A stretch of DNA of 64,000 bases from Elusimicrobiota bacterium. GTDB lineage: Bacteria > Elusimicrobiota > Elusimicrobia > UBA1565 > UBA9628. Positions 1 through 64,000 of this stretch are shown here, one piece after another (within the stretch, counting starts at the first letter, position 1; every line of letters begins with the position of its first letter). The stretch lies in NCBI GenBank assembly GCA_016191335.1, contig JACPOW010000018.1:1-64000 (forward strand), read 5' to 3'. The notes under the pieces are model-generated. The model saw nothing but the letters and a program-made list of their open reading frames with translations. It searched no databases and was not told the origin of the DNA. The position numbers and the translations under genes were made by a program.

Positions 1-927
1 CCCCGCCGCCATGAGCCAGTCCACGATCGGGCCCTGCGAGAACGGCGCCTCGAGGCGAATGCAGGAGCCCTCGGGCAGGGGCTGCTTGACGCGCGAGATC
101 AGCTCCTCGCGGGAGAGGACGACCTGGACGACGCTCAGCGCGGAGGCGTCCTCGTAGCTGACGGAGGCCGGGAAATTCTGCCGGCCGATGAAGGCGAGCG
201 TCTCGACGCGGATGAAGTGGTCGGCGGACAGCCCGAGATAAGGCGGCTCGCACTCGTTGAGCGCGGCCTCGCCCTTCGTCACCCAGCGCACCTCGAGACC
301 GGGCGGCAGGCGCAGGCTCGCGAGCTGATCGGCGTCCGGCTCGGAGACCGTGACGAAGACGGACCGGAGACCGGCGCGCGCGGCGGTGAACAGCTGGCGC
401 TCGAGCACTCGCATGCCTCCGATTCGCCGCCGAGGCAGCGAATCGCGCGAGATCCGCAGAACCGCGCGCTCGATGTTCGAAGGAGTCGCGAGGCGCCCGG
501 CCGCGCGGAGAGGAAGGAGCGAGGCTGCGACGAAAGCCGCCCTTCCCCCCATGCAGAAGCCGACGCAGGAGACGTCGCCGGGGAGCACGGTCGCCTCGTT
601 CAAAAGCCACGCGCAAGCCGCCTCGAGATCGCGCTCGAGGCCGGGGATCGTCATGGCCTTCATATGCTCGAGGGCCGGGGCGACATCGTCATAGCGCCCC
701 TGAAAATCGGGCGCCGTCCGGTGGAAGAGCTCCGGAGCCAGCGCGACGAAGCCCTGGTAGGCGAAGCGCTGGACGACTTCACGGATGTGGGCGTTGACTC
801 CGAAGGCCTCCGGCAGCACGATCAGCCCGGGATGCAGGCCGGATGTTCCCGGCCGCGCCAGGTAGGCGGCCATCGTGGTCCCGTCATTCACGGGGATCGA
901 AATCGCGCCGGTCTTAATCTCGCGCAT
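1..927 (-). CDS. Chimeric dienelactone hydrolase / nucleotidyltransferase-like ORF (partial at left edge)
   Basis: The minus-strand frame is open from an ATG at 927 to base 1, so the C-terminus lies outside the window. Residues 1 to about 130 match a dienelactone hydrolase: an N-terminal strand, the EAFGVN motif, and a nucleophile-elbow Cys in VGFCMGG. After LLPLRAA the homology stops; the catalytic Asp and His region is absent. The frame continues with an IGGMRVLERQ segment and a Rossmann-like stretch that resembles the nucleotidyltransferase-like N-terminus of CDP-alcohol phosphatidyltransferase proteins (moderate recognition). A full-length hydrolase paralogue at 3715 continues normally past LLPLRAA, which pins the breakpoint. 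The hydrolase half should be inactive without its Asp and His. It may be a genuine deletion fusion or an assembly join; nothing here decides which. Confidence 0.6.
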   Translation of the reverse strand, partial: MREIKTGAISIPVNDGTTMAAYLARPGTSGLHPGLIVLPEAFGVNAHIREVVQRFAYQGFVALAPELFHRTAPDFQGRYDDVAPALEHMKAMTIPGLERDLEAACAWLLNEATVLPGDVSCVGFCMGGRAAFVAASLLPLRAAGRLATPSNIERAVLRISRDSLPRRRIGGMRVLERQLFTAARAGLRSVFVTVSEPDADQLASLRLPPGLEVRWVTKGEAALNECEPPYLGLSADHFIRVETLAFIGRQNFPASVSYEDASALSVVQVVLSREELISRVKQPLPEGSCIRLEAPFSQGPIVDWLMAAG

Positions 928-1024
928 GGCCGCTTCCTGTTAGATGATCCCGCGGCTCAGTCAAACGCATTTTCCGCAGCCGCCTTTTGATAAACGTCTT
1001 CTTGGACTCGACGCTGATGAGGCG

Positions 1025-1351
1025 CTATGGGCGGACATGGCGGGCCTCCAGGGAGGCGGTACGGGCGACTTCTAAAAGGAAGATGAGCTTGACGCAGTTG
1101 TCCGCGGCCCTCTCCCAAGCGGACGCAAGGTCCAAGACCGGACTTCGCGGGTTGGCGCAGAGATCCAGACCCACCCAGACGACAAGCGGCGGCCAGCCCG
1201 CCGCGGCTCTCGCGAACGCGGCAGCGCCGCGCTCGCCGCGCCTTTCCGCATCCGCGATCGAGCGATCGATTTCAACGAGCCACGCGGCGTGGAGCTCCCG
1301 GTAAAGAGTGAGAAGTGGTTTGCTCGGCTCTCGACGATTCGCGCTGCTCAT
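1025..1351 (-). CDS. Small hypothetical protein, third gene of the ATP-grasp/Usp operon
   Basis: This 108-residue protein is not one I recognise. It has no signal peptide; the centre is Ala/Arg-rich (a probable helix around residues 28-50), followed by a hydrophobic stretch around WPPLVVWVGLDLC and a second helix near the end. Its ATG overlaps the stop of the upstream universal stress gene by 4 bases (ATGA), the same coupling seen between the two genes before it. That makes translation as the last gene of a three-gene minus-strand operon likely. No function is assigned. Confidence 0.5.
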   Translation of the reverse strand: MSSANRREPSKPLLTLYRELHAAWLVEIDRSIADAERRGERGAAAFARAAAGWPPLVVWVGLDLCANPRSPVLDLASAWERAADNCVKLIFLLEVARTASLEARHVRP

Positions 1352-2166
1352 AACGACGGCGCCGCGAGCACGGGAACAGCGGCGTGTCTCATAACGCGCT
1401 CGACCGTGGTGCCGATCACGAGGTCTCCCAACAGGGACTTCCGGTGCGCGGTCAGCACGAGCAGGCCGTGCCGGCGAGACTCTTCTAGGATCACCTCGAT
1501 CGGCTTGCCGTTTCGTACGATGATCCGAGGCCGCAGCTTGTCGAGCAAGGCAGCGGGCAGGCTCGAAAGGCGGGTCTCGATGATCCCGCGCGGGCTGCGC
1601 CTTCGCGCTCCGGGTTCGACGACGTGCAGGATCAGAAGCGCCGCTCCCAGATGAGCCGCGGCGCCCGCGGCCAGTTCCAGGCCCCTGTCCGCGTAGGATT
1701 CAAGATTCATCGGCGCAAGCACCGTCCGCACCTCGGCCGGGTCCTCCCTGACGACGAGCAACGGCGCCGGCGCTTCGCGAGCGACCGCCTCCGAGACCGA
1801 ACGATGCAGGAGCCTCATCGCCCCCGATGGGCAGTGCGCGCCCATGACGATGAGATCCGCGCGGCGCGCCCGTCTCAGGATCACGGACACCACGTCACCC
1901 GGCTCGACGCGCCACTCGGACGCTTGCGCACGCGCCTCACGCATGGAGAGCTCAATGCGCTCGGCGTCGGCAGGCGCCAGCGCCGGCGACGGCAGGCCCT
2001 CGACCGGAGCCGGCGGCATGGGGTAGACGAACAGGGATTCGAGCCGGGCACGGCGCGCGGCGAAGCGCCGTGCCCAGGCCCATGCGCTCCGTGAAGCGGG
2101 CGTCAGATCATCGGGTACGAGGATGCGGCGGGCCGGAAACGTCATCGCGGCCTTTTCGAGCGTCAT
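1348..2166 (-). CDS. Tandem-domain universal stress protein (UspA family)
   Basis: This is a 272-residue cytoplasmic protein with two consecutive Usp domains. The first begins RRILVPDDLTPASRSAW and holds VMGAHCPSG; the second begins RTVLAPMNLESYADRGL and ends VERVMRHAAVPVLAAPS. Usp proteins bind ATP or act as stress-linked signalling proteins. The usual G-x2-G-x9-G-S/T phosphate loop is imperfect in both halves, so ATP binding cannot be assumed. The gene overlaps the upstream ATP-grasp gene by 4 bases and the downstream small hypothetical by 4 bases, so all three are probably translated from one mRNA starting near 3032. Confidence 0.85.
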   Translation of the reverse strand: MTLEKAAMTFPARRILVPDDLTPASRSAWAWARRFAARRARLESLFVYPMPPAPVEGLPSPALAPADAERIELSMREARAQASEWRVEPGDVVSVILRRARRADLIVMGAHCPSGAMRLLHRSVSEAVAREAPAPLLVVREDPAEVRTVLAPMNLESYADRGLELAAGAAAHLGAALLILHVVEPGARRRSPRGIIETRLSSLPAALLDKLRPRIIVRNGKPIEVILEESRRHGLLVLTAHRKSLLGDLVIGTTVERVMRHAAVPVLAAPSL

Positions 2167-3032
2167 CGAATTCCTCCACGTCGAGGGGAGCCCTTCTCAA
2201 AGACCGGAATCCGGCGCAGACGCGCGCGCAAGAGCCTGGCGATCTGGATAGAGGCTTCGGCGCGCACGCGCGCGAAGCTGGGCCAGGAGTTGATATCGAT
2301 GACGAATATCCTGCCTTCATTGGTCACGATCGCGTCGCCGCCGAAAACCTCGACCTTAACCGCCGCCGCGGCGAGCTCCGCCTGTTCCGCCAGGTCCTCA
2401 AGCTCGAACGGCTCGCGCCGCGCGCTGGATGGGTCGTGGTAAAACCACGTGAACCACTGCCCGGGACCAACGCCGTAGAACTTGATGAGGTCGCCGTCGA
2501 CGTGACGCTGAACGGCCATCTCCCGGATCTCTCGGCTCGCGAACTCACGGCGGATGGCGTCGACGCCTCTCCAGTCACGCGAGAAAACCACGTCGTACGC
2601 GCAGGTGTTGTGCACGTCTCCTCGCTTAACCCAGTAGCCGCCCTCCGCCTCGAAGCCCGGCGCCTTCGCGTTCGCGTCGGCCGTCGTACGGCGGACTTCG
2701 GTCGGCGGATAGGAGAGGCCGGGAGTCGCGGCGAAAGAGGCGAGCATGCGAGCGCGATAGCAGCCGAGCACGGAATCGGACGGGTTGACGACGATGATCC
2801 CGGTCTCGGCCTCGATCTTCCTAAGCCGCATCAGCCGCGGATAGGTCTCGCACATCGGGACGATCATGTCATAGGCGGAGACATCGGCGAGGTCGAATTC
2901 CTCGGGCGCGATCACGGCCGTTTCTGTCTTAAGAATCGACAACTGGTCCATGACCGCCTTCAGGATCAGGGCATCGTCCGACTCTCGATTCGGCGAGTTT
3001 TGAGTCTCGCGCAGAATGCCTAAGGTTTTCAT
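2163..3032 (-). CDS. RimK-like ATP-grasp domain protein
   Basis: The 289-residue product has an ATP-grasp layout. The N-terminal Rossmann-like part starts MKTLGILRETQNSPNR. A nucleotide-binding Lys lies in GGYWVKRGDVHN, and the metal-binding end lies in VIDINSWPSFARVR, with acidic and Asn ligands. ATP-grasp ligases join a carboxylate to an amine or thiol; the substrate cannot be read from sequence. I start at ATG 3032 rather than 3074 because the extra 14 residues lie over the divergent promoter and are not family-like. It is the first gene of a three-gene minus-strand operon with Usp and a hypothetical, divergent from marR. Confidence 0.75.
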   Translation of the reverse strand: MKTLGILRETQNSPNRESDDALILKAVMDQLSILKTETAVIAPEEFDLADVSAYDMIVPMCETYPRLMRLRKIEAETGIIVVNPSDSVLGCYRARMLASFAATPGLSYPPTEVRRTTADANAKAPGFEAEGGYWVKRGDVHNTCAYDVVFSRDWRGVDAIRREFASREIREMAVQRHVDGDLIKFYGVGPGQWFTWFYHDPSSARREPFELEDLAEQAELAAAAVKVEVFGGDAIVTNEGRIFVIDINSWPSFARVRAEASIQIARLLRARLRRIPVFEKGSPRRGGIR

Positions 3033-3065
3033 CGCCGCGCTCCCCATGGGCCGGAGGGCTCCTTC

Positions 3066-3113
3066 TTGACGCAAGCCATGCGTAATTATATGATTAATAC
3101 GCTAATCATTAGC
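3066..3113 (+). promoter_or_regulatory. marR promoter with two overlapping inverted-repeat operators
   Basis: A near-consensus sigma-70 promoter is visible: TTGACG at 3066-3071, a 17-base spacer and TATGAT at 3089-3094. The -10 box is inside an imperfect inverted repeat (3083-3096, TAATTAT facing ATGATTA). A second, perfect repeat GCTAAT-C-ATTAGC occupies 3101-3113 at the expected transcription start. Both share a TAAT-type half-site, as expected for autoregulation by the MarR protein encoded just downstream. The divergent ATP-grasp operon starts at 3032 and may share control. Confidence 0.75.
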
Positions 3114-3119
3114 AAGCTC

Positions 3120-3641
3120 ATGGCATCCTCCTACTTCCTGAAGAACCTCCCGTCCCGCGGCGTCCTGAAGGCGATGCGCGCCGATTTTCCCATGCTCGAC
3201 GTGGAGGCGGTCGAAGTCTTCATGGTCCTCTCCCGCCTGTCGAGCAACATCCTCGAGAAGCTGGACGGCCAGCTCGCCCGCGCGGGAACGTCCCAGGCCC
3301 AGTTCTGCGTGCTCAGCCATCTCTTCCGGCAACCGGGCGAGTCCTGCGCTCCTTCAGCGCTCGCGGACGCGATCGGCTTGAGCCGCCCCACCATCACGGG
3401 GCTGCTGGACAGGCTCGAACGCGAGGGCCTGCTCCAGCGCGCGCCCGCGCCCGGCGGGGACCGCCGCTCCCTGAAGATCAAGCTCGCCGCGAAAGGCCGC
3501 CGCCTCGTGCGCGCGGTCATGCCGGCCCGACTGCGCGGCATCGCGGGCTTGATGGCCCGCTTGAACGGGGCGGAGCGGAGGTCGCTGCTGGATCTTCTCG
3601 ACAAAGTCGCCGAGGGGCTCCCCGCCTTGGAGAAGCGATGA
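3120..3641 (+). CDS. MarR-family transcriptional regulator
   Basis: The product (173 residues from ATG 3120) is a winged-helix dimer-forming regulator. Recognition helix and wing are in the stretch ALADAIGLSRPTITGLLDRL followed by APAPGGDRRSLKIKLAAKG, with the conserved DRR wing. MarR proteins normally repress adjacent or divergent genes and release DNA on binding small phenolics or oxidants. The start is uncertain: 3120 has no clear Shine-Dalgarno, and ATG 3174 has AAGG upstream and fits the usual family N-terminus. The frame reaches back to TTG 3066, but that codon is the -35 box. Likely targets are its own promoter and the divergent ATP-grasp/Usp operon. Confidence 0.88.
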   Translation: MASSYFLKNLPSRGVLKAMRADFPMLDVEAVEVFMVLSRLSSNILEKLDGQLARAGTSQAQFCVLSHLFRQPGESCAPSALADAIGLSRPTITGLLDRLEREGLLQRAPAPGGDRRSLKIKLAAKGRRLVRAVMPARLRGIAGLMARLNGAERRSLLDLLDKVAEGLPALEKR

Positions 3642-3714
3642 AGAGCGCGCCCGCGGTTTCCCGCGATCTTCCCTCCGGAGCGATCCTCGGGCTCGGCTGA
3701 TCCTGGAGCGAACC

Positions 3715-4356
3715 GTGAGAGAGATAAGTATCAATACGATCGCGATCCCGGTGCTGCAAGAAGCCTTCGGAGTCAACGAGCACATACGCGACGTGGTTCG
3801 CCGTTTCGCGTATCACGGCTTCGTCGCTTTGGCGCCGGAGCTCTACCACAGGACGGCGCCCGGTTTCGAGGGCCTTTATGACGACGTCGGGACCGCGGTC
3901 GCTCATATGAAGGCGATGACTCCGCGCGGCCTTGAGCTCGACCTCGAAGCGGCCTGCGCGTGGCTGATGAACGAAGCCCCGGTGCTTCCCGGCGAGGTCT
4001 CCTGCGTGGGCTTCTGCATGGGAGGCCGGGCGGCTTTCGTCGCGGCCGCGCTTCTTCCGCTGCGGGCCGCCGTGTCGTTCTATGGCGGCGGGATCGCGTC
4101 GGGGCTGCTCAATCGCGTGCCTCAGATCCACGCGCCGATGCTCTTTTTCTGGGGCGGACTGGACAAGCACATCCCGCCGGAGCAGGTCGCGGCCACGACG
4201 CAGGCGCTGCGCTCGGCCGGAAAGGCCTTCGTCAACGTCGAGTTCTCCCAAGCCGACCACGGCTTCTTCTGCGACGCCCGGCCGAGCTACGATCCGGGCG
4301 CGGCGCGGCAGTCCTGGGCCCACGCTCTCGAATTCCTGAAAAGCCGCTCGGGATAG
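3715..4356 (+). CDS. Dienelactone hydrolase family protein with an N-terminal internal deletion
   Basis: This 213-residue alpha/beta hydrolase retains the family triad: Cys101 in VGFCMGG, Asp150 in GGLDKH and His182 in ADHGFF. Members hydrolyse dienelactones or related esters in the cytoplasm. Compared with the paralogous segment at 1-927, 24 residues are missing between IAIPV and LQEAFGVN, removing the first beta strands of the core sheet. The deletion is in frame and its ends both read GTG in the paralogue, which suggests short-repeat slippage. Start is GTG 3715, chosen because it aligns with the paralogue's ATG. Fold stability, and so activity, is doubtful. Confidence 0.75.
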   Translation: MREISINTIAIPVLQEAFGVNEHIRDVVRRFAYHGFVALAPELYHRTAPGFEGLYDDVGTAVAHMKAMTPRGLELDLEAACAWLMNEAPVLPGEVSCVGFCMGGRAAFVAAALLPLRAAVSFYGGGIASGLLNRVPQIHAPMLFFWGGLDKHIPPEQVAATTQALRSAGKAFVNVEFSQADHGFFCDARPSYDPGAARQSWAHALEFLKSRSG

Positions 4357-4406
4357 TGCGCGTGAATTCACAGCCGGCGGGAGGCGGCGCAGGCGGTCGG
4401 GCTTTC

Positions 4407-5276
4407 ATGGCCCGCGCGCGCCTCGCCGCGATCCGGGGGTTCGGGGCCGCCGGCATGACGGGGCTGCTCTCCGCGGGGCTCATCTTCGCCGGGGTCGCGT
4501 CCGCGGCGGCCGCGGCCGCTCCGGCGGGCGCCGAGCCGGCCTTCGCCGCCTTCGACAGGACGCGCGAGCTGGGGCGGATATCCCCCCACTTGCCGCTTTA
4601 CGTCGTCTACGGCCCGCAATCGCCCGAGGCGAAGTATCAACTCAGCTTCAAATACCGCCTCTTCAGCGCGCCGGGGGACGGCGATCTGCGCGGGGTCTAT
4701 TTCGGCTATACGCAGCGGGGCCTCTGGGATGCCGGCGCCCCCTCGAGCCCGTTCTTCGACACGAGCTACATGCCGGAGCTGTTCTGGGCGTCATTGTCGC
4801 CGTCGGAATCCTACGCCGCGGGCGGCGGAGCGCACTGGCTCGGTTATCACGCCGGCGTCCAGCACGAATCCAACGGGAAAGACGGCGCCGCCTCCCGAAG
4901 CCTCAATACCGCTTACGCGCGGCCGATCGTCATGTTCGGCGACTTGGGCGGCTGGAACCTCGTCCTCGCTCCCAAGATATTCGCCTACTTCGGCAGCCTG
5001 GAGGACAACCCGCTCATCGCCGATTATCGCGGCTACGTCGAATGGACGGCGGTCTTCGGAAAAAAAGACGACCTCTCGTTCAGCGTGCTCGGCCGCACGG
5101 GCAGGCGCTTCGATCGCGGCAGCGTGGAGGTCGGCGTGACGCACCCGGTTCGAATCCCGGCCGCGGGGTTCGCCTCCTTCGCGATGCTGCAGTGGTTCGA
5201 GGGCTACGGCGAAAGCATGCTCAGCTACGACCGGCGCTCGTCCGCGATCCGCATAGGTCTCGCCTTCGTGCGCTGA
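4407..5276 (+). CDS. pldA: Outer-membrane phospholipase A (OMPLA)
   Basis: OMPLA is a beta-barrel phospholipase A1/A2 that degrades phospholipids flipped to the outer leaflet. From ATG 4407 the product is 289 residues with a signal peptide ending in an Ala-rich stretch near residue 45. The diagnostic active-site block is clear: His153 and Ser155 in QHESNGKDG, and Asn167 in SRSLNTAY, with the same His-Ser-Asn spacing as the E. coli enzyme. Alternating aromatic strands run to the C-terminal IGLAFVR. The frame stays open upstream but there it lies over the hydrolase gene in another frame, so 4407 is preferred. This implies a diderm envelope. The last 12 coding bases recur at 10452. Confidence 0.88.
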   Translation: MARARLAAIRGFGAAGMTGLLSAGLIFAGVASAAAAAAPAGAEPAFAAFDRTRELGRISPHLPLYVVYGPQSPEAKYQLSFKYRLFSAPGDGDLRGVYFGYTQRGLWDAGAPSSPFFDTSYMPELFWASLSPSESYAAGGGAHWLGYHAGVQHESNGKDGAASRSLNTAYARPIVMFGDLGGWNLVLAPKIFAYFGSLEDNPLIADYRGYVEWTAVFGKKDDLSFSVLGRTGRRFDRGSVEVGVTHPVRIPAAGFASFAMLQWFEGYGESMLSYDRRSSAIRIGLAFVR

Positions 5277-5292
5277 TCGGCCCGTCCCTCGA
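5261..5292 (+). repeat. 32-bp exact repeat, copy A (pldA 3' end and flank)
   Basis: The 32 bases covering the last codons and stop of pldA plus 17 bases downstream are repeated exactly at 10452-10483. At this copy pldA is intact and what follows is only a tetR relic. Confidence 0.9.
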
Positions 5293-5323
5293 CGGCCCGC
5301 GGCGTGAAGTTCCGTGTTTCCTT
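5291..5323 (-). pseudogene. Relic of a tetR 3' end
   Basis: Read on the minus strand these 33 bases encode a KETRNFTPRA-like peptide that aligns with EETRDFALRA at the end of the TetR protein at 10525-11145; about 28 of 33 bases agree with the plus-strand sequence at 10539-10570. No other part of a tetR gene remains here, so this is a decayed fragment left beside pldA. Confidence 0.6.
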
Positions 5324-5363
5324 GCGCGGCGCCTTCAAGTAGTCGCATAATGAGACCTAGTCT
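5322..5363 (+). promoter_or_regulatory. Candidate promoter and operator of the QorB-like gene
   Basis: TTGCGC (5322-5327), an 18-base spacer and CATAAT (5346-5351) form a plausible promoter. It is followed by an inverted repeat AGAC-CTA-GTCT at 5353-5363 and a second GAGACC nearby. Such a site downstream of -10 could bind a repressor, for example an HxlR-type regulator as for other qorB genes, but none is encoded in this window. Confidence 0.45.
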
Positions 5364-5388
5364 TGATTTGAGACCAAAGGAGCATCAT

Positions 5389-6267
<879 letters not shown>

Positions 6268-6359
6268 CGGCCGCGCCGAAGAGCGCTTCGAGGCGAACGC
6301 CGCGCGGGCAGAGCCGATGAACGCCCGCCGGCGGATTCCCCGATAATAAACGGGAGTTC

Positions 6360-6530
6360 ATGGATTTTCTCGACGCGCAGGGCGCGGCCGAGTCATCGTC
6401 GGAAAGCACCGTGAAAGGCTGGAAGGTGAAGGCCACCTACAAGCCGCCGACGCCGGAAGAAATGAAACGGAAGAAGCACAGCATCAGCCAGACGATTGCC
6501 GCCGCGCTGAAGAGGATGAAGGACGCCTAA
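6360..6530 (+). CDS. Small basic hypothetical protein, 56 residues
   Basis: ATG 6360 is preceded by GGGAG (6352-6356) at good spacing and the frame runs to TAA 6528-6530. The peptide has an acidic/Ser-rich start and a Lys-rich second half containing YKPPTPEEMKRKKHS and an amphipathic C-terminal helix. I do not recognise it. It stands 37 bases upstream of the wHTH/TIR-like gene pair in the same orientation and may be part of that accessory module. Confidence 0.5.
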   Translation: MDFLDAQGAAESSSESTVKGWKVKATYKPPTPEEMKRKKHSISQTIAAALKRMKDA

Positions 6531-6567
6531 CCTTTCACACGCATGCTCTTGATACAATCAGGCCGTT

Positions 6568-7191
6568 ATGCCGACACCGGAACAATACCGCACTGCGCTT
6601 GAAGCTGCGATCCGCCGCCTCCATGTGGCCGGGCACACGAATTTCTATGTGCAACGCGACCCCTCGATATTCCACGACACCAATATCAAGGCCTGGATCA
6701 TGGGCCAGACAGGAAACATCGGACTTCCCGATGCGGACCTCGCAGTGCAGGACGATGAAGGAAGAACACTTCGCGCCTATCTGATCGTAATCGGAAATGT
6801 GGGGATGTTGGAAAACGAGGCGCAGCTCCGGTTGCAGCGCCTGCGCGGGCAGCTTGCGCAGCTCGGCGTTCCCGACGCGCTCTGCATCCTGACCCAGGGC
6901 AGCGAGGCAACAGTCCCGGAGCCGGTTCCCGACACCTATATCCCGCAGAACATGCGCGGCACCCGGGTTGAGCGCATCAGCTTCCATCCCTCGGAGCTGG
7001 TGCTTGATTATCTCCGGATGGCGAAGATCAATATCTTCAACTCGTCCAATACTCCTGCCGCGCCGTCGCTTATTGCCGAGGGGCTGGGCTTGCCAGAGGC
7101 CGGAGTCATTGAGGCCTGCGAAACGCTTCATCGCACGGGGCGCTTGGAGCTTATTAATGTCGGCAGCCGCCGCTTCTATCGCATCCCATGA
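6568..7191 (+). CDS. Hypothetical protein with C-terminal winged helix, first gene of a two-gene module
   Basis: The 207-residue protein has no family I can name. The N-terminal 140 residues form an alpha/beta domain containing HDTNIKAWIMGQTGNIGLPDA and an LRAYLIVIGNVGML strand. The last 50 residues look like a winged helix (LIAEGLGLPEAGVIEACETL then a VGSRRFYRIP wing). A TACAAT -10-like box at 6553-6558 lies 9 bases before the ATG, suggesting leaderless translation. Its stop overlaps the start of the next gene by 4 bases, so the two proteins are made together. Base composition is lower in GC than the flanks, which suggests acquisition. Confidence 0.6.
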   Translation: MPTPEQYRTALEAAIRRLHVAGHTNFYVQRDPSIFHDTNIKAWIMGQTGNIGLPDADLAVQDDEGRTLRAYLIVIGNVGMLENEAQLRLQRLRGQLAQLGVPDALCILTQGSEATVPEPVPDTYIPQNMRGTRVERISFHPSELVLDYLRMAKINIFNSSNTPAAPSLIAEGLGLPEAGVIEACETLHRTGRLELINVGSRRFYRIP

Positions 7192-7760
7192 ACTTCACTG
7201 TGTTCGTCGCCTGCGATTTTGCGCGGAATGGGCCGTACCGGACTATCACGGACGCAGTGGCCGCCTGTTCCGAGTCCGACTCCAAGGTGTATCCCATCCT
7301 TTCTAACACCAATAACAAGGCCCTGCTGGAAGCGTTCGGGGAGGCGAACCCTGATATTCAAAGCGGGCTGCTGTTTTCCAAGAAGCTCGCAGTGAAGATA
7401 CGGACGCTTATCAAAAACTGCGACTTTGCGATTTTTGACCTGTCCGGCTACAAGGACATGGAGCTTCCGGCCAATGATGCTCCCCTGGACGGATTGGAGA
7501 AGCGCTACTGCCTCAATGTGATACACGAATTCGGTATTGCGACGGCTTTTGCAGACGAGGCAATGCGCCGGGATTCGCGCTTCTTTTTCCGGAAGGGCCT
7601 GACTCCGATTGAGGACATAAGCAACCTGCAAGGCGATCTGCCGCTCACCTATGATCCGTACAAGAGCTTCGCCCATCTGAAAGAGCAGCTAGAGAATAAT
7701 CTCGCTCCGCTGATTTGGCAGCGCCGGAACGCCGCAAAAACCCCTCCAACCGCTCCCTAG
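7188..7760 (+). CDS. TIR-like / nucleoside deoxyribosyltransferase-like protein
   Basis: The 190-residue protein begins with strand MNFTVFVACDF. It holds CDFAIFDLSGY (the D-x-S/T strand of the deoxyribosyltransferase/TIR-like superfamily), then LNVIHEFGIATAF, equivalent to the NpNVxyElGxA motif that carries the catalytic Glu in that superfamily. Members cleave N-glycosidic bonds, of nucleosides or, in immune effectors, of NAD-type cofactors. The assignment is from motifs only. It overlaps the wHTH gene by 4 bases. The pairing of a DNA-binding partner with such a domain is compatible with a small defence or toxin module; that role is inference. Confidence 0.55.
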   Translation: MNFTVFVACDFARNGPYRTITDAVAACSESDSKVYPILSNTNNKALLEAFGEANPDIQSGLLFSKKLAVKIRTLIKNCDFAIFDLSGYKDMELPANDAPLDGLEKRYCLNVIHEFGIATAFADEAMRRDSRFFFRKGLTPIEDISNLQGDLPLTYDPYKSFAHLKEQLENNLAPLIWQRRNAAKTPPTAP

Positions 7761-7860
7761 ATTTCCGCATATGCGGCCTGCCCGCCGCGTGTCCCTGCCG
7801 GCTGGAATCTTCCCGCCGCACATTTGACTCCTATGTAGTATGATGGGCCCATTGTCATTT

Positions 7861-7886
7861 TGGGCCTTTTGGCCCAGGGAGTCCCT
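7861..7886 (+). promoter_or_regulatory. Hairpin plus palindrome covering the ribosome-binding site of the 7887 gene
   Basis: TGGGCC-TTTT-GGCCCA (7861-7876) is a perfect 6-bp stem with a 4-base loop. It is immediately followed by AGGGA-G-TCCCT (7876-7886), which contains the only Shine-Dalgarno-like GGGAG and ends next to ATG 7887. Base pairing would hide the ribosome site. Confidence 0.5.
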
Positions 7887-8114
7887 ATGCGCCTTTACCC
7901 CGCCTGCCAAGATGCGACGGGCCAATTCCCGGACGAGGCGAATGTGAAGGTGCTGCCGTCGCCGGTCATCATTGAGCAGTGTAATCTCATCAGCGCGCCG
8001 CCCATCTGCAATTATCGGTGCGTGGTCTCGGGGCGCGTGGTGGCACGATCGCCGCAGCCAGACGGCACCTGCAAGAATCCCATCTACGAGCAGGTGCCCC
8101 GTTCGGGGAGATAA
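7887..8114 (+). CDS. Small cysteine-containing hypothetical protein, 75 residues
   Basis: ATG 7887 is chosen because GGGAG lies 6 bases upstream; the frame extends a further 9 codons back into a hairpin. The protein starts MRLYPACQDATGQFP and contains four Cys residues spread through its length (QCNLIS, ICNYRC and TCKNP). I do not recognise it. There is no signal peptide. It ends 6 bases before the next gene, whose Shine-Dalgarno GGGGAG overlaps this stop region, so the two are probably cotranslated. Confidence 0.45.
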   Translation: MRLYPACQDATGQFPDEANVKVLPSPVIIEQCNLISAPPICNYRCVVSGRVVARSPQPDGTCKNPIYEQVPRSGR

Positions 8115-8120
8115 GCGCGG

Positions 8121-8909
8121 ATGAAAGTGGAAAATATACCGCTGTTTGATAAATTGGACCGGAGCTTGAGAGACTGCTTTTTTGAGGAATGGAAGGCAGG
8201 AAACATTAAAGAGTGGAAGCGCGACTATTTCCGTCCTGCAAGCGACCTCATGCTCAAGACGCTCGGGCCGTTCATAGGCAAGGGGTTCTATAACCTGGCT
8301 TTAATGACTCGGTTTTCCGCAAAAACTGAAAGCGGTTGGAACGCGGAGCGCGTCTCAGAAATCATGCAGGTGGGAACCGTAAATGTCGTTGATTCCGACC
8401 CGCCGAAGATATCGGCCTATTGCGCGCCGGAAATGGACGCCTCGTCTCCCGCGCATCTGCCATGCCCGGCGTGTCGCGGACTTGGCATCAGGAAAGACGG
8501 CGCAGCAGGCGGGCCGACCCTGCCGCCGGAAGTATTGGCGATACATGATCCGATGGCGCAGGCGCTCGGCACGAAGGAATTCCAGGAACTGCGCAGCCAC
8601 CGCGCGAAAGTCATATCCGGGGAACTCACCGGCATGTCGGAGCCGGGCATCTTTCAGATCCTGTTTAAAGGATGCTTCCAGGGATTCGGGGCCGATCCGC
8701 TGGACAGCGTTGCCCTGATCCATTATCCGGCGGTCTGGAATTTCCCCGCGTATGTCGGTCAGGATGAGGTCGACGGGTTCGGGCTTGATCCTGCCGTTGC
8801 GGCCGGGGCTCCCTGGCGGCGGCGGTGCGAAGAGTGCAGGGGCGCCGGAGGAATTCTCTCGCGCCGCGGAGAGATGCGAATCGAGCGCGAGGCCGACGGC
8901 CGCGGTTAA
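8121..8909 (+). CDS. Hypothetical protein with two CxxCxGxG zinc-knuckle-like motifs
   Basis: This 262-residue cytoplasmic protein is not recognised. Two DnaJ-type CxxCxGxG motifs stand out: CPACRGLG near residue 113 and CEECRGAGG near residue 237, about 120 residues apart, with an Ala/Gly/Pro-rich hinge after the first. In DnaJ such motifs pair to bind zinc, so the two halves may clamp one ion. The first 100 residues are aromatic and charged without a known motif. It follows the 75-residue gene by 6 bases and belongs to the AT-richer island, although the C-terminal 60 codons are GC-rich like the host. Confidence 0.5.
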   Translation: MKVENIPLFDKLDRSLRDCFFEEWKAGNIKEWKRDYFRPASDLMLKTLGPFIGKGFYNLALMTRFSAKTESGWNAERVSEIMQVGTVNVVDSDPPKISAYCAPEMDASSPAHLPCPACRGLGIRKDGAAGGPTLPPEVLAIHDPMAQALGTKEFQELRSHRAKVISGELTGMSEPGIFQILFKGCFQGFGADPLDSVALIHYPAVWNFPAYVGQDEVDGFGLDPAVAAGAPWRRRCEECRGAGGILSRRGEMRIEREADGRG

Positions 8910-8978
8910 TCTCACGGGGACGCCCCGGGAACTCCGTAGGTATCGCTCCATATCCCCGCGTCGTCGATGGAGGCGCCC

Positions 8979-10361
8979 CTAGACGAGGCGTCGGCGCGCG
9001 TGCAGATCGGCGGCGACGGCCAGGCACGCCATCGCCGTCATATGCGCCACCGTGACGAGCGCGGTCGCGGCCACGACGAGCGTGAACGCCGGCACGCAGA
9101 AAATGACGAACATCGACCGAGGCGTGACGTCCCCGAACAGGCCGGGCAGGATGTTGGCCGCCGCGGCGCTGAGGGTCACGCCTCCGAGGTTGGCCAGCAC
9201 CACGAAGCTCGTGCCCGATTCGGCCATGGCCGCGGTCGCCGCGCCCGCGAAGAACAATATCTTCCGCGCGGACTTCGCGTCATGGACGTCGAGCCGGCGG
9301 AACGCCTCAGTCAAGCCGACTCCGCCCTCCATCATGGCCGCCGTCAAAACGAACGCCCCGGCCATCACGCCGAATTCGATGAGCCACGCCGACAGACGCG
9401 CGAGCCAGTACGCGCCGCGGGGCAGGCCCGAAACGCGTCGCCGGAAGAAGAGCTCGATGAACAGCAGCGCTCCGAACATCAGGACGCTGAGGACCAGCAG
9501 GCTCCCCGCCGAACGGCCCGCAGCGGCGACGCTCGCGCCGAGACTCGGCGTCCGTCCCGTGCGCGCGTCCAGTAACGCCCGTTGGAAGGCCGCGAGGCAG
9601 AACATGATGGTGAAGCCGGTCAGAAAATAGGCGGCCAGAACCGTCGGACGAACGACGACGAGCAGGGCCAACGCCTCCGCCGCGTCCTTCGTCGTGCCGG
9701 GCGCGATCGGGTAGGTGAGCGCGGCGTACAAAACGGTGATCGCGGCGCCGCAAGCCGCCATAAATCCGACGGCGGGCAGCATGCGCAGCGATGAGTGCTC
9801 CACGAGCATGCTCCAACTCTGCCTGACGGCCTTTACCGCGTCCGGCTGACTACCGACCAGCAGCGCCGTCATGCCGCCGCGCGAAACGATCATCCATCCG
9901 GCGAGCAGCCAGGGCAACAGCGCGGCGAACGACAACGGCAAGCCTTCGCGCCAGAAACGGCGCCGCCGCTCATCGGATTCGAAGCGCTTGCGGCGGGAGA
10001 CGGCCTCCGGCGAGTCGCGCCTCTTCCAGAATTCGAGGGAGGAGCCCAAGGAGCCGGCCGAGGTCCGAACCGATCCGTCCGGATCCTTGCCCCTCCTGAG
10101 CGCGGTCGCCATCATTTCGTCGTATAAGTCCGAAATAGCGGCGTTGCGGGCGCCGGCGGGATTCATATCGGGGATCAGTCCGAACAGGGCGGCGCTGCGG
10201 CGATGCGGGTCGGGAGCATCGGTCTCGCGGATCAACTGCCTGGCCGCGTCCCGGTCGCCGTCGTCCCGCCACTGATGCCCCAGCGTCTCGATCGCGGCCG
10301 AATCCGTCCCGTGCGCGGAAATGGGTAGAAAGGCGAGAGCCGACAGAAGGAGGAGCAACAC
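8979..10361 (-). CDS. Multi-pass membrane protein with exported N-terminal region
   Basis: The 460-residue product starts with a hydrophobic segment (MLLLLLSALAFLPISAHG) resembling a signal peptide. A soluble, charged region of about 110 residues rich in Asp and Arg follows, then roughly eight hydrophobic segments from residue 135 to 450. Several carry Gly/Ala-rich helices, as in membrane proteins annotated only as hypothetical. No catalytic motif is seen. It is monocistronic on the minus strand and faces the 8121 gene tail to tail. Function unknown. Confidence 0.6.
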   Translation of the reverse strand: MLLLLLSALAFLPISAHGTDSAAIETLGHQWRDDGDRDAARQLIRETDAPDPHRRSAALFGLIPDMNPAGARNAAISDLYDEMMATALRRGKDPDGSVRTSAGSLGSSLEFWKRRDSPEAVSRRKRFESDERRRRFWREGLPLSFAALLPWLLAGWMIVSRGGMTALLVGSQPDAVKAVRQSWSMLVEHSSLRMLPAVGFMAACGAAITVLYAALTYPIAPGTTKDAAEALALLVVVRPTVLAAYFLTGFTIMFCLAAFQRALLDARTGRTPSLGASVAAAGRSAGSLLVLSVLMFGALLFIELFFRRRVSGLPRGAYWLARLSAWLIEFGVMAGAFVLTAAMMEGGVGLTEAFRRLDVHDAKSARKILFFAGAATAAMAESGTSFVVLANLGGVTLSAAAANILPGLFGDVTPRSMFVIFCVPAFTLVVAATALVTVAHMTAMACLAVAADLHARRRLV

Positions 10362-10451
10362 GCAAGAAGGTTAACAGCGGTTTCCGCTCGTGTCAAGCAG
10401 GAGCGACTCCATGTTCACGGGGTTTTGAATAACGGCCCTTGAACGACATGG

Positions 10452-10483
10452 CGCCTTCGTGCGCTGATCGGCCCGTCCCTCGA
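10452..10483 (+). repeat. 32-bp exact repeat, copy B (relic of a pldA 3' end)
   Basis: These bases are identical to 5261-5292 and encode AFVR-stop, the last residues of pldA, but no pldA reading frame exists upstream here. The tetR gene that follows convergently is intact. The layout mirrors that at copy A, where pldA is intact and tetR is a relic. Confidence 0.85.
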
Positions 10484-10524
10484 TGGGATGCGGGACTTCG
10501 CGCGGCGGCGAGCTTTGACGCGGC

Positions 10525-11145
10525 TCATCGCCGCGAGATGGCCCGCAGCGCGAAGTCCCGTGTTTCCTCATATATGCGGTCGGACGGGGGATGGGATCGC
10601 GCGCGCTCGCCGCCCTCCAACTCCATCAGGCCGATGAGCGTCGCGTAAAGCCCGATCATCAGGCTCCCCGCCGGCTTGTCGAGAAAATGCCCCTCGCGGA
10701 CGCCGCGCTCGAGCGCCGCGTAGAGAAGCGACGCCAGTTCGGCGTCCAGCTCCGCGAGTTCGCGGCTTGCCTTATCGGTGATCCCGCGCCGGAAGCCCTT
10801 CCGGCGGCAGCGGCGGGCCAGGCGCCTGCGCTCCGGCTCTCGCGCGTGCGCCCGCCAGAACGCCGTCATCGTCTCCCCCACGACCGCGGGAGGCGGCTTC
10901 GTGAGATCGACCGCCCGGATCTCCGCCATGACGCGGCGATGAAACTCGACGACGAGCCTCGCGCAGATCTCATCCTTGCTCGCGAAGTGCTTGTAGACCG
11001 TGCCCTTGCCGATCTCGGCCTTCGCGGCGATCCGTTCGATCGTCACCGATCGCCACTCGTCGCGGCTGAGCAGGGCCAGCGCGGCGGCGAGGATGTCCTC
11101 TTCGCGGCGCCTGAACTCCCTTTCCCTTCGATCCGGGGCGCTCAT
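10525..11145 (-). CDS. TetR/AcrR-family regulator
   Basis: The 206-residue protein has the TetR N-terminal helix-turn-helix: VTIERIAAKAEIGKGTVYKHFASKDEI at about residues 34-60, and a divergent helical ligand domain. TetR repressors normally bind palindromes in their own or a divergent promoter. This gene is divergent from a second tetR (11231) that leads an efflux operon, with only 85 bases between the two starts, so one shared control region serves both. Shine-Dalgarno AAGGAG lies about 18 bases before the ATG, longer than usual, so the exact start is uncertain. A relic of a close homologue is at 5291. Confidence 0.88.
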   Translation of the reverse strand: MSAPDRREREFRRREEDILAAALALLSRDEWRSVTIERIAAKAEIGKGTVYKHFASKDEICARLVVEFHRRVMAEIRAVDLTKPPPAVVGETMTAFWRAHAREPERRRLARRCRRKGFRRGITDKASRELAELDAELASLLYAALERGVREGHFLDKPAGSLMIGLYATLIGLMELEGGERARSHPPSDRIYEETRDFALRAISRR

Positions 11146-11167
11146 CCGTGGCCCGCGCCGCGGCTCC

Positions 11168-11199
11168 TTGACATGGGATGCATGATATAGTAAACTATA
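11168..11199 (+). promoter_or_regulatory. Efflux operon promoter with TetR-type palindrome
   Basis: TTGACA (11168-11173), a 17-base spacer and TAAACT (11191-11196) form a promoter towards the efflux operon. A palindrome TATAGT-AA-ACTATA (11186-11199) overlays the -10 box, where a bound repressor would block polymerase. Either of the flanking TetR proteins could use it. Confidence 0.65.
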
Positions 11200-11230
11200 A
11201 ACACTCTAGGAGTTTCAAGGGTTCAAAGAT

Positions 11231-11866
11231 ATGACCACTTCATCGCCGCCGGAGCGGCAGACGGCTCGGACGCGCGAGCGCATCGTGACCACGGCCCTCG
11301 AGCAGTTCCTATCGGCCGGCTTCAGCATCGTGACGATGGACGACCTCGCGCGGGAACTCGGCATGAGTAAGAAGACGCTCTACGAGCATTTCCCCCACAA
11401 GCTGGATCTGCTGCGCGCAACGACCGAACTGCGCAACGAGGCCTGGCGCAAGGAGCTGTCCTCCATCAAAGCCGAGCGGCTCGATTTCTTCGGCCGGGCG
11501 CGCAAGACCTTCGCTTCGATCTCACGCATGTACTCGCGCCTGACGCCAGCATACCTGACCGACCTGCGGCGCAACGCGCCCGCGGTCTGGGCCGAGATCC
11601 AGGCTTTCCGGCGCGATTTCGTGCGCCAGCACATGCTCGACCTGCTCAAGCAGGGCGTCGCGCAAGGGGTCCTACGCAAGGACCTCGACCTCGACACTTT
11701 GGTGCGCCTCTATCTGACCATGACCAGCGCCCTGCTCAATCCCGAGGTCTCGGGCTGGGTCCCGGGAGAGCCCATCTCCCCGCTCTTCGAGACCTTCGTG
11801 CGCGTCTACTTCGAGGGGTTGATCACCGAGTCCGGACGCAAGCACCTGAAGGAGTCAAAGTCATGA
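11231..11866 (+). CDS. TetR/AcrR-family regulator leading the efflux operon
   Basis: The 211-residue protein has an N-terminal TetR domain: FLSAGFSIVTMDDLARELGM then SKKTLYEHFPHKLDLL, covering residues 26-62. The remaining helical domain resembles the AcrR-type C-terminus. It is the first gene of a four-gene operon whose members all overlap by 4 bases, so it is translated with the efflux pump it presumably controls. The start ATG is preceded by a weak AAGGG. Confidence 0.9.
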   Translation: MTTSSPPERQTARTRERIVTTALEQFLSAGFSIVTMDDLARELGMSKKTLYEHFPHKLDLLRATTELRNEAWRKELSSIKAERLDFFGRARKTFASISRMYSRLTPAYLTDLRRNAPAVWAEIQAFRRDFVRQHMLDLLKQGVAQGVLRKDLDLDTLVRLYLTMTSALLNPEVSGWVPGEPISPLFETFVRVYFEGLITESGRKHLKESKS

Positions 11867-13164
11867 GGATTCTCGCGCCTGCCGCGCTGTTTCTCGTCGT
11901 CGCGGGCCCCGTCGCCGCCGCCGGAACGCCGGTGCGCCTGCGGGAGGCGGTCGAGGCTGCGACGGGAAGCCGCATAGAGTCCGTCGTCGCCGGCGAGCGC
12001 TCGCAGCAGGCGCGCTCGCGGGCTCTTGAGGCGGCCTCGGAACTGCTGCCGCGGCTGACGGCCAGCGTCTCGCAATCACGGACATATAAGGTGAATCTCG
12101 CGGCTCAAGGGCTGGACTTCCCCGGTTTCGCGCCCCTGCTGGGGCCTTTCAATACCTTCGACGCGCGCCTGCGGCTGACCCAGAAGGTCTTCGACTGGGG
12201 CGATTGGCGGCGCGCGCAGTCCGGCCGCGCCGCGGCCAGGGCGGCCGGGGCCGAGGAGAAGGCCGCGCGCGAGCAGGTCGCCGCCGCCGCCGCCCTCTCC
12301 TACCTGGAGGCGCTGCGCGCCCAGCGCTCCGTGGCCGCATCGAGCGCGGACAAAGACGTCGCGGACCGCCTGCTGTCGCTTGCCCGCGACCGGAAGGAAC
12401 ACGGAGCGGTCACTGGGGTGGACGTCGTCCGCGCGCAGGCCCGCGCCGCCGACGCGGACGCGGCCTTGCTGCGCGCCCAGGTTTCCGAGCGCGAGGCCCT
12501 GCTCATCCTCAAGCGCGTCGCCGGCTGGCCGCTCGATCGGGAGCTGTCGCTGGCGGACGACTTCAGCGTCGTCTCTTCGACTCCGCCCGAGGTCGCCGCC
12601 TCGCTTTCCGCCGCTCTCGGCGGTCGCGCCGAGATCGCGGCGGCCGAGGAACGCGCCTCCGGCGCGGAGCTCGCGGCCAAGGCCGCCTTCGGCGACCGCG
12701 CTCCGTCCATCCTGTTAACCGGCGACTACGCGAGGAGCGGCGCTCAGCCGTCGGACTCGAAGAACGTCGGGGCCGTCGGAGCCGCGCTCGCCGTGCCGCT
12801 GTTCAGCGGCGGCATGCTCAAGGGCCGGCAGGAGGAGGCTGAGTCGAGGCGGCGCGAGGCTCTCGCGAGCCTGGCCGACGTGCGCCAGCAGGTGGAGCTC
12901 GACGTGCGCCTCTCCATCGAGCGGCTCTCCGAGGCCGCCGAGGAAGAACGCGCGACCGAGCTGTCTTTGAGCCTCGGAGAGCGGGAGCTCGCGATGGCCC
13001 AGGATCGCTACGGGGCCGGACTCGGGACGGCCATCGAAGTCGTCGAGGCTCAGGCGCAACTCGCGCGCGCGCGAAGCGCCCAGGTCTCGGCGTTGGCCCG
13101 GTATCATTCGTCTCGCGTCAATTACGCGTCCGCGCTCGGCCGCGCCGGAGAATTCTCGCTATGA
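11863..13164 (+). CDS. TolC-family outer membrane efflux protein
   Basis: The 433-residue product has a signal peptide (MRILAPAALFLVVAGPVAAAG) and two repeats of long amphipathic helices typical of TolC channels, for example ARSRALEAASELLPRLTASV and later RYGAGLGTAIEVVEAQAQL. TolC trimers form the outer-membrane exit duct of tripartite pumps. Partners follow immediately: an EmrA-type adaptor and an EmrB-type transporter, each with a 4-base overlap. Length is usual for the family. Confidence 0.92.
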   Translation: MRILAPAALFLVVAGPVAAAGTPVRLREAVEAATGSRIESVVAGERSQQARSRALEAASELLPRLTASVSQSRTYKVNLAAQGLDFPGFAPLLGPFNTFDARLRLTQKVFDWGDWRRAQSGRAAARAAGAEEKAAREQVAAAAALSYLEALRAQRSVAASSADKDVADRLLSLARDRKEHGAVTGVDVVRAQARAADADAALLRAQVSEREALLILKRVAGWPLDRELSLADDFSVVSSTPPEVAASLSAALGGRAEIAAAEERASGAELAAKAAFGDRAPSILLTGDYARSGAQPSDSKNVGAVGAALAVPLFSGGMLKGRQEEAESRRREALASLADVRQQVELDVRLSIERLSEAAEEERATELSLSLGERELAMAQDRYGAGLGTAIEVVEAQAQLARARSAQVSALARYHSSRVNYASALGRAGEFSL

Positions 13165-14087
13165 ATCAGGGAGGCGTTATGGAGAAGGAAACGACGACGG
13201 TGGACGCGGTCGGGACGCGACGCGCTCATGGCGGGCCGCAGGGCGCGGAGCGCTGGAAATGGGGCGCCGCCGGCGGCGGCGCGGTCATCCTGCTCGCGCT
13301 CGGCGGCTACTTTCTGTTCAGCCCCCCCTCCGCCTCCACCGACGACGCCGCGATCGAGGCGCACGTGGTCCCGGTCAGCGCGAAGGTCGAAGGGCACGTC
13401 GAGCGGGTGCTCGTTTCGGACAATCAACGCGTCGAGGCCGGCGCGCTCCTGTTCGAGCTCGATTCACGGGACCTCAAGAACCGCCTCGCCAAGGCCCGGG
13501 CCAAGGTCGCCTCCGACCGCGCCGGGGCCGCGAAGGCCGACGGCGATCTCAAGCGCGCCAAGGCTCTCTTCGAAAAGGACGAGGCGTCGAAGCAGGATCT
13601 CGAGCACGCCCAAGCCGCCGCCGACGGCGCGCGGGCGGATGCGGCCCAATCCGAGGCCGCGCTGGCGCAAGCCGAGCTCGACCTCACCTACGCCCGCGTC
13701 ATCGCGCCGGTGGCGGGCCGCGTGACGCGCAAGTCCGTCGAGACCGGCGCCTACGTCTCGATCGGCCAGTCCATGATGGCGCTCGTCCCGGACGAGGTCT
13801 GGGTCGTCGCGAACTTCAAGGAGACCCAGCTCGCCCGCATGCACCCCGGGCAGAGCGCGGAGATCAAGGTCGACGCCTTTCCCGGACGGCGCCTGCACGG
13901 CCACGTCGACAGCATCCAGGCCGGCACCGGCGCGCGCTTCAGCCTTCTGCCGGCCGAGAACGCGACCGGAAACTTCGTGAAGGTCGTCCAGCGCGTGCCG
14001 GTCAAGATCGTGTTCGATGAGACGCCCGGCGAGGGTCGAGCGCTCTCTCCGGGAATGTCCGTCGAGGCGACCGTGAGCCTGCGGTGA
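13161..14087 (+). CDS. EmrA/HlyD-type membrane fusion protein
   Basis: The 308-residue periplasmic adaptor is anchored by one transmembrane helix at about residues 34-53 (GAVILLALGGYFLF). A biotinyl-lipoyl-like half-motif with DDAAIEAHVVPVSAKVEGHV follows, then an alpha-hairpin of about 90 residues rich in Ala/Lys/Glu, the second lipoyl half (LTYARVIAPVAGRVTRKSVE) and a beta-barrel with VVANFKETQLARM. This order is diagnostic for EmrA. It bridges the EmrB pump and the TolC channel encoded beside it. ATG 13161 overlaps the tolC-like stop; ATG 13179 is an alternative start with GGGAGG before it. Confidence 0.92.
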   Translation: MNQGGVMEKETTTVDAVGTRRAHGGPQGAERWKWGAAGGGAVILLALGGYFLFSPPSASTDDAAIEAHVVPVSAKVEGHVERVLVSDNQRVEAGALLFELDSRDLKNRLAKARAKVASDRAGAAKADGDLKRAKALFEKDEASKQDLEHAQAAADGARADAAQSEAALAQAELDLTYARVIAPVAGRVTRKSVETGAYVSIGQSMMALVPDEVWVVANFKETQLARMHPGQSAEIKVDAFPGRRLHGHVDSIQAGTGARFSLLPAENATGNFVKVVQRVPVKIVFDETPGEGRALSPGMSVEATVSLR

Positions 14088-15655
14088 GCTCTGCGGCGCC
14101 CGCCGCCGCGCACTGGAAGCCGAGGCACTCGCCGTGGCTGGTCACGATCTCGGTCATGCTCGCGACCTCGATGGAGGTGCTCGACACCTCGATCGCCAAC
14201 GTGTCCCTGCCCCACATCGCGGGCAACCTCTCCGCCTCCACCGAGGAGGCGACCTGGGTGCTGACGAGCTACCTCGTCGCCAACGCGATCGTCCTCTCCG
14301 CGTCCGCCTGGCTCTCCACGTTCTTCGGCCGCAAGCGCTACCTGACCTTCTCCGTCGCTCTGTTCATCATCTCTTCGGCGCTGTGCGGGATGGCTCAGTC
14401 CCTGCCCCAGCTCATCTTCGCGCGCGTGCTCCAGGGCATCGGCGGCGGCGGTCTTCAGCCTCTCGCCCAGGCGATCATGCTCGAATGCTTCCCCCCCGAG
14501 GAGCGCGGCGTCGCGATGGCCGCCTACGGCATGGGCATCGTCGTGATGCCGATCATCGGCCCGACGCTCGGCGGCTGGATCACCGACAACTTCTCCTGGC
14601 GCTGGATCTTCTACATCAACCTGCCGATCGGCGCCCTGGGCCTGTTCATGCAGCAGGCCTTCGTCGAGGACCCGCCGTGGATCGTGCGCAACATGAAGGC
14701 CTCGATCGACTACATCGGCTTCGGCCTCATGGCCCTGGGTATCGGCCTCCTACAGATCGTCCTCGATAAAGGCCAGCAGTCCGACTGGTTCGGCTCGGCC
14801 TGGATCTGCTGGGCGACCGCGGCCTCCGTCCTCGCGCTGGCGGTATTCGTCTTCTGGGAACTGCGTGATCCTCATCCCATCCTGAACCTCCGCCTCCTGA
14901 AGAACCGCAACTTCGCGACCGCGACTGTCCTGATCTCGATCCTGGGCGCCGTGCTGTACGGCTCGACGGCTCTGCTGCCGATCTTCATGCAGGCGCTGCT
15001 CGGCTATACCGCCTACGACTCGGGCCTGGCGATGACGCCGCGCGGCATCGGCTCCTTCCTGTCGATGATCACGGTCGGACGCATCGTCAAGAAGGTCGAC
15101 AACCGCCTCATCATGTCGCTCGGCTTCATAGGACTGGGCTGCTCGACCTACCTGCTGAGCCTGCTCAACCTCGACATCAGCCCTTCGCACATCTCCTGGC
15201 CGCTCGTCATGAGCGGATTCTGCATGGGCTTCATCTTCGTCCCTCTCACGACCTTGGCCGTGTCGACTCTCCGCCAGGACCAGATCCAGCAGGCGACCGG
15301 CTTGTACGCCTTGCTTCGCAACCTGGGGGCCAGCGTCGGCATCTCGGTGATGATCGCGATGCAGTCGCGGTCCGCGCAGTCGCACCAGGCGATCCTTTCC
15401 TCGCACCTGACGCCTTACGACCCAGCTTTCCATCAATACACCGAGCGCGTGCGCGGCGCTCTCCACGGCTTGTCTCCCCAGATGGCGCAACGCGCGGCTT
15501 TCGGCGCGGTCTACGCCGCGCTCGTGCGCCAGGCGACCTTGCTCTCTTTCATGGACGCCTTCCGCTGGATGGCGCTGATCTGCCTCGCCTGCTTTCCCCT
15601 GGCCTGGATCCTCCGCAAAGGCCGGGCGCCGTCCGGCCACGTGATGATTGAATAA
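14084..15655 (+). CDS. EmrB/QacA-family (DHA2) drug efflux transporter, MFS
   Basis: The 523-residue inner-membrane protein has about 14 hydrophobic segments, as in the 14-TMS DHA2 family of proton-coupled drug exporters. Motif C-like LDTSIANVSLPHIAG is in helix 1, the loop motif FGRKR lies between helices 2 and 3, and GPTLGGWITDNFSWRWIFYI marks helix 5-6. With the EmrA-type and TolC-type products it should make a tripartite pump exporting hydrophobic toxicants across both membranes. GTG start overlaps the emrA-like stop by 4 bases; this is the last operon gene. Confidence 0.93.
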   Translation: MSSAAPAAAHWKPRHSPWLVTISVMLATSMEVLDTSIANVSLPHIAGNLSASTEEATWVLTSYLVANAIVLSASAWLSTFFGRKRYLTFSVALFIISSALCGMAQSLPQLIFARVLQGIGGGGLQPLAQAIMLECFPPEERGVAMAAYGMGIVVMPIIGPTLGGWITDNFSWRWIFYINLPIGALGLFMQQAFVEDPPWIVRNMKASIDYIGFGLMALGIGLLQIVLDKGQQSDWFGSAWICWATAASVLALAVFVFWELRDPHPILNLRLLKNRNFATATVLISILGAVLYGSTALLPIFMQALLGYTAYDSGLAMTPRGIGSFLSMITVGRIVKKVDNRLIMSLGFIGLGCSTYLLSLLNLDISPSHISWPLVMSGFCMGFIFVPLTTLAVSTLRQDQIQQATGLYALLRNLGASVGISVMIAMQSRSAQSHQAILSSHLTPYDPAFHQYTERVRGALHGLSPQMAQRAAFGAVYAALVRQATLLSFMDAFRWMALICLACFPLAWILRKGRAPSGHVMIE

Positions 15656-15699
15656 AGAAGGGCCCGGAGTGCGGAAGCAATGCGCGTTTCTCGCGTCGT

Positions 15700-15732
15700 A
15701 TTGGATGGCACCCTCGCCGACGGATATCCAAT
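15700..15732. other. Inverted repeat between the convergent efflux and AbiE operons
   Basis: ATTGGAT (15700-15706) and ATCCAAT (15726-15732) form a perfect 7-bp inverted repeat with a 19-base loop, placed between convergent gene ends (15655 and 15787). It may act as a bidirectional terminator, though no T-tract follows; it could also mark the left side of the mobile region. Confidence 0.35.
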
Positions 15733-15786
15733 GACAATTCAGCGTCCCTGCCTTCGGGGAGATCAATGCGTCCGCCGAGGCGGCGC

Positions 15787-16617
15787 TTAATTTATGATTA
15801 CTTCCAGGCCGTTTCGGAGTTCCGCAACGACCCGCTCGAACGACGGCACGTCCCTGACCTGCCGGCCGATCGAGGCTTCCCATGCCGCGGCGTTGCGGGC
15901 GAGGAGGTCCTTGCCGAAGAAATCGTCCGCCGTTTTGAAAGTCTCCTTCTTGAACTCGCACTTCTTCAAGAAAGCCTTTCGGACCGTCTTCCTGTCGAAG
16001 TCCTTATTCTTCAAGACCCACCAAAGGTCATAGTAGTCGCGCGGCCGGGGCACGCGCTTGCGCTGTTGGAGAACCGAGCGCATCTTCTCGGCCAAGATTT
16101 CATCGAGGCTGTAAGACCACGCCCTCGCGCCGCGCAGCGAGTCGCTGTAGAAGTGGAATATCTTCCGATCCTCGGGCGGAAGGACGACCTCCTCGTAGTA
16201 GGTTAGGTCGAATTGGATGCGAGGCAGGCCGGAGGAAGGGTTGCTCGGGCCGCGGTATTCGACCCGCGCGTTGAACGCCTCCTCGCCGGAAACCTCGCGC
16301 AGCTTTCTGAACTCGACCAGCTCAAAGCCGATGCCGGACATGTGCGCCGCGTTGCGGCAGGCGTTGCGGATCAGCGGCTCCAGACGGTCCGGCGGCAGCT
16401 CCTTGCGGCAGGTGTAGTCGAGGTCCTGCGAGAAGCGGTACTCCTTGAAGTAGCACTTGCGCAGCGACGTGCCGCCCTTGAACACGATGCCGTGATACAG
16501 CTCGTGCTCCCGAGAAATCCCATAGAGCATCCAGCCCAGGCAGTAGTCGAGCTCGAGGGTGCTGAAGTGGATGCCGGTGTCCGAGGCGAGGCGCTTGAGT
16601 TCAGCGACTGGGATCAA
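15787..16617 (-). CDS. abiEii: AbiEii/AbiGii-family nucleotidyltransferase toxin
   Basis: The 276-residue protein carries the AbiEii signature: FKGGTSLRKCYF (motif I), RFSQDLDYT with the metal-binding acidic pair, and SLDEILAEKMRSVLQQRK with the catalytic Lys region, then RDYYDLWWVL. AbiEii is the toxin of the type IV AbiE system; family toxins transfer nucleotides to RNA and stop growth, giving phage abortive infection or element stability. Its start overlaps the upstream antitoxin gene by 17 bases, the usual abiE arrangement. It is the leftmost recognisable cargo of the mobile region. Confidence 0.9.
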   Translation of the reverse strand: MIPVAELKRLASDTGIHFSTLELDYCLGWMLYGISREHELYHGIVFKGGTSLRKCYFKEYRFSQDLDYTCRKELPPDRLEPLIRNACRNAAHMSGIGFELVEFRKLREVSGEEAFNARVEYRGPSNPSSGLPRIQFDLTYYEEVVLPPEDRKIFHFYSDSLRGARAWSYSLDEILAEKMRSVLQQRKRVPRPRDYYDLWWVLKNKDFDRKTVRKAFLKKCEFKKETFKTADDFFGKDLLARNAAAWEASIGRQVRDVPSFERVVAELRNGLEVIIN

Positions 16618-17413
16618 GGAAGCCCTCCAAATTGAAGTTCAGGCGGAGGTTCCACCGGGAAATCTGCGGGCCGGACTTCGGCCCCTGAGGGTCGAGGAAG
16701 CTCACGCCCTTGCTGATGTGCTTGCGCCAAAGACGCCGCATGCCGGGGCTCCAGCCGAGCCATTCACCGAGCAGCCCGAGGCGCTTGAACGCGATTCCGC
16801 GCTCCATCTTCTTGGCGTAATCGTCGAGCTTTTCCAGGTCAACCTTCTCCTTCGCCTCCCGGAAAGCCTTGGCAACTTCAGCGAACCCGCCGCAGTGTTC
16901 CGGCCACAGAACGGCGTCCAACAGAGTGCGCTCAAGGTCGGTGATCCAGATCTTTTCCTTGCCGATCCAAGTGAAGGTCGCGCCGAAAAACCTGGCCCGG
17001 GGGATGGTCAAAACCCGGTACGAAACCCCGGCGATCTGCCCCACGTTGTTGTGCTTGGTCTTGGGACTTAGCAGGTAGACCCGGTCGGGGATTTGCTCGG
17101 TCAGGTGGTGATGATTGAGCGCCGTCCAAAGGCCGATCATGTAGGGCGAGACGAGGCGGGAGGCGATGACGAACTCGTGCTCCGTATACTCGCCGGAGAC
17201 GCCGGCCTCGAAGGGCAGGATCATGTACTTTCCCCGCTCCAGGCGCCTGATCCACCGCCGCTTGGCCAGCCGGTACAGGAAGTTGTTCAGCGAGCCGGGC
17301 TTGTCGTGCCAGAGCTTCTTTACGTCGGCGTGCGTAAAGATGGTCTTGCCCGAACCAGCCAACTGCCGGAGGAGAAGGGTGCTCTCGGAGCCTAGTCCGT
17401 GGATAGTGGTCAT
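16601..17413 (-). CDS. abiEi: AbiEi-family antitoxin / autorepressor
   Basis: The 270-residue protein pairs with the AbiEii toxin downstream. An N-terminal winged helix (residues 1-75: FTHADVKKLWHDKPGSLNNFLYRLAKRRWIRRLERGKYMI) matches AbiEi, and the remaining domain has the expected ASRLVSPYMIGLWTALNHHHLTEQ and TDLERTLLDAVLWPEHCGG. AbiEi counters the toxin and represses the operon by binding promoter repeats. The length fits the antitoxin family. A promoter with TTGACA lies directly upstream. Confidence 0.9.
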   Translation of the reverse strand: MTTIHGLGSESTLLLRQLAGSGKTIFTHADVKKLWHDKPGSLNNFLYRLAKRRWIRRLERGKYMILPFEAGVSGEYTEHEFVIASRLVSPYMIGLWTALNHHHLTEQIPDRVYLLSPKTKHNNVGQIAGVSYRVLTIPRARFFGATFTWIGKEKIWITDLERTLLDAVLWPEHCGGFAEVAKAFREAKEKVDLEKLDDYAKKMERGIAFKRLGLLGEWLGWSPGMRRLWRKHISKGVSFLDPQGPKSGPQISRWNLRLNFNLEGFLDPSR

Positions 17414-17439
17414 AGGGATAATCAGCGCTCTTGATGATT

Positions 17440-17467
17440 AGTGTAGCAGACAGTATCTAGTTGTCAA
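17440..17467 (-). promoter_or_regulatory. abiE operon promoter
   Basis: On the minus strand TTGACA (17467-17462), a 16-base spacer and TACACT (17445-17440) lie 27 bases before the abiEi ATG. The surrounding 100 bases are AT-rich and contain several AATCAT/GATGATTA half-sites that could be AbiEi operators. Confidence 0.6.
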
Positions 17468-17693
17468 TACTTCAAGTTCGATACTACTCATAAACGATGA
17501 TTATCGCCACGATTCTTATTCCGAGGGCCGCGCGTCGAGGCGGAAGCGCATTCGCCCCCGACGGAATATTTTCACGTGTATCGTCTTCTGATTTCAACGC
17601 TTTTTAAATCTGCGCCGAGCAGTCTGGTACCGATTTCGATTTCTGAACCCTCTAGTACAGTAGGGGGTGACGAAGCCGGCGGTGCCGGAAACA

Positions 17694-17815
17694 GGCGTGC
17701 CAGTGGTGCGGGCACTGGTACAAATCGTGGTAGGCGTGCCTGCGTGTGGTACGGCGCCACTGGTACACACCGAAACGCGATATAACGAGCCATCCCCACC
17801 ATCCCCGCGATATAA
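17694..17815. repeat. Iteron-like imperfect direct repeats upstream of the replication-relaxation gene
   Basis: Two imperfect units share GGCGTGCC (17694-17701 and 17733-17740), GTGGTRCGG, and CACTGGTACA (17713-17722 and 17758-17767). Unit 1 also contains the inverted repeat CCAGTG-n7-CACTGG. They are followed by two copies of CGCGATATAA (17776-17785 and 17806-17815) exactly 30 bases apart. No convincing gene is present from 17468 to 17928; this looks like a DNA-binding or origin-type region of the mobile element. Confidence 0.55.
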
Positions 17816-17829
17816 GCCCTTTTCTCGCC

Positions 17830-17877
17830 GGGGAGGGTGGTCAGGAAGCACTGGCGTGCTTCCTGACCACCCTCCCC
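17830..17877. repeat. Perfect 21-bp inverted repeat (hairpin)
   Basis: Arms 17830-17850 and 17857-17877 are exact reverse complements, 21 bases each, with loop CTGGCG. No T-tract follows, so it is not a typical terminator; an origin, transfer-origin or recombination site fits the adjacent replication-relaxation gene. Confidence 0.8.
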
Positions 17878-17903
17878 CAACCATCAGATAAATCTGTTGG
17901 TTG
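17878..17903 (+). promoter_or_regulatory. Second hairpin in the leader of the replication-relaxation gene
   Basis: Directly abutting the 21-bp hairpin, arms 17878-17889 and 17892-17903 pair over 12 bases with one mismatch and a two-base AA turn. It ends 25 bases before the start codon at 17929. Confidence 0.55.
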
Positions 17904-17928
17904 TAAAGGACTCGAAAAGGAGTAGAAG

Positions 17929-19377
17929 ATGCTGGACTTGATGGAGCGGCTGGCCGAGTACGGGTTCCTGACGATGGCCGAGATCCACTTCATCTTCGGC
18001 AACAAGACCTGGGCGTACGGCGTGATGAACGAGTTGCGGCGGCAGGGAATCGTCGCGGACTTCGACACGCACATGAGCCCGCGCAAAGGGCATTACCTGA
18101 CGCACAAAGGCTACCGCGTGCTGGGGAAGTTCCATCGTCTCAAGGTCGGTTTGCGCTTCAATTTGGACCGGTACAGCACCTTCATTTTCAGGCACCGGCT
18201 GGCCTGCGCGAAGGTCGGAATCACCCTCGCCAAGCACCCGAGCGTCAAGGAGTTCCTGCCGGAAAGCCGGCTCTGGAAGCGCAGAAAGAGAGCGACCGAC
18301 AAGCTCTGCGACGGGGAGTTCTGGTACGCGGTGCCGGGGCATGAGAAGGCGGAGCGCGTGGGCCTTGAGGTCGAGTTGACGCTCAAAAACCAAGGCAAGC
18401 TCGACGAGTCGATGGAACAGCTGGGCCGACGCAAGGACCTGGACCAAGTGTGGTGGCTGTGCGGCGACTCGACCACCTTGAAGGCGGTCCAGCGCGAGGC
18501 CAGGCGCCGCGACTACTGGCTTGCCCCTCAGCGCCACTTCTTCATCCTGCTTGAGGACTTCCTCGCGGCCAAGGGCGGCAAGACCTACTTGACGGACCCG
18601 GAGGGCCAGGCATTCTCCATCGACGCGGTCGCGCCGACGCTGCTTCCGCGCCAGCCCGAGCCCGAACCGGAGCCGGAAGCGCCGCCCAAGCCTGTCGTCT
18701 TTTACCCGGTCCGAGAGCAGCCGCAGGCCGTTCCCGAGCCGGAGCCCGCGCCGAGTCCGACGCCCGAATCCGGTCCTATGATGCGGACCCTCGCGCGACT
18801 TGGCTCCTTGGCGTTGAGAGTTCTCAAGTGGACTTGGAACTGGCTCAGGGAATCTTGGAGCGTCTACACCTGCCAAGACGGCAGGCGGATTCTGAGCTTC
18901 GAGCGTTGGCCTCATGTCTGCGCGGCGGCGGCGCTCGCTCTCGCGCTTGGCATCTACCGGCATGGCCCGGCGCTGCTCAAGATCGTTGAACCCATCGCCA
19001 ATCCGCCCGCGCTGCCGCCGACTTGGCGCAAGCGGTCTCTGGGCGACTACTCCATACCGAGTTCCGGTTGGTGGCTGCGCCCGCTCGCGCTGAGTTCCGC
19101 CGGTGGGCGCTACCGCTTCACCGCGCGGCTGATGAACGAGTATGCGCGCGAGACCGGGCTCTGCGGTGCGGCCATCTTCGACGCGGAAAATCATCCGCTC
19201 GCGAACCGATCTTGGAAGCGCGTGAATATCGAGCGAGGCTTCCAGCTCGCGCCCGATTTGTCGTTCGATTTCCGCGCGCCGCGCTCGATGGACAGATTTC
19301 TCGTGGTTCTGTTGGACGGTCCGCATGGTTGCGGCAAGACATGGCAACGCGAGTCGTTCTTGGTTCAGTTCCACTGA
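17929..19377 (+). CDS. Replication-relaxation (Replic_Relax) family protein with C-terminal membrane-anchored domain
   Basis: The 482-residue protein starts with a winged helix (MLDLMERLAEYGFLTMAEIH, then a RLR-like NELRRQGIVADF helix and a GHYLTHKGYRVL wing), the layout of the replication-relaxation family on plasmids and integrative elements. A nuclease-like core follows at about residues 100-200: CDGEFWYAV and VGLEVELTLKNQGK, resembling a D...ExExxxK site. Residues 243-285 are a Pro/Glu repeat linker; a hydrophobic helix at about 328-345 would place the last 135 residues outside the cytoplasm. The family role is thought to be element replication or nicking. Shine-Dalgarno AAAGGAG precedes the ATG. 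Confidence 0.65.
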   Translation: MLDLMERLAEYGFLTMAEIHFIFGNKTWAYGVMNELRRQGIVADFDTHMSPRKGHYLTHKGYRVLGKFHRLKVGLRFNLDRYSTFIFRHRLACAKVGITLAKHPSVKEFLPESRLWKRRKRATDKLCDGEFWYAVPGHEKAERVGLEVELTLKNQGKLDESMEQLGRRKDLDQVWWLCGDSTTLKAVQREARRRDYWLAPQRHFFILLEDFLAAKGGKTYLTDPEGQAFSIDAVAPTLLPRQPEPEPEPEAPPKPVVFYPVREQPQAVPEPEPAPSPTPESGPMMRTLARLGSLALRVLKWTWNWLRESWSVYTCQDGRRILSFERWPHVCAAAALALALGIYRHGPALLKIVEPIANPPALPPTWRKRSLGDYSIPSSGWWLRPLALSSAGGRYRFTARLMNEYARETGLCGAAIFDAENHPLANRSWKRVNIERGFQLAPDLSFDFRAPRSMDRFLVVLLDGPHGCGKTWQRESFLVQFH

Positions 19378-19403
19378 GGGAACTGAAGCCTTCGCATCAA
19401 CAC

Positions 19404-19420
19404 GGGGGCCTGGGACCCCC
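19404..19420 (+). terminator. G/C hairpin after the replication-relaxation gene
   Basis: GGGGG and CCCCC flank a 7-base loop 26 bases after the stop codon, followed by an A-rich rather than T-rich tract. It may attenuate read-through on the plus strand, but it is weak as an intrinsic terminator. Confidence 0.3.
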
Positions 19421-19468
19421 TCAAAACAAAAAGGACCGGAATGATGGGCCGGTCCGCATAGGAGACAC

Positions 19469-19672
19469 ATAGACCAGAAAACCGCCGAGAAGCCGTCGCG
19501 TGAATCGCCGGACAAGAAGCGCCGTAAGCCGCGCCTACGGCCGGGGCATGCCTTTATGGACCCGGACGAGTTGACGTCGGAGGAGCGTTGGGATCGGATC
19601 GTCGAGCTGCTGGCGATCATGTCGATGCCGGCTTCTCCTGCCGCGTCGAGTAAGGTCAGTTTTGACGGATAA
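19469..19672 (+). CDS. Small ORF preceding the recombinase, probable non-ATG start
   Basis: The frame from 19469 encodes about 67 residues: a basic segment (KKRRKPRLRPGHAF) then an acidic helix DPDELTSEERWDRIVELLAI, the kind of small helical protein often found just before serine recombinases. AGGAG at 19460-19464 points at codon ATA 19469, which is not a normal start; the first in-frame ATG is 19556 (38 residues). No GTG or TTG is available between the stop at 19442 and the ATA. Either ATA is used, or the start has mutated and the gene is decaying. Its last codons (KVSFD) overlap a 14-base repeat also present at the end of the recombinase. Confidence 0.45.
   Translation: MDQKTAEKPSRESPDKKRRKPRLRPGHAFMDPDELTSEERWDRIVELLAIMSMPASPAASSKVSFDG
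19652..19665 (+). repeat. 14-bp direct repeat flanking the recombinase, left copy
   Basis: AAGGTCAGTTTTGA occurs here and at 21259-21272, bracketing almost the whole recombinase gene. Both copies are read in the frame encoding KVSFD. It is either an attachment-site remnant or a conserved coding motif duplicated by recombination. Confidence 0.6.
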
Positions 19673-19689
19673 AAACGACACTCGATAAT
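19662..19689 (+). promoter_or_regulatory. Recombinase promoter
   Basis: TTGACG (19662-19667), a 16-base spacer and GATAAT (19684-19689) lie 15 bases before ATG 19705. The -35 box shares its first four bases with the 14-bp repeat, so recombination there would change the promoter. Confidence 0.6.
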
Positions 19690-19704
19690 GATAAAATCAC
19701 CAAC

Positions 19705-21300
19705 ATGGCCAACGACAAAAAGCCGGTGAAGTGGGTCGCGATCTACACGCGAAAGTCCACGGACGAAAACCTGGGCGGCGACTTCACGTCGCTCGACTCG
19801 CAGCGCGAGTATTGCCAGGCCTTCATCAAGAGCCGCGAAGCCGAGGGCTGGCGAGTCTTTCCCGTGGACTACAACGACCCGGGATTCACGGGCGGCAACA
19901 TGGACCGGCCGGGGCTCAAGCATCTCCTGTCGGACGCGCGGCAAGGCAAGTTCCAAGCCGTCCTCACCTACAAGTACGATCGCCTGAGCCGCAACACGAA
20001 GGACTTCCTGCACGTCCTCGACATCTTCGACAAGCACGGAATCGTCTACGTCTCGGTCACTCAACCGATCGACACCGGCTCGTCGGTGGGCCGTCTCATG
20101 CGCTCGATCCTCGTGGACTTCTCGCAGTTCGAGCGCGAGTTGATAAGCGAGCGCACCCGCGACAAGCGCGCGGCGATGGCGCGAAAAGGGAAATGGGCCG
20201 GCGGGCCTCCCGTCCTCGGCTACGACGCGGACGAGGAGACCAAGAAGCTCCTCATCAACGCGGCGGAAGCGAAGCAGGTCCGGCTCCTCTACGAGACCTA
20301 TCTCAAGACGAAGTCCCTCAGCAAGACGGCCATCCTCCTCAATAAGGACGGCCTGCGGATGAAGAAGTGGACGACGCGCAAGGGCAACGTCCACGGCGGG
20401 CGGCGCTTCAATAAGGGCAACCTGGACTACGTGCTCCGCAATCCGGTCTACATCGGCAAGATCAGCCACAAGGGCGACGTCCATGAGGGCGAGCACAAGG
20501 GCATCGTGGAGCCCGCGATCTTCGAGCGCGTGAGCCGCATGCTCGCCGCCAACGGCAAGAAAAACACCTCGCCGAACCAGGACAAGCACAACTTCATGCT
20601 TCGCGGCCTCGTGCGCTGCGGCGCGTGCGGCCACGCCATGACGCCGAACTTCGCCTACTCGAAGGGCCGCAAGTATTTCTACTACAAGTGCGTCTCGGTC
20701 GGTAAGCTCGACAAGTCGGCGTGCCCGACCAAGAGCGCGCCCGCGCGCGAGCTTGAGCGCTTGGTCTTGGACCGCATCGCGTTCCTCGGCAAGCAGAAGG
20801 AAGTCGTCAACGAAGTGGTCGAGCGGGCCCGGCAGATGACGGGCACGGAGCTTCCGGCCAAGCAGAAGGAGCGAGTGCGGATCATCGCCGAGATCGGACG
20901 GCAGGAGGCCGAGGTCGGCAACATCACGGCGATCCTCGCCGCGCAGGGCCAGGCCGCGCCGCAGTACCGCGCGCTCATGGACAAGCTCGGCCAGGTGCAG
21001 GAGCGCCGAGAGGATTTGGAGAAGCAGGTCCAGCGGCTCGACTGCGAGGTCGTCGAGCTGGAGTCCCGGCAGATCGACGCCGAGATCATCCGCCGCAACC
21101 TGGAAAGCTTCTCAGGCTTCTACACGAAGCTGACCCCGCCGCAGCAGAAGGAGCTTCTGGCGCTGCTCGTGGGCGAAGTCGTCTACGACCCGGCCGCGTC
21201 CAAAATGAAACTGACCCTGCGCCCACTCCCGGACCTGGGATTCCAGGTGGTAGGCGACAAGGTCAGTTTTGATGAGCGTCTGAATTGGCTGCGGGACTAG
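19705..21300 (+). CDS. Large serine recombinase (site-specific integrase)
   Basis: The 531-residue protein has an N-terminal resolvase catalytic domain with Ser18 in AIYTRKSTDE as nucleophile, the arginine cluster of YDRLSRNTKDF, and the E helix SVGRLMRSILVDFSQFERE. A recombinase domain (PVLGYDADEET, then NPVYIGKISHKG) follows, then a zinc ribbon with Cys305, Cys308, Cys329 and Cys340, and a coiled coil at about 370-460. Such integrases catalyse one-directional insertion of phages or integrative elements by a two-base staggered cut. The final codons and stop lie inside the 3' end of a tRNA-Gln gene on the other strand, which suggests that this end of the element is the attachment junction. 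Confidence 0.92.
   Translation: MANDKKPVKWVAIYTRKSTDENLGGDFTSLDSQREYCQAFIKSREAEGWRVFPVDYNDPGFTGGNMDRPGLKHLLSDARQGKFQAVLTYKYDRLSRNTKDFLHVLDIFDKHGIVYVSVTQPIDTGSSVGRLMRSILVDFSQFERELISERTRDKRAAMARKGKWAGGPPVLGYDADEETKKLLINAAEAKQVRLLYETYLKTKSLSKTAILLNKDGLRMKKWTTRKGNVHGGRRFNKGNLDYVLRNPVYIGKISHKGDVHEGEHKGIVEPAIFERVSRMLAANGKKNTSPNQDKHNFMLRGLVRCGACGHAMTPNFAYSKGRKYFYYKCVSVGKLDKSACPTKSAPARELERLVLDRIAFLGKQKEVVNEVVERARQMTGTELPAKQKERVRIIAEIGRQEAEVGNITAILAAQGQAAPQYRALMDKLGQVQERREDLEKQVQRLDCEVVELESRQIDAEIIRRNLESFSGFYTKLTPPQQKELLALLVGEVVYDPAASKMKLTLRPLPDLGFQVVGDKVSFDERLNWLRD
21259..21272 (+). repeat. 14-bp direct repeat flanking the recombinase, right copy
   Basis: This is an exact copy of 19652-19665, located 14 bases before the CCA end of the tRNA-Gln gene and inside the last recombinase codons. 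Confidence 0.6.
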
Positions 21301-21359
21301 GACTCGAACCTAGAAAAGCGGATTCAGAGTCCGCTGTGATACCATTTCACCATCCCGCA
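21286..21359 (-). tRNA. tRNA-Gln (anticodon CTG), CCA encoded
   Basis: The minus strand folds as a tRNA: acceptor TGCGGGA (21359-21353) pairs with TCCCGCA (21296-21290). The anticodon stem GCGGA/TCCGC closes the 7-base loop CTCTGAA with anticodon CTG, and the T arm carries GGTTCGAGTCC. Discriminator G (21289) and CCA (21288-21286) follow. The CCA end overlaps the recombinase stop region, and the 5' half lies within the DUF4234 reading frame. A TATAAT at 21376-21371, 12 bases upstream of the 5' end, is the likely -10. Confidence 0.93.
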
Positions 21360-21690
21360 AGTATGGCGATATTATAAGGCCGAGGCAGGAGAGCACGAGG
21401 CCGATGACGGGCAGGTTCGGGTTCGGGTCGCGGCCGTTCTCCTTGAGCCAGCCGTACAGCTCGGCGCCCATCTTGTACTCGTAGTAGATGTGGTACAGGC
21501 CGCAGGTAATCATGGAAAGGAGCAGCCACGGGACGAACTTGAACTCCTCGCGGCCGAGCAACGCGTTCATCGCCAGGAACTGACGGTAGTTCCAGTAGAT
21601 GTTGTAGATCCCGCACGTGATGATGGACAGGACGATGCCCATCGCGATCTCGATGTGATGCTCGGACGACAGCGGCTTGTCGGTGGTCAT
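21310..21690 (-). CDS. DUF4234 membrane protein with C-terminus read through the tRNA gene
   Basis: The 126-residue protein has the DUF4234 layout: MGIVLSIITCGIYNIYWNYR (helix 1 with the CGIYxIYW motif), a second LLLSMITCGLYHIYYEYK helix and a third at PVIGLVLSCLGLII. Function is unknown; members are small inner-membrane proteins. After LGLII the expected family end is absent: the last 19 residues (SPYLRDGEMV and on) are encoded by the tRNA-Gln sequence. Either the gene naturally runs into the tRNA, or an integration event replaced its 3' end. The true stop is 21310-21312. Confidence 0.75.
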   Translation of the reverse strand: MTTDKPLSSEHHIEIAMGIVLSIITCGIYNIYWNYRQFLAMNALLGREEFKFVPWLLLSMITCGLYHIYYEYKMGAELYGWLKENGRDPNPNLPVIGLVLSCLGLIISPYLRDGEMVSQRTLNPLF

Positions 21691-21732
21691 GGGTGGAGTA
21701 TGCCACGGGCGCGCGCCCCCGTCAAGACGCGG

Positions 21733-23676
21733 TCAGCGGGCGGCGGGGACGGCGACGATCGCGGACCAGGCGGCGCGCGCGGTGTCGGCGAAGTGGAACA
21801 GGGACAGGTCGCCGGAGGAGATGAGGCCCATGCGGGCGAACTCGTCGAAATCCAGGATCTTGTCCCAGTACTCCTTCTCGCCGACGAGGACGATCGGCAC
21901 GCGCGGCATCTTGCCGGTCTGCATCAAGGTGAGGACCTCGAAGAGCTCGTCCATCGTGCCGAAGCCGCCGGGGAAGTAGACCAGGCCCATCGAGCCGTGG
22001 CGCAGGGCCATCTTGCGCGTGGAGAAGTTCGTGAACTCGAACTCCAGGCCGGGGGTGGCGTAAGGGTTCAAGCCCTGCTCGTGGTCGAGGATGATGTTGT
22101 AGCCGACGCTCGGGCCCTTGGCCTCGAAGGCGCCGCGGTTGGCGGCCTCCATGATGCCGGGCCCGCCGCCGGAGACGACGGCGATCTCGCCGCCGCCCTC
22201 CTGCGCGACGAGGGCGCCGAACTGGCGCGCGATCTCGTAGTACTTGGACATCTCGACGGCCTGCTGCGCGGCGTACACGAGCTTGCGCTCCTCGGGGCGC
22301 TTGGGCTTGCGGCCGTATTTCTCGACGAGGGCCTCGAGCCGGGCGCGGGCGTCGGCGGGCTGGAGGATGCGGGCGGAGCCGTAGACGGTGACGGTCGCGC
22401 GCACGCCGGCGGCGCGCAGGCGGCGGGCGGGCTCGGTCAGCTCGCGGACGATGACGTCGGGGTCGGGCATGGCCGCCAGGGCGAGGGCGTTCGGGACGAG
22501 GAAGCGGGCGGCGGGCTTGGCGAGCGGAGCCGCGGCCTTCGCGGTCCGCTTGGCGCGCAGGCGCGGCCCTTCGACGTTGAACAGCCCGTCCTTGCCGCGG
22601 ACGAAGACCTGGCGGTCCTTGCCCGCGTAAACCGAGACGCTGGCGAGGCCGAGGGGAGCGCCGGTGCGGACGTAGTCGTTGATGATCCCGCGGACCTCGT
22701 CGACGGGGACGACGTCGCGGGACTCGAGATTGATCGCGGCGGCGCCGGGAGCCAGGCGGTGGCGCGTCGCGTGGGCGAGGACCTGCTCGTTGGCGTGGGC
22801 GAGCTGGACCTTGAGCTCGCCGCCGGGGAAGAGGCTCTTCATCTCGGTGACGACGCCCTCGACGATCAGGTCGGGGGTCTTGCCTTCCTCGCGGATGACG
22901 AGCTGGAGGTCCTTCGCGTGCAGCTGGATCTTGCGGATCAGGGCGGCCTCGTGGGCCTGGACCTCGGGGAGGTGCTCGGCGAGCTCGGGGCGGCCGGACA
23001 GGTCCACGGCGCGGAAGCTGTCGCCCTTCGAGTCGCGGTAGACGCGCAGGTCGAGGTGGCCGATCTTGTCCCACTTGGACGCGAGCTCGTTGATGAAGTG
23101 CTCGGTGTTCGGCGTGTGGGGGATGACGCCGCTCGCCTCGCGGGCGTTGTGCAGGCGGACGACCGAGACGCTCTTCGCGCCGAGAGGGAGAGGAAGGGCG
23201 GCCGGCTCGGAGTTCTCGAGGGCGGAGCGCGCGGCGGCGCCGTCGAAGGCGGCGGCCGCGGCGTCCGCGTCCGACATGCCGACGAGGCGGCCGAGGTCCT
23301 TGAGGCTCGTGCCCGCGGGCTGAGGCCGGCCGGCGTCCTTGGAGGGAGCCGGGACGGGGAAAGACAGCGCGGCCGGCACGGCCGCGGCGGCCGAGGGTAT
23401 CGCCGACGCGGCGAGGGCCGGAATCGGCGCGAGCGCCGTGGGCGAGAGGGACGGAGCCAGCGACGGCGCGATCGACGGGGCCGAGAGGCCGGGGGCGGAC
23501 GGCAAGGTCAGGGCGGGGCCCGAGAACGAGGGCGCCAGGCCGGGCGAGAGGACGGGAGAGAAGGACGGGACGACCGAGACCGAGCCGGGGACGGCGGCGC
23601 GGACCTGGGCGGAGGCGGGGGCGGCGGAGCCGAGGGCCAGGAGCGCCGAGAGCAGCAATCGCATTCGCATCCTCAT
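21733..23676 (-). CDS. LOG-family protein with signal peptide, low-complexity region and CdiA-tRNase-like middle domain
   Basis: The 647-residue protein has three parts. A signal peptide (MRMRMRLLLSALLALGSAAPASA) is followed by an Ala/Pro/Ser-rich region to about residue 125. Residues about 180-350 contain KTPDLIVEGVVTEMKSL, a D...ExK pattern resembling the CdiA C-terminal tRNase/PD-(D/E)xK domain. The C-terminal 230 residues are a TIGR00730-type LOG domain with GGGPGIMEAANRG and PGGFGTMDE, the nucleotide-binding and catalytic signatures of cytokinin-riboside/nucleotide phosphoribohydrolases. An exported LOG enzyme is unusual, since LOG enzymes act on cytoplasmic nucleotides. GGAGG upstream of the ATG supports the start. 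Confidence 0.7.
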   Translation of the reverse strand: MRMRMRLLLSALLALGSAAPASAQVRAAVPGSVSVVPSFSPVLSPGLAPSFSGPALTLPSAPGLSAPSIAPSLAPSLSPTALAPIPALAASAIPSAAAAVPAALSFPVPAPSKDAGRPQPAGTSLKDLGRLVGMSDADAAAAAFDGAAARSALENSEPAALPLPLGAKSVSVVRLHNAREASGVIPHTPNTEHFINELASKWDKIGHLDLRVYRDSKGDSFRAVDLSGRPELAEHLPEVQAHEAALIRKIQLHAKDLQLVIREEGKTPDLIVEGVVTEMKSLFPGGELKVQLAHANEQVLAHATRHRLAPGAAAINLESRDVVPVDEVRGIINDYVRTGAPLGLASVSVYAGKDRQVFVRGKDGLFNVEGPRLRAKRTAKAAAPLAKPAARFLVPNALALAAMPDPDVIVRELTEPARRLRAAGVRATVTVYGSARILQPADARARLEALVEKYGRKPKRPEERKLVYAAQQAVEMSKYYEIARQFGALVAQEGGGEIAVVSGGGPGIMEAANRGAFEAKGPSVGYNIILDHEQGLNPYATPGLEFEFTNFSTRKMALRHGSMGLVYFPGGFGTMDELFEVLTLMQTGKMPRVPIVLVGEKEYWDKILDFDEFARMGLISSGDLSLFHFADTARAAWSAIVAVPAAR

Positions 23677-23752
23677 GAGAATAGCCTCCTATGTAAGGAA
23701 GCGCTTGGGCCCTCGGGCCCCTCTTTTCCCGGCAAAAGTCCTAGACGCGTCC

Positions 23753-23781
23753 TTGACGGATGGCGGCGCGAGCCGTACACT
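23753..23781 (+). promoter_or_regulatory. Promoter of the first response regulator (leaderless type)
   Basis: TTGACG (23753-23758), a 17-base spacer and TACACT (23776-23781) are followed by only 8 bases before ATG 23790, so transcription should begin at or next to the start codon. No Shine-Dalgarno is present. Confidence 0.65.
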
Positions 23782-23789
23782 AGGCGGTA

Positions 23790-24224
23790 ATGGCCAAGAT
23801 CCTGGTGATCGACGACGAGCAACCCATCGTGGAGCTGCTCAGCCTGCGCCTGACCGAGGCGGGGCATCAGGTGGTGGTCGCGATGGACGGCTTGTCGGCG
23901 CCGATGATCGCCTCGCGCGAGAAGCCGGACCTGGTCATCCTCGACTTCAACATGCCCGCGGCCAACGGGGCGAAGGTCCACGAGCGCCTGCGCGGCAACA
24001 CCTTCACGGCCACCACGCCGATCATCTTCCTGACGGCGTCGCCGATCGGGCAGGTCATGCCGCAGGTCAAGGACGACGACATCACGCGCTTCCTGCAAAA
24101 GCCGGTCGACTTCCCCCTTCTGGCCAAGATGATGGCCTCCTTCCTGCCGGGCTCGACGCCTCCGCCGGCGGCGCCCGCCGCCGCGCCGCCGCCCCCGCCG
24201 CCGGACATCCTCGACCTCGACTGA
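23790..24224 (+). CDS. Single-domain response regulator with Pro/Ala tail
   Basis: The 144-residue CheY-like receiver has the acidic pair Asp8-Asp9 in VIDDEQP, phospho-acceptor Asp52 in VILDFNMP, Thr in FLTAS and Lys in LQKP. The final 25 residues are a Pro/Ala run ending DILDLD. There is no output domain, so it must act by protein contact or as a phosphate sink. No histidine kinase is in the window. It is followed 50 bases later by a second receiver with its own promoter. Confidence 0.9.
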   Translation: MAKILVIDDEQPIVELLSLRLTEAGHQVVVAMDGLSAPMIASREKPDLVILDFNMPAANGAKVHERLRGNTFTATTPIIFLTASPIGQVMPQVKDDDITRFLQKPVDFPLLAKMMASFLPGSTPPPAAPAAAPPPPPPDILDLD

Positions 24225-24237
24225 GACCAGATTGCTC

Positions 24238-24273
24238 TTGACGAACCGAGACAGCTAACTTACTATAGTTAGC
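24238..24273 (+). promoter_or_regulatory. Promoter of the second response regulator with inverted repeat around the -10
   Basis: TTGACG (24238-24243), a 17-base spacer and TACTAT (24261-24266) precede ATG 24275 by 8 bases. Arms GCTAACT (24254-24260) and AGTTAGC (24267-24273) flank the -10 exactly, leaving it in the loop; a dimeric regulator there would block initiation. Confidence 0.65.
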
Positions 24274-24274
24274 G

Positions 24275-24649
24275 ATGGCCAAGGTTCTGATCGTCGACGA
24301 CGACCCCGACTGCGTGGAGCTGCTCACCATCCACCTGCTGCGGCGGGGCCACACCGTCCTGGGAGCCAAGGACGGCCCCGACGCGCTCGAGACGGCCTCC
24401 TGGGAGCGCCCCGACCTGATCCTCCTCGACCTGCGGATGCCGTCCGTGGACGGCATCCGGGTCATCGAGATACTCCGAGGCAACGACCTCACGGCCGACA
24501 CGCCCGTCATCCTGATGAGCGCCGCCGACCGGGAGTGGGCGACGCGCCGGCTGCCGAACGATCCGCTCGTGCGCTTCCTGGAGAAGCCTCTCGACTTCGA
24601 GACGCTCAACGGGATGATCACCGAGCTCCTCCCCGCGGCCCTTTCCTAG
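24275..24649 (+). CDS. Single-domain response regulator
   Basis: The 124-residue CheY-like receiver has acidic residues in VLIVDDDPD, phospho-acceptor Asp in LLDLRMPSVDG, Ser in LMSAAD in place of Thr, and Lys in LEKPLDF. It is a stand-alone receiver like its neighbour at 23790 and is about 40 percent similar in layout, so the pair probably arose by duplication. The mRNA is predicted leaderless, as no ribosome site precedes the ATG. The partner kinase and output are not in the window. Confidence 0.9.
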   Translation: MAKVLIVDDDPDCVELLTIHLLRRGHTVLGAKDGPDALETASWERPDLILLDLRMPSVDGIRVIEILRGNDLTADTPVILMSAADREWATRRLPNDPLVRFLEKPLDFETLNGMITELLPAALS

Positions 24650-24738
24650 ACAGGCCGCGGCCTCGCGCGCATAGACGCTCCTCCCGGCAATTTGTTATCC
24701 TTTCTCCGTCGCAACCCCATTCCCGACGGAGGATAACG

Positions 24739-25899
24739 ATGGCTTTTTTCATCGGACGCGACCGTGAAGCCCGCAGGGCCTACGGATTCGACGAGATCGC
24801 GCTGGTTCCCGGCGATGTGACGGTCAACCCCGACGAAGTCGACACGACCCTTCAGCTCGGGCACGTCAAGCTCGAGATCCCCTTCCTCGCCTCGGCGATG
24901 GACGGCGTCGTGGACACCGAGTTCGCGATCGCGATGGGCAAGCTCGGCGGCCTCGGAGTCCTGAACCTCGACGGCATCAACACCCGCTACGACAAGCCGC
25001 GCGAGATCGTCATGCAGATCGCGGGCGCCTCGCCCGACGACGCCACCCGCCTGGTGCAGGACCTGTACCGCCCGCCGGTGAAGGAGGGGCTGATCGCGTC
25101 GCGCATCAAGCAGATCAAGGCGTCCGGCGTACCCTGCGCCGTCTCCACCATCCCGCAGAACGCGGAGAAGTACGGCAAGATCGCGATGGAGGCCGGCGCC
25201 GACATCTTCGTCGTGCAGTCCACCGTCACGACGGTCCGCCACAAGGCGACCAAGTACAAGATCTTCGACGTGGCCAAGTTCTGCAAGACGATGAAGATTC
25301 CCGTCATCACCGGGAACTGCGTGGGCTACGGCGTGGCCACCGAGCTGATGGAAGCCGGCGTCTCCGGCCTGCTCATCGGCGTTGGACCGGGCGCCGCGTG
25401 TACCTCTAGAGGCGTGCTCGGCATCGGCGTCCCCCAGGTCACCGCGACCGTGGACTGCGCCGCGGCCCGCGACACCTACTGGAAGCGCACGGGCAAGTAC
25501 GTGCCGATCATCACCGACGGCGGCATGTCCACCGGCGGCGACATCTGCAAGGCGATCGCCTGCGGCTCCGACGGCGTCATGGTCGGCTCCGCCTTCGCGC
25601 GCGCGAAGGAAGCGCCGGGCCAGGGCTTCCACTGGGGCATGGCCACGCCGCACGCGAACCTGCCGCGCGGCACGCGCATCCAGGTCGGCATTACGGGCAG
25701 CCTCGAAGAAATCCTTTATGGCCCGTCCCGCCTCGACGACGGCTCTCAGAACCTGGTCGGCGCCCTGCGCACGTGCATGGGCACGGTCGGCGCCTCCTCC
25801 ATCAAGGAGATGCAGACCACCGAGATCATCATCGCGCCCTCCATCAAGACGGAGGGCAAGATCTTCCAGAAGGCCCAGCGCATCGGGATGGGGAAGTAA
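24739..25899 (+). CDS. GuaB3-type IMP dehydrogenase family protein
   Basis: The 386-residue TIM-barrel enzyme belongs to the IMPDH/GMP reductase superfamily and matches the GuaB3 subgroup: the start IGRDREARRAYGFDEIALVP and ASAMDGVVDTEFAIAMGKLGG. Catalytic Cys221 is in GPGAACTSRG, and the distal flap is short. It lacks the CBS pair of GuaB. Because it sits one base before guaA, its likely role is IMP to XMP oxidation with NAD, though GuaB3 biochemistry is less settled than that of GuaB. ATG 24739 follows a strong GGAGGA. It is the first gene of the purine cluster; TATCCT near 24691 may be its -10. Confidence 0.85.
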   Translation: MAFFIGRDREARRAYGFDEIALVPGDVTVNPDEVDTTLQLGHVKLEIPFLASAMDGVVDTEFAIAMGKLGGLGVLNLDGINTRYDKPREIVMQIAGASPDDATRLVQDLYRPPVKEGLIASRIKQIKASGVPCAVSTIPQNAEKYGKIAMEAGADIFVVQSTVTTVRHKATKYKIFDVAKFCKTMKIPVITGNCVGYGVATELMEAGVSGLLIGVGPGAACTSRGVLGIGVPQVTATVDCAAARDTYWKRTGKYVPIITDGGMSTGGDICKAIACGSDGVMVGSAFARAKEAPGQGFHWGMATPHANLPRGTRIQVGITGSLEEILYGPSRLDDGSQNLVGALRTCMGTVGASSIKEMQTTEIIIAPSIKTEGKIFQKAQRIGMGK

Positions 25900-25900
25900 G

Positions 25901-27457
25901 GTGAGCGTCGCCGCTCTCGAAGCCGAGAAGATCCTCATCCTCGACTTCGGGAGCCAGTACACCCAGCTGATCGCGCGGCGCCTGCGCGAGCTCGAGGTGT
26001 ACTGCGAGATACTGCCCTTCAAGGCGACGAGGGAGCAGATCGTCGCGGCCAGGCCCGCCGGCATCATCCTGTCCGGCGGGCCCGCGTCCGTGCACGAGAA
26101 GGGCTCGCCGCGCCCGGACAAGTTCGTGTTCGAGGCCGGCGTGCCGGTGCTCGGCATCTGCTACGGCATGCAGCTGCTCGTCGAGCTGCACGGCGGCAAG
26201 GTCCTTCCGTCGAAGAAACGCGAGTACGGGCACGCGGACCTGGAGGTCGTGGCCGAGAGCCCGCTGTTCGCGGACCTGCCACGGCATCTGCAGGTCTGGA
26301 TGAGCCACGGCGACAGCGCCTCGCGCCTGCACAACGGCTTCCGCGTGGACGCGCGCACGGGCTCGGCGCCGTACGCCGCGATCTCCGACGAGGCGAAGCG
26401 CCAGTACGGGATCCAGTTCCATCCGGAGGTGGTGCACACCCCCCTCGGCTCGAAGGTGCTGGAGAACTTCGCGCGCCGTATCTGCCGCTTCGAGAAGCGC
26501 TGGAGCATGTCCTCCCTGCTCGAGACGCAGGTCGCGGCGATCAAGGCGCAGGTCGGCGAAGGCAAGGTCGTCTGCGCGCTGTCCGGCGGCGTGGACTCGA
26601 CCGTCGCCGCGACCCTGATCTCGAAGGCCATCGGCTCGCGCCTCTACTGCATCTACGTGGACACCGGGCTCGGCCGCCACGGCGACCGCGAGCGCGCGGA
26701 GAAGGTGCTGGGGCAGGAGCTCAAGCTCAATCTGAAGGTCGTGGACGCGTCGAAGCTCTTCCTCGGGCGCCTCAAGGGCGTGGCGAGCCCGGAGAAGAAG
26801 CGGAAGATCATCGGCAAGACCTTCATCGAGGTCTTCGACCGGGAAGCCAAGCGGATCAAAGGGGTGACCTTCCTGGCCCAAGGGACCTTGTACCCCGACG
26901 TCATCGAATCCGTCTCGGTGCACGGGCCCTCCGTCGTCATCAAGAGCCACCACAACGTCGGCGGGCTGCCGAAGAAGATGAACCTCAAGCTCGTCGAGCC
27001 CCTTCGCATGCTCTTCAAGGACGAGGTGCGCCTCCTCGGGAAGGAGATGGGCATCTCCCCCGAGCTGCTCGGCCTGCACCCCTTTCCCGGCCCCGGCCTC
27101 GCCATCCGCGTGCTCGGCGCCGTGACGCCCGCGCTGCTCAAGACCCTCCGGGACGCCGACCTGGTCATGCGCCAGGAGCTCAAGGCCGCCGGCTGGTACG
27201 ACAAGGTCTGGCAGGCCTTCGTGGTGATCCTCCCCTCCGTGCGCTCCGTCGGCGTGATGGGCGACGGGCGCACCTACGAGAACACGGTCGTCGTCCGCTC
27301 CGTGGACAGCCGCGACGGCATGACCGCCGACTGGTCCCGGCTCCCGTACGACCTGCTGCAGAAGATCTCCAGCCGCATCGTCAGCGAAGTGAAGGGCGTC
27401 AATCGCGTGGCGTACGACATCTCCTCGAAGCCGCCGGCCACCATCGAATGGGAATGA
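25901..27457 (+). CDS. guaA: GMP synthase (glutamine-hydrolysing)
   Basis: GMP synthase amidates XMP to GMP using glutamine and ATP. The 518-residue protein has the class I glutaminase domain (LDFGSQYTQLIARRLRE, Cys87 in GICYGMQLL, His/Glu in FHPEV), an ATP pyrophosphatase domain with the P-loop SGGVDST at about 228-234, and the dimerisation domain ending NRVAYDISSKPPATIEWE. GTG 25901 starts one base after the guaB3-like stop; the frame upstream is a shadow of that gene. Together the pair converts IMP to GMP. Confidence 0.95.
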   Translation: MSVAALEAEKILILDFGSQYTQLIARRLRELEVYCEILPFKATREQIVAARPAGIILSGGPASVHEKGSPRPDKFVFEAGVPVLGICYGMQLLVELHGGKVLPSKKREYGHADLEVVAESPLFADLPRHLQVWMSHGDSASRLHNGFRVDARTGSAPYAAISDEAKRQYGIQFHPEVVHTPLGSKVLENFARRICRFEKRWSMSSLLETQVAAIKAQVGEGKVVCALSGGVDSTVAATLISKAIGSRLYCIYVDTGLGRHGDRERAEKVLGQELKLNLKVVDASKLFLGRLKGVASPEKKRKIIGKTFIEVFDREAKRIKGVTFLAQGTLYPDVIESVSVHGPSVVIKSHHNVGGLPKKMNLKLVEPLRMLFKDEVRLLGKEMGISPELLGLHPFPGPGLAIRVLGAVTPALLKTLRDADLVMRQELKAAGWYDKVWQAFVVILPSVRSVGVMGDGRTYENTVVVRSVDSRDGMTADWSRLPYDLLQKISSRIVSEVKGVNRVAYDISSKPPATIEWE

Positions 27458-28347
27458 TGACGAGCACCGTCTCCTCCGTCGACATCCCGGGCCTGAAGCT
27501 GCTCCGCCGCGGCAAGGTGCGGGATGTCTATGATCTCGGAGAGAAGCTCCTGATCGTGGCCTCCGACAGGCTGTCGGCCTTCGATGTCGTCCTGCCGACG
27601 CCGATCCCGGACAAGGGCAAGATTTTAACGACGGCGGCGCTGTTCTGGTTCGATCTGACGAAGAGCGTCGTGCCGAACCATCTCATCACGGCGGATTTCG
27701 ACGCGATCCAGAAGGCTCTGCCCGCCGGGATCAAGTTGGACAAGAACTGGTTCGACGGGCGGATGATGCTGGTGCACAAGGCCGAGCGCGTGGATGTCGA
27801 GTGCGTGGCGCGGGCGTATCTGGCGGGGTCCGGCTGGAAGGAATACAGATCGAACGGCAACGTCGGCGGGCACTCGCTTCCGGCGGGACTCAAAGAGGCC
27901 GACAAACTGCCTTCGCCCATTTTCACGCCCGCGACGAAGGCTGACGAGGGGCACGACGAGAACATCTCGCGAGAACGCTTGGCCGAGATGATAGGGCCGG
28001 AGCTGGCCAAGAGGCTGGAAGAACTTACGCTTCGCGTTTTCAGGTTAGCGAGCGAGCACTTGGCCAAGAAAGACCTTTTGCTCGCCGACACCAAATTCGA
28101 ATTCGGCTACATCAACGGAAATCTATCGCTTATCGACGAGATCCTCACGCCGGACTCCTCCCGGGTCTGGGAGAAGAAGGATTGGAAGCCGGGGAAGACC
28201 CCCGACGGGTTCGACAAGCAATTCGTGCGTGATCATCTCGAGAAGTCGGGCTGGAACAAGCAGCCCCCCGCCCCCGCCCTTCCGGCCGCGGTCGTCGAAG
28301 GGACTCTCTCTCGCTATCGCGAGTTCCTCAGCAAGGTGACCAAGTGA
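27454..28347 (+). CDS. purC: SAICAR synthetase
   Basis: PurC ligates aspartate to CAIR with ATP. The 297-residue protein has the family start RRGKVRDVYDLGEKLLIVASDRLSAFD and DEILTPDSSRVW near residue 225, and is of the longer, about 300-residue yeast-like form. ATG 27454 overlaps the guaA stop (ATGATGA); GTG-free alternatives are ATG 27448 or 27457. It begins the purC-S-L-Q run, where each gene overlaps the next by 4 bases. Confidence 0.95.
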   Translation: MMTSTVSSVDIPGLKLLRRGKVRDVYDLGEKLLIVASDRLSAFDVVLPTPIPDKGKILTTAALFWFDLTKSVVPNHLITADFDAIQKALPAGIKLDKNWFDGRMMLVHKAERVDVECVARAYLAGSGWKEYRSNGNVGGHSLPAGLKEADKLPSPIFTPATKADEGHDENISRERLAEMIGPELAKRLEELTLRVFRLASEHLAKKDLLLADTKFEFGYINGNLSLIDEILTPDSSRVWEKKDWKPGKTPDGFDKQFVRDHLEKSGWNKQPPAPALPAAVVEGTLSRYREFLSKVTK

Positions 28348-28568
28348 GCGTCAAAATCCAGGCGGCGACGACCGTCTCGGATCCCGTCGGAGCGACGGTC
28401 GCCGAGGCGATCGCCGAGGGCGGCCTCCAGCGCCCGACCTCCGCCCGCTGCGGGATGCTCTATCTGCTCGACGGCCGCGCCGTGAAGGCGCAGGTCGAGA
28501 AGGCCGTGGCCAAGTCCCTGGCCAATCCGCTCATCCACCGCGTCGTCGTCACCGAGGCACACCCTTGA
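28344..28568 (+). CDS. purS: FGAM synthase subunit PurS
   Basis: The 74-residue protein is the small structural subunit that docks glutaminase PurQ on PurL in the three-part FGAM synthase. It shows the PurS pattern of two beta strands and helices: VSDPVGATVAEAI, an LYLLDGR centre and AVAKSLANPLIHRVVV. It is slightly shorter than the usual 80 residues. GTG start overlaps purC by 4 bases and its stop overlaps purL by 4 bases. Confidence 0.85.
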   Translation: MSVKIQAATTVSDPVGATVAEAIAEGGLQRPTSARCGMLYLLDGRAVKAQVEKAVAKSLANPLIHRVVVTEAHP

Positions 28569-30988
28569 GCCAGCTCGCCGAGACCACCCAAGACTCGTTC
28601 CCCATCCTCGGCAAGTCGCCCAAGGAGCTGCGCGTCATCGGCTCCCAGCGCCACCTGTCCCTGTCCGACGCCGAGTGGGGCGCGATCCAGGCCCATTTCA
28701 AGACCCTGAAGCGCGAGCCGTCGCTGGCGGAGATCGAGACCATCGCGCAGACCTGGTCGGAGCACTGCAAGCACAAGACCTTCACGAGCCCGATCCGCTA
28801 CACCGAGGGCAAGAAGACCCGCACGATCAAGAACCTCTTCGCCGAGACCATCGTCGCCGCCACCGAGGCCGTCAAGAAGCCCTGGTGCCTCTCCCTCTTC
28901 AAGGACAACGCCGGCGTCGTCGCGTTCGGCAAGAAGTGGGCGCTGGCCTTCAAGGTGGAGACCCACAACCATCCGTCGGCCCTCGAGCCCTACGGCGGCG
29001 CCGCCACCGGCGTCGGCGGCGTCGTGCGGGACATCCTCGGCGTCGGCCTCGGGGCAAAACCCGTCCTCAATACCGATACATTCTGCTTCGGCCGCCCCGA
29101 CTACAAGGGCGCGCTCCCCGAGGGCGCCCACCACCCGACGCGGACCTTGCGCGGCGTGGTGGCCGGCGTGCGCGACTACGGCAACCGCATGGGCATCCCG
29201 ACGGCCGGCGGCGGCATCTGGTTCGACGACGATTATCGCCTGAACCCCCTCGTGTTCTGCGGCACCGTCGGCATCATGCCCCAGTGGGCCGTCAAGAAAG
29301 AGGTCAAGCCCGGCGACCTGATCGTCGCGGTCGGCGGCAGGACGGGACGCGACGGCCTCCACGGCGCGACCTTCTCGTCGGCCAACCTCGGCGCGGACGC
29401 CCCCTCCTCCGCGGTGCAGATCGGCCACGCCATCCAGGAGAAGCGCGTCCTCGACGCCCTCCTCGCGGCGCGCGACAAGAAGCTCTACGGCTCGGTCACC
29501 GACTGCGGCGCGGGCGGGTTCTCCTCGGCCATCGGCGAGCTCGGCGCGGACTGCGGCGCGCGCGTGCGCCTCGAGCAGGCGCCTCTCAAGGTCTCCGACC
29601 TCGACAGCTGGGAGATCTGGCTGTCCGAGTCGCAGGAGCGCATGGTCCTGGCCGTGCCCCCGAAGAACCTCAAGGCGCTCGAGGCCGTGTTCGCCGCCGA
29701 GGGCTGCGAGCTGGCCGTCCTGGGCGAGTTCACGCGCACCGGCAAGCTCGAGGTCGTCCACCACGAGCGGACCATCGTCGAGCTCGACATGAAGTTCCTC
29801 CACAAGGGCCTGCCGCGCGTCGAGCGCGAGGCCGTCTGGACCGCGCCGCCCGCCGGAAAAGCGGCGGGCGGCGCGACTAAAAAAGCCGGCGAGGCCCTGC
29901 GCGAGATGATCGGCCACCTCAACGTCTGCTCGCGCGAGTGGGTGATCCGCCAGTACGACCACGAAGTCCAGGGCGGCGCCATCGTCAAGCCCCTGCAAGG
30001 CGTGCGCCATGACGGCCCCGGCGACGCCTGCGTGATCTGGCCCCACGCCGCCACCGGCGACATGGACGACTTCTCCTGCTTCGCCGTCGGCCACGGCCTG
30101 AACCCCGACTACGGCCGCATCGACCCCTACTGGATGGCGCTCGCCGCCGTCGACGAGGCCCTGCGCAACCTGACCTGCGTCGGCGCCGACCCGTCCCGCG
30201 CCGCCCTGCTCGACAACTTCTGCTGGGCCAGCCCCGAGGACCCGAAGCAGCTCGGCGCGCTCGTCCGCGCGGCCGAGGGCTGCCGCGACGCGGCCAAGGG
30301 CTTCGGCGCGCCCTTCATCTCCGGCAAGGACTCGATGTTCAACCAGTCCAAGGACGAGAAGGGCAAGGAGCTCCCGATCCCCGGGACCCTGCTCGTCTCC
30401 GCCGTGGCGCCCGTTCCCGACGGGCGCAAGGCCGTCACGATGGACTTTAAAGGCCCTGGAAACGCGTTATACCTCATAGGCCGCACGAACGACGAGCTGG
30501 GCGGGTCGCTGTACCACCGCGTCCTCGGCCGCACCGGCGGCGAGGTCCCCAAGGTCAACCCCGCCTCCGCCATCGACGGCTTCAAGGCCCTGCACGCGGC
30601 GATGACCCGCGGTCACGTCCTCTCCGCCCACGACCTCTCCGAGGGCGGCCTGGCGCTGTGCGCCGCGGAGATGGGCTTCACCGGCGAGTTCGGCTGCCTC
30701 CTCGACCTCGACGAGTGCCCGCGCGACCCGCGCATCTACTCGAACGAGACGCTCCTGTTCTCCGAGAGCCCCTCCCGCATCCTCGTCGAGGTGAAGCCGG
30801 AGAACGAGTCGGCCTTCCTGCGCCACTTCGGCAAGAGCGCCAAGTCCGCGATGGTGCGCCGCATCGGCCAGACCACGGCCAACCCGATCATCAAGGTGAC
30901 GGGCCTCGAGGGCTCGACCTGCCTCGAGGAATCGCTCAAAGAGCTCAAAGAGTCGTGGCAGAACGCCCTGCCGAGGATCCTCGGATGA
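28565..30988 (+). CDS. purL: FGAM synthase, large (small-type PurL) subunit
   Basis: PurL converts FGAR to FGAM with ATP and ammonia supplied by PurQ. The 807-residue protein is of the small type that works with PurS and PurQ: WSEHCKHKTF near residue 62 with the catalytic His, VETHNHPSALEPYGGAATG, and a second-half repeat with SGKDSMFNQ. Length is about 60 residues above the common 740. It overlaps purS and purQ by 4 bases each. Confidence 0.95.
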   Translation: MSQLAETTQDSFPILGKSPKELRVIGSQRHLSLSDAEWGAIQAHFKTLKREPSLAEIETIAQTWSEHCKHKTFTSPIRYTEGKKTRTIKNLFAETIVAATEAVKKPWCLSLFKDNAGVVAFGKKWALAFKVETHNHPSALEPYGGAATGVGGVVRDILGVGLGAKPVLNTDTFCFGRPDYKGALPEGAHHPTRTLRGVVAGVRDYGNRMGIPTAGGGIWFDDDYRLNPLVFCGTVGIMPQWAVKKEVKPGDLIVAVGGRTGRDGLHGATFSSANLGADAPSSAVQIGHAIQEKRVLDALLAARDKKLYGSVTDCGAGGFSSAIGELGADCGARVRLEQAPLKVSDLDSWEIWLSESQERMVLAVPPKNLKALEAVFAAEGCELAVLGEFTRTGKLEVVHHERTIVELDMKFLHKGLPRVEREAVWTAPPAGKAAGGATKKAGEALREMIGHLNVCSREWVIRQYDHEVQGGAIVKPLQGVRHDGPGDACVIWPHAATGDMDDFSCFAVGHGLNPDYGRIDPYWMALAAVDEALRNLTCVGADPSRAALLDNFCWASPEDPKQLGALVRAAEGCRDAAKGFGAPFISGKDSMFNQSKDEKGKELPIPGTLLVSAVAPVPDGRKAVTMDFKGPGNALYLIGRTNDELGGSLYHRVLGRTGGEVPKVNPASAIDGFKALHAAMTRGHVLSAHDLSEGGLALCAAEMGFTGEFGCLLDLDECPRDPRIYSNETLLFSESPSRILVEVKPENESAFLRHFGKSAKSAMVRRIGQTTANPIIKVTGLEGSTCLEESLKELKESWQNALPRILG

Positions 30989-31758
30989 AAAAGCCCAAAG
31001 TCCTGATCCTGCGCGCCGCCGGCGTCAACTGCGAGCTGGAGACCGCGAACGCGTTCAAGCACGTCGGCGGAGACCCCGAGCTCGTCCACATCACGGAGCT
31101 GCGCTCCGGCAAGAAGAAGCTGATGGACTACGCGATCCTCTCCATCCCCGGCGGCTTCTCCTACGGCGACGACGTCGGCGCGGGCAAGGTGCTCGCCAAC
31201 CAGGTGCGCCACACCCTCACCGACCTGCGCCAGTTCGTCCGCCTCGGCCGCCCGGTCATCGGCATCTGCAACGGCTTCCAGGTCCTCGTGAAAGCCGGCA
31301 TCCTGCCCCACTCCAACGCCTGCGACCAGAGCGCCTCCTTCACCGTCAACGACTCGGGCAAGTTCGAGACGCGCTGGACCCACCTGCGCATCAACACCCA
31401 GTCCTCCTGCCTGTTCTTCAAGGGCCTGCCCGAGATGATCGAGCTGCCGGTCGCGCACGGCGAGGGCAAGCTCGTCCTGAAGTCGCCGCGGCACCTCGAG
31501 GACCTCAAGAAGACGAAGTCCATCGCCCTCCAGTACGTCACCGAGGACGGCAAGCTCATGGGCTACCCGCACAACCCCAACGGCTCCATCTTCAACATCG
31601 CCGGGCTCACCAACCCCGAGGGCAACGTCCTGGGCCTGATGCCCCACCCGGAGCGGTTCATGTCGCTCCATCACCACCCGAACTGGACGCGCCAGACCTA
31701 CCGCAAGGCGCCCGTCGGGCTCGAGATGTTCAAGAACGCCGTCGATTACGCCCGCTGA
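30985..31758 (+). CDS. purQ: FGAM synthase glutaminase subunit
   Basis: The 257-residue class I glutamine amidotransferase releases ammonia for PurL. Visible are PGGFSYGDDVGAGK, nucleophile Cys95 in GICNGFQVL, and the His/Glu pair in LMPHPERF. ATG 30985 overlaps the purL stop. It closes the purC-S-L-Q run; a 16-base palindrome follows two bases after the stop. Confidence 0.95.
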   Translation: MKKPKVLILRAAGVNCELETANAFKHVGGDPELVHITELRSGKKKLMDYAILSIPGGFSYGDDVGAGKVLANQVRHTLTDLRQFVRLGRPVIGICNGFQVLVKAGILPHSNACDQSASFTVNDSGKFETRWTHLRINTQSSCLFFKGLPEMIELPVAHGEGKLVLKSPRHLEDLKKTKSIALQYVTEDGKLMGYPHNPNGSIFNIAGLTNPEGNVLGLMPHPERFMSLHHHPNWTRQTYRKAPVGLEMFKNAVDYAR

Positions 31759-31759
31759 A

Positions 31760-31805
31760 CTGTTTCCGGAAACAGTCGCACGAACCTCCATCGACCTGAT
31801 ATACT
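31760..31805 (+). promoter_or_regulatory. Perfect 16-bp palindrome and leaderless-type -10 before purF
   Basis: CTGTTTCCGGAAACAG (31760-31775) is a perfect palindrome starting two bases after the purQ stop. TATACT at 31800-31805 lies 6 bases before the purF ATG. The palindrome is about where a repressor or activator of this promoter would bind; no good -35 is visible, so activation is possible. Confidence 0.55.
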
Positions 31806-31811
31806 GAACTT

Positions 31812-33182
31812 ATGTGCGGAATATTCGCCGTCTCCGGGCGTCCTGACGCGGCCGAGCTGACCCAGCTCGGCCTTTTCTCTTTACAGCACCGCGGCCAGGA
31901 GAGCGCGGGCATCGTCACCGTCAAGAACGGCGACTTCCAGACGCGCATCGGCATGGGCCTCGTCTCCGAGGTGTTCGCCGACGGCGTCGCCGCCCTTCCC
32001 GGACGCGTCGCGATCGGCCACGTGCGCTACGCGACCACCGGCGGCAGCCACATCCGCAACGCCCAGCCTCTCGTCTACAAGACCGGCCACGGCATGCTCG
32101 CCATCGCCCACAACGGCAACCTCACCAACGCCATCCAGCTCAAGCACAAGCTCGAGGGCCGCGGCGCCATCTTCCAGTCCACGACCGACTCCGAGGTCAT
32201 CATCCACCTGCTCGCCCGCCAGGAGGGCCCCGTCGAGGACGCCCTCATCGCGAGCCTGCGCCAGGTCGAGGGCGCCTACTCCCTGCTGCTGCTGACGATC
32301 GACAAGCTCATCGCGGTGCGCGACCCGTACGGGTTCCGCCCCCTCGTGCTCGGCCGCATCGGCGACGCCCACATCTTCGCCTCGGAGACGACCGCGCTGA
32401 ACCTCATCGGCGCCGAGCTCGTGCGCGAGATCGAGCCCGGCGAGATGGTCATCGTCGAGGGCACCACGGTCAAGTCGCTCAAGCCCTTCGCCCCCGTGCC
32501 CGCGCCCGCGCGCTGCATCTTCGAGCAGGTCTATTTCGCCCGCCCCGACTCGATGATCTTCAACCGCGGCGTGCAGGCCGCGCGCCGCGACCTCGGCAAG
32601 GCGCTGGCCCGCGAGATGAACGGCCTGAAGGCCGACATCGTCGTGCCCGTGCCCGACTCCGGCATCCCCGCCGCGCTCGGCTTCTCCGAGGAGAGCGGCG
32701 TCCCTTTCGAGATCGGCCTGATGCGCTCCCATTACGTCAGCCGCACCTTCATCAAGCCCACGCAGGAGCTGCGCGAGAAGGCGGCGATGCTGAAGCTGGC
32801 GCCCGTTCCCGAGACCCTGCGCGGCAAGAAGGTCGTCCTCGTCGACGACTCGATCGTGCGCGGCACGACGAGCAAGCGCATCTGCAAGCTGCTCCGCCAG
32901 GCCGGCGCGCGCGAGATCCACATGGCGATCACCTCCCCGCCCATCGTCTCGCCCTGCTACTACGGCATCGACACGCCCTACGCCGCCGAGCTCATCGCCA
33001 ACCAGAACTCGATCGAGGATATCCGCAAGTACCTCGGCGTGGACAGCCTCCACTACCTGAGCCTCGCGGGCATGCAGCGCGCCGTGGGCAAGGGCGACGA
33101 GAGCGGCTGGTGCACGGCCTGCTTCACGCGCCGCTATCCCACGCCTATCCCCGACTATCAGGTCACGGAAGCGGTAAAATGA
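31812..33182 (+). CDS. purF: Amidophosphoribosyltransferase
   Basis: PurF makes phosphoribosylamine from PRPP and glutamine, the committed purine step. The 456-residue protein begins Met-Cys-Gly, so Cys2 becomes the N-terminal nucleophile without a propeptide. It has LFSLQHRGQESAGI, and the PRPP loop VVLVDDSIVRGTTS. Four Cys match the Bacillus-type Fe-S ligands (RCIFE, SPCYYG and GWCTACF), so a 4Fe-4S cluster is expected. The mRNA appears leaderless. Its stop overlaps the start of the caspase-like lipoprotein gene. Confidence 0.95.
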   Translation: MCGIFAVSGRPDAAELTQLGLFSLQHRGQESAGIVTVKNGDFQTRIGMGLVSEVFADGVAALPGRVAIGHVRYATTGGSHIRNAQPLVYKTGHGMLAIAHNGNLTNAIQLKHKLEGRGAIFQSTTDSEVIIHLLARQEGPVEDALIASLRQVEGAYSLLLLTIDKLIAVRDPYGFRPLVLGRIGDAHIFASETTALNLIGAELVREIEPGEMVIVEGTTVKSLKPFAPVPAPARCIFEQVYFARPDSMIFNRGVQAARRDLGKALAREMNGLKADIVVPVPDSGIPAALGFSEESGVPFEIGLMRSHYVSRTFIKPTQELREKAAMLKLAPVPETLRGKKVVLVDDSIVRGTTSKRICKLLRQAGAREIHMAITSPPIVSPCYYGIDTPYAAELIANQNSIEDIRKYLGVDSLHYLSLAGMQRAVGKGDESGWCTACFTRRYPTPIPDYQVTEAVK

Positions 33183-34393
33183 AATTTTTTCTGCCGGCCG
33201 CAATTTCTGCGTGTCTCGCTTTGACCGGCTGCGGCTCCGCGATGGAAAAAGCGGTGATGGCGGGCAATCATGATGGCGTACGCAATCTCCTCCGATCCGG
33301 CGTCAGCGCCGAGTCCAGGAATAAAAATTGGGGTTTTAGCCGCCCGATCCTTCTGGCCGCCGAACGCGGAGACCTTAAAATGATCCAGCTCCTCGTTGAG
33401 GGCGGGGCCAAGCTTGATCCGGATGACACGACCCCATTGACGGTCGCAGCTATGAGCGGCCACCGAGATGCTTGCCGGTATTTCATCGGGAAAGGTCTCA
33501 GTGCCGAGAAAGTGATCGACATGCTTGAGCGGAATCCTAACTGGTCTGGCGCGGCAAACGGCGTACGGATGCTCCAGTCCCTCCAAACTCAGTCACCCGT
33601 GCCGACGACGCCGGCCGTCATAGCCGGGAGCGCGCCGCTGTGGCCCGCTTTTCCTGCGCCGAGCTTCGCCTCGCCGGAACGCCCCGACGACCTCGCGATC
33701 ATCGTCGGCATCGAGTCCTACTCCGACATCGCCTCCAAGGCCCCGTACGCCGAGCGCGACGCGGACGCGTTCAAGGCGCACGTCCGCGCTCTCGGCGTGC
33801 CCGAGCGCAACGTCGTCCTGCTCAAGGGCTCGAAGGCGGTCCGCTCCGCGCTCACCAAGAACGTCGAGGGCTGGCTGCCCCGGATGGTCAAGCCCGACAG
33901 CCGCGTGTACTTCTTCTTCTCCGGCCACGGCGCGCCCGACGTGAAGACAGGGCAGGCCTACCTCGTGCCGTGGGACGGCGACCCGAACTTCCTGGACGCG
34001 ACCGCCTACCCCGTCGCCAAGCTCTACAAGAAGCTCGGCGAGCTCCCCGCCAAGCAGGTGCTCGTCGCGATGGACTCCTGCTTCTCCGGGGCGGGCGGGC
34101 GCTCGGTGCTCGCCTCCGGCGCGCGGCCGCTCGTCGGCAGGATCGACACCGGCGCGGTGCCCGCGCGGATCACCGTGCTCGCCGCCTCGGCCGGCAACGA
34201 GATCTCCGGCTCGCTCGACGACAAGGGCCACGGCGCTTTCACCTACTTCCTGCTCGAGGGCCTGAACGCCGGCAAGAACACGCCCAAGGATCTGAACGAT
34301 TATCTGACGCCGCGCGTGCAGGACGAGGCGCGCCGCCTCAACCGCGACCAGACCCCGCAGCTCCAGGGCGACGGCGGCTGGCCGCTGCGCTGA
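33179..34393 (+). CDS. Lipoprotein with ankyrin repeats and a caspase-like (peptidase C14) domain
   Basis: The 404-residue product begins with a lipoprotein signal peptide (MKFFLPAAISACLALTGC; Cys18 lipidated). Ankyrin repeats lie at about residues 22-130 (MAGNHDGVRNLLRSGV, AERGDLKMIQLLVEGGA, MSGHRDACRYFIGKG), then a Pro-rich linker and a caspase-like fold from about 175. Catalytic His250 is in FFFSGHGAP and Cys301 in VAMDSCFSGAGG, so the dyad is intact. Bacterial caspase homologues cleave after basic or acidic residues in signalling or death pathways; here the enzyme is periplasmic or surface-facing. ATG 33179 overlaps the purF stop by 4 bases. The first 400 bases are lower in GC than the rest, suggesting domain acquisition. 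Confidence 0.8.
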   Translation: MKFFLPAAISACLALTGCGSAMEKAVMAGNHDGVRNLLRSGVSAESRNKNWGFSRPILLAAERGDLKMIQLLVEGGAKLDPDDTTPLTVAAMSGHRDACRYFIGKGLSAEKVIDMLERNPNWSGAANGVRMLQSLQTQSPVPTTPAVIAGSAPLWPAFPAPSFASPERPDDLAIIVGIESYSDIASKAPYAERDADAFKAHVRALGVPERNVVLLKGSKAVRSALTKNVEGWLPRMVKPDSRVYFFFSGHGAPDVKTGQAYLVPWDGDPNFLDATAYPVAKLYKKLGELPAKQVLVAMDSCFSGAGGRSVLASGARPLVGRIDTGAVPARITVLAASAGNEISGSLDDKGHGAFTYFLLEGLNAGKNTPKDLNDYLTPRVQDEARRLNRDQTPQLQGDGGWPLR

Positions 34394-34406
34394 CCCGACC
34401 GGGGAC

Positions 34407-34435
34407 TTGTTTTTTCCGGGCCTAGAGGGTATATA
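34407..34435 (+). promoter_or_regulatory. Promoter of the PilB/GspE-like gene
   Basis: TTGTTT (34407-34412), a 17-base spacer and TATATA (34430-34435) lie 8 bases before ATG 34444. A GGGAG between -10 and ATG could be a ribosome site only if transcription started earlier, so a leaderless mRNA is more likely. Confidence 0.5.
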
Positions 34436-34443
34436 GGGAGAGT

Positions 34444-36279
34444 ATGGCCTCACTTCCTGTCTACTGGAACCGCTGCGAGGGCGATGTCTGGGGCGAGCTG
34501 TACGCCATCAACCTCAATCATCCGCATTTCGACAACCTGCAGGGCGTCTACATGGTCTGGCTGGGAGGCAACAAGCCCGCCGCGATCTGCGCGGGCTCCG
34601 GCCTGATCCGAGAGCAGCTCGCCGAGCGCCGAGCGCAGCCGGAGCTCCAGGCGCTGCGCGACAAGTCGCTCCTCGTCACGTGGGCCAAGGTGGACACGGT
34701 CGCATGCAAGGGCGTCGAGCGATGGCTGCTCGAGAACCTGCGGCCGAAGGTCGCCAGCCGCATCCCGGATTCGCTGCCCGTCGAGGTCAATCTTCCCGGC
34801 CGCCCCGGCCAGGCCGCGCCCGACGCGGGCGAGGCTCCGAACCAGCTGTTCCAGGACCTGACCGCTCCCGACCCGGCGCCTCCTTCCATGCACGCCGCCG
34901 ATCCGATCGTCGCCGGAGCGCCGCCCCCCGCCCCCACGCCCGCCCCGATGAAGACTCCGGCCGCCGGCGCCGAGCCGCAGCGGCTGCCGCTCCAGGCCGC
35001 GTTCGTCGAGATCGTGAAGAGGGCCAAGGAGACGACGAAGGGCGGCATGTTCGGCGGCGGCGGCAAGGCCAAGCCCGAGGAAGAGAAGCTCGTGTCCGAC
35101 ACCGCGCAATGGATCCTGAAGGAAGCCGTGAAGCTGCGCGCTTCGGACGTGCACCTCGAGCCGCTGGAGAGCTCCCTGCGCGTGCGCTTCCGCGTGGACG
35201 GCATCCTCGAGGAGGTTCTCCAGATCCCGGCGGCGCTGAACCTGCGCGTCGTCTCGCACATCCGGGTGAACTGCGGCCTCGACCCGGAGCGCGGCATCGG
35301 CACGAGCAAGCCCGAGGACGCGCGCATGTCCCTCACGCAGGAGGGAGTCGAGGTGGACCTGCGCCTCTCGACCTTCCCGACGCCGAACGGCGACAAGGCC
35401 GTGCTCCGCCTGATCCCGCGGAACTCCAAGGTCCCGGCGCTCGAGGAGATCGGCCTCGACCCGAAGATCACCGACGCCCTGCGCGCGGTCAGCACTCGCC
35501 CCCAGGGGATGTTCATCGTGACCGGCCCCACCGGCAGCGGCAAATCCACGACCCTTTACACCTTGCTCCAGCAGATCAACTCCCCGTCGCGGAACATCGT
35601 CACGCTCGAGGACCCGATCGAGAAGAAGATCCCCGGGGTCAACCAGGGCATGATCCAGCCCAAGGCCGGCTTCGGCTTCGCCGAGGGCCTGCGGGCGATC
35701 CTGCGCCAGGACCCGAACGTGATCATGGTCGGCGAGATCCGCGACCTGGAGACCGCGGAGATCGCGGTGTCGGCCTCCCTGACCGGCCACATGATCTTCA
35801 CGACTTTGCACACGAACAGCGCGCTGGGCTCGATCACGCGCCTCTTCGACATGGGCCTGGAGCCGTTCCTGATCGCCTCCGCGCTGACCGCCGTCTCCGC
35901 TCAGCGCCTGGCGCGCCGCGTGTGCGAGACCTGCGCGAAGCCCTACGAGCCGACCGCCGCGGAGGTCGCCGAGGTCGAGCACCGCGTGAAGAGCGCCGGG
36001 ATCCGCATGCCGGACGGCCTGCTGAAGAACCTGAAGCAGGGCGCCGGCTGCGCCGCCTGCCGGCAGAGCGGCTACCTCGGCCGCGCCCTGCTCTTCGAGT
36101 ACGTCGGGATCAGCCCGACCTTGCGGTCGCTGATCCTCAAGAAGGCGGGACTCGACGACCTGCGCGCGGCCGCGCTCAAGGACGGCAACGACCCCCTGAT
36201 CGCCGACGGCCTGCGCAAGGCCGCGGCCGGGGTCATCTCGATCTCCGAGGTGTTCCGCGTCGTCGATTCGACGGACTAG
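34444..36279 (+). CDS. PilB/GspE-type secretion ATPase with GIY-YIG-like N-terminal domain
   Basis: The 611-residue protein has a PilB/GspE motor in residues 190-611: Walker A GPTGSGKST at 361-369, the Asp box around TLEDPIEKKIPG, Walker B VGEIRDLETAE, the His box TLHTNSA, and a four-Cys zinc site (494, 497, 536, 539). Such ATPases drive type IV pilus or type II secretion assembly. The first 105 residues are unlike the usual N1 domain: GVYMVWLGGNKPA, CAGSGLIREQLAERRA and VERWLLENLRPKV follow a GIY-YIG nuclease order but lack the second Tyr. A Pro/Ala linker joins the parts. No pilus genes flank it. Confidence 0.85.
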   Translation: MASLPVYWNRCEGDVWGELYAINLNHPHFDNLQGVYMVWLGGNKPAAICAGSGLIREQLAERRAQPELQALRDKSLLVTWAKVDTVACKGVERWLLENLRPKVASRIPDSLPVEVNLPGRPGQAAPDAGEAPNQLFQDLTAPDPAPPSMHAADPIVAGAPPPAPTPAPMKTPAAGAEPQRLPLQAAFVEIVKRAKETTKGGMFGGGGKAKPEEEKLVSDTAQWILKEAVKLRASDVHLEPLESSLRVRFRVDGILEEVLQIPAALNLRVVSHIRVNCGLDPERGIGTSKPEDARMSLTQEGVEVDLRLSTFPTPNGDKAVLRLIPRNSKVPALEEIGLDPKITDALRAVSTRPQGMFIVTGPTGSGKSTTLYTLLQQINSPSRNIVTLEDPIEKKIPGVNQGMIQPKAGFGFAEGLRAILRQDPNVIMVGEIRDLETAEIAVSASLTGHMIFTTLHTNSALGSITRLFDMGLEPFLIASALTAVSAQRLARRVCETCAKPYEPTAAEVAEVEHRVKSAGIRMPDGLLKNLKQGAGCAACRQSGYLGRALLFEYVGISPTLRSLILKKAGLDDLRAAALKDGNDPLIADGLRKAAAGVISISEVFRVVDSTD

Positions 36280-36290
36280 GGCGATTTAGG

Positions 36291-36312
36291 GCCGGGACCC
36301 TTCGGGCCCGGC
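36291..36312 (+). terminator. Hairpin after the PilB/GspE-like gene
   Basis: GCCGGG (36291-36296) pairs with CCCGGC (36307-36312); an inner CC-GG pair closes a CTTCG loop with one A-G mismatch. No T-tract follows. Confidence 0.5.
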
Positions 36313-36343
36313 ACAGATGCGTTTAGGAAATTCCTTAAGCATC

Positions 36344-36349
36344 TAGTAT
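36344..36349 (+). promoter_or_regulatory. -10 box of purD (leaderless type)
   Basis: TAGTAT lies 9 bases before the GTG start at 36359. An imperfect palindrome centred on AGGAAATTCCT is just upstream, where the -35 should be; no consensus -35 is visible. Confidence 0.45.
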
Positions 36350-36358
36350 CATCATTCC

Positions 36359-37618
36359 GTGAAGGTCCTCCTTCTCGGCTCCGGCGGCAGGGAACACGCG
36401 ATGGCGTGGGCGTTGGCCCGGAGCCCCCGGCTCACGAAGCTCTGGGCCGCCCCGGGCTCCGACGGCATGGGCGCCCTGGCCGAGCGCGTCGCCCTCGACC
36501 CCCTCGACCCCGAGGCCGTTTCGCGTTTTTGTATCAGGAAGGGCGTGGAGCTCGTCATTATCGGCCCGGAAGCCCCGCTCGCCGCCGGCGTCGCCGACGC
36601 GGTCCGCGCGGCGGGAATACCCGCGTTCGGCCCGGGCAAGGAGGGCGCGCGGCTCGAGTCCTCGAAGGCCTTCGCCAAGGACTTCATGAACCGCCACGGC
36701 CTGCCGACCGCCCGCGCGCGCGTCGGCGGTTACGAGGAAGCCCTGGCGGCAGCCAGGGCGTTCGGCGGACGCTGCGCGGTGAAGGCCGACGGCCTCGCCG
36801 CCGGCAAGGGCGTGATCGTCTGCACGTCGCTGCCGGAGGCCGAGGCGGCGGTCGCCGCGCTCGCGGCCACCGGCGCCGGGAGCGTCCTGCTCGTCGAGGA
36901 GCTGCTGACGGGTCCCGAGATCTCGATGATGGCCGTCCTCGACGGGAAGACCTACGCCCTGCTGCCGGCCAGCCAGGACCACAAACGCCTGCTCGACGGC
37001 GACCTCGGGCCCAACACGGGCGGCATGGGCGCGCTGTGCCCGGTGCCGCTCGACGAAGCCATGCTCCGGACCATCCGGGAGACGGTGTTCGACCGCGCCC
37101 TCGCCGGACTGGCGAAGGACGGACTCGATTTCCGGGGCGTGCTGTACGCGGGCCTCATGCTCACGCCCGAGGGCCCCAAGCTGCTCGAGTTCAACGCGCG
37201 CCTCGGCGACCCGGAGACGCAGGCGGTGCTCCCCCTGCTCGACGCCGATTTCCTGGAGCTGTGCCTCGCCTGCGCCCGCGGCGAGCTGCGCCAAAGCCGC
37301 GTCCCGGCCCGCCCCGGCGCCTGCGTGTCCGTCGTCGTCGCAGCCGAGGGCTACCCCGAGGCGCCGAAGCCCGGCGCGGAGGTCACGCCCGGCGCCGCGG
37401 ACGGCCTCGAGGGCGTGATGGTGTTCCACGCGGGCACGAAGCGTGACGGGGACCGCTGGCTCGCGGCGGGCGGGCGCGTGCTCGCCGTCGTCGGCTTGGG
37501 CGCCGACCTCGCCGCCGCCCGCGAGCGCGCCTACGCCGCCCTGCCGCGCGTCGCCGGACCCCGCCTGCGCTGGCGGAAGGACGTCGCCTCCAAAGTCCTC
37601 GGAAGGAGCCTCGCTTGA
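36359..37618 (+). CDS. purD: Phosphoribosylamine-glycine ligase (GAR synthetase)
   Basis: PurD joins glycine to phosphoribosylamine with ATP. The 419-residue ATP-grasp enzyme shows [19 protein letters not shown] at the start, [32 protein letters not shown], and [13 protein letters not shown] with metal ligands. GTG 36359 fits the conserved N-terminus. It begins a purD-E-K-rarD run in which starts and stops overlap, and has its own -10 box. Confidence 0.95.
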
Positions 37619-38100
37619 AAAAGAAACCGCTCGTCGGCATCATCATGGGAAGCAAGTCGGATTGGAAGACGATGAAGGCCGCCGCCGACGTTCTCCGTGA
37701 TTATGAAGTGCCGTACGAGGCCTCGGTCGTCTCGGCCCACCGGACGCCTCTCCGGCTGTTCAGCTACGCCGCCTCGGCCGAGAAGAAGGGCCTGAAGGTG
37801 ATCATCGCCGGCGCCGGCGGCGCGGCGCACCTGCCGGGCATGACCGCGGCGATGACCTGGCTCCCCGTCCTCGGCGTCCCCGTCGAGTCGCGCGCGCTGA
37901 AAGGGCTCGACTCCCTGCTCTCGATCAACCAGATGCCGCGCGGCGTCGCCGTCGCGACGCTCGCGATCGGAGAGGCGGGCGCGGCGAACGCGGGACATCT
38001 CGCGGCCCAGATCCTCGCGTTGAACGATCCCTCGCTTGCCAAGAGCGTGAGGAAGTTCCGGGACGCGCAGACCCGCAAGGTCCTCCGGGACTCGCTGTAG
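37615..38100 (+). CDS. purE: N5-carboxyaminoimidazole ribonucleotide mutase
   Basis: The 161-residue class I PurE rearranges N5-CAIR to CAIR. Motifs [14 protein letters not shown] and [10 protein letters not shown] (catalytic His) and the GGAAHLPGM loop are visible. The start is TTG 37615, overlapping the purD stop by 4 bases, with GGAAGGAG directly upstream. The presence of purK next door confirms the bacterial two-step route. Confidence 0.95.
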
Positions 38101-39209
38101 TGGAAGCGCTGGCGCCCGGCAAGACCCTCGGCATACTCGGCGGCGGCCAGCTCGGCCGCCTCATCGCCGAGGCCGCCAAGGCCCTCGGCTACCGGACCGC
38201 GGCGCTCGACTCCTCGGCGTCCTCGCCGGCCCTGCAGGTCGTAGACCTTCCCATCGTAGGAGCCGTCGACGACGTCAGCGCGATGAAGCTCGCCGAGGCG
38301 TCGGACCTCCTGACGCTCGAGTGGGAGCTGATCCCGGTGAAGGTGCTCGAGGCCGTCGCGCAGGCCCGGCCCCTCTATCCCGAGCCCTCCGTCCTCGGCC
38401 TCATCCAGGACCGCCTGACCCAGACGAATTTCCTGCGCAAGCACGGCTTCCCCCAGACCCCGTACGGCGAGGCGGCCACCGCGACGGGCTGGAAATACCC
38501 GGTGATCATCAAGCGCCGCTCCCACGGCTACGACGGCAAGGGCCAGTGCCGGCTCGGGAGCGAGGCCGACGCGCCCAAGGCCGCCGAGGTCCTGACGGCG
38601 CCGTGCGTGTGGGAGAAGCTCGTCGATTACAAGGCCGAGATCTCCGTGATCCTCGCCCGCGGGCGCGACGGGACGGTCGCCGTCTACCCGGTCGCCGAGA
38701 ACGTCCACCGCGACGGCATCCTCCACGCCACGCGCGCCCCCGCCCGGATCCCGCGCGACGTGGCGGACAAGGCCGTCGCGCTGGCGATGAAGATCGCCGG
38801 AGCGCTCGGGCACGTGGGCGTGATGGCCGTCGAGATGTTCCTCCTGCACGACGAATCCCTCCTGGTCAACGAGATCGCCCCCCGCGTCCACAACAGCGGC
38901 CACTACACCTTGGGCGGCTGCGCCGTCTCGCAGTTCGAGCAGCACGTGCGCGCCGTGTGCGGCCTGCCCCTGGGCTCGACCGGGCTGATCGCGGGGCCGG
39001 CGGCGATGGTCAACCTGCTCGGCGACCTGTGGGAGAAAGGCCCGCCGAAGTGGTCCGCCCTCGACGCCGTCCCCGGGGCGAAGCTGCACCTGTACGGGAA
39101 ATCCGGCGCCCGCCCCGGCCGCAAGATGGGGCACTACACCGTCGTCGGCCCGTCCGCCGAGGCGGAGTTCGACCGGGCCGACGAGCGGCTTCGACAGCTG
39201 CGCGGATGA
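38100..39209 (+). CDS. purK: N5-carboxyaminoimidazole ribonucleotide synthase
   Basis: The 369-residue ATP-grasp enzyme carboxylates AIR with bicarbonate and ATP. Conserved features are LGILGGGQLGRLIAEAAKALG, IIKRRSHGYDGKGQ, and the metal-binding end NEIAPRVHNSGHYTLGG. GTG 38100 overlaps the last base of purE. It feeds PurE. Confidence 0.95.
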   Translation: MEALAPGKTLGILGGGQLGRLIAEAAKALGYRTAALDSSASSPALQVVDLPIVGAVDDVSAMKLAEASDLLTLEWELIPVKVLEAVAQARPLYPEPSVLGLIQDRLTQTNFLRKHGFPQTPYGEAATATGWKYPVIIKRRSHGYDGKGQCRLGSEADAPKAAEVLTAPCVWEKLVDYKAEISVILARGRDGTVAVYPVAENVHRDGILHATRAPARIPRDVADKAVALAMKIAGALGHVGVMAVEMFLLHDESLLVNEIAPRVHNSGHYTLGGCAVSQFEQHVRAVCGLPLGSTGLIAGPAAMVNLLGDLWEKGPPKWSALDAVPGAKLHLYGKSGARPGRKMGHYTVVGPSAEAEFDRADERLRQLRG

Positions 39210-40063
39210 ACCGCCTCGGGCTCGCCTACGCCGCGGGCGCCTTCGGGCTGTGGGGGCTCGGCCCCTTGTACTGGCGCCAGCTCGCCCACGTCCCCGCGTT
39301 CGAGATCCTGCTGCACCGCGTCGTCTGGTCGGCGCTCTTCCTCCTCTTCGTGATGCGCGGCCGCTGGGGCGACCTTCGCCGCGCGGCGGGCAAGCCGAGG
39401 ACCGCGGCCCTCCTCCTCGCGACCACCGCGCTCATCGGCGTCAACTGGTTCCTGTTCATCAGGGCCATCGAGGACCGGCGCGTCCTCGACGCGAGCCTGG
39501 GCTATTACATCAACCCCCTCGTCAACGTGGCCCTCGGCGTCGTCGTGCTCGGCGAGCGCATGCGGCGGCTGCAGGCCGCCGCCGCGGTCCTCGCTCTGGC
39601 CGGCGTCCTCTGGCTCGTGAAGGCCCACGGGGACCTGCCCTGGCTGTCGCTCGCCCTGGCCGGGACCTTCGCGCTGTACGCGCTGCTGCGAAAGGTCTCG
39701 CACGCGGACGCGCTGGTCGGGCTCTCCTTCGAGACCTTCGTCCTGGCCGGGCCCGCGCTGGCGGGGCTGGCCTGGCTCGCCGCGCACGGCCGCGTCCCCG
39801 CCGACGCCCGGACCTGGCTCCTGCTGGCCGGCGGCGCCGGGGTGACGGCCGTGCCCCTGCTCTGGTTCGTCGAGGCCGCGCGTCGCCTCGACCTCAAGAC
39901 CATGGGCTTCCTCCAATTCCTCTCCCCGACCTTGCAGTTCCTGATCGCGGTGGCCGCCTTCGGCGAGCCGCTGTCGCGCGGCCGACTGCTCAGCTTCGCC
40001 CTGATCTGGGCCGCGGTCGGCCTGTACTGCGCCGACGCGGCTCTTAGGGCCCGCCGGTCCTGA
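39206..40063 (+). CDS. rarD: RarD/EamA-family transporter
   Basis: The 285-residue inner-membrane protein has ten hydrophobic helices in two EamA repeats and matches RarD: GLWGLGPLYWRQLAHVPAFE, LHRVVWS, NWFLFIRAIEDRRVLDAS, LGYYINPLVNVALG, and FLQFLSPTLQFLIAV. Substrates of RarD are unproven; related proteins export metabolites. It is coupled to purK by a 4-base overlap, so export of a purine-pathway metabolite is possible but unsupported by sequence. Confidence 0.85.
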   Translation: MNRLGLAYAAGAFGLWGLGPLYWRQLAHVPAFEILLHRVVWSALFLLFVMRGRWGDLRRAAGKPRTAALLLATTALIGVNWFLFIRAIEDRRVLDASLGYYINPLVNVALGVVVLGERMRRLQAAAAVLALAGVLWLVKAHGDLPWLSLALAGTFALYALLRKVSHADALVGLSFETFVLAGPALAGLAWLAAHGRVPADARTWLLLAGGAGVTAVPLLWFVEAARRLDLKTMGFLQFLSPTLQFLIAVAAFGEPLSRGRLLSFALIWAAVGLYCADAALRARRS

Positions 40064-40182
40064 CATCTCCGGCTTCACTTTCCGCCATCGCATCGATGCT
40101 ATCGCCGCTTCGCACGAGGAAGTAGCCATAGTACAACGACGATAGGATCCTCCCCGCTCAGGATTTCTCATCGTTGCCCTAA

Positions 40183-40206
40183 AAGTCCCGGCCACCCGTG
40201 GGACTT
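40183..40206 (+). promoter_or_regulatory. Hairpin and AT-box in the leader of the FtsH-like gene
   Basis: AAGTCCC (40183-40189) and GGGACTT (40200-40206) form a perfect 7-bp stem in the otherwise gene-free 40064-40300 interval. TAGAAT at 40261-40266 is a plausible -10, and an imperfect palindrome ATTGACC/GATCAAT spans about 40267-40282 just after it. I see no riboswitch that I can name. Confidence 0.4.
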
Positions 40207-40300
40207 ATGCCCGACCGTCGCGGACCCGTTCGACCCAAACTCCCCTGGGGCCGTCGCGCATAGAATATTGACCGTGATCAATTTTTCAGGGGTTTATCGA

Positions 40301-43108
40301 ATGAAAATCCGTCTTTCCCGCGTCATCGCCTCCGTTCTCGTCGCCGCCCTCGTCCTCGGCGCGCCCGGCTCGCAGGCCTGGGGCCAAGTCGCCGCGTCGG
40401 CCCGCGCCGGATCGGCCGCCGGCATCAAGGGACCCGTCCTGTCGCTCACCCCCGCCGCCGGCTCCTTCACGGCCCCCGCTCTGACCTTGTCCGCGCCCTC
40501 GCTCGCCGTCCCGACCCTCGCTCCGGCGCCGGCGGCCTTGGTCGCCGTGACGCCCGTCGCGGCAAAGCCCGTCGCCGTGAAAGCCGCGGTGCCCGCCGAG
40601 CTCATCCCCGCGCTCGACGCCGCCCGTCCCGCCGCGCCCGCCGCCGGCGACAAGAACGACGGGCCGATGGGCCGCCTCGCCTCTTTGTTCGACGGCCTGA
40701 AGGCCCGCCGCCCAGCGGTCGACGCGGTCGACGCCGGCTCCCCGAGCGACGCGCCGCGCGGCCCCGAGCTCGGCCGCCCCCAGCCCGCCCGCTCCGCGCT
40801 CGCCTCATCGAAGCGCCCCGCGCACAAACCCTTCGTCCCCGCGACGCGAGTCGTCGCCGCGATGGAGAAGCTCCTCGAGACCGACCCCGCGGCCGCGCTG
40901 AAGTCCGCCTCAGCCGCGATCGTCGACGAGAAGGAGCGCCGCTCCGAGGTGAAGATCGGCGCGCAGCGCATACTCGACGCCCTGCCCATCGCGAAGACCC
41001 TCACGCACTACCTCGACCTGCTCACCCTCGCCTCCCGCCCCGGCGTCCAGACCTCGAAGGAGCTCGGCATCGACCCCTGGTGGTATCTCCAGCGCACCGC
41101 GCTCAAGCGCCTCGCCCGCGAGGCCGATTTCCTGAAGCCCGGCTCGCCCGCGCTGGTCGACCTGCTCAAGACGGCCTACAAGGACCGCAACGCCTCGGTG
41201 CGCCTCGCCGCCGCCGACGCCCTGACCGCGCTCGGAGCGGACCCGGGCCCCGAGGTCAGCTACGAGCCCGCCCGCACCGCCCCGGCTCCGGTCATGACGC
41301 CCGCCCCGGCCCCCTCCGCGCCGCAGGCTCCGAAGAAGAAAGGCTCGTGGCTGCCGATGATCATCCTCTTCTCCGCGCTCGCCGGCTGGTGGGCGTTCAG
41401 CAACAACGCGCCCTCGACCCGGCCCCCCGCGAACCCGCCCGCGATCTCGCAGACGATCACCGCCCCGGACTCGGTCAAGGCTCCGGCCGCGGCCGACTCC
41501 GTCAAGGCGGACCCGAAGGACGCGGCCCTCGAGCAGATCGCCCGCGACACCAAGCGGACCGCCGACGCGGCGGAGCGCTCGGCGAAGGCCGCCGAGGAGA
41601 TGGCCAAGCCCAAGGGCACCAGCATGGGCTCCATCCTGATGATGCTCGCGATGGCGATCCTGCCCATCTTCCTGCTCGTCTGGCTCATGAAGAAGATGAT
41701 GGGCGGCGGCGGCGGCGCGGCCGGCGGCATCAACACCAAGCCCAAGATGGACCTCGAGAAGCCGACGGCGCGCTTCGACGACGTGGCCGGCATCGACGAG
41801 AGCCTCGTCGAGGTCCAGGAGATCATCGATTTCCTGCGCGAGCCCGCCCGCTTCAAGAAGCTCGGCGCGCGCATGCCCAAGGGCATCCTGATGGAAGGCC
41901 CTCCCGGCACCGGCAAGACCTTGCTCGCCCGGGCGCTCGCCGGCGAGACCTCGGCGACCTTCATCTCGATCTCCGGCTCCGACTTCGTCGAGCTGTACGT
42001 CGGCATGGGCGCGCGCCGCGTGCGCGAGCTGTTCGAGACCGCGCGCCAGAACGCGCCGGCCATCATCTTCATCGACGAGATCGACGCGGTCGGCAAGAAG
42101 CGCGGCGACGGCGGCCCCGGCAGCGGGAGCAACGACGAGCGCGAGCAGACGATCAACCAGATCCTCAAGGAGATGGACGGCTTCGACAACTCCTCCGGCG
42201 TCCTCGTCGTCGCCGCGACCAACCGCGCCGACACCCTCGACGCGGCGCTGACGCGCCCCGGCCGCTTCGACCGCAAGATCCACGTCGGCCTGCCCGAGGC
42301 CATGGGCCGCGAGGCGATCCTGGCCCTGCACGCGCGGAAGGCGCGCCTGGCCGCCGAGGTGGACCTGCGCCTGATCGCCCGCCGCACCGCGGGGCTCTCC
42401 GGCGCGTTCCTCGAGAACGTGATCAACGAGGCGGCCCTGCTCGCCGCCCGCCGCGGGGCGGACTCCATCAACGGCGCCGACATCGACGAGGCCGTGGACC
42501 GCGCCACGATCGGCGGCAAGCGCTCCCTGCGCCTGTCCGAGCCGCTCAAGCGCCGCATCGCGGCGCACGAGGCGGGCCACGTGCTGGCCAACCTGCTCAA
42601 CGAGAACGCCGAGGTGCGCGTGCCCGTCAACAAGGTCACCATCATGCCCCACGGCTCGGGCGCGCTCGGCTTCGCCGAGTCCGGCAGCGAGGAAGGCGAC
42701 AAGTACCTGTACACCCGCGCCGAGCTCGAGGCGCGCCTCGACACCGCCCTCGGCGGCCTCGTCGCCGAGAAGATCTTCTACGGCGAGTGGTCCACCGGCC
42801 CCGGCTCGGACCTCGAGTCGGCGACGCGCGTGGCGCGGGCGATGGTCCAGCAGCTCGGGATGAGCGAGGAGATGGGCCTCGCGCAGACCGCCCCGAACCA
42901 GTACGGCCAGAGCGCCTTCGGCGGCGAGGCCGACGCGAAGGCCCTCGTCGAGGTCAACAAGCTGCTCAAGGCGTCCATGGAGCGGACCGAGGCGCGCCTG
43001 CGCGCCGGGGCGGAGAAGCACAAGGCGATGATCGAGGCCTTGATGGTCAAGGAGACGCTCTCCGCCGACGAGATCGAGGCCATCGCGCACCCGAAACCCA
43101 AGCGTTAA
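40301..43108 (+). CDS. ftsH: FtsH-type AAA+ membrane metalloprotease with large exported N-terminal extension
   Basis: The 935-residue protein carries an FtsH core in residues 490-930: Walker A GPPGTGKT at about 534-541, Walker [12 protein letters not shown], the SRH motif [12 protein letters not shown], zinc motif HEAGH at 756-760 and the third ligand in [16 protein letters not shown]. FtsH degrades membrane and regulatory proteins. Before the core are a signal peptide, an Ala/Pro-rich stretch, a helical repeat-like domain (about 180-320), transmembrane helices near 348-366 and 445-463, and a coiled coil between. The usual FtsH periplasmic domain is about 80 residues, so this extension is atypical. 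ATG 40301 has CAGGGG upstream. Confidence 0.88.
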
Positions 43109-43118
43109 GAAAGATTCA

Positions 43119-43137
43119 CCCGCCCTCCATGGGCGGG
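43119..43137 (+). terminator. Hairpin after the FtsH-like gene
   Basis: CCCGCCC (43119-43125) and GGGCGGG (43131-43137) pair perfectly around TCCAT, 10 bases after the stop. No T-tract follows. TATAAT at 43153-43158 just beyond is the likely -10 of the next gene. Confidence 0.6.
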
Positions 43138-43188
43138 CGGCCGCGCTCCCCGTATAATCACCTCAGACGGTGAACCGGGGAGGCTCCC

Positions 43189-43794
43189 ATGAATCACGCC
43201 GCGCGTCTAGCCGCTATCGGGCTGCTGCTCGCCTCGTGGACGCCGTCCGCCGCCCGCGCCCAGTTCCGCCAGGAGATCGACCTCGGCGAGATCTCCCTGT
43301 CCGGGGAGACCCCGGAATCGATCATCCTGCTCTGGCCGACCTTCTCCTACCGCCTGGCCCGCCTGATGATCGCCCGGTACGGGCAGCCGGCGCGGGCCTC
43401 CGACCACAGCCTCGTGTGGTCCGGCAACGGCCAGTGGGCCAGGACCGTCGTCTACCGCGACTCCCAGAGGACGGGCGGCGGCAGCCGCCTCGAGCAGAGC
43501 GTCGCCTACCGCGTCCCCGAGGCGAGGCTCGAAGACCTCGCCCGGTTCGACAAGGACATCGAGGCCGACCGGAAGGAGGGCTGGCTCACCGTCCGCGCCG
43601 ACGACGAGGCCGAGAACTTCCTCGCCCTCAACCTCGCCGACGAGGTCGTCAAGGGCAAGCGCACGCCGCGGGACGCGGCCGATTTCCGCCGCAGCGCGGC
43701 GCGCCTGCGCGACGCGGGGAAATCCCTGCCCTACTTCGACCGGCTGCTGTTCGTCCCCCTCGGCTCGCCCGGGAGCCGGGGCAGCCGGGACTAG
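43189..43794 (+). CDS. Secreted hypothetical protein
   Basis: The 201-residue product has a signal peptide (MNHAARLAAIGLLLASWTPSAARA) and then a small alpha/beta domain without a family I recognise; segments include EIDLGEISLSGETPESIIL, a basic VVYRDSQRTGGG loop and a charged C-terminal helix. Shine-Dalgarno GGGGAGG lies 6 bases before the ATG and a TATAAT is 30 bases upstream, so this gene has a conventional leader. It converges with the next gene, the two stops overlapping by 4 bases. Confidence 0.6.
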   Translation: MNHAARLAAIGLLLASWTPSAARAQFRQEIDLGEISLSGETPESIILLWPTFSYRLARLMIARYGQPARASDHSLVWSGNGQWARTVVYRDSQRTGGGSRLEQSVAYRVPEARLEDLARFDKDIEADRKEGWLTVRADDEAENFLALNLADEVVKGKRTPRDAADFRRSAARLRDAGKSLPYFDRLLFVPLGSPGSRGSRD

Positions 43795-44090
43795 GCCTTC
43801 TTCTTCGAGGCTTTCTTCGGCGCGGGCTTGCGCAGCGAGCCGCGCTTGCGCGGCTTGAGCAGCGACGCCTGGCGGCGGAGCTCCGCGATCACCGCGCGGA
43901 AGGCGATCGCCTCGTCCTCGGACACGCGGAAGAAGTGCTCCCCGTACTTGAAGCGCGCGATCTCCCCGGTCTTGAGCTTGAGCGCGATCTTGTCGCCCTC
44001 GACGCCGAGGACGCTGCCGAGCTCGCCGCTCAGCTCGTTGCGGAGCACGTCGAAGAGACGGACGTTGGACAGCTCGATGTGGAAGCTCAT
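43791..44090 (-). CDS. Small hypothetical protein with Lys-rich tail
   Basis: The 99-residue protein has a small beta-rich domain (SFHIELSNVRLFDVLRNEL, VLGVEGDKIALKLKTGEIARF) followed by a helix and a tail rich in Lys/Arg/Pro (KPRKRGSLRKPAPKKASKKK), suggesting nucleic-acid or membrane-surface binding. No known family is recognised. A TAAAAT box at 44105-44100 is 9 bases before the ATG, another leaderless arrangement. It is divergent from the secreted toxin gene at 44162. Confidence 0.55.
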   Translation of the reverse strand: MSFHIELSNVRLFDVLRNELSGELGSVLGVEGDKIALKLKTGEIARFKYGEHFFRVSEDEAIAFRAVIAELRRQASLLKPRKRGSLRKPAPKKASKKKA

Positions 44091-44126
44091 GACGCGCTCA
44101 TTTTAGCAAATTGAAGATTCAGCGCC

Positions 44127-44155
44127 TTGACTCGCGGCGGTCTTTACCCTACTCT
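44127..44155 (+). promoter_or_regulatory. Promoter of the secreted toxin-like gene (leaderless type)
   Basis: TTGACT (44127-44132), a 17-base spacer and TACTCT (44150-44155) are followed by 6 bases and ATG 44162. Transcription should start at the ATG; no ribosome site is present. Confidence 0.65.
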
Positions 44156-44161
44156 TTGGCA

Positions 44162-46900
44162 ATGCGGGCCCTACGCGTCCTCTTGGCGCTCCTCCTTGCC
44201 GCCGGTCCCGCCGAAGCCCAGCCCGTCGTCGACCTGCTCACCCGTTTCACCGTCCCCGCGGACGAGACCGCCGCATCTGCTCCCGAGGTGGACTCGCCCC
44301 AGGGTTCGGGAAAGAAGCTGGCCGAGCTCGAAGCGAACCTCGTATTAGTCGCCGAGGGACTGGAGGCCTTCGCCCACCTACAGGACGCCGACAAGTCCCT
44401 TCGCGCGGCCAGGCCCCGCCTTCCCGAACAGATCGCGCCTTTCTTCCGGGATCGCGCCGCGGCCCTCGACTCTCTTTACCGCACCTTGGCCGTGGTGGAC
44501 TACACATGGGCTCTGCGCTTCCCCGAGCCGCCCTGCGCCCCGGCGGACCGGCGCGCCGCATTGCTGCGCTCAAGCGACGGTCTATTCCTCGACCCGGTGT
44601 CAGGCCGGACGTCGTCATGGATGGAGGCGCTTCTGGGGCCCAACGCCAAGGGCGAGAACCTCGAGTCCGCCTTGGATCGGGCCTCCGCTTCCGCTGCTCC
44701 CAGTCAAGCCGACTACGCCCGTCTGCGGGCCCGGCAGAAGCTCATCACGCTCGCCCTCTCGTCGGAGAGCGCCGAGGGAAAGGCCCGGGCCAAGCTCTAC
44801 TGCCAGCGCGCCGAGATCCGCGTCGCACTGGCCTCGGCCAACCGGACTGCGGGTCCCGTTCTCGCGGCGCGCTCCTCCGGCGAAGGGGTCTCCCGACGAG
44901 GGATCGTCATCGTGGCGGGCACAAACGACGGGAATCTCGAGGTCCGCGGCGCCGGGGCCATCATCGATACCCCGTCCGGAGTCCGGGTCCTGACCGACCG
45001 CCGCCTGGGCGGCGGGCAGCTGGCGGCGTTGGTCGAGGGCAAATCAGCCCCAGTCTCGTTAAGCGTCGAACGAGAGGACGAGTCCTCCGGGCTGCTTCTT
45101 CTTCGGCCGGAGGGAGACGTCGGCGAGGCGACGGCGTGGTCCGAAGCCGCGCCGAAAAAAGGCGACCTGGTTTCCGTCGTTGCTCATTCCGAGAGATTGG
45201 GCGCGTGGACGAGAAGCCAGGGCCTGGTCACGAGCGCGGCGGCGGCGCAGTTCCAGGCCGATGCGATCGCCGACGCCTCGATGACCGGCGGCGGGGTTTT
45301 CGACGAGGAAGGTCGTCTGGCGGGTCTTCTCGTTCTGCGCCCGGCCGCGGGCGGACGGGGCGACTGGCCGGCCGCCGTGCCAGCGCCCGCGCTGCGTGCC
45401 TGGGCCTCGGGAGGTCCGGCGCCCGAGGCCGGGCCCGCGTCGCTCGAGGACGCGGGAACCACCAAGATCCTGACCGCCTCTCGCCCGCTGCTCGACAGCC
45501 TCCCCGGCGCCCAGTCCACGGAAGCCCGCCGCGCCGACGACATCTTCACGCCCACGCCTTGGGGGACCGTCCGCGGCCGATGCATGGCGAACTGCGAGAT
45601 CGACGACGGCGCCCCCTCCTCGGGTTACGGCGGCGGCGACGGGAGCCGGGAACTCGGCGAGGCGTTGGGAAAACTGGCGGCCGTCGGGATGCAGGCACTG
45701 ATATTCAAAGGCATCCCCGCCTTGTTCCGCGGCATAGGCTCCCTGTTCAAGCGCAAGCCGCTAGTTCAGGTCCAGGAGCCCGTTCCTTCCACGCCGGTCC
45801 CGCTTATCGTCGAGAAGAAGCCGGAGCCGCCGAAGCCAGACATCAAATGCGAGCTCAAGCCGGTCGATGTACCCGCGTCCGTGCGCGCCGAGAAGGCGGT
45901 CGTGAAGGTCCAGTTGTCCTGCGTGGACCTCAATGGCATCGAGAAGAACATCGACGTCTCCAACCAGGAGGTCTCGTTCGACCTTCGATGGGAAGGCCAA
46001 GCGGCGCAATACGAGAACATCGAAGCTGTAACCGATGCGAACGGAATCGCCTCGTTCGTTTTCCGTGTAGACAACGAGATCACCCGGGCCGAACGCAGCT
46101 TCGAGGATCTGGATCGCTACGATCCGGACAAGCGTGATCAGACGCCGCCCGATGAACAGGATCGCAGCCCCGTTCTACAGAACGCCGGGCGCGGCTTGAT
46201 CGAGACCGGGGATGCGAAGCCCGCCGTTTCCGAGAAAGTATCCAAGCCTTCACCGGGATCTGGGAATCTCAAGTACGCCCTTATCGGCACAGGAATGCGA
46301 GTTCGCATAGTTGCGCGCGGAGCGGCCCGCGCCGCTGTTGTTGTAGGCGCGGTTGCCGGATCATCCGCTGGCACGGCTGGAGCAGGAACCGTCGGCAGCG
46401 GAGCCGCCGGAGTCGGCGCGGGTGGGGCCGTAATCGGCGGCTCGCTGCTTTTACCCCTCACCGGGCTCGTCGCAACGATCGGGATAACCTGGGGTCTCTA
46501 TAAAGCGGTCGAGAAACAGGACAGATTCAATGAGTCGATCGACATGCATCGGGATGAAAAGCCGAAGATGAAAAAGAAAGACAAATACGCACCCGATCCC
46601 GAATGTGAAGATACTGTCGATATTCCCATCCCGGGCGACTGCTCGCAGGAGATGCATCGCCAACTTCAGATTGATGTCGATCTGGAATGCGGGAATCTGG
46701 ATCGATGCGATGCGGAAATGACCTCATGCGACGAGATATCCAACTCCGCCCGTCAATTCGAGAAATGTATCGCAGCAAGAAATCGGATCGACAACCAGTG
46801 CTTCCGTGGAGGCGACAGGAATCACTGCATTCAACTCAAAAGCGTTACCAATGGTCTAATTCGATGCCAGATGCGCGCGAGGGAGCAGAATTGCCCATGA
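44162..46900 (+). CDS. Secreted multidomain protein: degenerate trypsin-like domain and Cys-rich polymorphic-toxin C-terminus
   Basis: The 912-residue protein has a signal peptide (MRALRVLLALLLAAGPAEA) and a helical region to about 200. A trypsin/HtrA-like beta domain at about 245-415 follows, in which the catalytic His (LTDRRL) and Ser (MTGGGVFDEEG) positions are replaced. Next come a Pro-rich segment, an Ig-like domain at about 565-650 (DIKCELKPVDVPASVRAEKAVVKV), a Gly/Ala hydrophobic hairpin at about 715-780, and a Cys-rich end with ECGNLDRCDAEM, CIAARNRIDNQCFRGGDRNH and CQMRAREQNC. That end resembles a polymorphic-toxin domain (Ntox16-like; from memory of the CFxGGDxxH pattern). The next gene overlaps by 4 bases and looks like its immunity protein. 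The 3' 900 bases are AT-richer. Confidence 0.65.
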   Translation: MRALRVLLALLLAAGPAEAQPVVDLLTRFTVPADETAASAPEVDSPQGSGKKLAELEANLVLVAEGLEAFAHLQDADKSLRAARPRLPEQIAPFFRDRAAALDSLYRTLAVVDYTWALRFPEPPCAPADRRAALLRSSDGLFLDPVSGRTSSWMEALLGPNAKGENLESALDRASASAAPSQADYARLRARQKLITLALSSESAEGKARAKLYCQRAEIRVALASANRTAGPVLAARSSGEGVSRRGIVIVAGTNDGNLEVRGAGAIIDTPSGVRVLTDRRLGGGQLAALVEGKSAPVSLSVEREDESSGLLLLRPEGDVGEATAWSEAAPKKGDLVSVVAHSERLGAWTRSQGLVTSAAAAQFQADAIADASMTGGGVFDEEGRLAGLLVLRPAAGGRGDWPAAVPAPALRAWASGGPAPEAGPASLEDAGTTKILTASRPLLDSLPGAQSTEARRADDIFTPTPWGTVRGRCMANCEIDDGAPSSGYGGGDGSRELGEALGKLAAVGMQALIFKGIPALFRGIGSLFKRKPLVQVQEPVPSTPVPLIVEKKPEPPKPDIKCELKPVDVPASVRAEKAVVKVQLSCVDLNGIEKNIDVSNQEVSFDLRWEGQAAQYENIEAVTDANGIASFVFRVDNEITRAERSFEDLDRYDPDKRDQTPPDEQDRSPVLQNAGRGLIETGDAKPAVSEKVSKPSPGSGNLKYALIGTGMRVRIVARGAARAAVVVGAVAGSSAGTAGAGTVGSGAAGVGAGGAVIGGSLLLPLTGLVATIGITWGLYKAVEKQDRFNESIDMHRDEKPKMKKKDKYAPDPECEDTVDIPIPGDCSQEMHRQLQIDVDLECGNLDRCDAEMTSCDEISNSARQFEKCIAARNRIDNQCFRGGDRNHCIQLKSVTNGLIRCQMRAREQNCP

Positions 46901-47499
46901 GCCAAGGGAACGTCAGAATTGCGATAGAGACGGCATTCACCAACGAGCCTTTGCCGGACGCCAACCAACGAATCTCGATTCAAGGGGTGGAAGGCGATCG
47001 ACTGTCGAACGCGCTTACTGGCCGCTCCTGGAAAGACCTTACGTTGTCCGACCTCAAGGTCGTTCCCGGGAGCGTGTTGCTTCTGACCCCCGCGGCATTC
47101 AAATATTTTCTACCTGCCTATATACTGGCCTGCACGAACGAATATCGGAAGGCCGGCGTACTCGTCGATTCTCTTATTTCAAGACTCATCGACCCTCGGC
47201 TTGGAAAAATTTCGCTCGATGCCCTCAAGAGCATGAGGACTGACAACGCCAAAGGCATCGCTCCGGATGAGTTGGAAAAGATCAAGCAGATGCTGATCCG
47301 AGAGCAAACCGATTCTGCGCGAATCGAACCTCTGCACGCCAAATATTTATCCGAATTCTCTAAGTTCTCCGATTCTCAACTCGAGGCTGTGATCAAATTC
47401 GTGGATTGGCTGATCGAGGAGCACCCGAATGATGACCTTCTGGGGGACTATAGGCGCGCCCGAATGAGTCTCCAATCATTACGCGGCGATCGCGCCTAA
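46897..47499 (+). CDS. Probable immunity protein (DUF6714-like)
   Basis: The 200-residue protein lacks a signal peptide. It has SWKDLTLSDLKVVPGSVLLL, then TPAAFKYFLPAYILAC and, near the end, FSKFSDSQLEAVIKFVDWL, the order I associate with DUF6714, a family seen beside toxin genes. ATG 46897 overlaps the stop of the secreted toxin-like gene (ATGA). Both the overlap and the low GC shared with the toxin's 3' end suggest that toxin tip and immunity gene arrived together. Cytoplasmic neutralisation of the C-terminal toxin domain is inferred, not shown. Confidence 0.6.
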   Translation: MSQGNVRIAIETAFTNEPLPDANQRISIQGVEGDRLSNALTGRSWKDLTLSDLKVVPGSVLLLTPAAFKYFLPAYILACTNEYRKAGVLVDSLISRLIDPRLGKISLDALKSMRTDNAKGIAPDELEKIKQMLIREQTDSARIEPLHAKYLSEFSKFSDSQLEAVIKFVDWLIEEHPNDDLLGDYRRARMSLQSLRGDRA

Positions 47500-47633
47500 T
47501 ATCATTGAGCAAATTCAACGACAATCGTGTTGAACCGGACTTTGTTTCCAATCCCAACAACTATGGGCGCCCGTAGACGCGCGGTTCCCAAATTAGTCTA
47601 ATCGTTCCGGCGGACTTCATCGCCGGGGAGACA

Positions 47634-48557
47634 GTGGCGCCGACGACCTGGGAAAGAAAGGACCTGCTCGGCCTGGAAGGGCTGAGCGCCTCCGAGATCG
47701 AGACGATCCTCGATTTGGCCGCGTCATTCAAGTCCGCCCCTCCCGCCGACGACCTCAAGGGCCGCACCGTCGCCTTCATCTTCACCGAAGCGTCGACGCG
47801 CACGCGCTCCTCCTGCGAGATGGCGGCCAAGCGCCTCGGCGCCGACGTATTGAGTTTTTCGCCTATAGGTTCCTCTTTGTCCAAAGGCGAAACCTTGCTC
47901 GACACCTTCCTCAATCTCCACGCCGTCGGCGTCACCCACTTCGTCGTCCGCCACGAGCGCTCGGGAGTCCTCGAGGACCTGGCGCCGCTGCTCAAGGCCT
48001 CGGTGATCAACGCCGGCGACGGCTGGCACGAGCACCCGACGCAGGCCCTGCTCGACCTGCTCACCTTGCGCGACCGCTGGGGCGGCTTCAAGGGCCGCAA
48101 GATCGTCGTCCTCGGCGACATCCGCCACAGCCGCGTCGCCCGCTCCAACCTGTTCGCGCTCAAGAAGCTCGGCGCGAAGGTCGTCTTCTGCGGCCCGACG
48201 CCGCTGTGCCCCGACGATTTCTCGGCTTTGGGCGCCGTCGTCGAGCACGACGTCGAGAAGGCGCTCAAGGGCGCCGACGCGGTCAACGTCCTGCGCCTGC
48301 AGATCGAGCGCATGGACCAGGGCTTCGTGCCCTCGCTGGCCGACTACGCGCTCTCCTACCAGCTCACGCCCGCCCGCGCCGACCTGATGAAGCCCGAGGC
48401 GCTCGTCCTTCATCCCGGCCCGATCAACCGCGGCGTCGAGATCGCCTCCGAGGTGGCCGACGGCCCCCGCTCGGTGATCCTCGAGCAGGTCGCCAACGGC
48501 GTGCTCGCCCGGATGGCCGTGCTCTCGCTGTGCGAACGAGGGAGGTCCCTTGCCTGA
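47634..48557 (+). CDS. pyrB: Aspartate carbamoyltransferase catalytic subunit
   Basis: The 307-residue enzyme joins carbamoyl phosphate and aspartate. Visible are FTEASTRTRSSCEMAAKRLGA (carbamoyl-phosphate loop), HPTQALLDLLTL and HPGPINRGVEI. No pyrI regulatory gene is adjacent, so this is a class B or C enzyme using only catalytic chains or a PyrC complex. GTG 47634 has GGGGAG upstream. It leads the pyrB-C-D-F-E-purM-purNH run. The interval 47500-47633 holds a TCTAAT near 47597, a possible -10. Confidence 0.95.
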   Translation: MAPTTWERKDLLGLEGLSASEIETILDLAASFKSAPPADDLKGRTVAFIFTEASTRTRSSCEMAAKRLGADVLSFSPIGSSLSKGETLLDTFLNLHAVGVTHFVVRHERSGVLEDLAPLLKASVINAGDGWHEHPTQALLDLLTLRDRWGGFKGRKIVVLGDIRHSRVARSNLFALKKLGAKVVFCGPTPLCPDDFSALGAVVEHDVEKALKGADAVNVLRLQIERMDQGFVPSLADYALSYQLTPARADLMKPEALVLHPGPINRGVEIASEVADGPRSVILEQVANGVLARMAVLSLCERGRSLA

Positions 48558-49842
48558 GCGGATGATCGTCGCGGGCGGTCTCGTCATCGACCCGGCGCGC
48601 AAGCTCGAGGCGGTGCGCGACGTGCTGATCGAGGACGGCCGCGTCTCCGCGGTCGCCGCGGGCCTGCACCGCAAGCCCGCGCTCAAGGGCGTGCCTACCA
48701 TCGACGCCAAGGGCAAGTGGGTCATCCCCGGCCTCGTGGACATGCACGTCCACCTCCGGGAGCCCGGCCGCGAGGGCGACGAGACGATCGCGACCGGCAC
48801 GCGGGCCGCGGCGCGGGGCGGCGTGACCACCGTGCTCTCGATGGCCAACACCGAGCCGGTGACCGATTCGCCTTCGCAGCTCGCCTTCCTCCTCGCGAAG
48901 GCCCGGACCGACGCCGCGATCACCGTGCTCTTCGCCGGCGCCGTCACGCTCGGCCAGAAGGGAGAGAAGCTCACCGAGTTCGCCAAGCTCCGCGCCGCCG
49001 GCGCCGCGGCCTTGTCCGACGACGGCCGGCCGCTGATGAACGCCGGCCTCCTGCGCCGGGCGCTCGAGTACGCCAAGGACCTGGGGCTTCTCGTCATCGA
49101 CCACTGCGAGGACCTCACCCTCTCCAACGGCGCCTGCGTGCACGAAGGACCCGCGGCCCTGCGCAAAGGGCTGAAGGGGACTCCGTGGGCGGCCGAGACC
49201 GTCCAGGTGGTCCGCGACATCGCTTTGGCGGAGCTGACGGGAGCACGGCTTCACATAGCTCATGTTTCGGCCGCGGCCTCGGTGGAAGCCATCCGAACGG
49301 CGAAGAGAAAGGGGATCCGGATCAGCGCGGAGGCGGCGCCGCATCATTTCGCCCTCAACGACAAAGACTTGCCCGGCTACGACGCGGACTGGAAGATGAA
49401 CCCTCCGCTGCGCGGCGCCGACGACCGCCTGGCCCTGCTGGCGGCGCTGGCCGACGGGACCATCGACGCCATCGCGACCGACCACGCCCCGCACGGCTGC
49501 GCGGCCAAGTCCCTCGGCATGGACCTGGCGCCGTTCGGCGTCATCGGCCTGGAGACCTCGCTGGCCGTCGCCCTCACCGACCTGTTCCATAAGAAGGTCC
49601 TCACGCGCCGCAAGCTCGTCGAGCGGCTGTCCTCGGGACCGGCGGCTTTGCTCGGCCTCAAGGCCAAAGGCACCTTGGCGCCCGGCGCGGACGCCGACCT
49701 CGTCGTGGTGGACCCCGACGCCTCATGGACCCCGGAAGCCCCTTTCCTGTCGAAGAGCAGCAACACGCCTTTCGCGGGACGACGGCTCAAGGGCCGCGCG
49801 ACGACGACACTCTCGGGCGGACGCGTGGTCCATGCTCTATGA
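48550..49842 (+). CDS. pyrC: Dihydroorotase (class I)
   Basis: The 430-residue amidohydrolase cyclises carbamoyl-aspartate. Metal ligands are in DMHVHLREPG, HIAHVSAAASVEAIR and the Asp of ATDHAPHGCAAK; the length fits class I (Bacillus type). TTG 48550 overlaps the pyrB stop by 8 bases and follows GGAGG. Confidence 0.95.
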   Translation: MPERMIVAGGLVIDPARKLEAVRDVLIEDGRVSAVAAGLHRKPALKGVPTIDAKGKWVIPGLVDMHVHLREPGREGDETIATGTRAAARGGVTTVLSMANTEPVTDSPSQLAFLLAKARTDAAITVLFAGAVTLGQKGEKLTEFAKLRAAGAAALSDDGRPLMNAGLLRRALEYAKDLGLLVIDHCEDLTLSNGACVHEGPAALRKGLKGTPWAAETVQVVRDIALAELTGARLHIAHVSAAASVEAIRTAKRKGIRISAEAAPHHFALNDKDLPGYDADWKMNPPLRGADDRLALLAALADGTIDAIATDHAPHGCAAKSLGMDLAPFGVIGLETSLAVALTDLFHKKVLTRRKLVERLSSGPAALLGLKAKGTLAPGADADLVVVDPDASWTPEAPFLSKSSNTPFAGRRLKGRATTTLSGGRVVHAL

Positions 49843-50839
49843 AGCCGTCAAGCCGTGGCTGTTCACGCTCGACGCCGAGCGGGTTCATGAAGAGGTGTCG
49901 GGATTAATGAGCCTCGCGGCCAACATCCCAGGCGCCGCGGGGGTGTTGTCGCTATTAACGGGTCCCGACGGCAAAGGTCTCGAAAAATCCGTTTTCGGCG
50001 TTAAATTTTCCAATCCGCTCGGCCTGGCCGCGGGTTTTGATAAGGATGGAAAATTGATTTCAATCCTCCCCGGTCTAGGCTTCGGTTTTCTCGAGATCGG
50101 GTCCGTGACGTTGGAGCCCCAGCCGGGAAACGTAAAACCGCGCCTATTCAGGCTCGTCGAACAGGGCGCGATCCTGAACCGCATGGGCTTCAATTCGGAA
50201 GGCGCGCGGGCCGTCGCGTTGCGCTTGTCCATGAGTCCCCCTCCATCCGTTCCGTTGGGCATCAATCTGGGACTGAACAAAGGCACCCCCGCGGATAAAG
50301 CGCCGAAGGCGTACGCCCAGACCTTCAAGTTGCTCGCCAAGCACGGCGATTACTTCGTGATCAACGTCTCCTCACCGAACACTCCCGGCCTGCGCGACCT
50401 GCAAACGGCAACGAATCTGGCGGACATATTAAGCACCGTACAAGACGCCAATCCCGGGCGCAAACCCGTGCTGGTGAAACTATCCCCCGATTTGGCCGGC
50501 GAGGATCTCGCGGCTTGCGTCGACATCGCCGGCCGCTTGGCGCAAGGCCTTGTTGTTTCCAACACCACGATATCGCGAGATAACATACCGGAGCCGTTCA
50601 AGTCCGAAGCCGGGGGCCTGTCAGGACGACCGCTTAAGGCCCGCGCGACCGAGCTCGTTCGCAAGGTCCGCTCGATGACGACCCTTCCCATCATCGGCGT
50701 CGGCGGCATCGAGACTCCGGAGGACGCCAAAGCGCATCTCGACGCCGGCGCCGACCTCATCCAGCTCTACACGGGCTTGATCTACGGCGGCCCCCGCACG
50801 GCGAAGAACATCACCCGCGGCCTGGCGGCATCGCGATGA
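49832..50839 (+). CDS. pyrD: Dihydroorotate dehydrogenase (quinone), class 2
   Basis: The 335-residue flavoenzyme oxidises dihydroorotate and passes electrons to membrane quinones. Class 2 is shown by the N-terminal amphipathic membrane segment (LYEAVKPWLFTLDAERVHE), NPLGLAAGFDKDGK, LNRMGFNSEG and the catalytic Ser in NVSSPNTPGLRDLQ. ATG 49832 overlaps pyrC by 11 bases. The first half is AT-richer than the neighbouring pyr genes. Confidence 0.95.
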   Translation: MLYEAVKPWLFTLDAERVHEEVSGLMSLAANIPGAAGVLSLLTGPDGKGLEKSVFGVKFSNPLGLAAGFDKDGKLISILPGLGFGFLEIGSVTLEPQPGNVKPRLFRLVEQGAILNRMGFNSEGARAVALRLSMSPPPSVPLGINLGLNKGTPADKAPKAYAQTFKLLAKHGDYFVINVSSPNTPGLRDLQTATNLADILSTVQDANPGRKPVLVKLSPDLAGEDLAACVDIAGRLAQGLVVSNTTISRDNIPEPFKSEAGGLSGRPLKARATELVRKVRSMTTLPIIGVGGIETPEDAKAHLDAGADLIQLYTGLIYGGPRTAKNITRGLAASR

Positions 50840-51543
50840 CCCAGGTCATCGTCGCCTTGGACGTCGACTCGATCAAGAAGCAGGAAGACCTCCTCAAATC
50901 CCTCCACGGCACCATCGTCTGGTACAAGGTCGGCCTCCAGCTGTTCACCGCCCACGGCAAGCGCGCCGTCGACATCGTCCGGCGCCACGGCGGGAAGGTC
51001 TTCCTCGACCTCAAGCTCCACGACATCCCGCAGACCGTCGCCCACGCGGTGCGCGAGGCGCAGCGGCTCGGCGTCGACGCGGTCTCCCTCCATCTGCTGG
51101 GCGGCTCCGACATGCTGCGCGCCGCGGCCGAGGTCATGCCGCGCCCGAAGCTCTGGGGCGTGACGATCCTGACGAGCATGGGCCCCAAGGACGTGAAGAT
51201 ATTCTCGCCCACGGCGAGGATACCGTCCTTGGTGAAGTCCCTGTCCAAGCAGGGCTGGGTCGGCGGGGCGGACGCGACGATCTGCTCCCCCCTCGAGGTG
51301 GGCCTGCTGAAGAAGGCCTTCCCGCACATGGACATGAAGTTCGTCACCCCCGGCATCCGCCCCAAGGGCGCGGCCATGAACGATCAGACCCGCGTGATGA
51401 CCCCCGGCGAGGCGGCGAAGCTCGGCATCGACTTCGTCGTCATCGGCCGCCCGATCACCCACGCTCCCGACCCGCGCAAGGCGGCGCTGGACATACTCGC
51501 CGAGATGAAAGCGGCCGCTCCCAAGGCCCTGGACAAAGAATGA
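50836..51543 (+). CDS. pyrF: Orotidine-5'-phosphate decarboxylase
   Basis: The 235-residue TIM barrel decarboxylates OMP to UMP. Catalytic residues are in VFLDLKLHDIPQTV (the Lys/Asp tetrad), with FVTPGIRPKGAAMNDQTRV and the C-terminal phosphate loop VIGRPITHAPDP. It overlaps pyrD and pyrE by 4 bases each. Confidence 0.95.
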   Translation: MTQVIVALDVDSIKKQEDLLKSLHGTIVWYKVGLQLFTAHGKRAVDIVRRHGGKVFLDLKLHDIPQTVAHAVREAQRLGVDAVSLHLLGGSDMLRAAAEVMPRPKLWGVTILTSMGPKDVKIFSPTARIPSLVKSLSKQGWVGGADATICSPLEVGLLKKAFPHMDMKFVTPGIRPKGAAMNDQTRVMTPGEAAKLGIDFVVIGRPITHAPDPRKAALDILAEMKAAAPKALDKE

Positions 51544-52109
51544 ACGTCGAAGAACTGTTCGTCGAGAACGGCGCGCTGCTCAAGGGCCACTTCCTGCTCT
51601 CCTCCGGCCTTCACAGCGACCGCTATCTCCAGTGCGCCCTCGTCCTCGCCCAGCCCGGCGCGGCCGAGAAGCTGGGGAAGGCGCTCGCCGCGAAGAGCGC
51701 CGTGAAGCCGGACCTCGTCCTGTCCCCGGCGATGGGCGGGCTCATGATCGGCCACGAGGTCGCGCGGGCCTTCGGGGTACGGCACTACTTCACGGAACGC
51801 GTCGACGGCGTGGTGCAGCTCCGGCGGGGATTCGCCCTCAAGCCGGGAGAGAAGGTCATCGTCGTCGAGGACGTCGTGACGACGGGCAAATCGACGAAAG
51901 AGGTGTTCGAGGTTGTTCGCGCCTCCGGCGCGAACGTTATCGGGGCCCTGTCGATCATCGACCGGACGGATGGAGCGCTCGACCTACGAGCGCCTTACGC
52001 CGCCCTCTGGAAAGTTTCTATAACGGCCTGGAAGCCCGAGGAATGCCCTCTCTGCAAAAACGGCATTCCTGCCATAAAACCCGGAAGTCGCGTCATGGAG
52101 AAAAAATAA
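51540..52109 (+). CDS. pyrE: Orotate phosphoribosyltransferase
   Basis: The 189-residue enzyme attaches PRPP to orotate. Features are LKGHFLLSSGLHSDRYLQ, the PRPP motif VIVVEDVVTTGKSTKEV and a C-terminal CPLCKNGIPAIKPGSR with a CxxC seen in this subgroup. With PyrF it completes UMP synthesis. It overlaps pyrF by 4 bases and purM by one. Confidence 0.95.
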   Translation: MNVEELFVENGALLKGHFLLSSGLHSDRYLQCALVLAQPGAAEKLGKALAAKSAVKPDLVLSPAMGGLMIGHEVARAFGVRHYFTERVDGVVQLRRGFALKPGEKVIVVEDVVTTGKSTKEVFEVVRASGANVIGALSIIDRTDGALDLRAPYAALWKVSITAWKPEECPLCKNGIPAIKPGSRVMEKK

Positions 52110-53086
52110 TGTCCGCCACACTCACCTACCGCAAATCCGGCGTGAACATCGATCTCGCGGACAAGCTCGTGGACCACATCCAGGCGAAGGCCCCGGCCAT
52201 CGGCGGCTTCGCGGGGCTCTTCCCCCTCGACCTGGACGGCAGCGGGCCGTGGGACCTCGTCGCCTGCACCGACGGCGTCGGCACGAAGCTCAAGCTCGCC
52301 TTCGCCCTCGACAAGCACGACACGATCGGCATCGACCTCGTCGCCATGTCGGTCAACGACCTGATCTGCTGCGGCGCCAAGCCCCTGATCTTCCTCGACT
52401 ACTACGCCACCGGCAAGCTCAAGCTGAACACCTCCAAGAAGATCATCGCCGGCATCATGGAAGGCTGCCGCCAGGGTCACTGCGTCCTGCTCGGCGGCGA
52501 GACCGCGGAGATGCCCGGCATGTACCCGAAGGACGAGTACGACCTCGCCGGCTTCGCGGTCGGCATCGTCAAGCGCGCGGACGTCATCGACGGCTCCAAG
52601 ATCTACCCCGGAGACCTGATCCTCGGCCTGCCGTCGTCGGGCCTCCACAGCAACGGGTACTCGCTGGCCCGGCAGGTCTTCAAGGGCAAGGACCTCGCCA
52701 AGCACGGCAAGGCGCTCCTCACCCCGACGCGCATCTACGTCGACGAGGTCAACGCCCTCACGAAGGCCCTGCGCGCCGAGGAAGGCATCATCATGGGGCT
52801 CTCCCACATCACGGGCGGCGGCCTGGTCGAGAACGTTCCCCGCATCCTGCCGCGCGGCCGCAAGGCGATGTTTCGGAAGGATTCGTGGAAGATGCCTCCT
52901 ATCTTCAGAGAAATCCAGCGCCGCGGCAACGTCCCAGAGAAGGAGATGTGGCGCACGTTCAACATGGGACTCGGCCTGGTCATCGTCATCCGCCCCGAGA
53001 GCCTGAAGGCCGCGCTGAAGGCGCTGCCCGAGGCGAAGGTCGTCGGCGAGATCGTCGAGGGAAAGCACGAGGTGGAGATCATTTAA
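52109..53086 (+). CDS. purM: AIR synthetase
   Basis: The 325-residue enzyme closes the imidazole ring of FGAM to AIR. It has TDGVGTKLKLAFAL, GIDLVAMSVNDLICCGAKPL, GGETAEMPGMY and HITGGGLVENVPRILP, all standard. ATG 52109 uses the last base of the pyrE stop, so a purine gene is directly coupled to the pyrimidine run. Confidence 0.95.
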   Translation: MSATLTYRKSGVNIDLADKLVDHIQAKAPAIGGFAGLFPLDLDGSGPWDLVACTDGVGTKLKLAFALDKHDTIGIDLVAMSVNDLICCGAKPLIFLDYYATGKLKLNTSKKIIAGIMEGCRQGHCVLLGGETAEMPGMYPKDEYDLAGFAVGIVKRADVIDGSKIYPGDLILGLPSSGLHSNGYSLARQVFKGKDLAKHGKALLTPTRIYVDEVNALTKALRAEEGIIMGLSHITGGGLVENVPRILPRGRKAMFRKDSWKMPPIFREIQRRGNVPEKEMWRTFNMGLGLVIVIRPESLKAALKALPEAKVVGEIVEGKHEVEII

Positions 53087-55198
53087 ATGAAGATCGCGGT
53101 CTTCGCCTCCGGGGAAGGGACGAACCTCCAGGCCCTGCTCGACGCCTGCGCCGACGGGCGCGTGCGCGGGTCGGTCGCCCTGCAGAACGAGCATCCGACG
53201 GCCGAGGAGTATAACGCGTTCCTCGCCCAGGAGTGCAAGAAGCGCGGCATAGAGCTGATCTGCCTCGCGGGCTTCATGCTCAAGATCGCGCGACCGCTCA
53301 TCGACGCCTATCCCGGACGGATTCTCAACGTCCACCCCGCGCTCCTGCCCGCCTTCGGCGGCCAGGGCATGTACGGCAAGAAGGTCCACGAGGCCGTCGT
53401 CGCCGCCGGCGTCAAGGTGAGCGGCGCCACCATCCACGTCGTCGACGAGGAGTACGACCACGGCCCGATCGTCCTCCAGGCGACCGTGCCCGTGCTCGCC
53501 ACCGACACCCCCGGGACCCTGGCCGCGCGGGTGCTCGCCCAGGAGCATTGGATCTACACGCGCGCCGTGGCGCTGTTCGCCGAAGGGCGCGCCAAGCTCG
53601 AGGACGGGAGGTTCACGGTCAAGCCGTCCCCGCACGAGGCCTCGCCCCGCCTGAAGCGGGCTTTGATCTCGGTGTCGGACAAGACCGGGGTCGTCGAGTT
53701 CGCCAAAGGGCTTCACGAGCTCGGCGTCGAGATCGTCTCCACCTCGGGCACGTTCAAGGCGCTCGTGCAGGCGGGCCTCCCTGTGCGCCCCCTCGAAACG
53801 ATGACGGGCTTTCCCGAGATACTGGACGGCCGGGTCAAGACGCTTCACCCGCACGTGCACGGGGCGATCCTGCTGCGCCGCAAGGACCCCAAGCAGGTCC
53901 GGGAGGCGGAGCTTTTCGGATTGGAGCCGATCGACCTCGTCGTCGTGAATCTTTATCCGTTCGCCAAGACCGCCGCGGAAGCCAACGATCCCTACGAACA
54001 GAATGTCATAGAACAAATAGATATCGGCGGCGTCGCGCTGATCCGCGCCGCGAGCAAGAATTTCGAGGACGTGGCCGTCCTGACCGCGCCGTCCGACTAC
54101 GCCGGCGTGCTGGCCGAGCTCAACGCCGCGCAGTGCCGGCTCTCCCCGGAGACCCGCAAGCGCCTGGCGCTGACCGGCTTCCGCCACACCGCGGAGTACG
54201 ACACGATGATCTCCGGGGCGTGGTCCGGCGGCCCCGCCGCCGCGAAGGAAGAGGGCGGCTTCCCGGCGAGGCTCGAGAACAGGCTGATCAAGGTCCAGGA
54301 CCTGCGCTACGGCGAGAACCCGCATCAGAAGGCCGCGCTGTACGCCTCCGAGGCCGGGATGTCGTTCTCCAAGCTCCACGGCAAGGAGCTCTCCTACAAC
54401 AACCTGCTCGACGCGGCCGGCACCTGGGACGCGGTCTCCGACTTCGAGGCCCCGGCCGCCGTCGTGTTCAAGCACGTGACGCCCGCCGGCATCGGCGTCG
54501 GCGAGACGATCGAGCAGGCCTTCGACAAGGCGTGGGCCACCGACCCGCTGTCGGCCTTCGGAGGAGCCCTCGCCTTCAACCGGCCGGTCACGCGCGCGAT
54601 CGCCGAGCTGCTGAGCAAGCGCTTCGTCGAGGTCCTCGTGGCCCCGGCCTACGACCCCGAGGCGCTCGAGATCCTGACGAAGAAGCCCAACGTCCGCATC
54701 CTCGTGCGCACGCGGCCGCCGACCCACGCGCTGCAGCTGCGCTCCATCGGCGACGAGGTCCTCGTCACCGAGCCCGACCGCGCGATCGCCGGCCCCGACT
54801 GGAAGGTCGTCAGCAAGCGCGCGCCGACGGCCAACGAGGAGGCGGCCCTCAAGTTCGCCTGGACCGCCGCCAAGCACGTGAAGTCCAACGCGATAGTGCT
54901 CGCCGGCCCCGACCGCACCGTCGGCATCGGCGCGGGCCAGATGTCGCGCGTGGACTCGGTCCACATGGCCGGCGTCAAGTTCAAGCTCTGGCTGCGCGAC
55001 AACGAGGGGCCCACCGCCCTCGTCCTCGCCTCCGACGCCTTCTTCCCTTTCCGCGACGGCATCGACGCCGCCTTCACCCTCGGCATCTCCGCGATCATCC
55101 ACCCCGGCGGCTCCATCAAGGACGCCGAGGTGATCGCCGCCGCCGACGAGCACGGCCTGGCGATGGTCATGACCGGCATGAGGCACTTCCGCCATTGA
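53087..55198 (+). CDS. purNH: PurN-PurH fusion: GAR transformylase joined to AICAR transformylase/IMP cyclohydrolase
   Basis: The 703-residue protein begins with a PurN domain (1 to about 184): FASGEGTNLQALLDAC, active-site Asn/His in ILNVHPALLPAF and Asp in VDEEYDHGPIV. Bifunctional PurH follows from about 187: ALISVSDKTGVVEFAKGL (cyclohydrolase), GRVKTLHPHVHGAILLRR, DLRYGENPHQKAAL and VFKHVTPAGIGVG (transformylase). Both steps use 10-formyl-THF. PurN lacks about 25 residues between VAL and QNEHPTAEEYN, where other PurN proteins have a beta strand and helix. Catalytic residues are retained, but folding of that domain is uncertain. It begins right after the purM stop. Confidence 0.9.
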   Translation: MKIAVFASGEGTNLQALLDACADGRVRGSVALQNEHPTAEEYNAFLAQECKKRGIELICLAGFMLKIARPLIDAYPGRILNVHPALLPAFGGQGMYGKKVHEAVVAAGVKVSGATIHVVDEEYDHGPIVLQATVPVLATDTPGTLAARVLAQEHWIYTRAVALFAEGRAKLEDGRFTVKPSPHEASPRLKRALISVSDKTGVVEFAKGLHELGVEIVSTSGTFKALVQAGLPVRPLETMTGFPEILDGRVKTLHPHVHGAILLRRKDPKQVREAELFGLEPIDLVVVNLYPFAKTAAEANDPYEQNVIEQIDIGGVALIRAASKNFEDVAVLTAPSDYAGVLAELNAAQCRLSPETRKRLALTGFRHTAEYDTMISGAWSGGPAAAKEEGGFPARLENRLIKVQDLRYGENPHQKAALYASEAGMSFSKLHGKELSYNNLLDAAGTWDAVSDFEAPAAVVFKHVTPAGIGVGETIEQAFDKAWATDPLSAFGGALAFNRPVTRAIAELLSKRFVEVLVAPAYDPEALEILTKKPNVRILVRTRPPTHALQLRSIGDEVLVTEPDRAIAGPDWKVVSKRAPTANEEAALKFAWTAAKHVKSNAIVLAGPDRTVGIGAGQMSRVDSVHMAGVKFKLWLRDNEGPTALVLASDAFFPFRDGIDAAFTLGISAIIHPGGSIKDAEVIAAADEHGLAMVMTGMRHFRH

Positions 55199-55235
55199 AG
55201 CCGTCGCTCGTCGCGCGATCCTCGTCGAGGAATGG

Positions 55236-55241
55236 TAAAAT
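55236..55241 (+). promoter_or_regulatory. Extended -10 box of carA
   Basis: TGG-TAAAAT, an extended -10 of TGn type, ends 9 bases before ATG 55251; an mRNA with almost no leader is expected. Confidence 0.5.
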
Positions 55242-55250
55242 CAAAACCCC

Positions 55251-56366
55251 ATGAACGATAAAGCCTGGCTGGCGCTCGAAGACGGGACCATCTACTCCGG
55301 CAAGGCGTGCGGCGCCGCCGGGGAATCCGGCGGGGAGTTCGTGTTCAACACGGCGATGACGGGCTACCAGGAGATCCTGACCGACTCCTCGTACGCGGGG
55401 CAGTGCGTGGTCATGACCTACCCGCTCATCGGCAACTATGGGATCACCGCCGGGGACAACGAGTCCCTCCGCCCCCGCCTGTCGGGCTTCGTCGTCCGCG
55501 AGATGTGCAGGACCCCCTCGAATTTCGAGTCGGTGCAGCCGGTCGGCGACTTCCTCAAGAAGCACGGCATCGTCGGCATCGAGGAGATCGACACGCGCGC
55601 GCTGACGCTGAAGCTGCGCGAGAAGGGCGCCCTGCGCGGCATCATCTCGACCTTGGACGGCGACGCGAAGCGGCTCGTGGCCAAGGCCAAGGCCCTGCCC
55701 TCGATGGCCGGGCAGAACCTGGCGAAGGTCGTGACCTGCGGCGAGTCCTACTCCTGGGAGGAGGGCTTCAAGCCCTCCGACAAGCCCCTGCACGTCGTCG
55801 TCATGGACTTCGGCGTCAAGCACGGCATCCTGCGCTGCCTCGCGGCGATGGGCTGCAAGGTCACCGTGGTCCCCACCTCGACGACGGCCGAGCGCATCGT
55901 CAAGCTCAAGCCCGACGGCGTCCTGCTCAGCAACGGCCCCGGCGACCCCGAGCCGGTGACCGACGCGATCGAGGCCATCAAGCATCTCCTCGCGGAGCGC
56001 GTCCCGCTCTTCGGCATCTGCCTCGGCCATCAGCTCCTCGGCCTGGCCCTCGGCGGCAGGACCTACAAGCTCAAGTTCGGCCACCACGGCTCGAACCACC
56101 CGGTCAAGGACCTCGAGACGGGCAGGATCGAGATCACCTCCCAGAACCACGGGTTTTGCGTGGACTTAAAATCCCTGCCGTCCTCGATAAAGACGACGCA
56201 CGTGAACCTCAACGACGGCACCTCGGAAGGAATGGCGCATACGGAGCTCCCCGCCTTCTCCGTGCAGTACCACCCCGAGGCCTCCGCCGGCCCCCACGAC
56301 AGCCGCTACCTGTTCGAGCGCTTCAAGACCATGATGCTCGCCCGCCAGGAGGCCCGCTCGCGATGA
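55251..56366 (+). CDS. carA: Carbamoyl-phosphate synthase small (glutaminase) subunit
   Basis: The 371-residue subunit hydrolyses glutamine for CarB. It has LEDGTIYSGKACGA at the start, NTAMTGYQEILTDSSYAGQ, nucleophile Cys257 in GICLGHQLLGLALGG and the His/Glu pair in YHPEASAGP. It has its own -10 box. Its stop overlaps a small gene placed between carA and carB. Confidence 0.95.
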   Translation: MNDKAWLALEDGTIYSGKACGAAGESGGEFVFNTAMTGYQEILTDSSYAGQCVVMTYPLIGNYGITAGDNESLRPRLSGFVVREMCRTPSNFESVQPVGDFLKKHGIVGIEEIDTRALTLKLREKGALRGIISTLDGDAKRLVAKAKALPSMAGQNLAKVVTCGESYSWEEGFKPSDKPLHVVVMDFGVKHGILRCLAAMGCKVTVVPTSTTAERIVKLKPDGVLLSNGPGDPEPVTDAIEAIKHLLAERVPLFGICLGHQLLGLALGGRTYKLKFGHHGSNHPVKDLETGRIEITSQNHGFCVDLKSLPSSIKTTHVNLNDGTSEGMAHTELPAFSVQYHPEASAGPHDSRYLFERFKTMMLARQEARSR

Positions 56367-56921
56367 ACCTGCTTCTCATCCTCGCCGCCTTCGCGCTCCC
56401 CGCCGGCTGGTATTTCTGGCGCGACCACAAGATCAACACCCCGTCGCTGCAGTGGCCCTCGATGAAGGGCGTCCTCGGCCTCCAGTACGAGGCGGACCCG
56501 CCGCGCCTCGGCGGCGCCTGGAACGGGCGCAAGGTCGCCATCGAGTCCGCGGAGGGCGGCGTCACGGTGACGGCGTGGCTCAACGCCGAGACGAGCCTGC
56601 GCGTCGAATGCGGCCCGAAGGACCTCGTGACCAAGCGCGCGGGCATGGTCGTCCCCGACGCCCTGGAACCCGCCGTGACCGCCTTCCGGGACCGGCTCCT
56701 CGCGCGCTGCTCGGACAAGAACGCCGGCCCCATCGTCTTCGACGCGACCATGCAGCAGCGCCTCGCGGAGCTGCCCGCCGTGGACTTCGTCGGAGAGCAG
56801 TACCGGGTCGTCTGGAGGGTCCCCGTCGTGCGGGACCTCAACGAGACGGAGGCCCTGCTCGGCGCGCTGTGCGCGATCGCCGACGGGCTCGAGAGCTTCC
56901 CCAAGAGCGGAGCGATGCCTA

Positions 56922-56944
<23 letters not shown>
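56363..56944 (+). CDS. Membrane-anchored hypothetical protein between carA and carB
   Basis: The 193-residue protein has one N-terminal hydrophobic helix ([18 protein letters not shown]) and a soluble alpha/beta domain with no family I recognise (segments [38 protein letters not shown]). ATG 56363 overlaps the carA stop by 4 bases, and its end overlaps carB by 23 bases, so it is translated within the car operon. The tight coupling suggests a conserved role near carbamoyl-phosphate synthase or simple hitchhiking; sequence does not tell. Confidence 0.65.
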
Positions 56945-60158
<3,214 letters not shown>

Positions 60159-60166
60159 CTGAGAGT

Positions 60167-60180
60167 GGGCCTCTCGGCCC
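60167..60180 (+). terminator. Hairpin after carB
   Basis: GGGCC-TCTC-GGCCC forms a short stem 8 bases after the carB stop, followed by more GGGCCC palindromes up to 60203. No T-tract follows. Confidence 0.45.
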
Positions 60181-60226
60181 GCCTTCCATGGGCCCATGGG
60201 CCCGAGCCCCGACGGGCGGCTTGCGA

Positions 60227-60232
60227 TATACT
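60227..60232 (+). promoter_or_regulatory. -10 box of the secreted HExxH protein (leaderless type)
   Basis: TATACT with 6 bases to ATG 60239 repeats the exact spacing and box seen before purF. Confidence 0.5.
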
Positions 60233-60238
60233 GAGCCG

Positions 60239-61174
60239 ATGGCGCTCAAGGCTCTCGCTTTCCTCCTCCTGGCGGCCCCGGTCCTCGCGGACCAGCCCGC
60301 CCCCGCGCCCGCCGAGCGCGAATACGTGGACCCCGCGACTTTGAAGGCCCGCGCCGAGGCCCTGCGCGACGCCGTCGCCGACATGTCCGTCAGCAACGTC
60401 TCGATCAAGACGCGCGCCCACGGCTTCTTCGACAAGCTCCCCGACCAGCAGCTCGTGGTCCCCGTCGGCAACTACCGCCGCATGGACCGTGAGCCGGTCA
60501 CCGGCAAGGTCGGCTCGATCCAGGGCATGGCCGACGAGGCCGCGCTGCGCATCGAGCGCTGGAAGCGCACCCACACCGAGCCGCCGCCGCCCGCGCTCGA
60601 GGCCACGGTCGCGCAGGCCGTCGCCCTCCAGAAGGGCAAGAGCCTCCGCTACGACACCGAGGGCTCGCTCGACTCGAACCAGATGGGCATCTTCCAGTAC
60701 ATGCGCGACCGCCTCGACGGCGGCATGATCAAGCTCAACGAGCGGATGAAGAACCTCGGCATCCTCGTCGGCGACGCCTTCACCTACGCGACCGTCACCC
60801 ACGAGGCCCAGCACTCCCTCGACCGCAAGGCCGGCCGCCTCACCCCCGAGGAGGAGATCGCCGGCGAGATCAGCGCCTTCCGCACCCAGTACCTCTGGCT
60901 CAAGCTGATGGACCCGAGCGGGGAGCGCATGCTGACCCTGCACGGCCAGCTCAAGCTCTGGGCCCTGCGCGAGCCCGACACCGAGGTCCGCATCGCCCTG
61001 AACGAGGCGATCGTCTACCTCGAGCACCTCTCCGACGTGGTCGCCACCAACGGCAAGGAAGACGAGCTCAAGAAGCTCGTCGAGAAGCTCGGCTACAAGG
61101 ACGGCAAGCACGAGCACAGCGACGGCCACGACCACGGCCGCAGCCGCGACGGCGCCTCTCCCACCAGCGCCTGA
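60239..61174 (+). CDS. Secreted HExxH putative metallopeptidase with His-rich tail
   Basis: The 311-residue product has a signal peptide (MALKALAFLLLAAPVLA), a helical domain, and HEAQH at 188-192 followed by an acidic EEEIAGEISAF helix that could give a third zinc ligand (gluzincin order). The C-terminus is rich in His, Asp and Gly (KHEHSDGHDHGRSRDG), a typical metal-binding tail. Family is not recognised; enzymatic activity is inferred only from HExxH and context. ATG 60239 is chosen from the -10 position and signal peptide. Confidence 0.65.
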   Translation: MALKALAFLLLAAPVLADQPAPAPAEREYVDPATLKARAEALRDAVADMSVSNVSIKTRAHGFFDKLPDQQLVVPVGNYRRMDREPVTGKVGSIQGMADEAALRIERWKRTHTEPPPPALEATVAQAVALQKGKSLRYDTEGSLDSNQMGIFQYMRDRLDGGMIKLNERMKNLGILVGDAFTYATVTHEAQHSLDRKAGRLTPEEEIAGEISAFRTQYLWLKLMDPSGERMLTLHGQLKLWALREPDTEVRIALNEAIVYLEHLSDVVATNGKEDELKKLVEKLGYKDGKHEHSDGHDHGRSRDGASPTSA

Positions 61175-61213
61175 CGCTTTCCGGTCGCGGTATCCGCGAC
61201 TTCCAAAATCGGG

Positions 61214-61219
61214 TAGACT
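61214..61219 (+). promoter_or_regulatory. -10 box of the HutD-family gene
   Basis: TAGACT lies 8 bases before ATG 61228, again without a ribosome site. Confidence 0.4.
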
Positions 61220-61227
61220 GCCGCGTC

Positions 61228-61791
61228 ATGCGCCTGCTTTCCCGCGACTCCTCGCGCCGCGTTCCCTGGAAGAACGGCCTCGGCTCCACGCTCGAGGTCG
61301 CGACCGACGCCGCCGTGCCCGGCGGAGGCTGGACCTGGCGCCTGTCCGTCGCCGACGTGCCCGTACGGGCGCCGTTCTCGTCGTTCCCGGGGATCGACCG
61401 CTTCATCGCCTGCCTGGAAGGGCCCGGCCTGATCCTCGAACGCGGCGGCGCCCGCCAGAGCGTGCCCCGAGAAGGAGCCGCGCTCGCGTTCCCCGGCGAG
61501 GAAAGCGTGACCGGCGAGCCCGCCGGCCCGGGAGTGCGCGACGTCAACCTCATGCTGCGCCGCGACCGCTGGCGCGGCCGCATGACTTTCGTCCGCGGCC
61601 GGGCGCTCGCCGTCGAGGCGCCGCTGATCGTCGTGCACGCCGCGGAGGGCTCCGCGGCCCTGCGCGCCGAGACCCCGGAGGGCGGCGTCGCGCTCGAGCC
61701 GGGGCACACCTTGATCGCGGGCGGACGGGTGGACCTGGCGCGGGCTCCGGGCGGCGCCGCGGCCGTCTGCGAGCTCCACCCCATCGATTGA
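61228..61791 (+). CDS. HutD/Ves-family protein
   Basis: The 187-residue bicupin matches HutD: the start RDSSRRVPWKNGLGSTLEVA, SVADVPVRAPFSSFPGIDRF, GPGVRDVNLMLRRDRW and CELHPID. HutD is linked to histidine utilisation, probably as a regulator or sensor, while Ves is a cold-induced relative; the exact activity is not established. No hut genes are adjacent. The first of three small plus-strand genes. Confidence 0.85.
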   Translation: MRLLSRDSSRRVPWKNGLGSTLEVATDAAVPGGGWTWRLSVADVPVRAPFSSFPGIDRFIACLEGPGLILERGGARQSVPREGAALAFPGEESVTGEPAGPGVRDVNLMLRRDRWRGRMTFVRGRALAVEAPLIVVHAAEGSAALRAETPEGGVALEPGHTLIAGGRVDLARAPGGAAAVCELHPID

Positions 61792-61808
61792 CGCAAGGAG
61801 AAGAGACC

Positions 61809-62021
61809 ATGGAAGTCAGGGACAGCAACGGCAACATCCTCAGCGAGGGCGACTCGGTGTCGCTCATCAAGGACCTGGACGTGAAAGGCGCCAAGGTGAC
61901 GCTGAAAAGAGGGACGATCATCAAGAACATCCGCCTCGGCGAGGGCGCCGAATCCGTCCAAGGGAACTCGGACAAAGTGAAGGGCCTCCGGCTGAGGCCG
62001 GAATTCGTGAAGAAGGCCTGA
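61809..62021 (+). CDS. PhnA C-terminal-domain protein (YjdM-like), short form
   Basis: The 70-residue protein is the KOW/SH3-like C-terminal domain of PhnA/YjdM: VRDSNGNILSEGDSVSLIKDL, VKGAKVTLKRGTIIKNIRL and a RLRPEFVKKA end. The N-terminal zinc ribbon of full-length PhnA is absent, so this is a stand-alone short form. AAGGAG upstream supports ATG 61809 rather than a start at 61788 overlapping hutD. It is not a phosphonate-degrading enzyme. Confidence 0.88.
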   Translation: MEVRDSNGNILSEGDSVSLIKDLDVKGAKVTLKRGTIIKNIRLGEGAESVQGNSDKVKGLRLRPEFVKKA

Positions 62022-62028
62022 GCCCCGA

Positions 62029-62547
62029 ATGGACCCGGAACCCACCAAGGAGGAGCTCATCCGGCACATCGCGAGGATGAACGCCGAGATGCTCGACCTG
62101 CAGGACAAGCTCCTGCGGGCGAAGGACCAGTCGGACTGGACCGACGACGCGATGAAGGCGAGGACGCGCGTCCTCAACGAGCGCGTCAAGGAGCTCGACT
62201 GCATCTACCAGGCCATCCAGCTCTCGCGGAACCCCGACCTCCGGCCGGAGCAGAGGATCGGGCGGATCGTCGACCTCCTGCCCCGCGCCTTCCAGCACTC
62301 CGCCCTGGCGTGCGCGCGCGCGGAGATCGACGGCAAGGAATACCGGACGCACCTGTTCCGCGCCTCTCCCGCCTCGCTCAAGGAGACGGTGCGCGTCAAG
62401 GACAGCCCGCGGGGGTTCGTGGAGGCGTGCTATCTCAAGGACTGCCCCAAGGCGGACGAAGGGCCGTTCCTGCGCGAGGAGCGCATGCTGCTGCGGGTGA
62501 TCGCGGAATGCCTGGGCGTGGTCTGCGAGACGGAAGGCCCGCGCTAG
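62029..62547 (+). CDS. Coiled-coil protein with a GAF-like domain
   Basis: The 172-residue protein starts with a coiled coil of about 60 residues (EELIRHIARMNAEMLDLQDK and on), then RVKELDCIYQAIQL, the linker that often precedes GAF domains of signalling proteins. A compact alpha/beta domain follows: LLPRAFQHSALACARAEIDG and a VKDSPRGFVEACYL strand. There is no output domain. A regulatory or scaffold role in signalling is likely; ligand unknown. It follows the PhnA-like gene by 7 bases. Confidence 0.6.
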   Translation: MDPEPTKEELIRHIARMNAEMLDLQDKLLRAKDQSDWTDDAMKARTRVLNERVKELDCIYQAIQLSRNPDLRPEQRIGRIVDLLPRAFQHSALACARAEIDGKEYRTHLFRASPASLKETVRVKDSPRGFVEACYLKDCPKADEGPFLREERMLLRVIAECLGVVCETEGPR

Positions 62548-62553
62548 CGCGGC

Positions 62554-63147
62554 TCAGCGCTTCTTTTTCTTCTTGCCGCCGCCGGAGCCGCCGCCCGCGC
62601 CCCCGCCGAGCATCAGCATGGCCCAGGGGATCCCCAGGATCGCGCCGAAGGCCATGCCCGCGAGCACGTCGAACGGATAGTGCGCGCCGACGTACACGCG
62701 GCTGTAGGCGACGAGGCCCGCGAGGATCCAGAAGACGAAGCCGGCCGACGGGTACGCGACCGCCATCACGGAGGCCGCGGCCGCGGCGTTCATCGCGTGG
62801 TTGGACGGGAAGCCGAGCTTGCCGCCCACCGGGGCGCGGACGATCGCGCCGATGCCCGCGTACTCGGGCCGCGGACGGCCCGCCCAGGGCTTGATGACGC
62901 GGTAGGCGAGCATGTCGCTGACGCCGACGGCGATCGCGGCGACGACGAGCACGCGCAGGGCGTGCTTGCGTCCCTTGTACAACCACCAGCCGAGCGCCAG
63001 AGGGGCGACCCCGTACGCGAGCCACGGGACCCGGTGAGGATCGGTGACCATCGGCATGACCTTGTCGAGGGCGGGGTGCGTCCAGACTCCGTTGATCAGC
63101 CCGAAGGCGACGCGGTCGAAGGAGCCGAAGCCCCAGGGGATGTTCAT
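62554..63147 (-). CDS. PAP2-family phosphatase
   Basis: The 197-residue inner-membrane protein has about five helices and the three PAP2 motifs: KPWAGRPRP (KxxxxxxRP), PSNHAMN (PSGH with Asn for Gly), and SRVYVGAHYPFDVLAG (SRxxxxxHxxxD). It may act on undecaprenyl pyrophosphate or phosphatidate. ATG 63147 overlaps the fur-like stop by 4 bases. The C-terminus ends in Gly-rich and Lys-rich runs. Confidence 0.9.
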   Translation of the reverse strand: MNIPWGFGSFDRVAFGLINGVWTHPALDKVMPMVTDPHRVPWLAYGVAPLALGWWLYKGRKHALRVLVVAAIAVGVSDMLAYRVIKPWAGRPRPEYAGIGAIVRAPVGGKLGFPSNHAMNAAAAASVMAVAYPSAGFVFWILAGLVAYSRVYVGAHYPFDVLAGMAFGAILGIPWAMLMLGGGAGGGSGGGKKKKKR

Positions 63148-63524
63148 CTCTTCCTCGCGCAGGCGGCGCACACGCCGTGGACGAGCACCTCGTGCCCGGT
63201 CGCGCGGAAGCCGCGCGGCAGGGCGTTCTTGAGGTCGGGCAGGCAGGCGCCGCCGAGCTCGTAGACCTTCTCGCAGCGCTCGCAGCGGAAGTGATGGTGG
63301 TGGTCCTTGCCCGCCGCCTCGTAGCGCGGCGGCTCGCCGGGGAGCGCGACCTCCGAGATGTCGCCCCCCTTGAGGAGAGCCTTGATGTTCCGGTAGACGG
63401 TGGCGATGCCGAGGCCGGGAGCGGCGGATTTCGACGCCTCGAGGACCTCGAGGGCGCCGAGCGGGCGCCCCGCGTCCTCGAGCGCGCGGCGGATCGCCCG
63501 CCGCTGGGAGGTGTCGCGCTGCAT
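63144..63524 (-). CDS. Fur-family metal-dependent regulator (Zur/PerR-like)
   Basis: The 126-residue protein has a Fur winged helix (GIATVYRNIKALLKGGDISEV) and the metal site DHHHHFRCERCEKVYEL plus a second CAAC near the end, giving two CxxC pairs for structural zinc. Whether it senses iron, zinc or peroxide is not decidable, but the divergent ZIP transporter favours zinc (Zur). ATG 63524 is preferred over 63587, which lies inside the operator. TATCAT 7 bases upstream is a leaderless-type -10. It is coupled to the PAP2 gene. Confidence 0.9.
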   Translation of the reverse strand: MQRDTSQRRAIRRALEDAGRPLGALEVLEASKSAAPGLGIATVYRNIKALLKGGDISEVALPGEPPRYEAAGKDHHHHFRCERCEKVYELGGACLPDLKNALPRGFRATGHEVLVHGVCAACARKR

Positions 63525-63549
63525 GGGGAGGATGATAGCAAAACGAGGC

Positions 63550-63585
63550 TTGACCCAGATATGATATTGTATTATCATTATCAAC
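63550..63585 (+). promoter_or_regulatory. Promoter with Fur-box-like operator before the metal transport genes
   Basis: TTGACC (63550-63555), a 17-base spacer and TATCAT (63573-63578) lie 7 bases before ATG 63586. The 63559-63582 interval reads, on the minus strand, GATAATGATAAT followed by ATATCATATC, close to the Fur consensus of repeated GATAAT. It covers the spacer and -10, so metal-loaded repressor would shut the promoter off. Confidence 0.7.
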
Positions 63586-63753
63586 ATGACCCCGCTCCTG
63601 CTCGCCTCCTTGCTCGGGGGCCTCAGCGCCTTCGGCGGCTTCTACCTCTCCTACACGCGCGACCTTCCCCTCGGGCCGGTGGTCGTCTGCCTCGCCTGCG
63701 CCGTGTACGCGCTCTCATCGGCCGCGCGCCTCGTCGTCCCGAGGTCCTCGTGA
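63586..63753 (+). CDS. Mini-ORF resembling the C-terminus of a metal ABC permease (ZnuB-like)
   Basis: The 55-residue peptide has two hydrophobic helices with LGGLSAFGGFYLSYTRDLPLGP, which matches the end of ZnuB-type zinc/manganese permeases (GxxLSYxxDLPxG). Full-length members have about 270 residues, so only the last helices are present. It has its own start codon at the metal-regulated promoter and overlaps the ZIP gene (GTGA). It may be a truncated remnant or a retained small membrane protein. Confidence 0.6.
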   Translation: MTPLLLASLLGGLSAFGGFYLSYTRDLPLGPVVVCLACAVYALSSAARLVVPRSS

Positions 63754-64000
63754 TCATCCTCCTCGTCATCCTCGTCCTGGCCGTCGCCGCGACCGTCGCG
63801 GGCGGCGCTGCGCCCGTCGTGGACCGGGTCGTGGCGCGGGCCGGCCTGTGGCGCGTGCAGGCGTTCCGCGCGGGCATCCTGATCGCCGTCGCGTTCGGCG
63901 ACGTCCTGCCCGAGGCCTGGAGCCTGGCCCCGGCCCACGCCGGCTGGGGCGCTCTGGTCGCCTTCGTGTTCTGCTACGCCGCGGAGAACGTGGCCCCCCT
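63750..64000 (+). CDS. ZIP-family metal transporter (partial, cut by right edge)
   Basis: From GTG 63750 the frame is open to the window end (83 residues). Hydrophobic helix 1 is ILLVILVLAVAATVAGGAAP, and helix 2-3 contains FRAGILIAVAFGDVLPEAW and FVFCYAAENVAP, corresponding to the ZIP pattern of H/E-rich helices. ZIP proteins import zinc or other divalent metals. The divergent Fur/Zur gene and operator indicate metal-dependent control. Confidence 0.75.
   Translation, partial: MIILLVILVLAVAATVAGGAAPVVDRVVARAGLWRVQAFRAGILIAVAFGDVLPEAWSLAPAHAGWGALVAFVFCYAAENVAP

What the first reader, a model, noticed from the sequence alone, without database searches (positions are those of the whole stretch)
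21733..23676. LOG domain fused to an exported, CdiA-tRNase-like module
A signal peptide and Ala/Pro-rich stretch precede a domain with PDLIVEG...TEMKS, which looks like a D...ExK nuclease core of the CdiA C-terminal tRNase group, followed by a nucleotide-hydrolysing LOG domain. Exported nuclease plus nucleotide phosphoribohydrolase would be a nucleic-acid scavenging or toxin arrangement not described to my knowledge.
Basis: partly seen in the sequence, partly recalled or inferred. Interest (0 to 1): 0.6.

Follow-up and report, generated by a model that had tools for sequence, protein, structure and literature searches.

The report
Exported nuclease-like domain fused to LOG
In one lineage of uncultured Elusimicrobiota, a protein with an export signal joins a nucleic-acid-cutting type of domain (a distant cousin of a bacterial-warfare toxin domain) to an enzyme that splits nucleotides, which looks like a two-step tool for taking nucleic acids apart and has not been described as far as I could find.

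Summary
In detail: window 21733-23676 (-) encodes 647 aa with a signal peptide, an Ala/Pro-rich leader, a middle domain (about 160-372) and a LOG domain (409-640). The middle domain belongs to a family found in 25 of 58 genomes searched, all relatives of the window's organism, with invariant HE...TPD...ExK...A..Q...H. Plain Pfam gives only a sub-threshold CdiA_C hit (E 0.026), but profile-profile comparison with CdiA_C (PF18451) proteins gives 92.9% (score 48 against at most 20.5 in 200 shuffles). [quoted passage not shown] Foldseek against the PDB did not confirm the fold. The LOG domain is type-II-like with its catalytic motif intact. The middle domain also occurs without LOG, or with a guanyl-type RNase; the same genome holds a second leader-bearing nuclease joined to a SLOG domain. 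This favours exported nucleic-acid/nucleotide breakdown over a classical toxin, though toxin use is not excluded. The tRNase label is unproven. The leader is not toxin-specific: it heads many unrelated proteins, including an FtsH-type ATP-dependent protease in this window, which is unexplained.

The parts
21733..23676 (-). Whole gene: leader + PD-(D/E)XK-like domain + LOG, 647 aa
   Evidence: homologues 48-91% identical over most of the length in 12 other genomes of the genus
23605..23676 (-). Predicted Sec signal peptide, residues 1-24
   Evidence: sequence; not tested by a dedicated predictor
23227..23604 (-). Ala/Pro/Ser-rich leader, residues 25-150, with 'AAFDGA' near its end
   Evidence: similar leaders head many unrelated proteins of the genus
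22561..23199 (-). Middle domain, residues 160-372: PD-(D/E)XK-like, divergent CdiA_C relative
22834..22878 (-). Residues 267-281, TPDLIVEGVVTEMKS: TPD (D269) and ExK (E278, K280) motif, predicted strands 2-3
   Evidence: T, P, D, E, K invariant; position in model
21757..22452 (-). LOG domain, residues 409-640 (type-II-like), with SGGGPGIMEAANRGA, STRKM and PGGFGTMDE
   Evidence: catalytic Arg and PGGxGTxxE motif as in PMC4979012
21310..21690 (-). DUF4234 membrane protein (PF14018, E 4.6e-17), 42 bp downstream, same strand; candidate operon partner
   Evidence: DUF4234 next to 13 of 18 nuclease-LOG fusions and none of the unfused loci read

Best explanation
A lineage-specific exported two-domain enzyme for taking nucleic acids and nucleotides apart outside the cytoplasm. 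The signal peptide and leader take it across the inner membrane (inferred). The middle domain, a PD-(D/E)XK nuclease of the CdiA_C-related group, cuts DNA or RNA with a metal ion (fold and motif supported here, activity inferred). The LOG domain hydrolyses nucleoside 5'-monophosphates to free base and ribose 5-phosphate (motif intact here; activity known for LOG proteins). Free bases could then be taken up (inferred). If the LOG part forms hexamers as in type-II LOGs, the nuclease domains would be gathered on that scaffold (inferred). My estimates: anatomy and family assignment about 0.85; nuclease activity about 0.7; extracytoplasmic scavenging as its purpose about 0.45.
For: Family-wide invariant HE...TPD...ExK...A..Q...H at 28-54% identity. 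Profile-profile match to CdiA_C proteins over the HE-TPD-ExK-A..Q-DL stretch: 92.9%, E 3.8e-7; best of 200 column shuffles 2.4%, score 20.5 against 48.1. [quoted passage not shown] that core defines PD-(D/E)XK (PMC9086364). Viral fold library: top hits are phage portal/minor capsid proteins, probability 0.96-0.99 but E only 0.011-0.031; a PD-(D/E)XK protein is at rank 9 with probability 0.51. LOG motifs intact, best matches 9us2, 5zi9, 5wq3 and 1wek; the last two are type-II LOGs (PMC5379747). A relative (L057) carries a PF00545 ribonuclease instead of LOG, E 7.8e-13. A second leader protein of this genome joins an Exo_endo_phos nuclease to a SLOG domain; other leader proteins include PLD-like repeats and an M28 peptidase.
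Against: No PDB structure of a PD-(D/E)XK enzyme was found with confidence; the top hits were acetyl-CoA carboxylase AC3-AC5 at TM 0.44. LOG normally works on cytosolic nucleotides, and nothing here shows that mononucleotides are produced. The leader also heads proteins that should need ATP (FtsH-type protease, acyltransferase/AMP-binding enzyme), so 'leader means periplasm or outside' is itself uncertain.
Confidence: 0.45

Rival explanations
1. An exported toxin or effector used against other cells: the CdiA_C-like domain cuts tRNA or DNA in the target and LOG depletes its nucleotides; the DUF4234 membrane protein next door may be an immunity or delivery partner.
For: Relationship to the CDI toxin domain family; swapping of the C-terminal partner between LOG, RNase and none resembles polymorphic toxins; DUF4234 follows 13 of 18 nuclease-LOG fusions.
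Against: The nuclease-like domain is internal in the LOG and RNase fusions, not C-terminal; no CdiB, Rhs, T6SS or pretoxin part was seen in the protein; present in 13 of 19 genomes of the genus; no relatives found on plasmids or viral contigs; the leader is shared with ordinary enzymes.
Confidence: 0.25
2. The middle domain is a nuclease-derived nucleic-acid-binding or regulatory domain that lost catalysis, and LOG is the only enzyme.
For: PD-(D/E)XK-like folds are often reused (general knowledge); no confident PDB fold match.
Against: All motif residues expected for catalysis are invariant, also in copies that stand without LOG.
Confidence: 0.12
3. The leader does not mean simple Sec export: it marks a set of proteins for some other place that holds ATP and nucleotides, and this protein works there on nucleic acids.
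For: Leader-bearing FtsH-type AAA/M41 protease in this window (40301-43105), PlsC plus AMP-binding protein, L-amino-acid-ligase plus MFS, TLC/MFS-like transporters; the FtsH core begins with KKKGSW before its first membrane segment, the usual inside-facing arrangement; paralogues of LOG matching only the LOG part, and a shorter FtsH (601-aa frame, not read), exist in the same genome.
Against: The signal peptide itself looks entirely ordinary; membrane topology was judged only by hydropathy and charge; ATP need is inferred from family.
Confidence: 0.15

Closest known systems
CdiA_C, PF18451 (contact-dependent growth inhibition CdiA C-terminal domain; PD-(D/E)XK fold)
   Same: Shared HE...TPD...ExK...A..Q...DL pattern by profile-profile alignment; same predicted core order
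   Different: Below Pfam's cut-off; extra N-terminal half of about 75 residues; internal rather than C-terminal; Sec leader instead of a CdiA/Rhs/T6SS carrier; no known immunity gene
Type-II LOG (CgLOGII 5WQ3, TtLOGII 1WEK; TIGR00730/PF03641)
   Same: Full-length domain match, PGGFGTMDE and RK motif intact
   Different: Carries a signal peptide and a nuclease-like domain in front
BP1253, a LOG protein of Bordetella pertussis described as putatively exported (PMC6864091)
   Same: A LOG domain predicted outside the cytoplasm
   Different: No nuclease-like domain mentioned in the passages read; its location rests on a putative membrane helix
Leader + Exo_endo_phos + SLOG protein of the same genome (L178:1885-4773 -)
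   Same: Same leader type, a nuclease followed by a SLOG/LOG-type domain
   Different: Unrelated nuclease (endonuclease/exonuclease/phosphatase family); SLOG cluster-4 type with PGSAGSIQE in place of PGGxGTxxE

Membership tests
[quoted passage not shown]
   Predicted order H10-20 E26-29 E38-41 E44-51 H57-75 E80-86, pLDDT 91; a prediction, not a solved structure
PD-(D/E)XK nuclease superfamily | Conserved catalytic Asp and Lys (with a Glu/Asp) at the right places | tested here: met
   D, E and K invariant in 19 and in 12 sequences, placed before strand 2 and in strand 3
PD-(D/E)XK nuclease superfamily | Structural match to a solved member | tested here: inconclusive
   No match with E <= 0.001 in the PDB for the domain or its core; MUS81-EME1 and a restriction-endonuclease-like protein only at probability 0.08-0.20
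PD-(D/E)XK nuclease superfamily | Metal-dependent nuclease activity | not testable with these tools
   Needs an assay
CdiA_C (PF18451) | Score over Pfam's curated cut-off (26.6 bits) | tested here: not met
   15.2 bits for the domain alone, E 0.026; 6 of 19 members match weakly, best E 0.0018
CdiA_C (PF18451) | Homology by profile-profile comparison with proteins over that cut-off | tested here: met
   92.9%, E 3.8e-7; reversed control 0.1%, 200 shuffles at most 2.4%
CDI / polymorphic toxin system | Toxin domain at the C-terminus of a large carrier, with delivery machinery | tested here: not met
   Domain is internal, behind a signal peptide and leader
CDI / polymorphic toxin system | Dedicated immunity gene next to the toxin | tested here: inconclusive
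   DUF4234 membrane protein follows 13 of 18 fusions; its role is unknown
CDI / polymorphic toxin system | Growth inhibition of a target | not testable with these tools
   Needs an experiment
LOG (TIGR00730 / PF03641) | Curated score cut-off | tested here: met
   107 against 96.35 bits; 99.4 against 27 bits
LOG (TIGR00730 / PF03641) | PGGxGTxxE motif and catalytic Arg/Glu | tested here: met
   PGGFGTMDE and STRKM aligned with solved LOGs; residues as in PMC4979012
LOG (TIGR00730 / PF03641) | Phosphoribohydrolase activity | not testable with these tools
   Needs an assay

The most novel reading that the evidence does not exclude
The leader marks a whole set of enzymes, some with apparently leaderless paralogues in the same genome (LOG, FtsH), for a place other than the cytosol that nevertheless offers ATP and nucleotides, such as an unusual compartment or a prey or host cell; the nuclease-LOG protein is the nucleic-acid-dismantling tool of that set.
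Probability: 0.12. Interest if true: 0.85.

Novelty: new variant of a known kind. Interest (0 to 1): 0.47.

Why it matters
It would add an exported, non-CDI branch to a nuclease family known mainly from toxins, and pair it with a nucleotide-splitting LOG domain, an arrangement I did not find described. It suggests a base-scavenging route in uncultured Elusimicrobiota and gives a simple testable pair of activities. The shared leader, seen even on an FtsH-type protease, raises a question about where these proteins go.

Tried and rejected
Plain Pfam, NCBIfam and PDB sequence searches of the middle domain gave nothing significant. The Osteoregulin, ATPase_2 and Radical_SAM hits of single members are taken as chance. 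Whole-domain and core fold searches of the PDB were not decisive; the acetyl-CoA carboxylase AC3-AC5 hits were set aside as topology look-alikes (TM 0.44, rmsd 6.6). Mobile-element origin: no relatives in viral contigs or plasmids at the sensitivity used. The nineteen-row alignment had no stretch usable for the contig scan; a nine-row subset was used instead. The large plus-strand ORF over the same bases (21490-23790) was set aside because the minus-strand product is conserved. dN/dS beyond the closest pair is not reliable at this G+C.

Full report
Check. Residues 1-24 look like an ordinary signal peptide, 25-150 are an Ala/Pro/Ser-rich leader, 160-372 a middle domain and 409-640 a LOG domain (PF03641 E 2.4e-28; TIGR00730 107 bits against a cut-off of 96.35).

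The middle domain is a family. Searching 58 relatives and aligning gave 25 copies in 25 genomes; a pattern-based scan of 84,980 species genomes returned 11 loci, all titled Elusimicrobia or Elusimicrobiota. That scan used one peptide pattern, so distant relatives elsewhere could be missed. In 19 copies the invariant residues are D, P, H-E, T-P-D, E-x-K, A, Q, H and G.

Which family. Pfam's CdiA_C model touches the window domain only weakly (15.2 bits, E 0.026, cut-off 26.6), and 6 of 19 members, best E 0.0018. To test further I took CdiA_C proteins from other Elusimicrobiota genomes, aligned twelve, and compared profiles: 92.9% probability, E 3.8e-7, over HE...TPD...ExK...A..Q...DL. Two hundred column shuffles of that alignment never exceeded 2.4% or score 20.5 (real 48.1), and the reversed one gave 0.1%. 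I therefore call the domain a divergent relative of CdiA_C, not a member at Pfam's cut-off.

Fold. [quoted passage not shown] Foldseek against viral proteins put phage portal and minor capsid proteins first (probability 0.96-0.99, E 0.011-0.031), with a PD-(D/E)XK protein at rank 9 (probability 0.51). Foldseek against the PDB found no confident PD-(D/E)XK match. The fold claim thus rests on topology, motif and profile homology; it is probable, not shown.

LOG. The domain matches solved LOG proteins (9us2, 5zi9, 5wq3, 1wek) and keeps PGGFGTMDE and the Arg-Lys pair; 5WQ3 and 1WEK are hexameric type-II LOGs (PMC5379747). LOG proteins hydrolyse AMP to base and ribose 5-phosphate, with Arg and Glu proposed as catalytic residues (PMC4979012). 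Paralogues matching only the LOG part exist in these genomes.

Architectures. Of the 25 copies, 18 are followed by LOG and 7 are not. Of the seven, one (L057) ends in a PF00545 ribonuclease, E 7.8e-13, two (L053, L054) end in a short extra tail without a Pfam match, and the rest have nothing recognised. Several genomes have leader plus LOG without the middle domain. In the window's own genome another leader protein joins an Exo_endo_phos nuclease to a SLOG domain (L178:1885-4773); the nuclease was found in 10 further genomes, the joined SLOG in only one of them (G015). Nuclease plus LOG-type domain has thus been put together at least twice behind this leader. A DUF4234 membrane protein follows 13 of the 18 nuclease-LOG fusions on the same strand and none of the other loci read.

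Mechanism. I favour export followed by nucleic-acid cleavage and nucleotide splitting, at 0.45 for the whole account. Export, activity and purpose are inferred. The toxin account (0.25) is kept alive by the family relationship and the partner swapping, and weakened by the internal position of the domain and the lack of delivery parts.

The leader. Similar leaders head many proteins: about 19 plausible cases by eye in 1.2 Mb sampled from one complete genome of the genus, two of the sampled stretches having been chosen because of earlier hits. They include Rce1-like proteases, MFS and TLC-like transporters, an L-amino-acid-ligase/MFS protein, an M28 peptidase, and in this window an FtsH-type AAA/M41 protease. 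The FtsH core keeps the usual inside-facing start (KKKGSW before the first membrane segment) behind what looks like an exported leader, which I cannot explain; leader-FtsH is seen in other genomes of the genus. Literature searches found no description of this leader or of a nuclease-LOG fusion; the library holds open-licence papers only. A putatively exported LOG is known in Bordetella pertussis (PMC6864091).

Verdict. Real, conserved and correctly spotted; the nuclease reading is probable, the tRNase and toxin labels are unproven; a new combination of known parts.

Noticed in passing
window 40301-43105 (+): 935-aa FtsH-type protein (AAA E 4.1e-44, Peptidase_M41 E 8e-39) with the same signal peptide and A/P-rich leader in front; the usual topology of its core conflicts with an exported leader. 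A shorter FtsH (601-aa frame) is in the same genome.
   Followed up: partly
L178:4827-7481 (+), own genome: Leader + PlsC acyltransferase + AMP-binding enzyme, divergent neighbour of the leader + Exo_endo_phos + SLOG gene.
   Followed up: partly
L179:1919-4879 (-), own genome: Leader followed by repeated PLD-like domains in one 987-aa frame.
   Followed up: no
L151:17566-19389 (+), L152:1186-4323 (-): Leader-bearing TLC/MFS-like transporter (TLC E 4.2e-09) and L-amino-acid-ligase/MFS protein in a complete genome of the genus.
   Followed up: no
L174:1-15634: Group of six leader-bearing genes on one strand (M28 peptidase, PDDEXK_1, MFS, possible site-2-type protease and others).
   Followed up: no
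L057:3398-5107 (+): Relative with a PF00545 guanyl-type ribonuclease in place of LOG; a barstar-like neighbour was not searched for systematically.
   Followed up: partly
L091, L095: Proteins with a hydrophobic start, membrane segments and a CdiA_C domain over the cut-off in which the ExK position reads HDCY.
   Followed up: no

What the first reader, a model, noticed from the sequence alone, without database searches (positions are those of the whole stretch)
44162..47499. Secreted degenerate-protease scaffold carrying a polymorphic-toxin tip, with a coupled immunity gene
The protein has a signal peptide, a trypsin/HtrA-like domain whose catalytic His and Ser positions are replaced, an Ig-like domain, a hydrophobic Gly/Ala hairpin and a Cys-rich C-terminus with the CFRGGDRNH pattern of a toxin domain. 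The next gene overlaps by 4 bases and resembles DUF6714. Both the toxin tip and the partner are AT-richer than the rest, as when toxin tips are swapped. There is no Rhs, CDI or T6SS signature, so the delivery scaffold may be undescribed in this lineage.
Basis: partly seen in the sequence, partly recalled or inferred. Interest (0 to 1): 0.72.

Follow-up and report, generated by a model that had tools for sequence, protein, structure and literature searches.

The report
Secreted toxin carrier with swappable tips
This pair of genes looks like a bacterial weapon and its antidote: a secreted protein whose front part is a dead protease kept constant while its poisonous tip is swapped for other tips in sister genes and sister genomes, on a carrier that none of the papers turned up by the searches describes.

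Summary
The 912-residue protein (44162-46900) ends in a Pfam Ntox16 toxin domain (2e-14). The next gene, overlapping by 4 bases, is a DUF6714 protein (5e-8). The window's genome carries eight scaffold copies; 24 copies sit in 8 of 340 Elusimicrobiota genomes, seven of one genus and one of a sister genus. Seventeen readable tips fall into 10-11 classes, including Ntox16, CdiA-type RNase A, Ntox21 and EndoU, and similar partner genes go with similar tips. At one orthologous site in three genomes the flanking genes are 78-99% and the scaffold 79-90% identical, the last 110 residues only 19-21%. That site also keeps an orphan relative of another tip's partner. At the window's own site three congeners lack the whole 3.46 kb unit. 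The HtrA-like domain lacks its catalytic His in 19 of 19 scaffolds aligned. DUF6714 follows Ntox16 at 11 of 14 loci in the phylum; the 2012 survey listed no immunity family for Ntox16. Best reading: a lineage-specific polymorphic toxin system on a pseudo-HtrA carrier, working like MafB but on a different chassis. Export, killing and immunity are inferred, not shown.

The parts
44111..47570 (+). Whole inserted unit: promoter-like sequence, scaffold-toxin gene, partner gene; right border between about 47564 and 47575
   Evidence: BLASTN against the region before the pyrB-like gene of three congeners: flanks collinear at 76-91% identity, this stretch replaced by 6-12 bases
44127..44155 (+). Promoter-like TTGACT - 17 - TACTCT placed so that transcription would start at or next to the start codon (leaderless)
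   Evidence: TTGA[C/T] lies 34-36 bases before the start codon in 11 of 18 scaffold genes looked at
44162..46900 (+). Scaffold-toxin gene, 912 aa
44162..44218 (+). Signal-peptide-like segment, residues 1-19
   Evidence: sequence itself; highest 12-residue hydropathy in the first 36 residues 2.5, against at most 1.4 in 20 partner proteins
44219..44875 (+). Conserved all-helical N-terminal domain, residues 20-238
   Evidence: AlphaFold alone pLDDT 72.7, pTM 0.77; best PDB match E 2.3; strong matches in 8 of 340 phylum genomes, three further genomes only weakly
44855..45421 (+). HtrA-like pseudoprotease domain, residues 232-420; His to Arg, Asp to Gly, Ser to Thr
45644..45742 (+). Predicted long helix, residues 495-527, with the conserved FKGIPALFRGIG stretch; last conserved part of the scaffold; very low confidence in the model
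   Evidence: alignment, model
45845..46063 (+). Ig-like beta domain, residues 562-634, variable between copies
   Evidence: model; weak Big_1 hits in relatives only
46403..46498 (+). Gly/Ala-rich hydrophobic stretch before the tip, residues 748-779
   Evidence: hydropathy
46631..46870 (+). Ntox16 toxin tip, residues 824-903
   Evidence: Pfam PF15523 2e-14; phylum search; alignment with 13 other Ntox16 domains and the similar tip of L062
46897..47499 (+). Partner (presumed immunity) gene, DUF6714, 200 aa, no signal-peptide-like start
   Evidence: Pfam PF20461 5.3e-8; adjacency in other genomes; hydropathy

Best explanation
The locus is one member of a polymorphic toxin family found in one genus of Elusimicrobiota and a sister genus. 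A Sec-exported carrier made of a family-specific helical domain, a catalytically dead HtrA-like domain and an Ig-like spacer presents an exchangeable C-terminal toxin tip; the window's tip is Ntox16. Shown by comparison: the scaffold is conserved while tips differ, also at one orthologous site; similar partners go with similar tips; an orphan partner remains behind a different tip; the whole unit is present or absent between close relatives; the protease is dead by its residues. Inferred: the protein is exported by its signal peptide and crosses or is held at the outer membrane, possibly through a secretin-type route; the dead protease and helical domain serve as docking or anchoring parts rather than as an enzyme; the tip is delivered into competing, mostly related, cells and acts in their cytosol, most likely as an RNase, because the three other named tip families on this chassis are RNases by name or report; the cytosolic DUF6714 protein binds the Ntox16 tip and protects the producer and its kin.
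For: Ntox16 and DUF6714 hits over cut-off. Eight scaffold copies in the own genome and 24 in 8 of 340 phylum genomes. 17 readable tips in 11 BLASTP classes (10 if a short 25-residue match counts); 7 of 17 carry a Pfam toxin of four families, Ntox16, RNAse_A_bac, Ntox21, EndoU_bacteria. Site A in three genomes: upstream gene 96-99%, downstream gene 78-88%, scaffold 79-90%, last 110 aa 19-21%. Site B in four genomes: three tip classes. The partner proteins found similar by BLASTP form four pairs, each within one tip class, plus one orphan that fits the RNase A pair; that orphan is 42% identical to the RNase A partner of the sister genome. Empty site in 3 of 3 congeners compared by BLASTN. GC drop in 14 of 14 loci. 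His lost in 19 of 19 scaffolds aligned, kept in 21 of 21 HtrA relatives. One tip is 57% identical to the C-terminus of an RHS protein of Candidatus Thiodictyon. DUF6714 follows Ntox16 at 11 of 14 phylum loci, mostly on a different small carrier.
Against: No experiment. No delivery machine and no conserved neighbouring gene (such as MafA) was seen: upstream genes differ by site. Two tip families have different partners in different loci: Ntox16 with DUF6714 in the window but an unrelated family at L011, and the VSIHxQ tips of L055 and L015 with unrelated partners. 10 of 17 tips have no Pfam toxin name. Two further copies, L014 and L056, stop soon after the scaffold with no recognisable tip, close to contig ends. 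Four scaffold genes are interrupted in these assemblies (L011, L058, L062, L067), and a fifth (L064) beside an N-run, so some copies may be idle or misassembled. In the scaffold tree the two Ntox21 carriers group together (92/94, flagged as a possible long-branch join), which would fit inheritance as well as exchange. The comparison HtrA proteins were picked by their Ser motif, so only their His and Asp count as evidence.
Confidence: 0.85

Rival explanations
1. Peptide-binding regulator or envelope stress sensor: the dead HtrA domain binds unfolded envelope proteins, and the C-terminal domains are variable read-outs or cell-suicide domains acting inside the producer, with the partner as antitoxin, rather than weapons aimed at other cells.
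For: The domain is DegS/DegP-like, and the MamO pseudoprotease is also among the matches (Z 17.9); no delivery apparatus was seen at the loci.
Against: A signal peptide would take an RNase-type tip out of the producer's cytosol; tips belong to families of CDI and RHS-type toxins; tip swap with orphan partners is the usual mark of conflict between strains (recalled in general; PMC3482391 read in sections 19 and 37 and passages only).
Confidence: 0.08
2. Effectors aimed at eukaryotic hosts or grazers rather than at bacteria, as proposed for the conserved-N-domain effectors of Amoebophilus (PMC3482391 section 37).
For: Conserved secreted N-terminus with variable C-termini; RNase folds could act on eukaryotic RNA (inference).
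Against: A partner gene lies close behind the tip in 14 of 14 loci measured, similar partners go with similar tips, and named tip families are those of antibacterial toxins. Effectors against hosts need no immunity gene.
Confidence: 0.04
3. Decayed relics: tips captured by a drifting pseudoprotease family without present function.
For: Four copies are interrupted in the assemblies and a fifth is unclear.
Against: Most copies with a readable tip are open over about 840-1000 codons, the N-domain keeps 22 invariant columns across nine members, and the promoter-like box keeps its place to within a base or two in 11 of 18.
Confidence: 0.03

Closest known systems
MafB/MafI polymorphic toxins of Neisseria (PMC4287609 and PMC7738311, abstracts and outlines seen; PMC3482391 section 37 read)
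   Same: Signal peptide, lineage-specific conserved N-terminal domain, variable C-terminal toxins including EndoU, downstream immunity gene, several copies per genome
   Different: No MafB domain hit in the protein, no MafA-like neighbour noticed, a different N-terminal chassis with a dead HtrA domain, other phylum
Inactive-transglutaminase polymorphic toxins (PMC3482391 section 19 read)
   Same: A dead protease-fold domain directly after a signal peptide, sometimes beside Ig domains, proposed to anchor the toxin by binding peptides
   Different: Papain-like transglutaminase instead of HtrA/trypsin, followed by RHS repeats, which Pfam does not find here
CDI, Rhs and T6SS toxins
   Same: Share tip families: RNAse_A_bac, Ntox21, EndoU, and one tip with an RHS protein (Ntox21 pathways)
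   Different: No TPS or RHS domain in the carrier; no T6SS sheath gene in the genome
MamO pseudoprotease
   Same: Degenerate HtrA-fold protein (structural match Z 17.9 over 174 residues, 3.2 A; weak MamO profile hits in two relatives)
   Different: Magnetosome role (recalled), no toxin tip
Ntox16 carriers of other Elusimicrobiota (L072, L073, L075-L083)
   Same: Ntox16 tip, mostly followed by DUF6714
   Different: Mostly small carriers of about 350-390 aa (466 in L080; at least 600 in L076); none of these genomes has a strong scaffold match

Membership tests
Polymorphic toxin system | Conserved N-terminal part with exchanged C-terminal toxin domains | tested here: met
Polymorphic toxin system | Partner gene directly behind and sorting with the tip | tested here: met
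   14 of 14 loci measured have a close downstream partner; four partner pairs follow tip classes; two tip families have alternative partners
Polymorphic toxin system | Orphan immunity or displaced cassettes nearby | tested here: met
   L061 keeps an orphan relative of the RNase A partner; tested at one site
Polymorphic toxin system | Toxicity neutralised by partner | not testable with these tools
   needs a bench test
Ntox16 (PF15523) | Profile over curated cut-off; conserved R and [DNE]xxH | tested here: met
   54 bits against 25; alignment; motif from PMC3482391
DUF6714 (PF20461) | Profile over curated cut-off | tested here: met
   33.4 bits against 27, in two stretches; 21.4 bits, below the cut-off, in the six-frame search
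Active HtrA/trypsin-like protease | Catalytic His-Asp-Ser | tested here: not met
   window: R, G, T; His absent in 19 of 19, Asp in 18 of 19, Ser in 11 of 19 scaffolds aligned, out of 24 copies
MafB | MafB N-terminal domain | tested here: not met
   no such domain at E up to 1 in the Pfam scan
MafB | Linked MafA gene | not tested
   neighbouring frames were read by eye only; no MafA profile was searched
CDI (CdiA) or Rhs toxin | TPS/FHA or RHS domains in the carrier | tested here: not met
   Pfam scan at E up to 1 shows only Ntox16 and Trypsin_2
T6SS effector | T6SS in the genome | tested here: not met
   TssB family found in 1 of 19 congeners (G003, no scaffold), not in the window's genome (94% complete) nor in the other six scaffold carriers of the genus; other T6SS genes not searched
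T2SS-secreted protein | Signal peptide and a secretin-type exporter | tested here: inconclusive
   secretin domains in 19 of 19 congeners, which may equally belong to type IV pili; no link to the toxin shown

The most novel reading that the evidence does not exclude
The helical N-domain plus pseudo-HtrA is a new export or surface-anchoring chassis for toxins, a dead quality-control protease re-used as a docking module, forming a toxin delivery route separate from CDI, T6SS, T7SS, Rhs and Maf; and DUF6714 is the immunity family of Ntox16, for which the 2012 survey lists none.
Probability: 0.45. Interest if true: 0.75.

Novelty: new variant of a known kind. Interest (0 to 1): 0.62.

Why it matters
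It adds a lineage-specific toxin chassis in a largely uncultured phylum. In the library searched only 2 papers hold both 'Elusimicrob' and 'polymorphic toxin'; one of them lists elusimicrobia among carriers of Ntox36 and Imm-Barstar but, in the passages seen, not this carrier. It shows a quality-control protease turned into a dead carrier and catches different tips at one orthologous site in three sister genomes. It also offers a directly testable immunity assignment, DUF6714 for Ntox16, and several tip classes without a Pfam name, each with a neighbouring gene, as candidate new toxin-immunity pairs.

Tried and rejected
Phage or plasmid origin: no scaffold relative in IMG/VR, no P0002 relative in IMG/VR or PLSDB. 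Five of the tip classes without a Pfam name were tried against PLSDB: L010, L060 and L061 no match, L059 one weak Serratia plasmid match, 34%, L057 an RHS protein; the VSIHxQ and L062 tips were not tried. NCBIfam on P0001 and P0002: nothing. Solved structures by sequence: none for the tip or DUF6714. N-terminal domain fold: no convincing PDB match (best Foldseek E 2.3, best VIA Z 4.4), which does not show the fold to be new. Terminal repeats of the insert: only short families, none seen to frame it. A shared immunity protein between L057 and the RHS protein with the same tip: no similarity. The weak N-domain hits in G027 and G033 look by eye like repeat proteins without a toxin tip; the third, G105, was not looked at. 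At E up to 0.001 the scaffold profile also matches 63 of 97 relatives, nearly always through the protease part alone, so the stricter limit was used. Assembly chimerism: unlikely, since the family occurs in separately deposited MAGs and in a record titled complete genome (CP096137). A second partner type for Ntox16 (L011 and L081, 32% identity) was kept as a complication.

Rows left out: of 24 copies, seven had no readable tip: L009, L013, L063 and G015:C160 run off contigs, L014 and L056 end shortly after the scaffold near contig ends, L064 is broken beside an N-run. The residue count used 19 copies, the tree 22, the GC and spacing table 14. Gene names FtsH, pyrB, PilZ, miaA and 2-oxoacid oxidoreductase are given by eye and come from no call.

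Literature: Elusimicrob with polymorphic toxin (2 papers); Ntox16 (1); polymorphic toxin, trypsin, immunity protein, Ig-like (3); Elusimicrob/bacteriocin/contact-dependent (582, 15 listed); DUF6714 (0); polymorphic toxin/inactive protease/lineage-specific/N-terminal (28, 15 listed); Elusimicrob/toxin/groundwater/genome-resolved (101, 12 listed); MafB (19, 8 listed); polymorphic toxin with HtrA (4). No listed title or abstract start describes this carrier. Read: PMC3482391 passages and sections 19 and 37; PMC7738311 and PMC4287609 abstracts and outlines; all else listings only.
Full report
Observation. The gene at 44162-46900 codes for 912 residues and is followed, with a 4-base overlap, by a 200-residue gene at 46897-47499. 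Pfam finds Ntox16 at residues 824-903 (2e-14, 54 bits against a cut-off of 25), a sub-threshold Trypsin_2 match and, in the partner, DUF6714 (5.3e-8, over cut-off). GC falls from 0.707 in residues 1-520 to 0.518 in the last 100 and 0.527 in the partner (profile).

A family with exchanged tips. The first 113 residues find eight copies in the same genome, four at 76-100% and four at 40-42% identity. A profile of residues 1-526 finds the scaffold in 8 of 340 genomes of the phylum at E up to 1e-18: 7 of the 19 held for the genus and one of a sister genus. A profile of the N-terminal domain alone gives 24 copies in the same 8 genomes and weak matches in three others. Of the 24 copies, 17 have a readable tip. 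BLASTP of the last 110 residues groups them into 11 classes, or 10 if a 25-residue match at the start of that stretch is counted. Seven of the 17 match a named toxin family over cut-off: Ntox16 (window, L011), RNAse_A_bac (L012, L068), Ntox21 (L066, L069) and EndoU_bacteria (L067). The other ten have no Pfam toxin name (L058 was not scanned, but its tip is 91% identical to that of L015). One of these, in L057, is 57% identical to the C-terminus of an RHS protein of Candidatus Thiodictyon.

Tip exchange at one site. Three genomes carry the scaffold between the same two genes, PilZ-like and miaA-like by eye. The upstream proteins are 96-99% identical, the downstream ones 78-88%, scaffold residues 1-520 79-90%, and the last 110 residues 19-21%, the range also seen between unrelated tips at the second site (19-29%) (positional profile). 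The tips are RNase A-like, VSIHxQ and a third kind. Behind the third kind, in L061, lies an orphan 42% identical to the partner of the RNase A tip in the sister genome. At a second site, beside a gene 87-95% identical across four genomes, three tip classes occur. A tree of 22 scaffolds shows close scaffolds with different tips and distant scaffolds with the same tip; 7 of 19 inner branches reach the tool's support mark, four rows are long, and the two Ntox21 carriers group together in a join flagged as possibly false.

Partners. In 14 of 14 loci measured, a partner frame starts within 178 bases after the tip, in 13 of 14 within 13 bases or overlapping (starts were taken as the first possible codon, so overlaps are upper bounds, and the partner frames were chosen by me as the next sizeable frame). 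Among 20 partner proteins the BLASTP matches form four pairs, each within one tip class, plus the orphan. Against a strict rule, the window's Ntox16 has DUF6714 while L011's has an unrelated partner related to that of L081, and the VSIHxQ tips of L055 and L015 have unrelated partners. No partner has a signal-peptide-like start by hydropathy; one of the two candidates behind L010 is the most hydrophobic.

Ntox16 and DUF6714. Ntox16 occurs in 13 of 340 phylum genomes, 12 over cut-off, at 14 loci. DUF6714 follows downstream on the same strand at 11 of 14, counting the window, one match below the cut-off (G046) and one with a gene between (G038). Of ten downstream frames from other genomes given to Pfam (of eleven such loci; L076 was not given), eight are DUF6714 over cut-off and two, L072 and L081, are not. 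In those genomes the carrier is mostly a protein of about 350-390 residues with a signal-like start. The 2012 survey of polymorphic toxins shows a dash for the immunity family of Ntox16 (PMC3482391 table passage). This makes DUF6714 a good candidate.

Insertion. In three congeners the DNA on both sides of the unit is collinear (76-91%), and 44111 to about 47564-47575 is missing, replaced by 6-12 bases. Neither gene is found by tblastn in eight congener regions before the pyrB-like gene. The unit thus comes with its own promoter-like sequence. In 11 of 18 scaffold genes, TTGA[C/T] lies 34-36 bases before the start codon, which would give leaderless transcripts; the other seven begin at or within about 20 bases after the end of an upstream frame.

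The dead protease. In the alignment the HtrA-like domain has no catalytic His in 19 of 19 scaffolds, no Asp in 18 of 19 and no Ser in 11 of 19. His and Asp are kept in 21 of 21 relatives chosen by their Ser motif (22 loci looked at, one without the motif) and in L054, which has a similar N-domain and an intact triad but no tip. The model's residues 232-420 match DegP and DegS with Z about 19 and MamO with Z 17.9; profile matches to DegS agree. The whole-protein model is otherwise poor (pLDDT 52). The N-terminal domain alone is helical with fair confidence (pLDDT 72.7) and has no convincing PDB match.

Mechanism. Export by the signal peptide is inferred. Secretin domains exist in 19 of 19 congeners but may serve pili; the T6SS sheath family is absent from this genome and present in one of 19. 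The dead protease most likely binds or anchors instead of cutting, as proposed for inactive transglutaminase toxins (PMC3482391 section 19). The constant N-domain would play the part proposed for MAFB-N and Microscilla-N (section 37); MafB has been reported as secreted and toxic, with specific immunity proteins (abstracts). The tip would act in the cytosol of competitors, probably as an RNase by analogy with its chassis-mates: RNase A-like and EndoU by name, Ntox21 as a reported tRNase. The partner would protect kin.

Verdict. A new lineage-specific variant of a known kind of system. The comparative case is strong; the functional case awaits a bench test.

Noticed in passing
upstream of scaffold genes, e.g. 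window 44127-44161: Eleven of 18 scaffold genes have a TTGA[C/T] box 34-36 bases before the start codon, suggesting leaderless transcripts in this lineage.
   Followed up: partly
window 40268-43108: Frame that by eye is an FtsH-like AAA protease with a signal-like N-terminus and a long Ala/Pro-rich extension ahead of the usual domains.
   Followed up: no
L054 3953-6025: Protein with a similar helical N-domain and an intact HtrA triad but no tip, in a contig labelled Armatimonadota; possibly the ancestral active form, or a mis-binned contig.
   Followed up: partly
L127 1518-3956 and L128 823-4053: Signal-bearing repeat proteins (by eye) of another Elusimicrobiota genus, weakly like the N-domain (AYxTLAxLEYRxA), without a recognisable toxin.
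   Followed up: partly
L072, L073, L075-L083: Ntox16 on other, mostly small carriers elsewhere in Elusimicrobiota, mostly followed by DUF6714, sometimes with a second copy.
   Followed up: yes
L080 1459-2859: One protein with two Ntox16 domains in tandem.
   Followed up: no
L011, L058, L062, L067 (and L064 beside an N-run): Scaffold genes that are interrupted or split in these assemblies; intact copies exist elsewhere in the family.
   Followed up: no
L009, L013, L063, G015:C160: Contigs end inside scaffold genes, as expected when repeated scaffolds break assemblies, so tip numbers are lower bounds.
   Followed up: no
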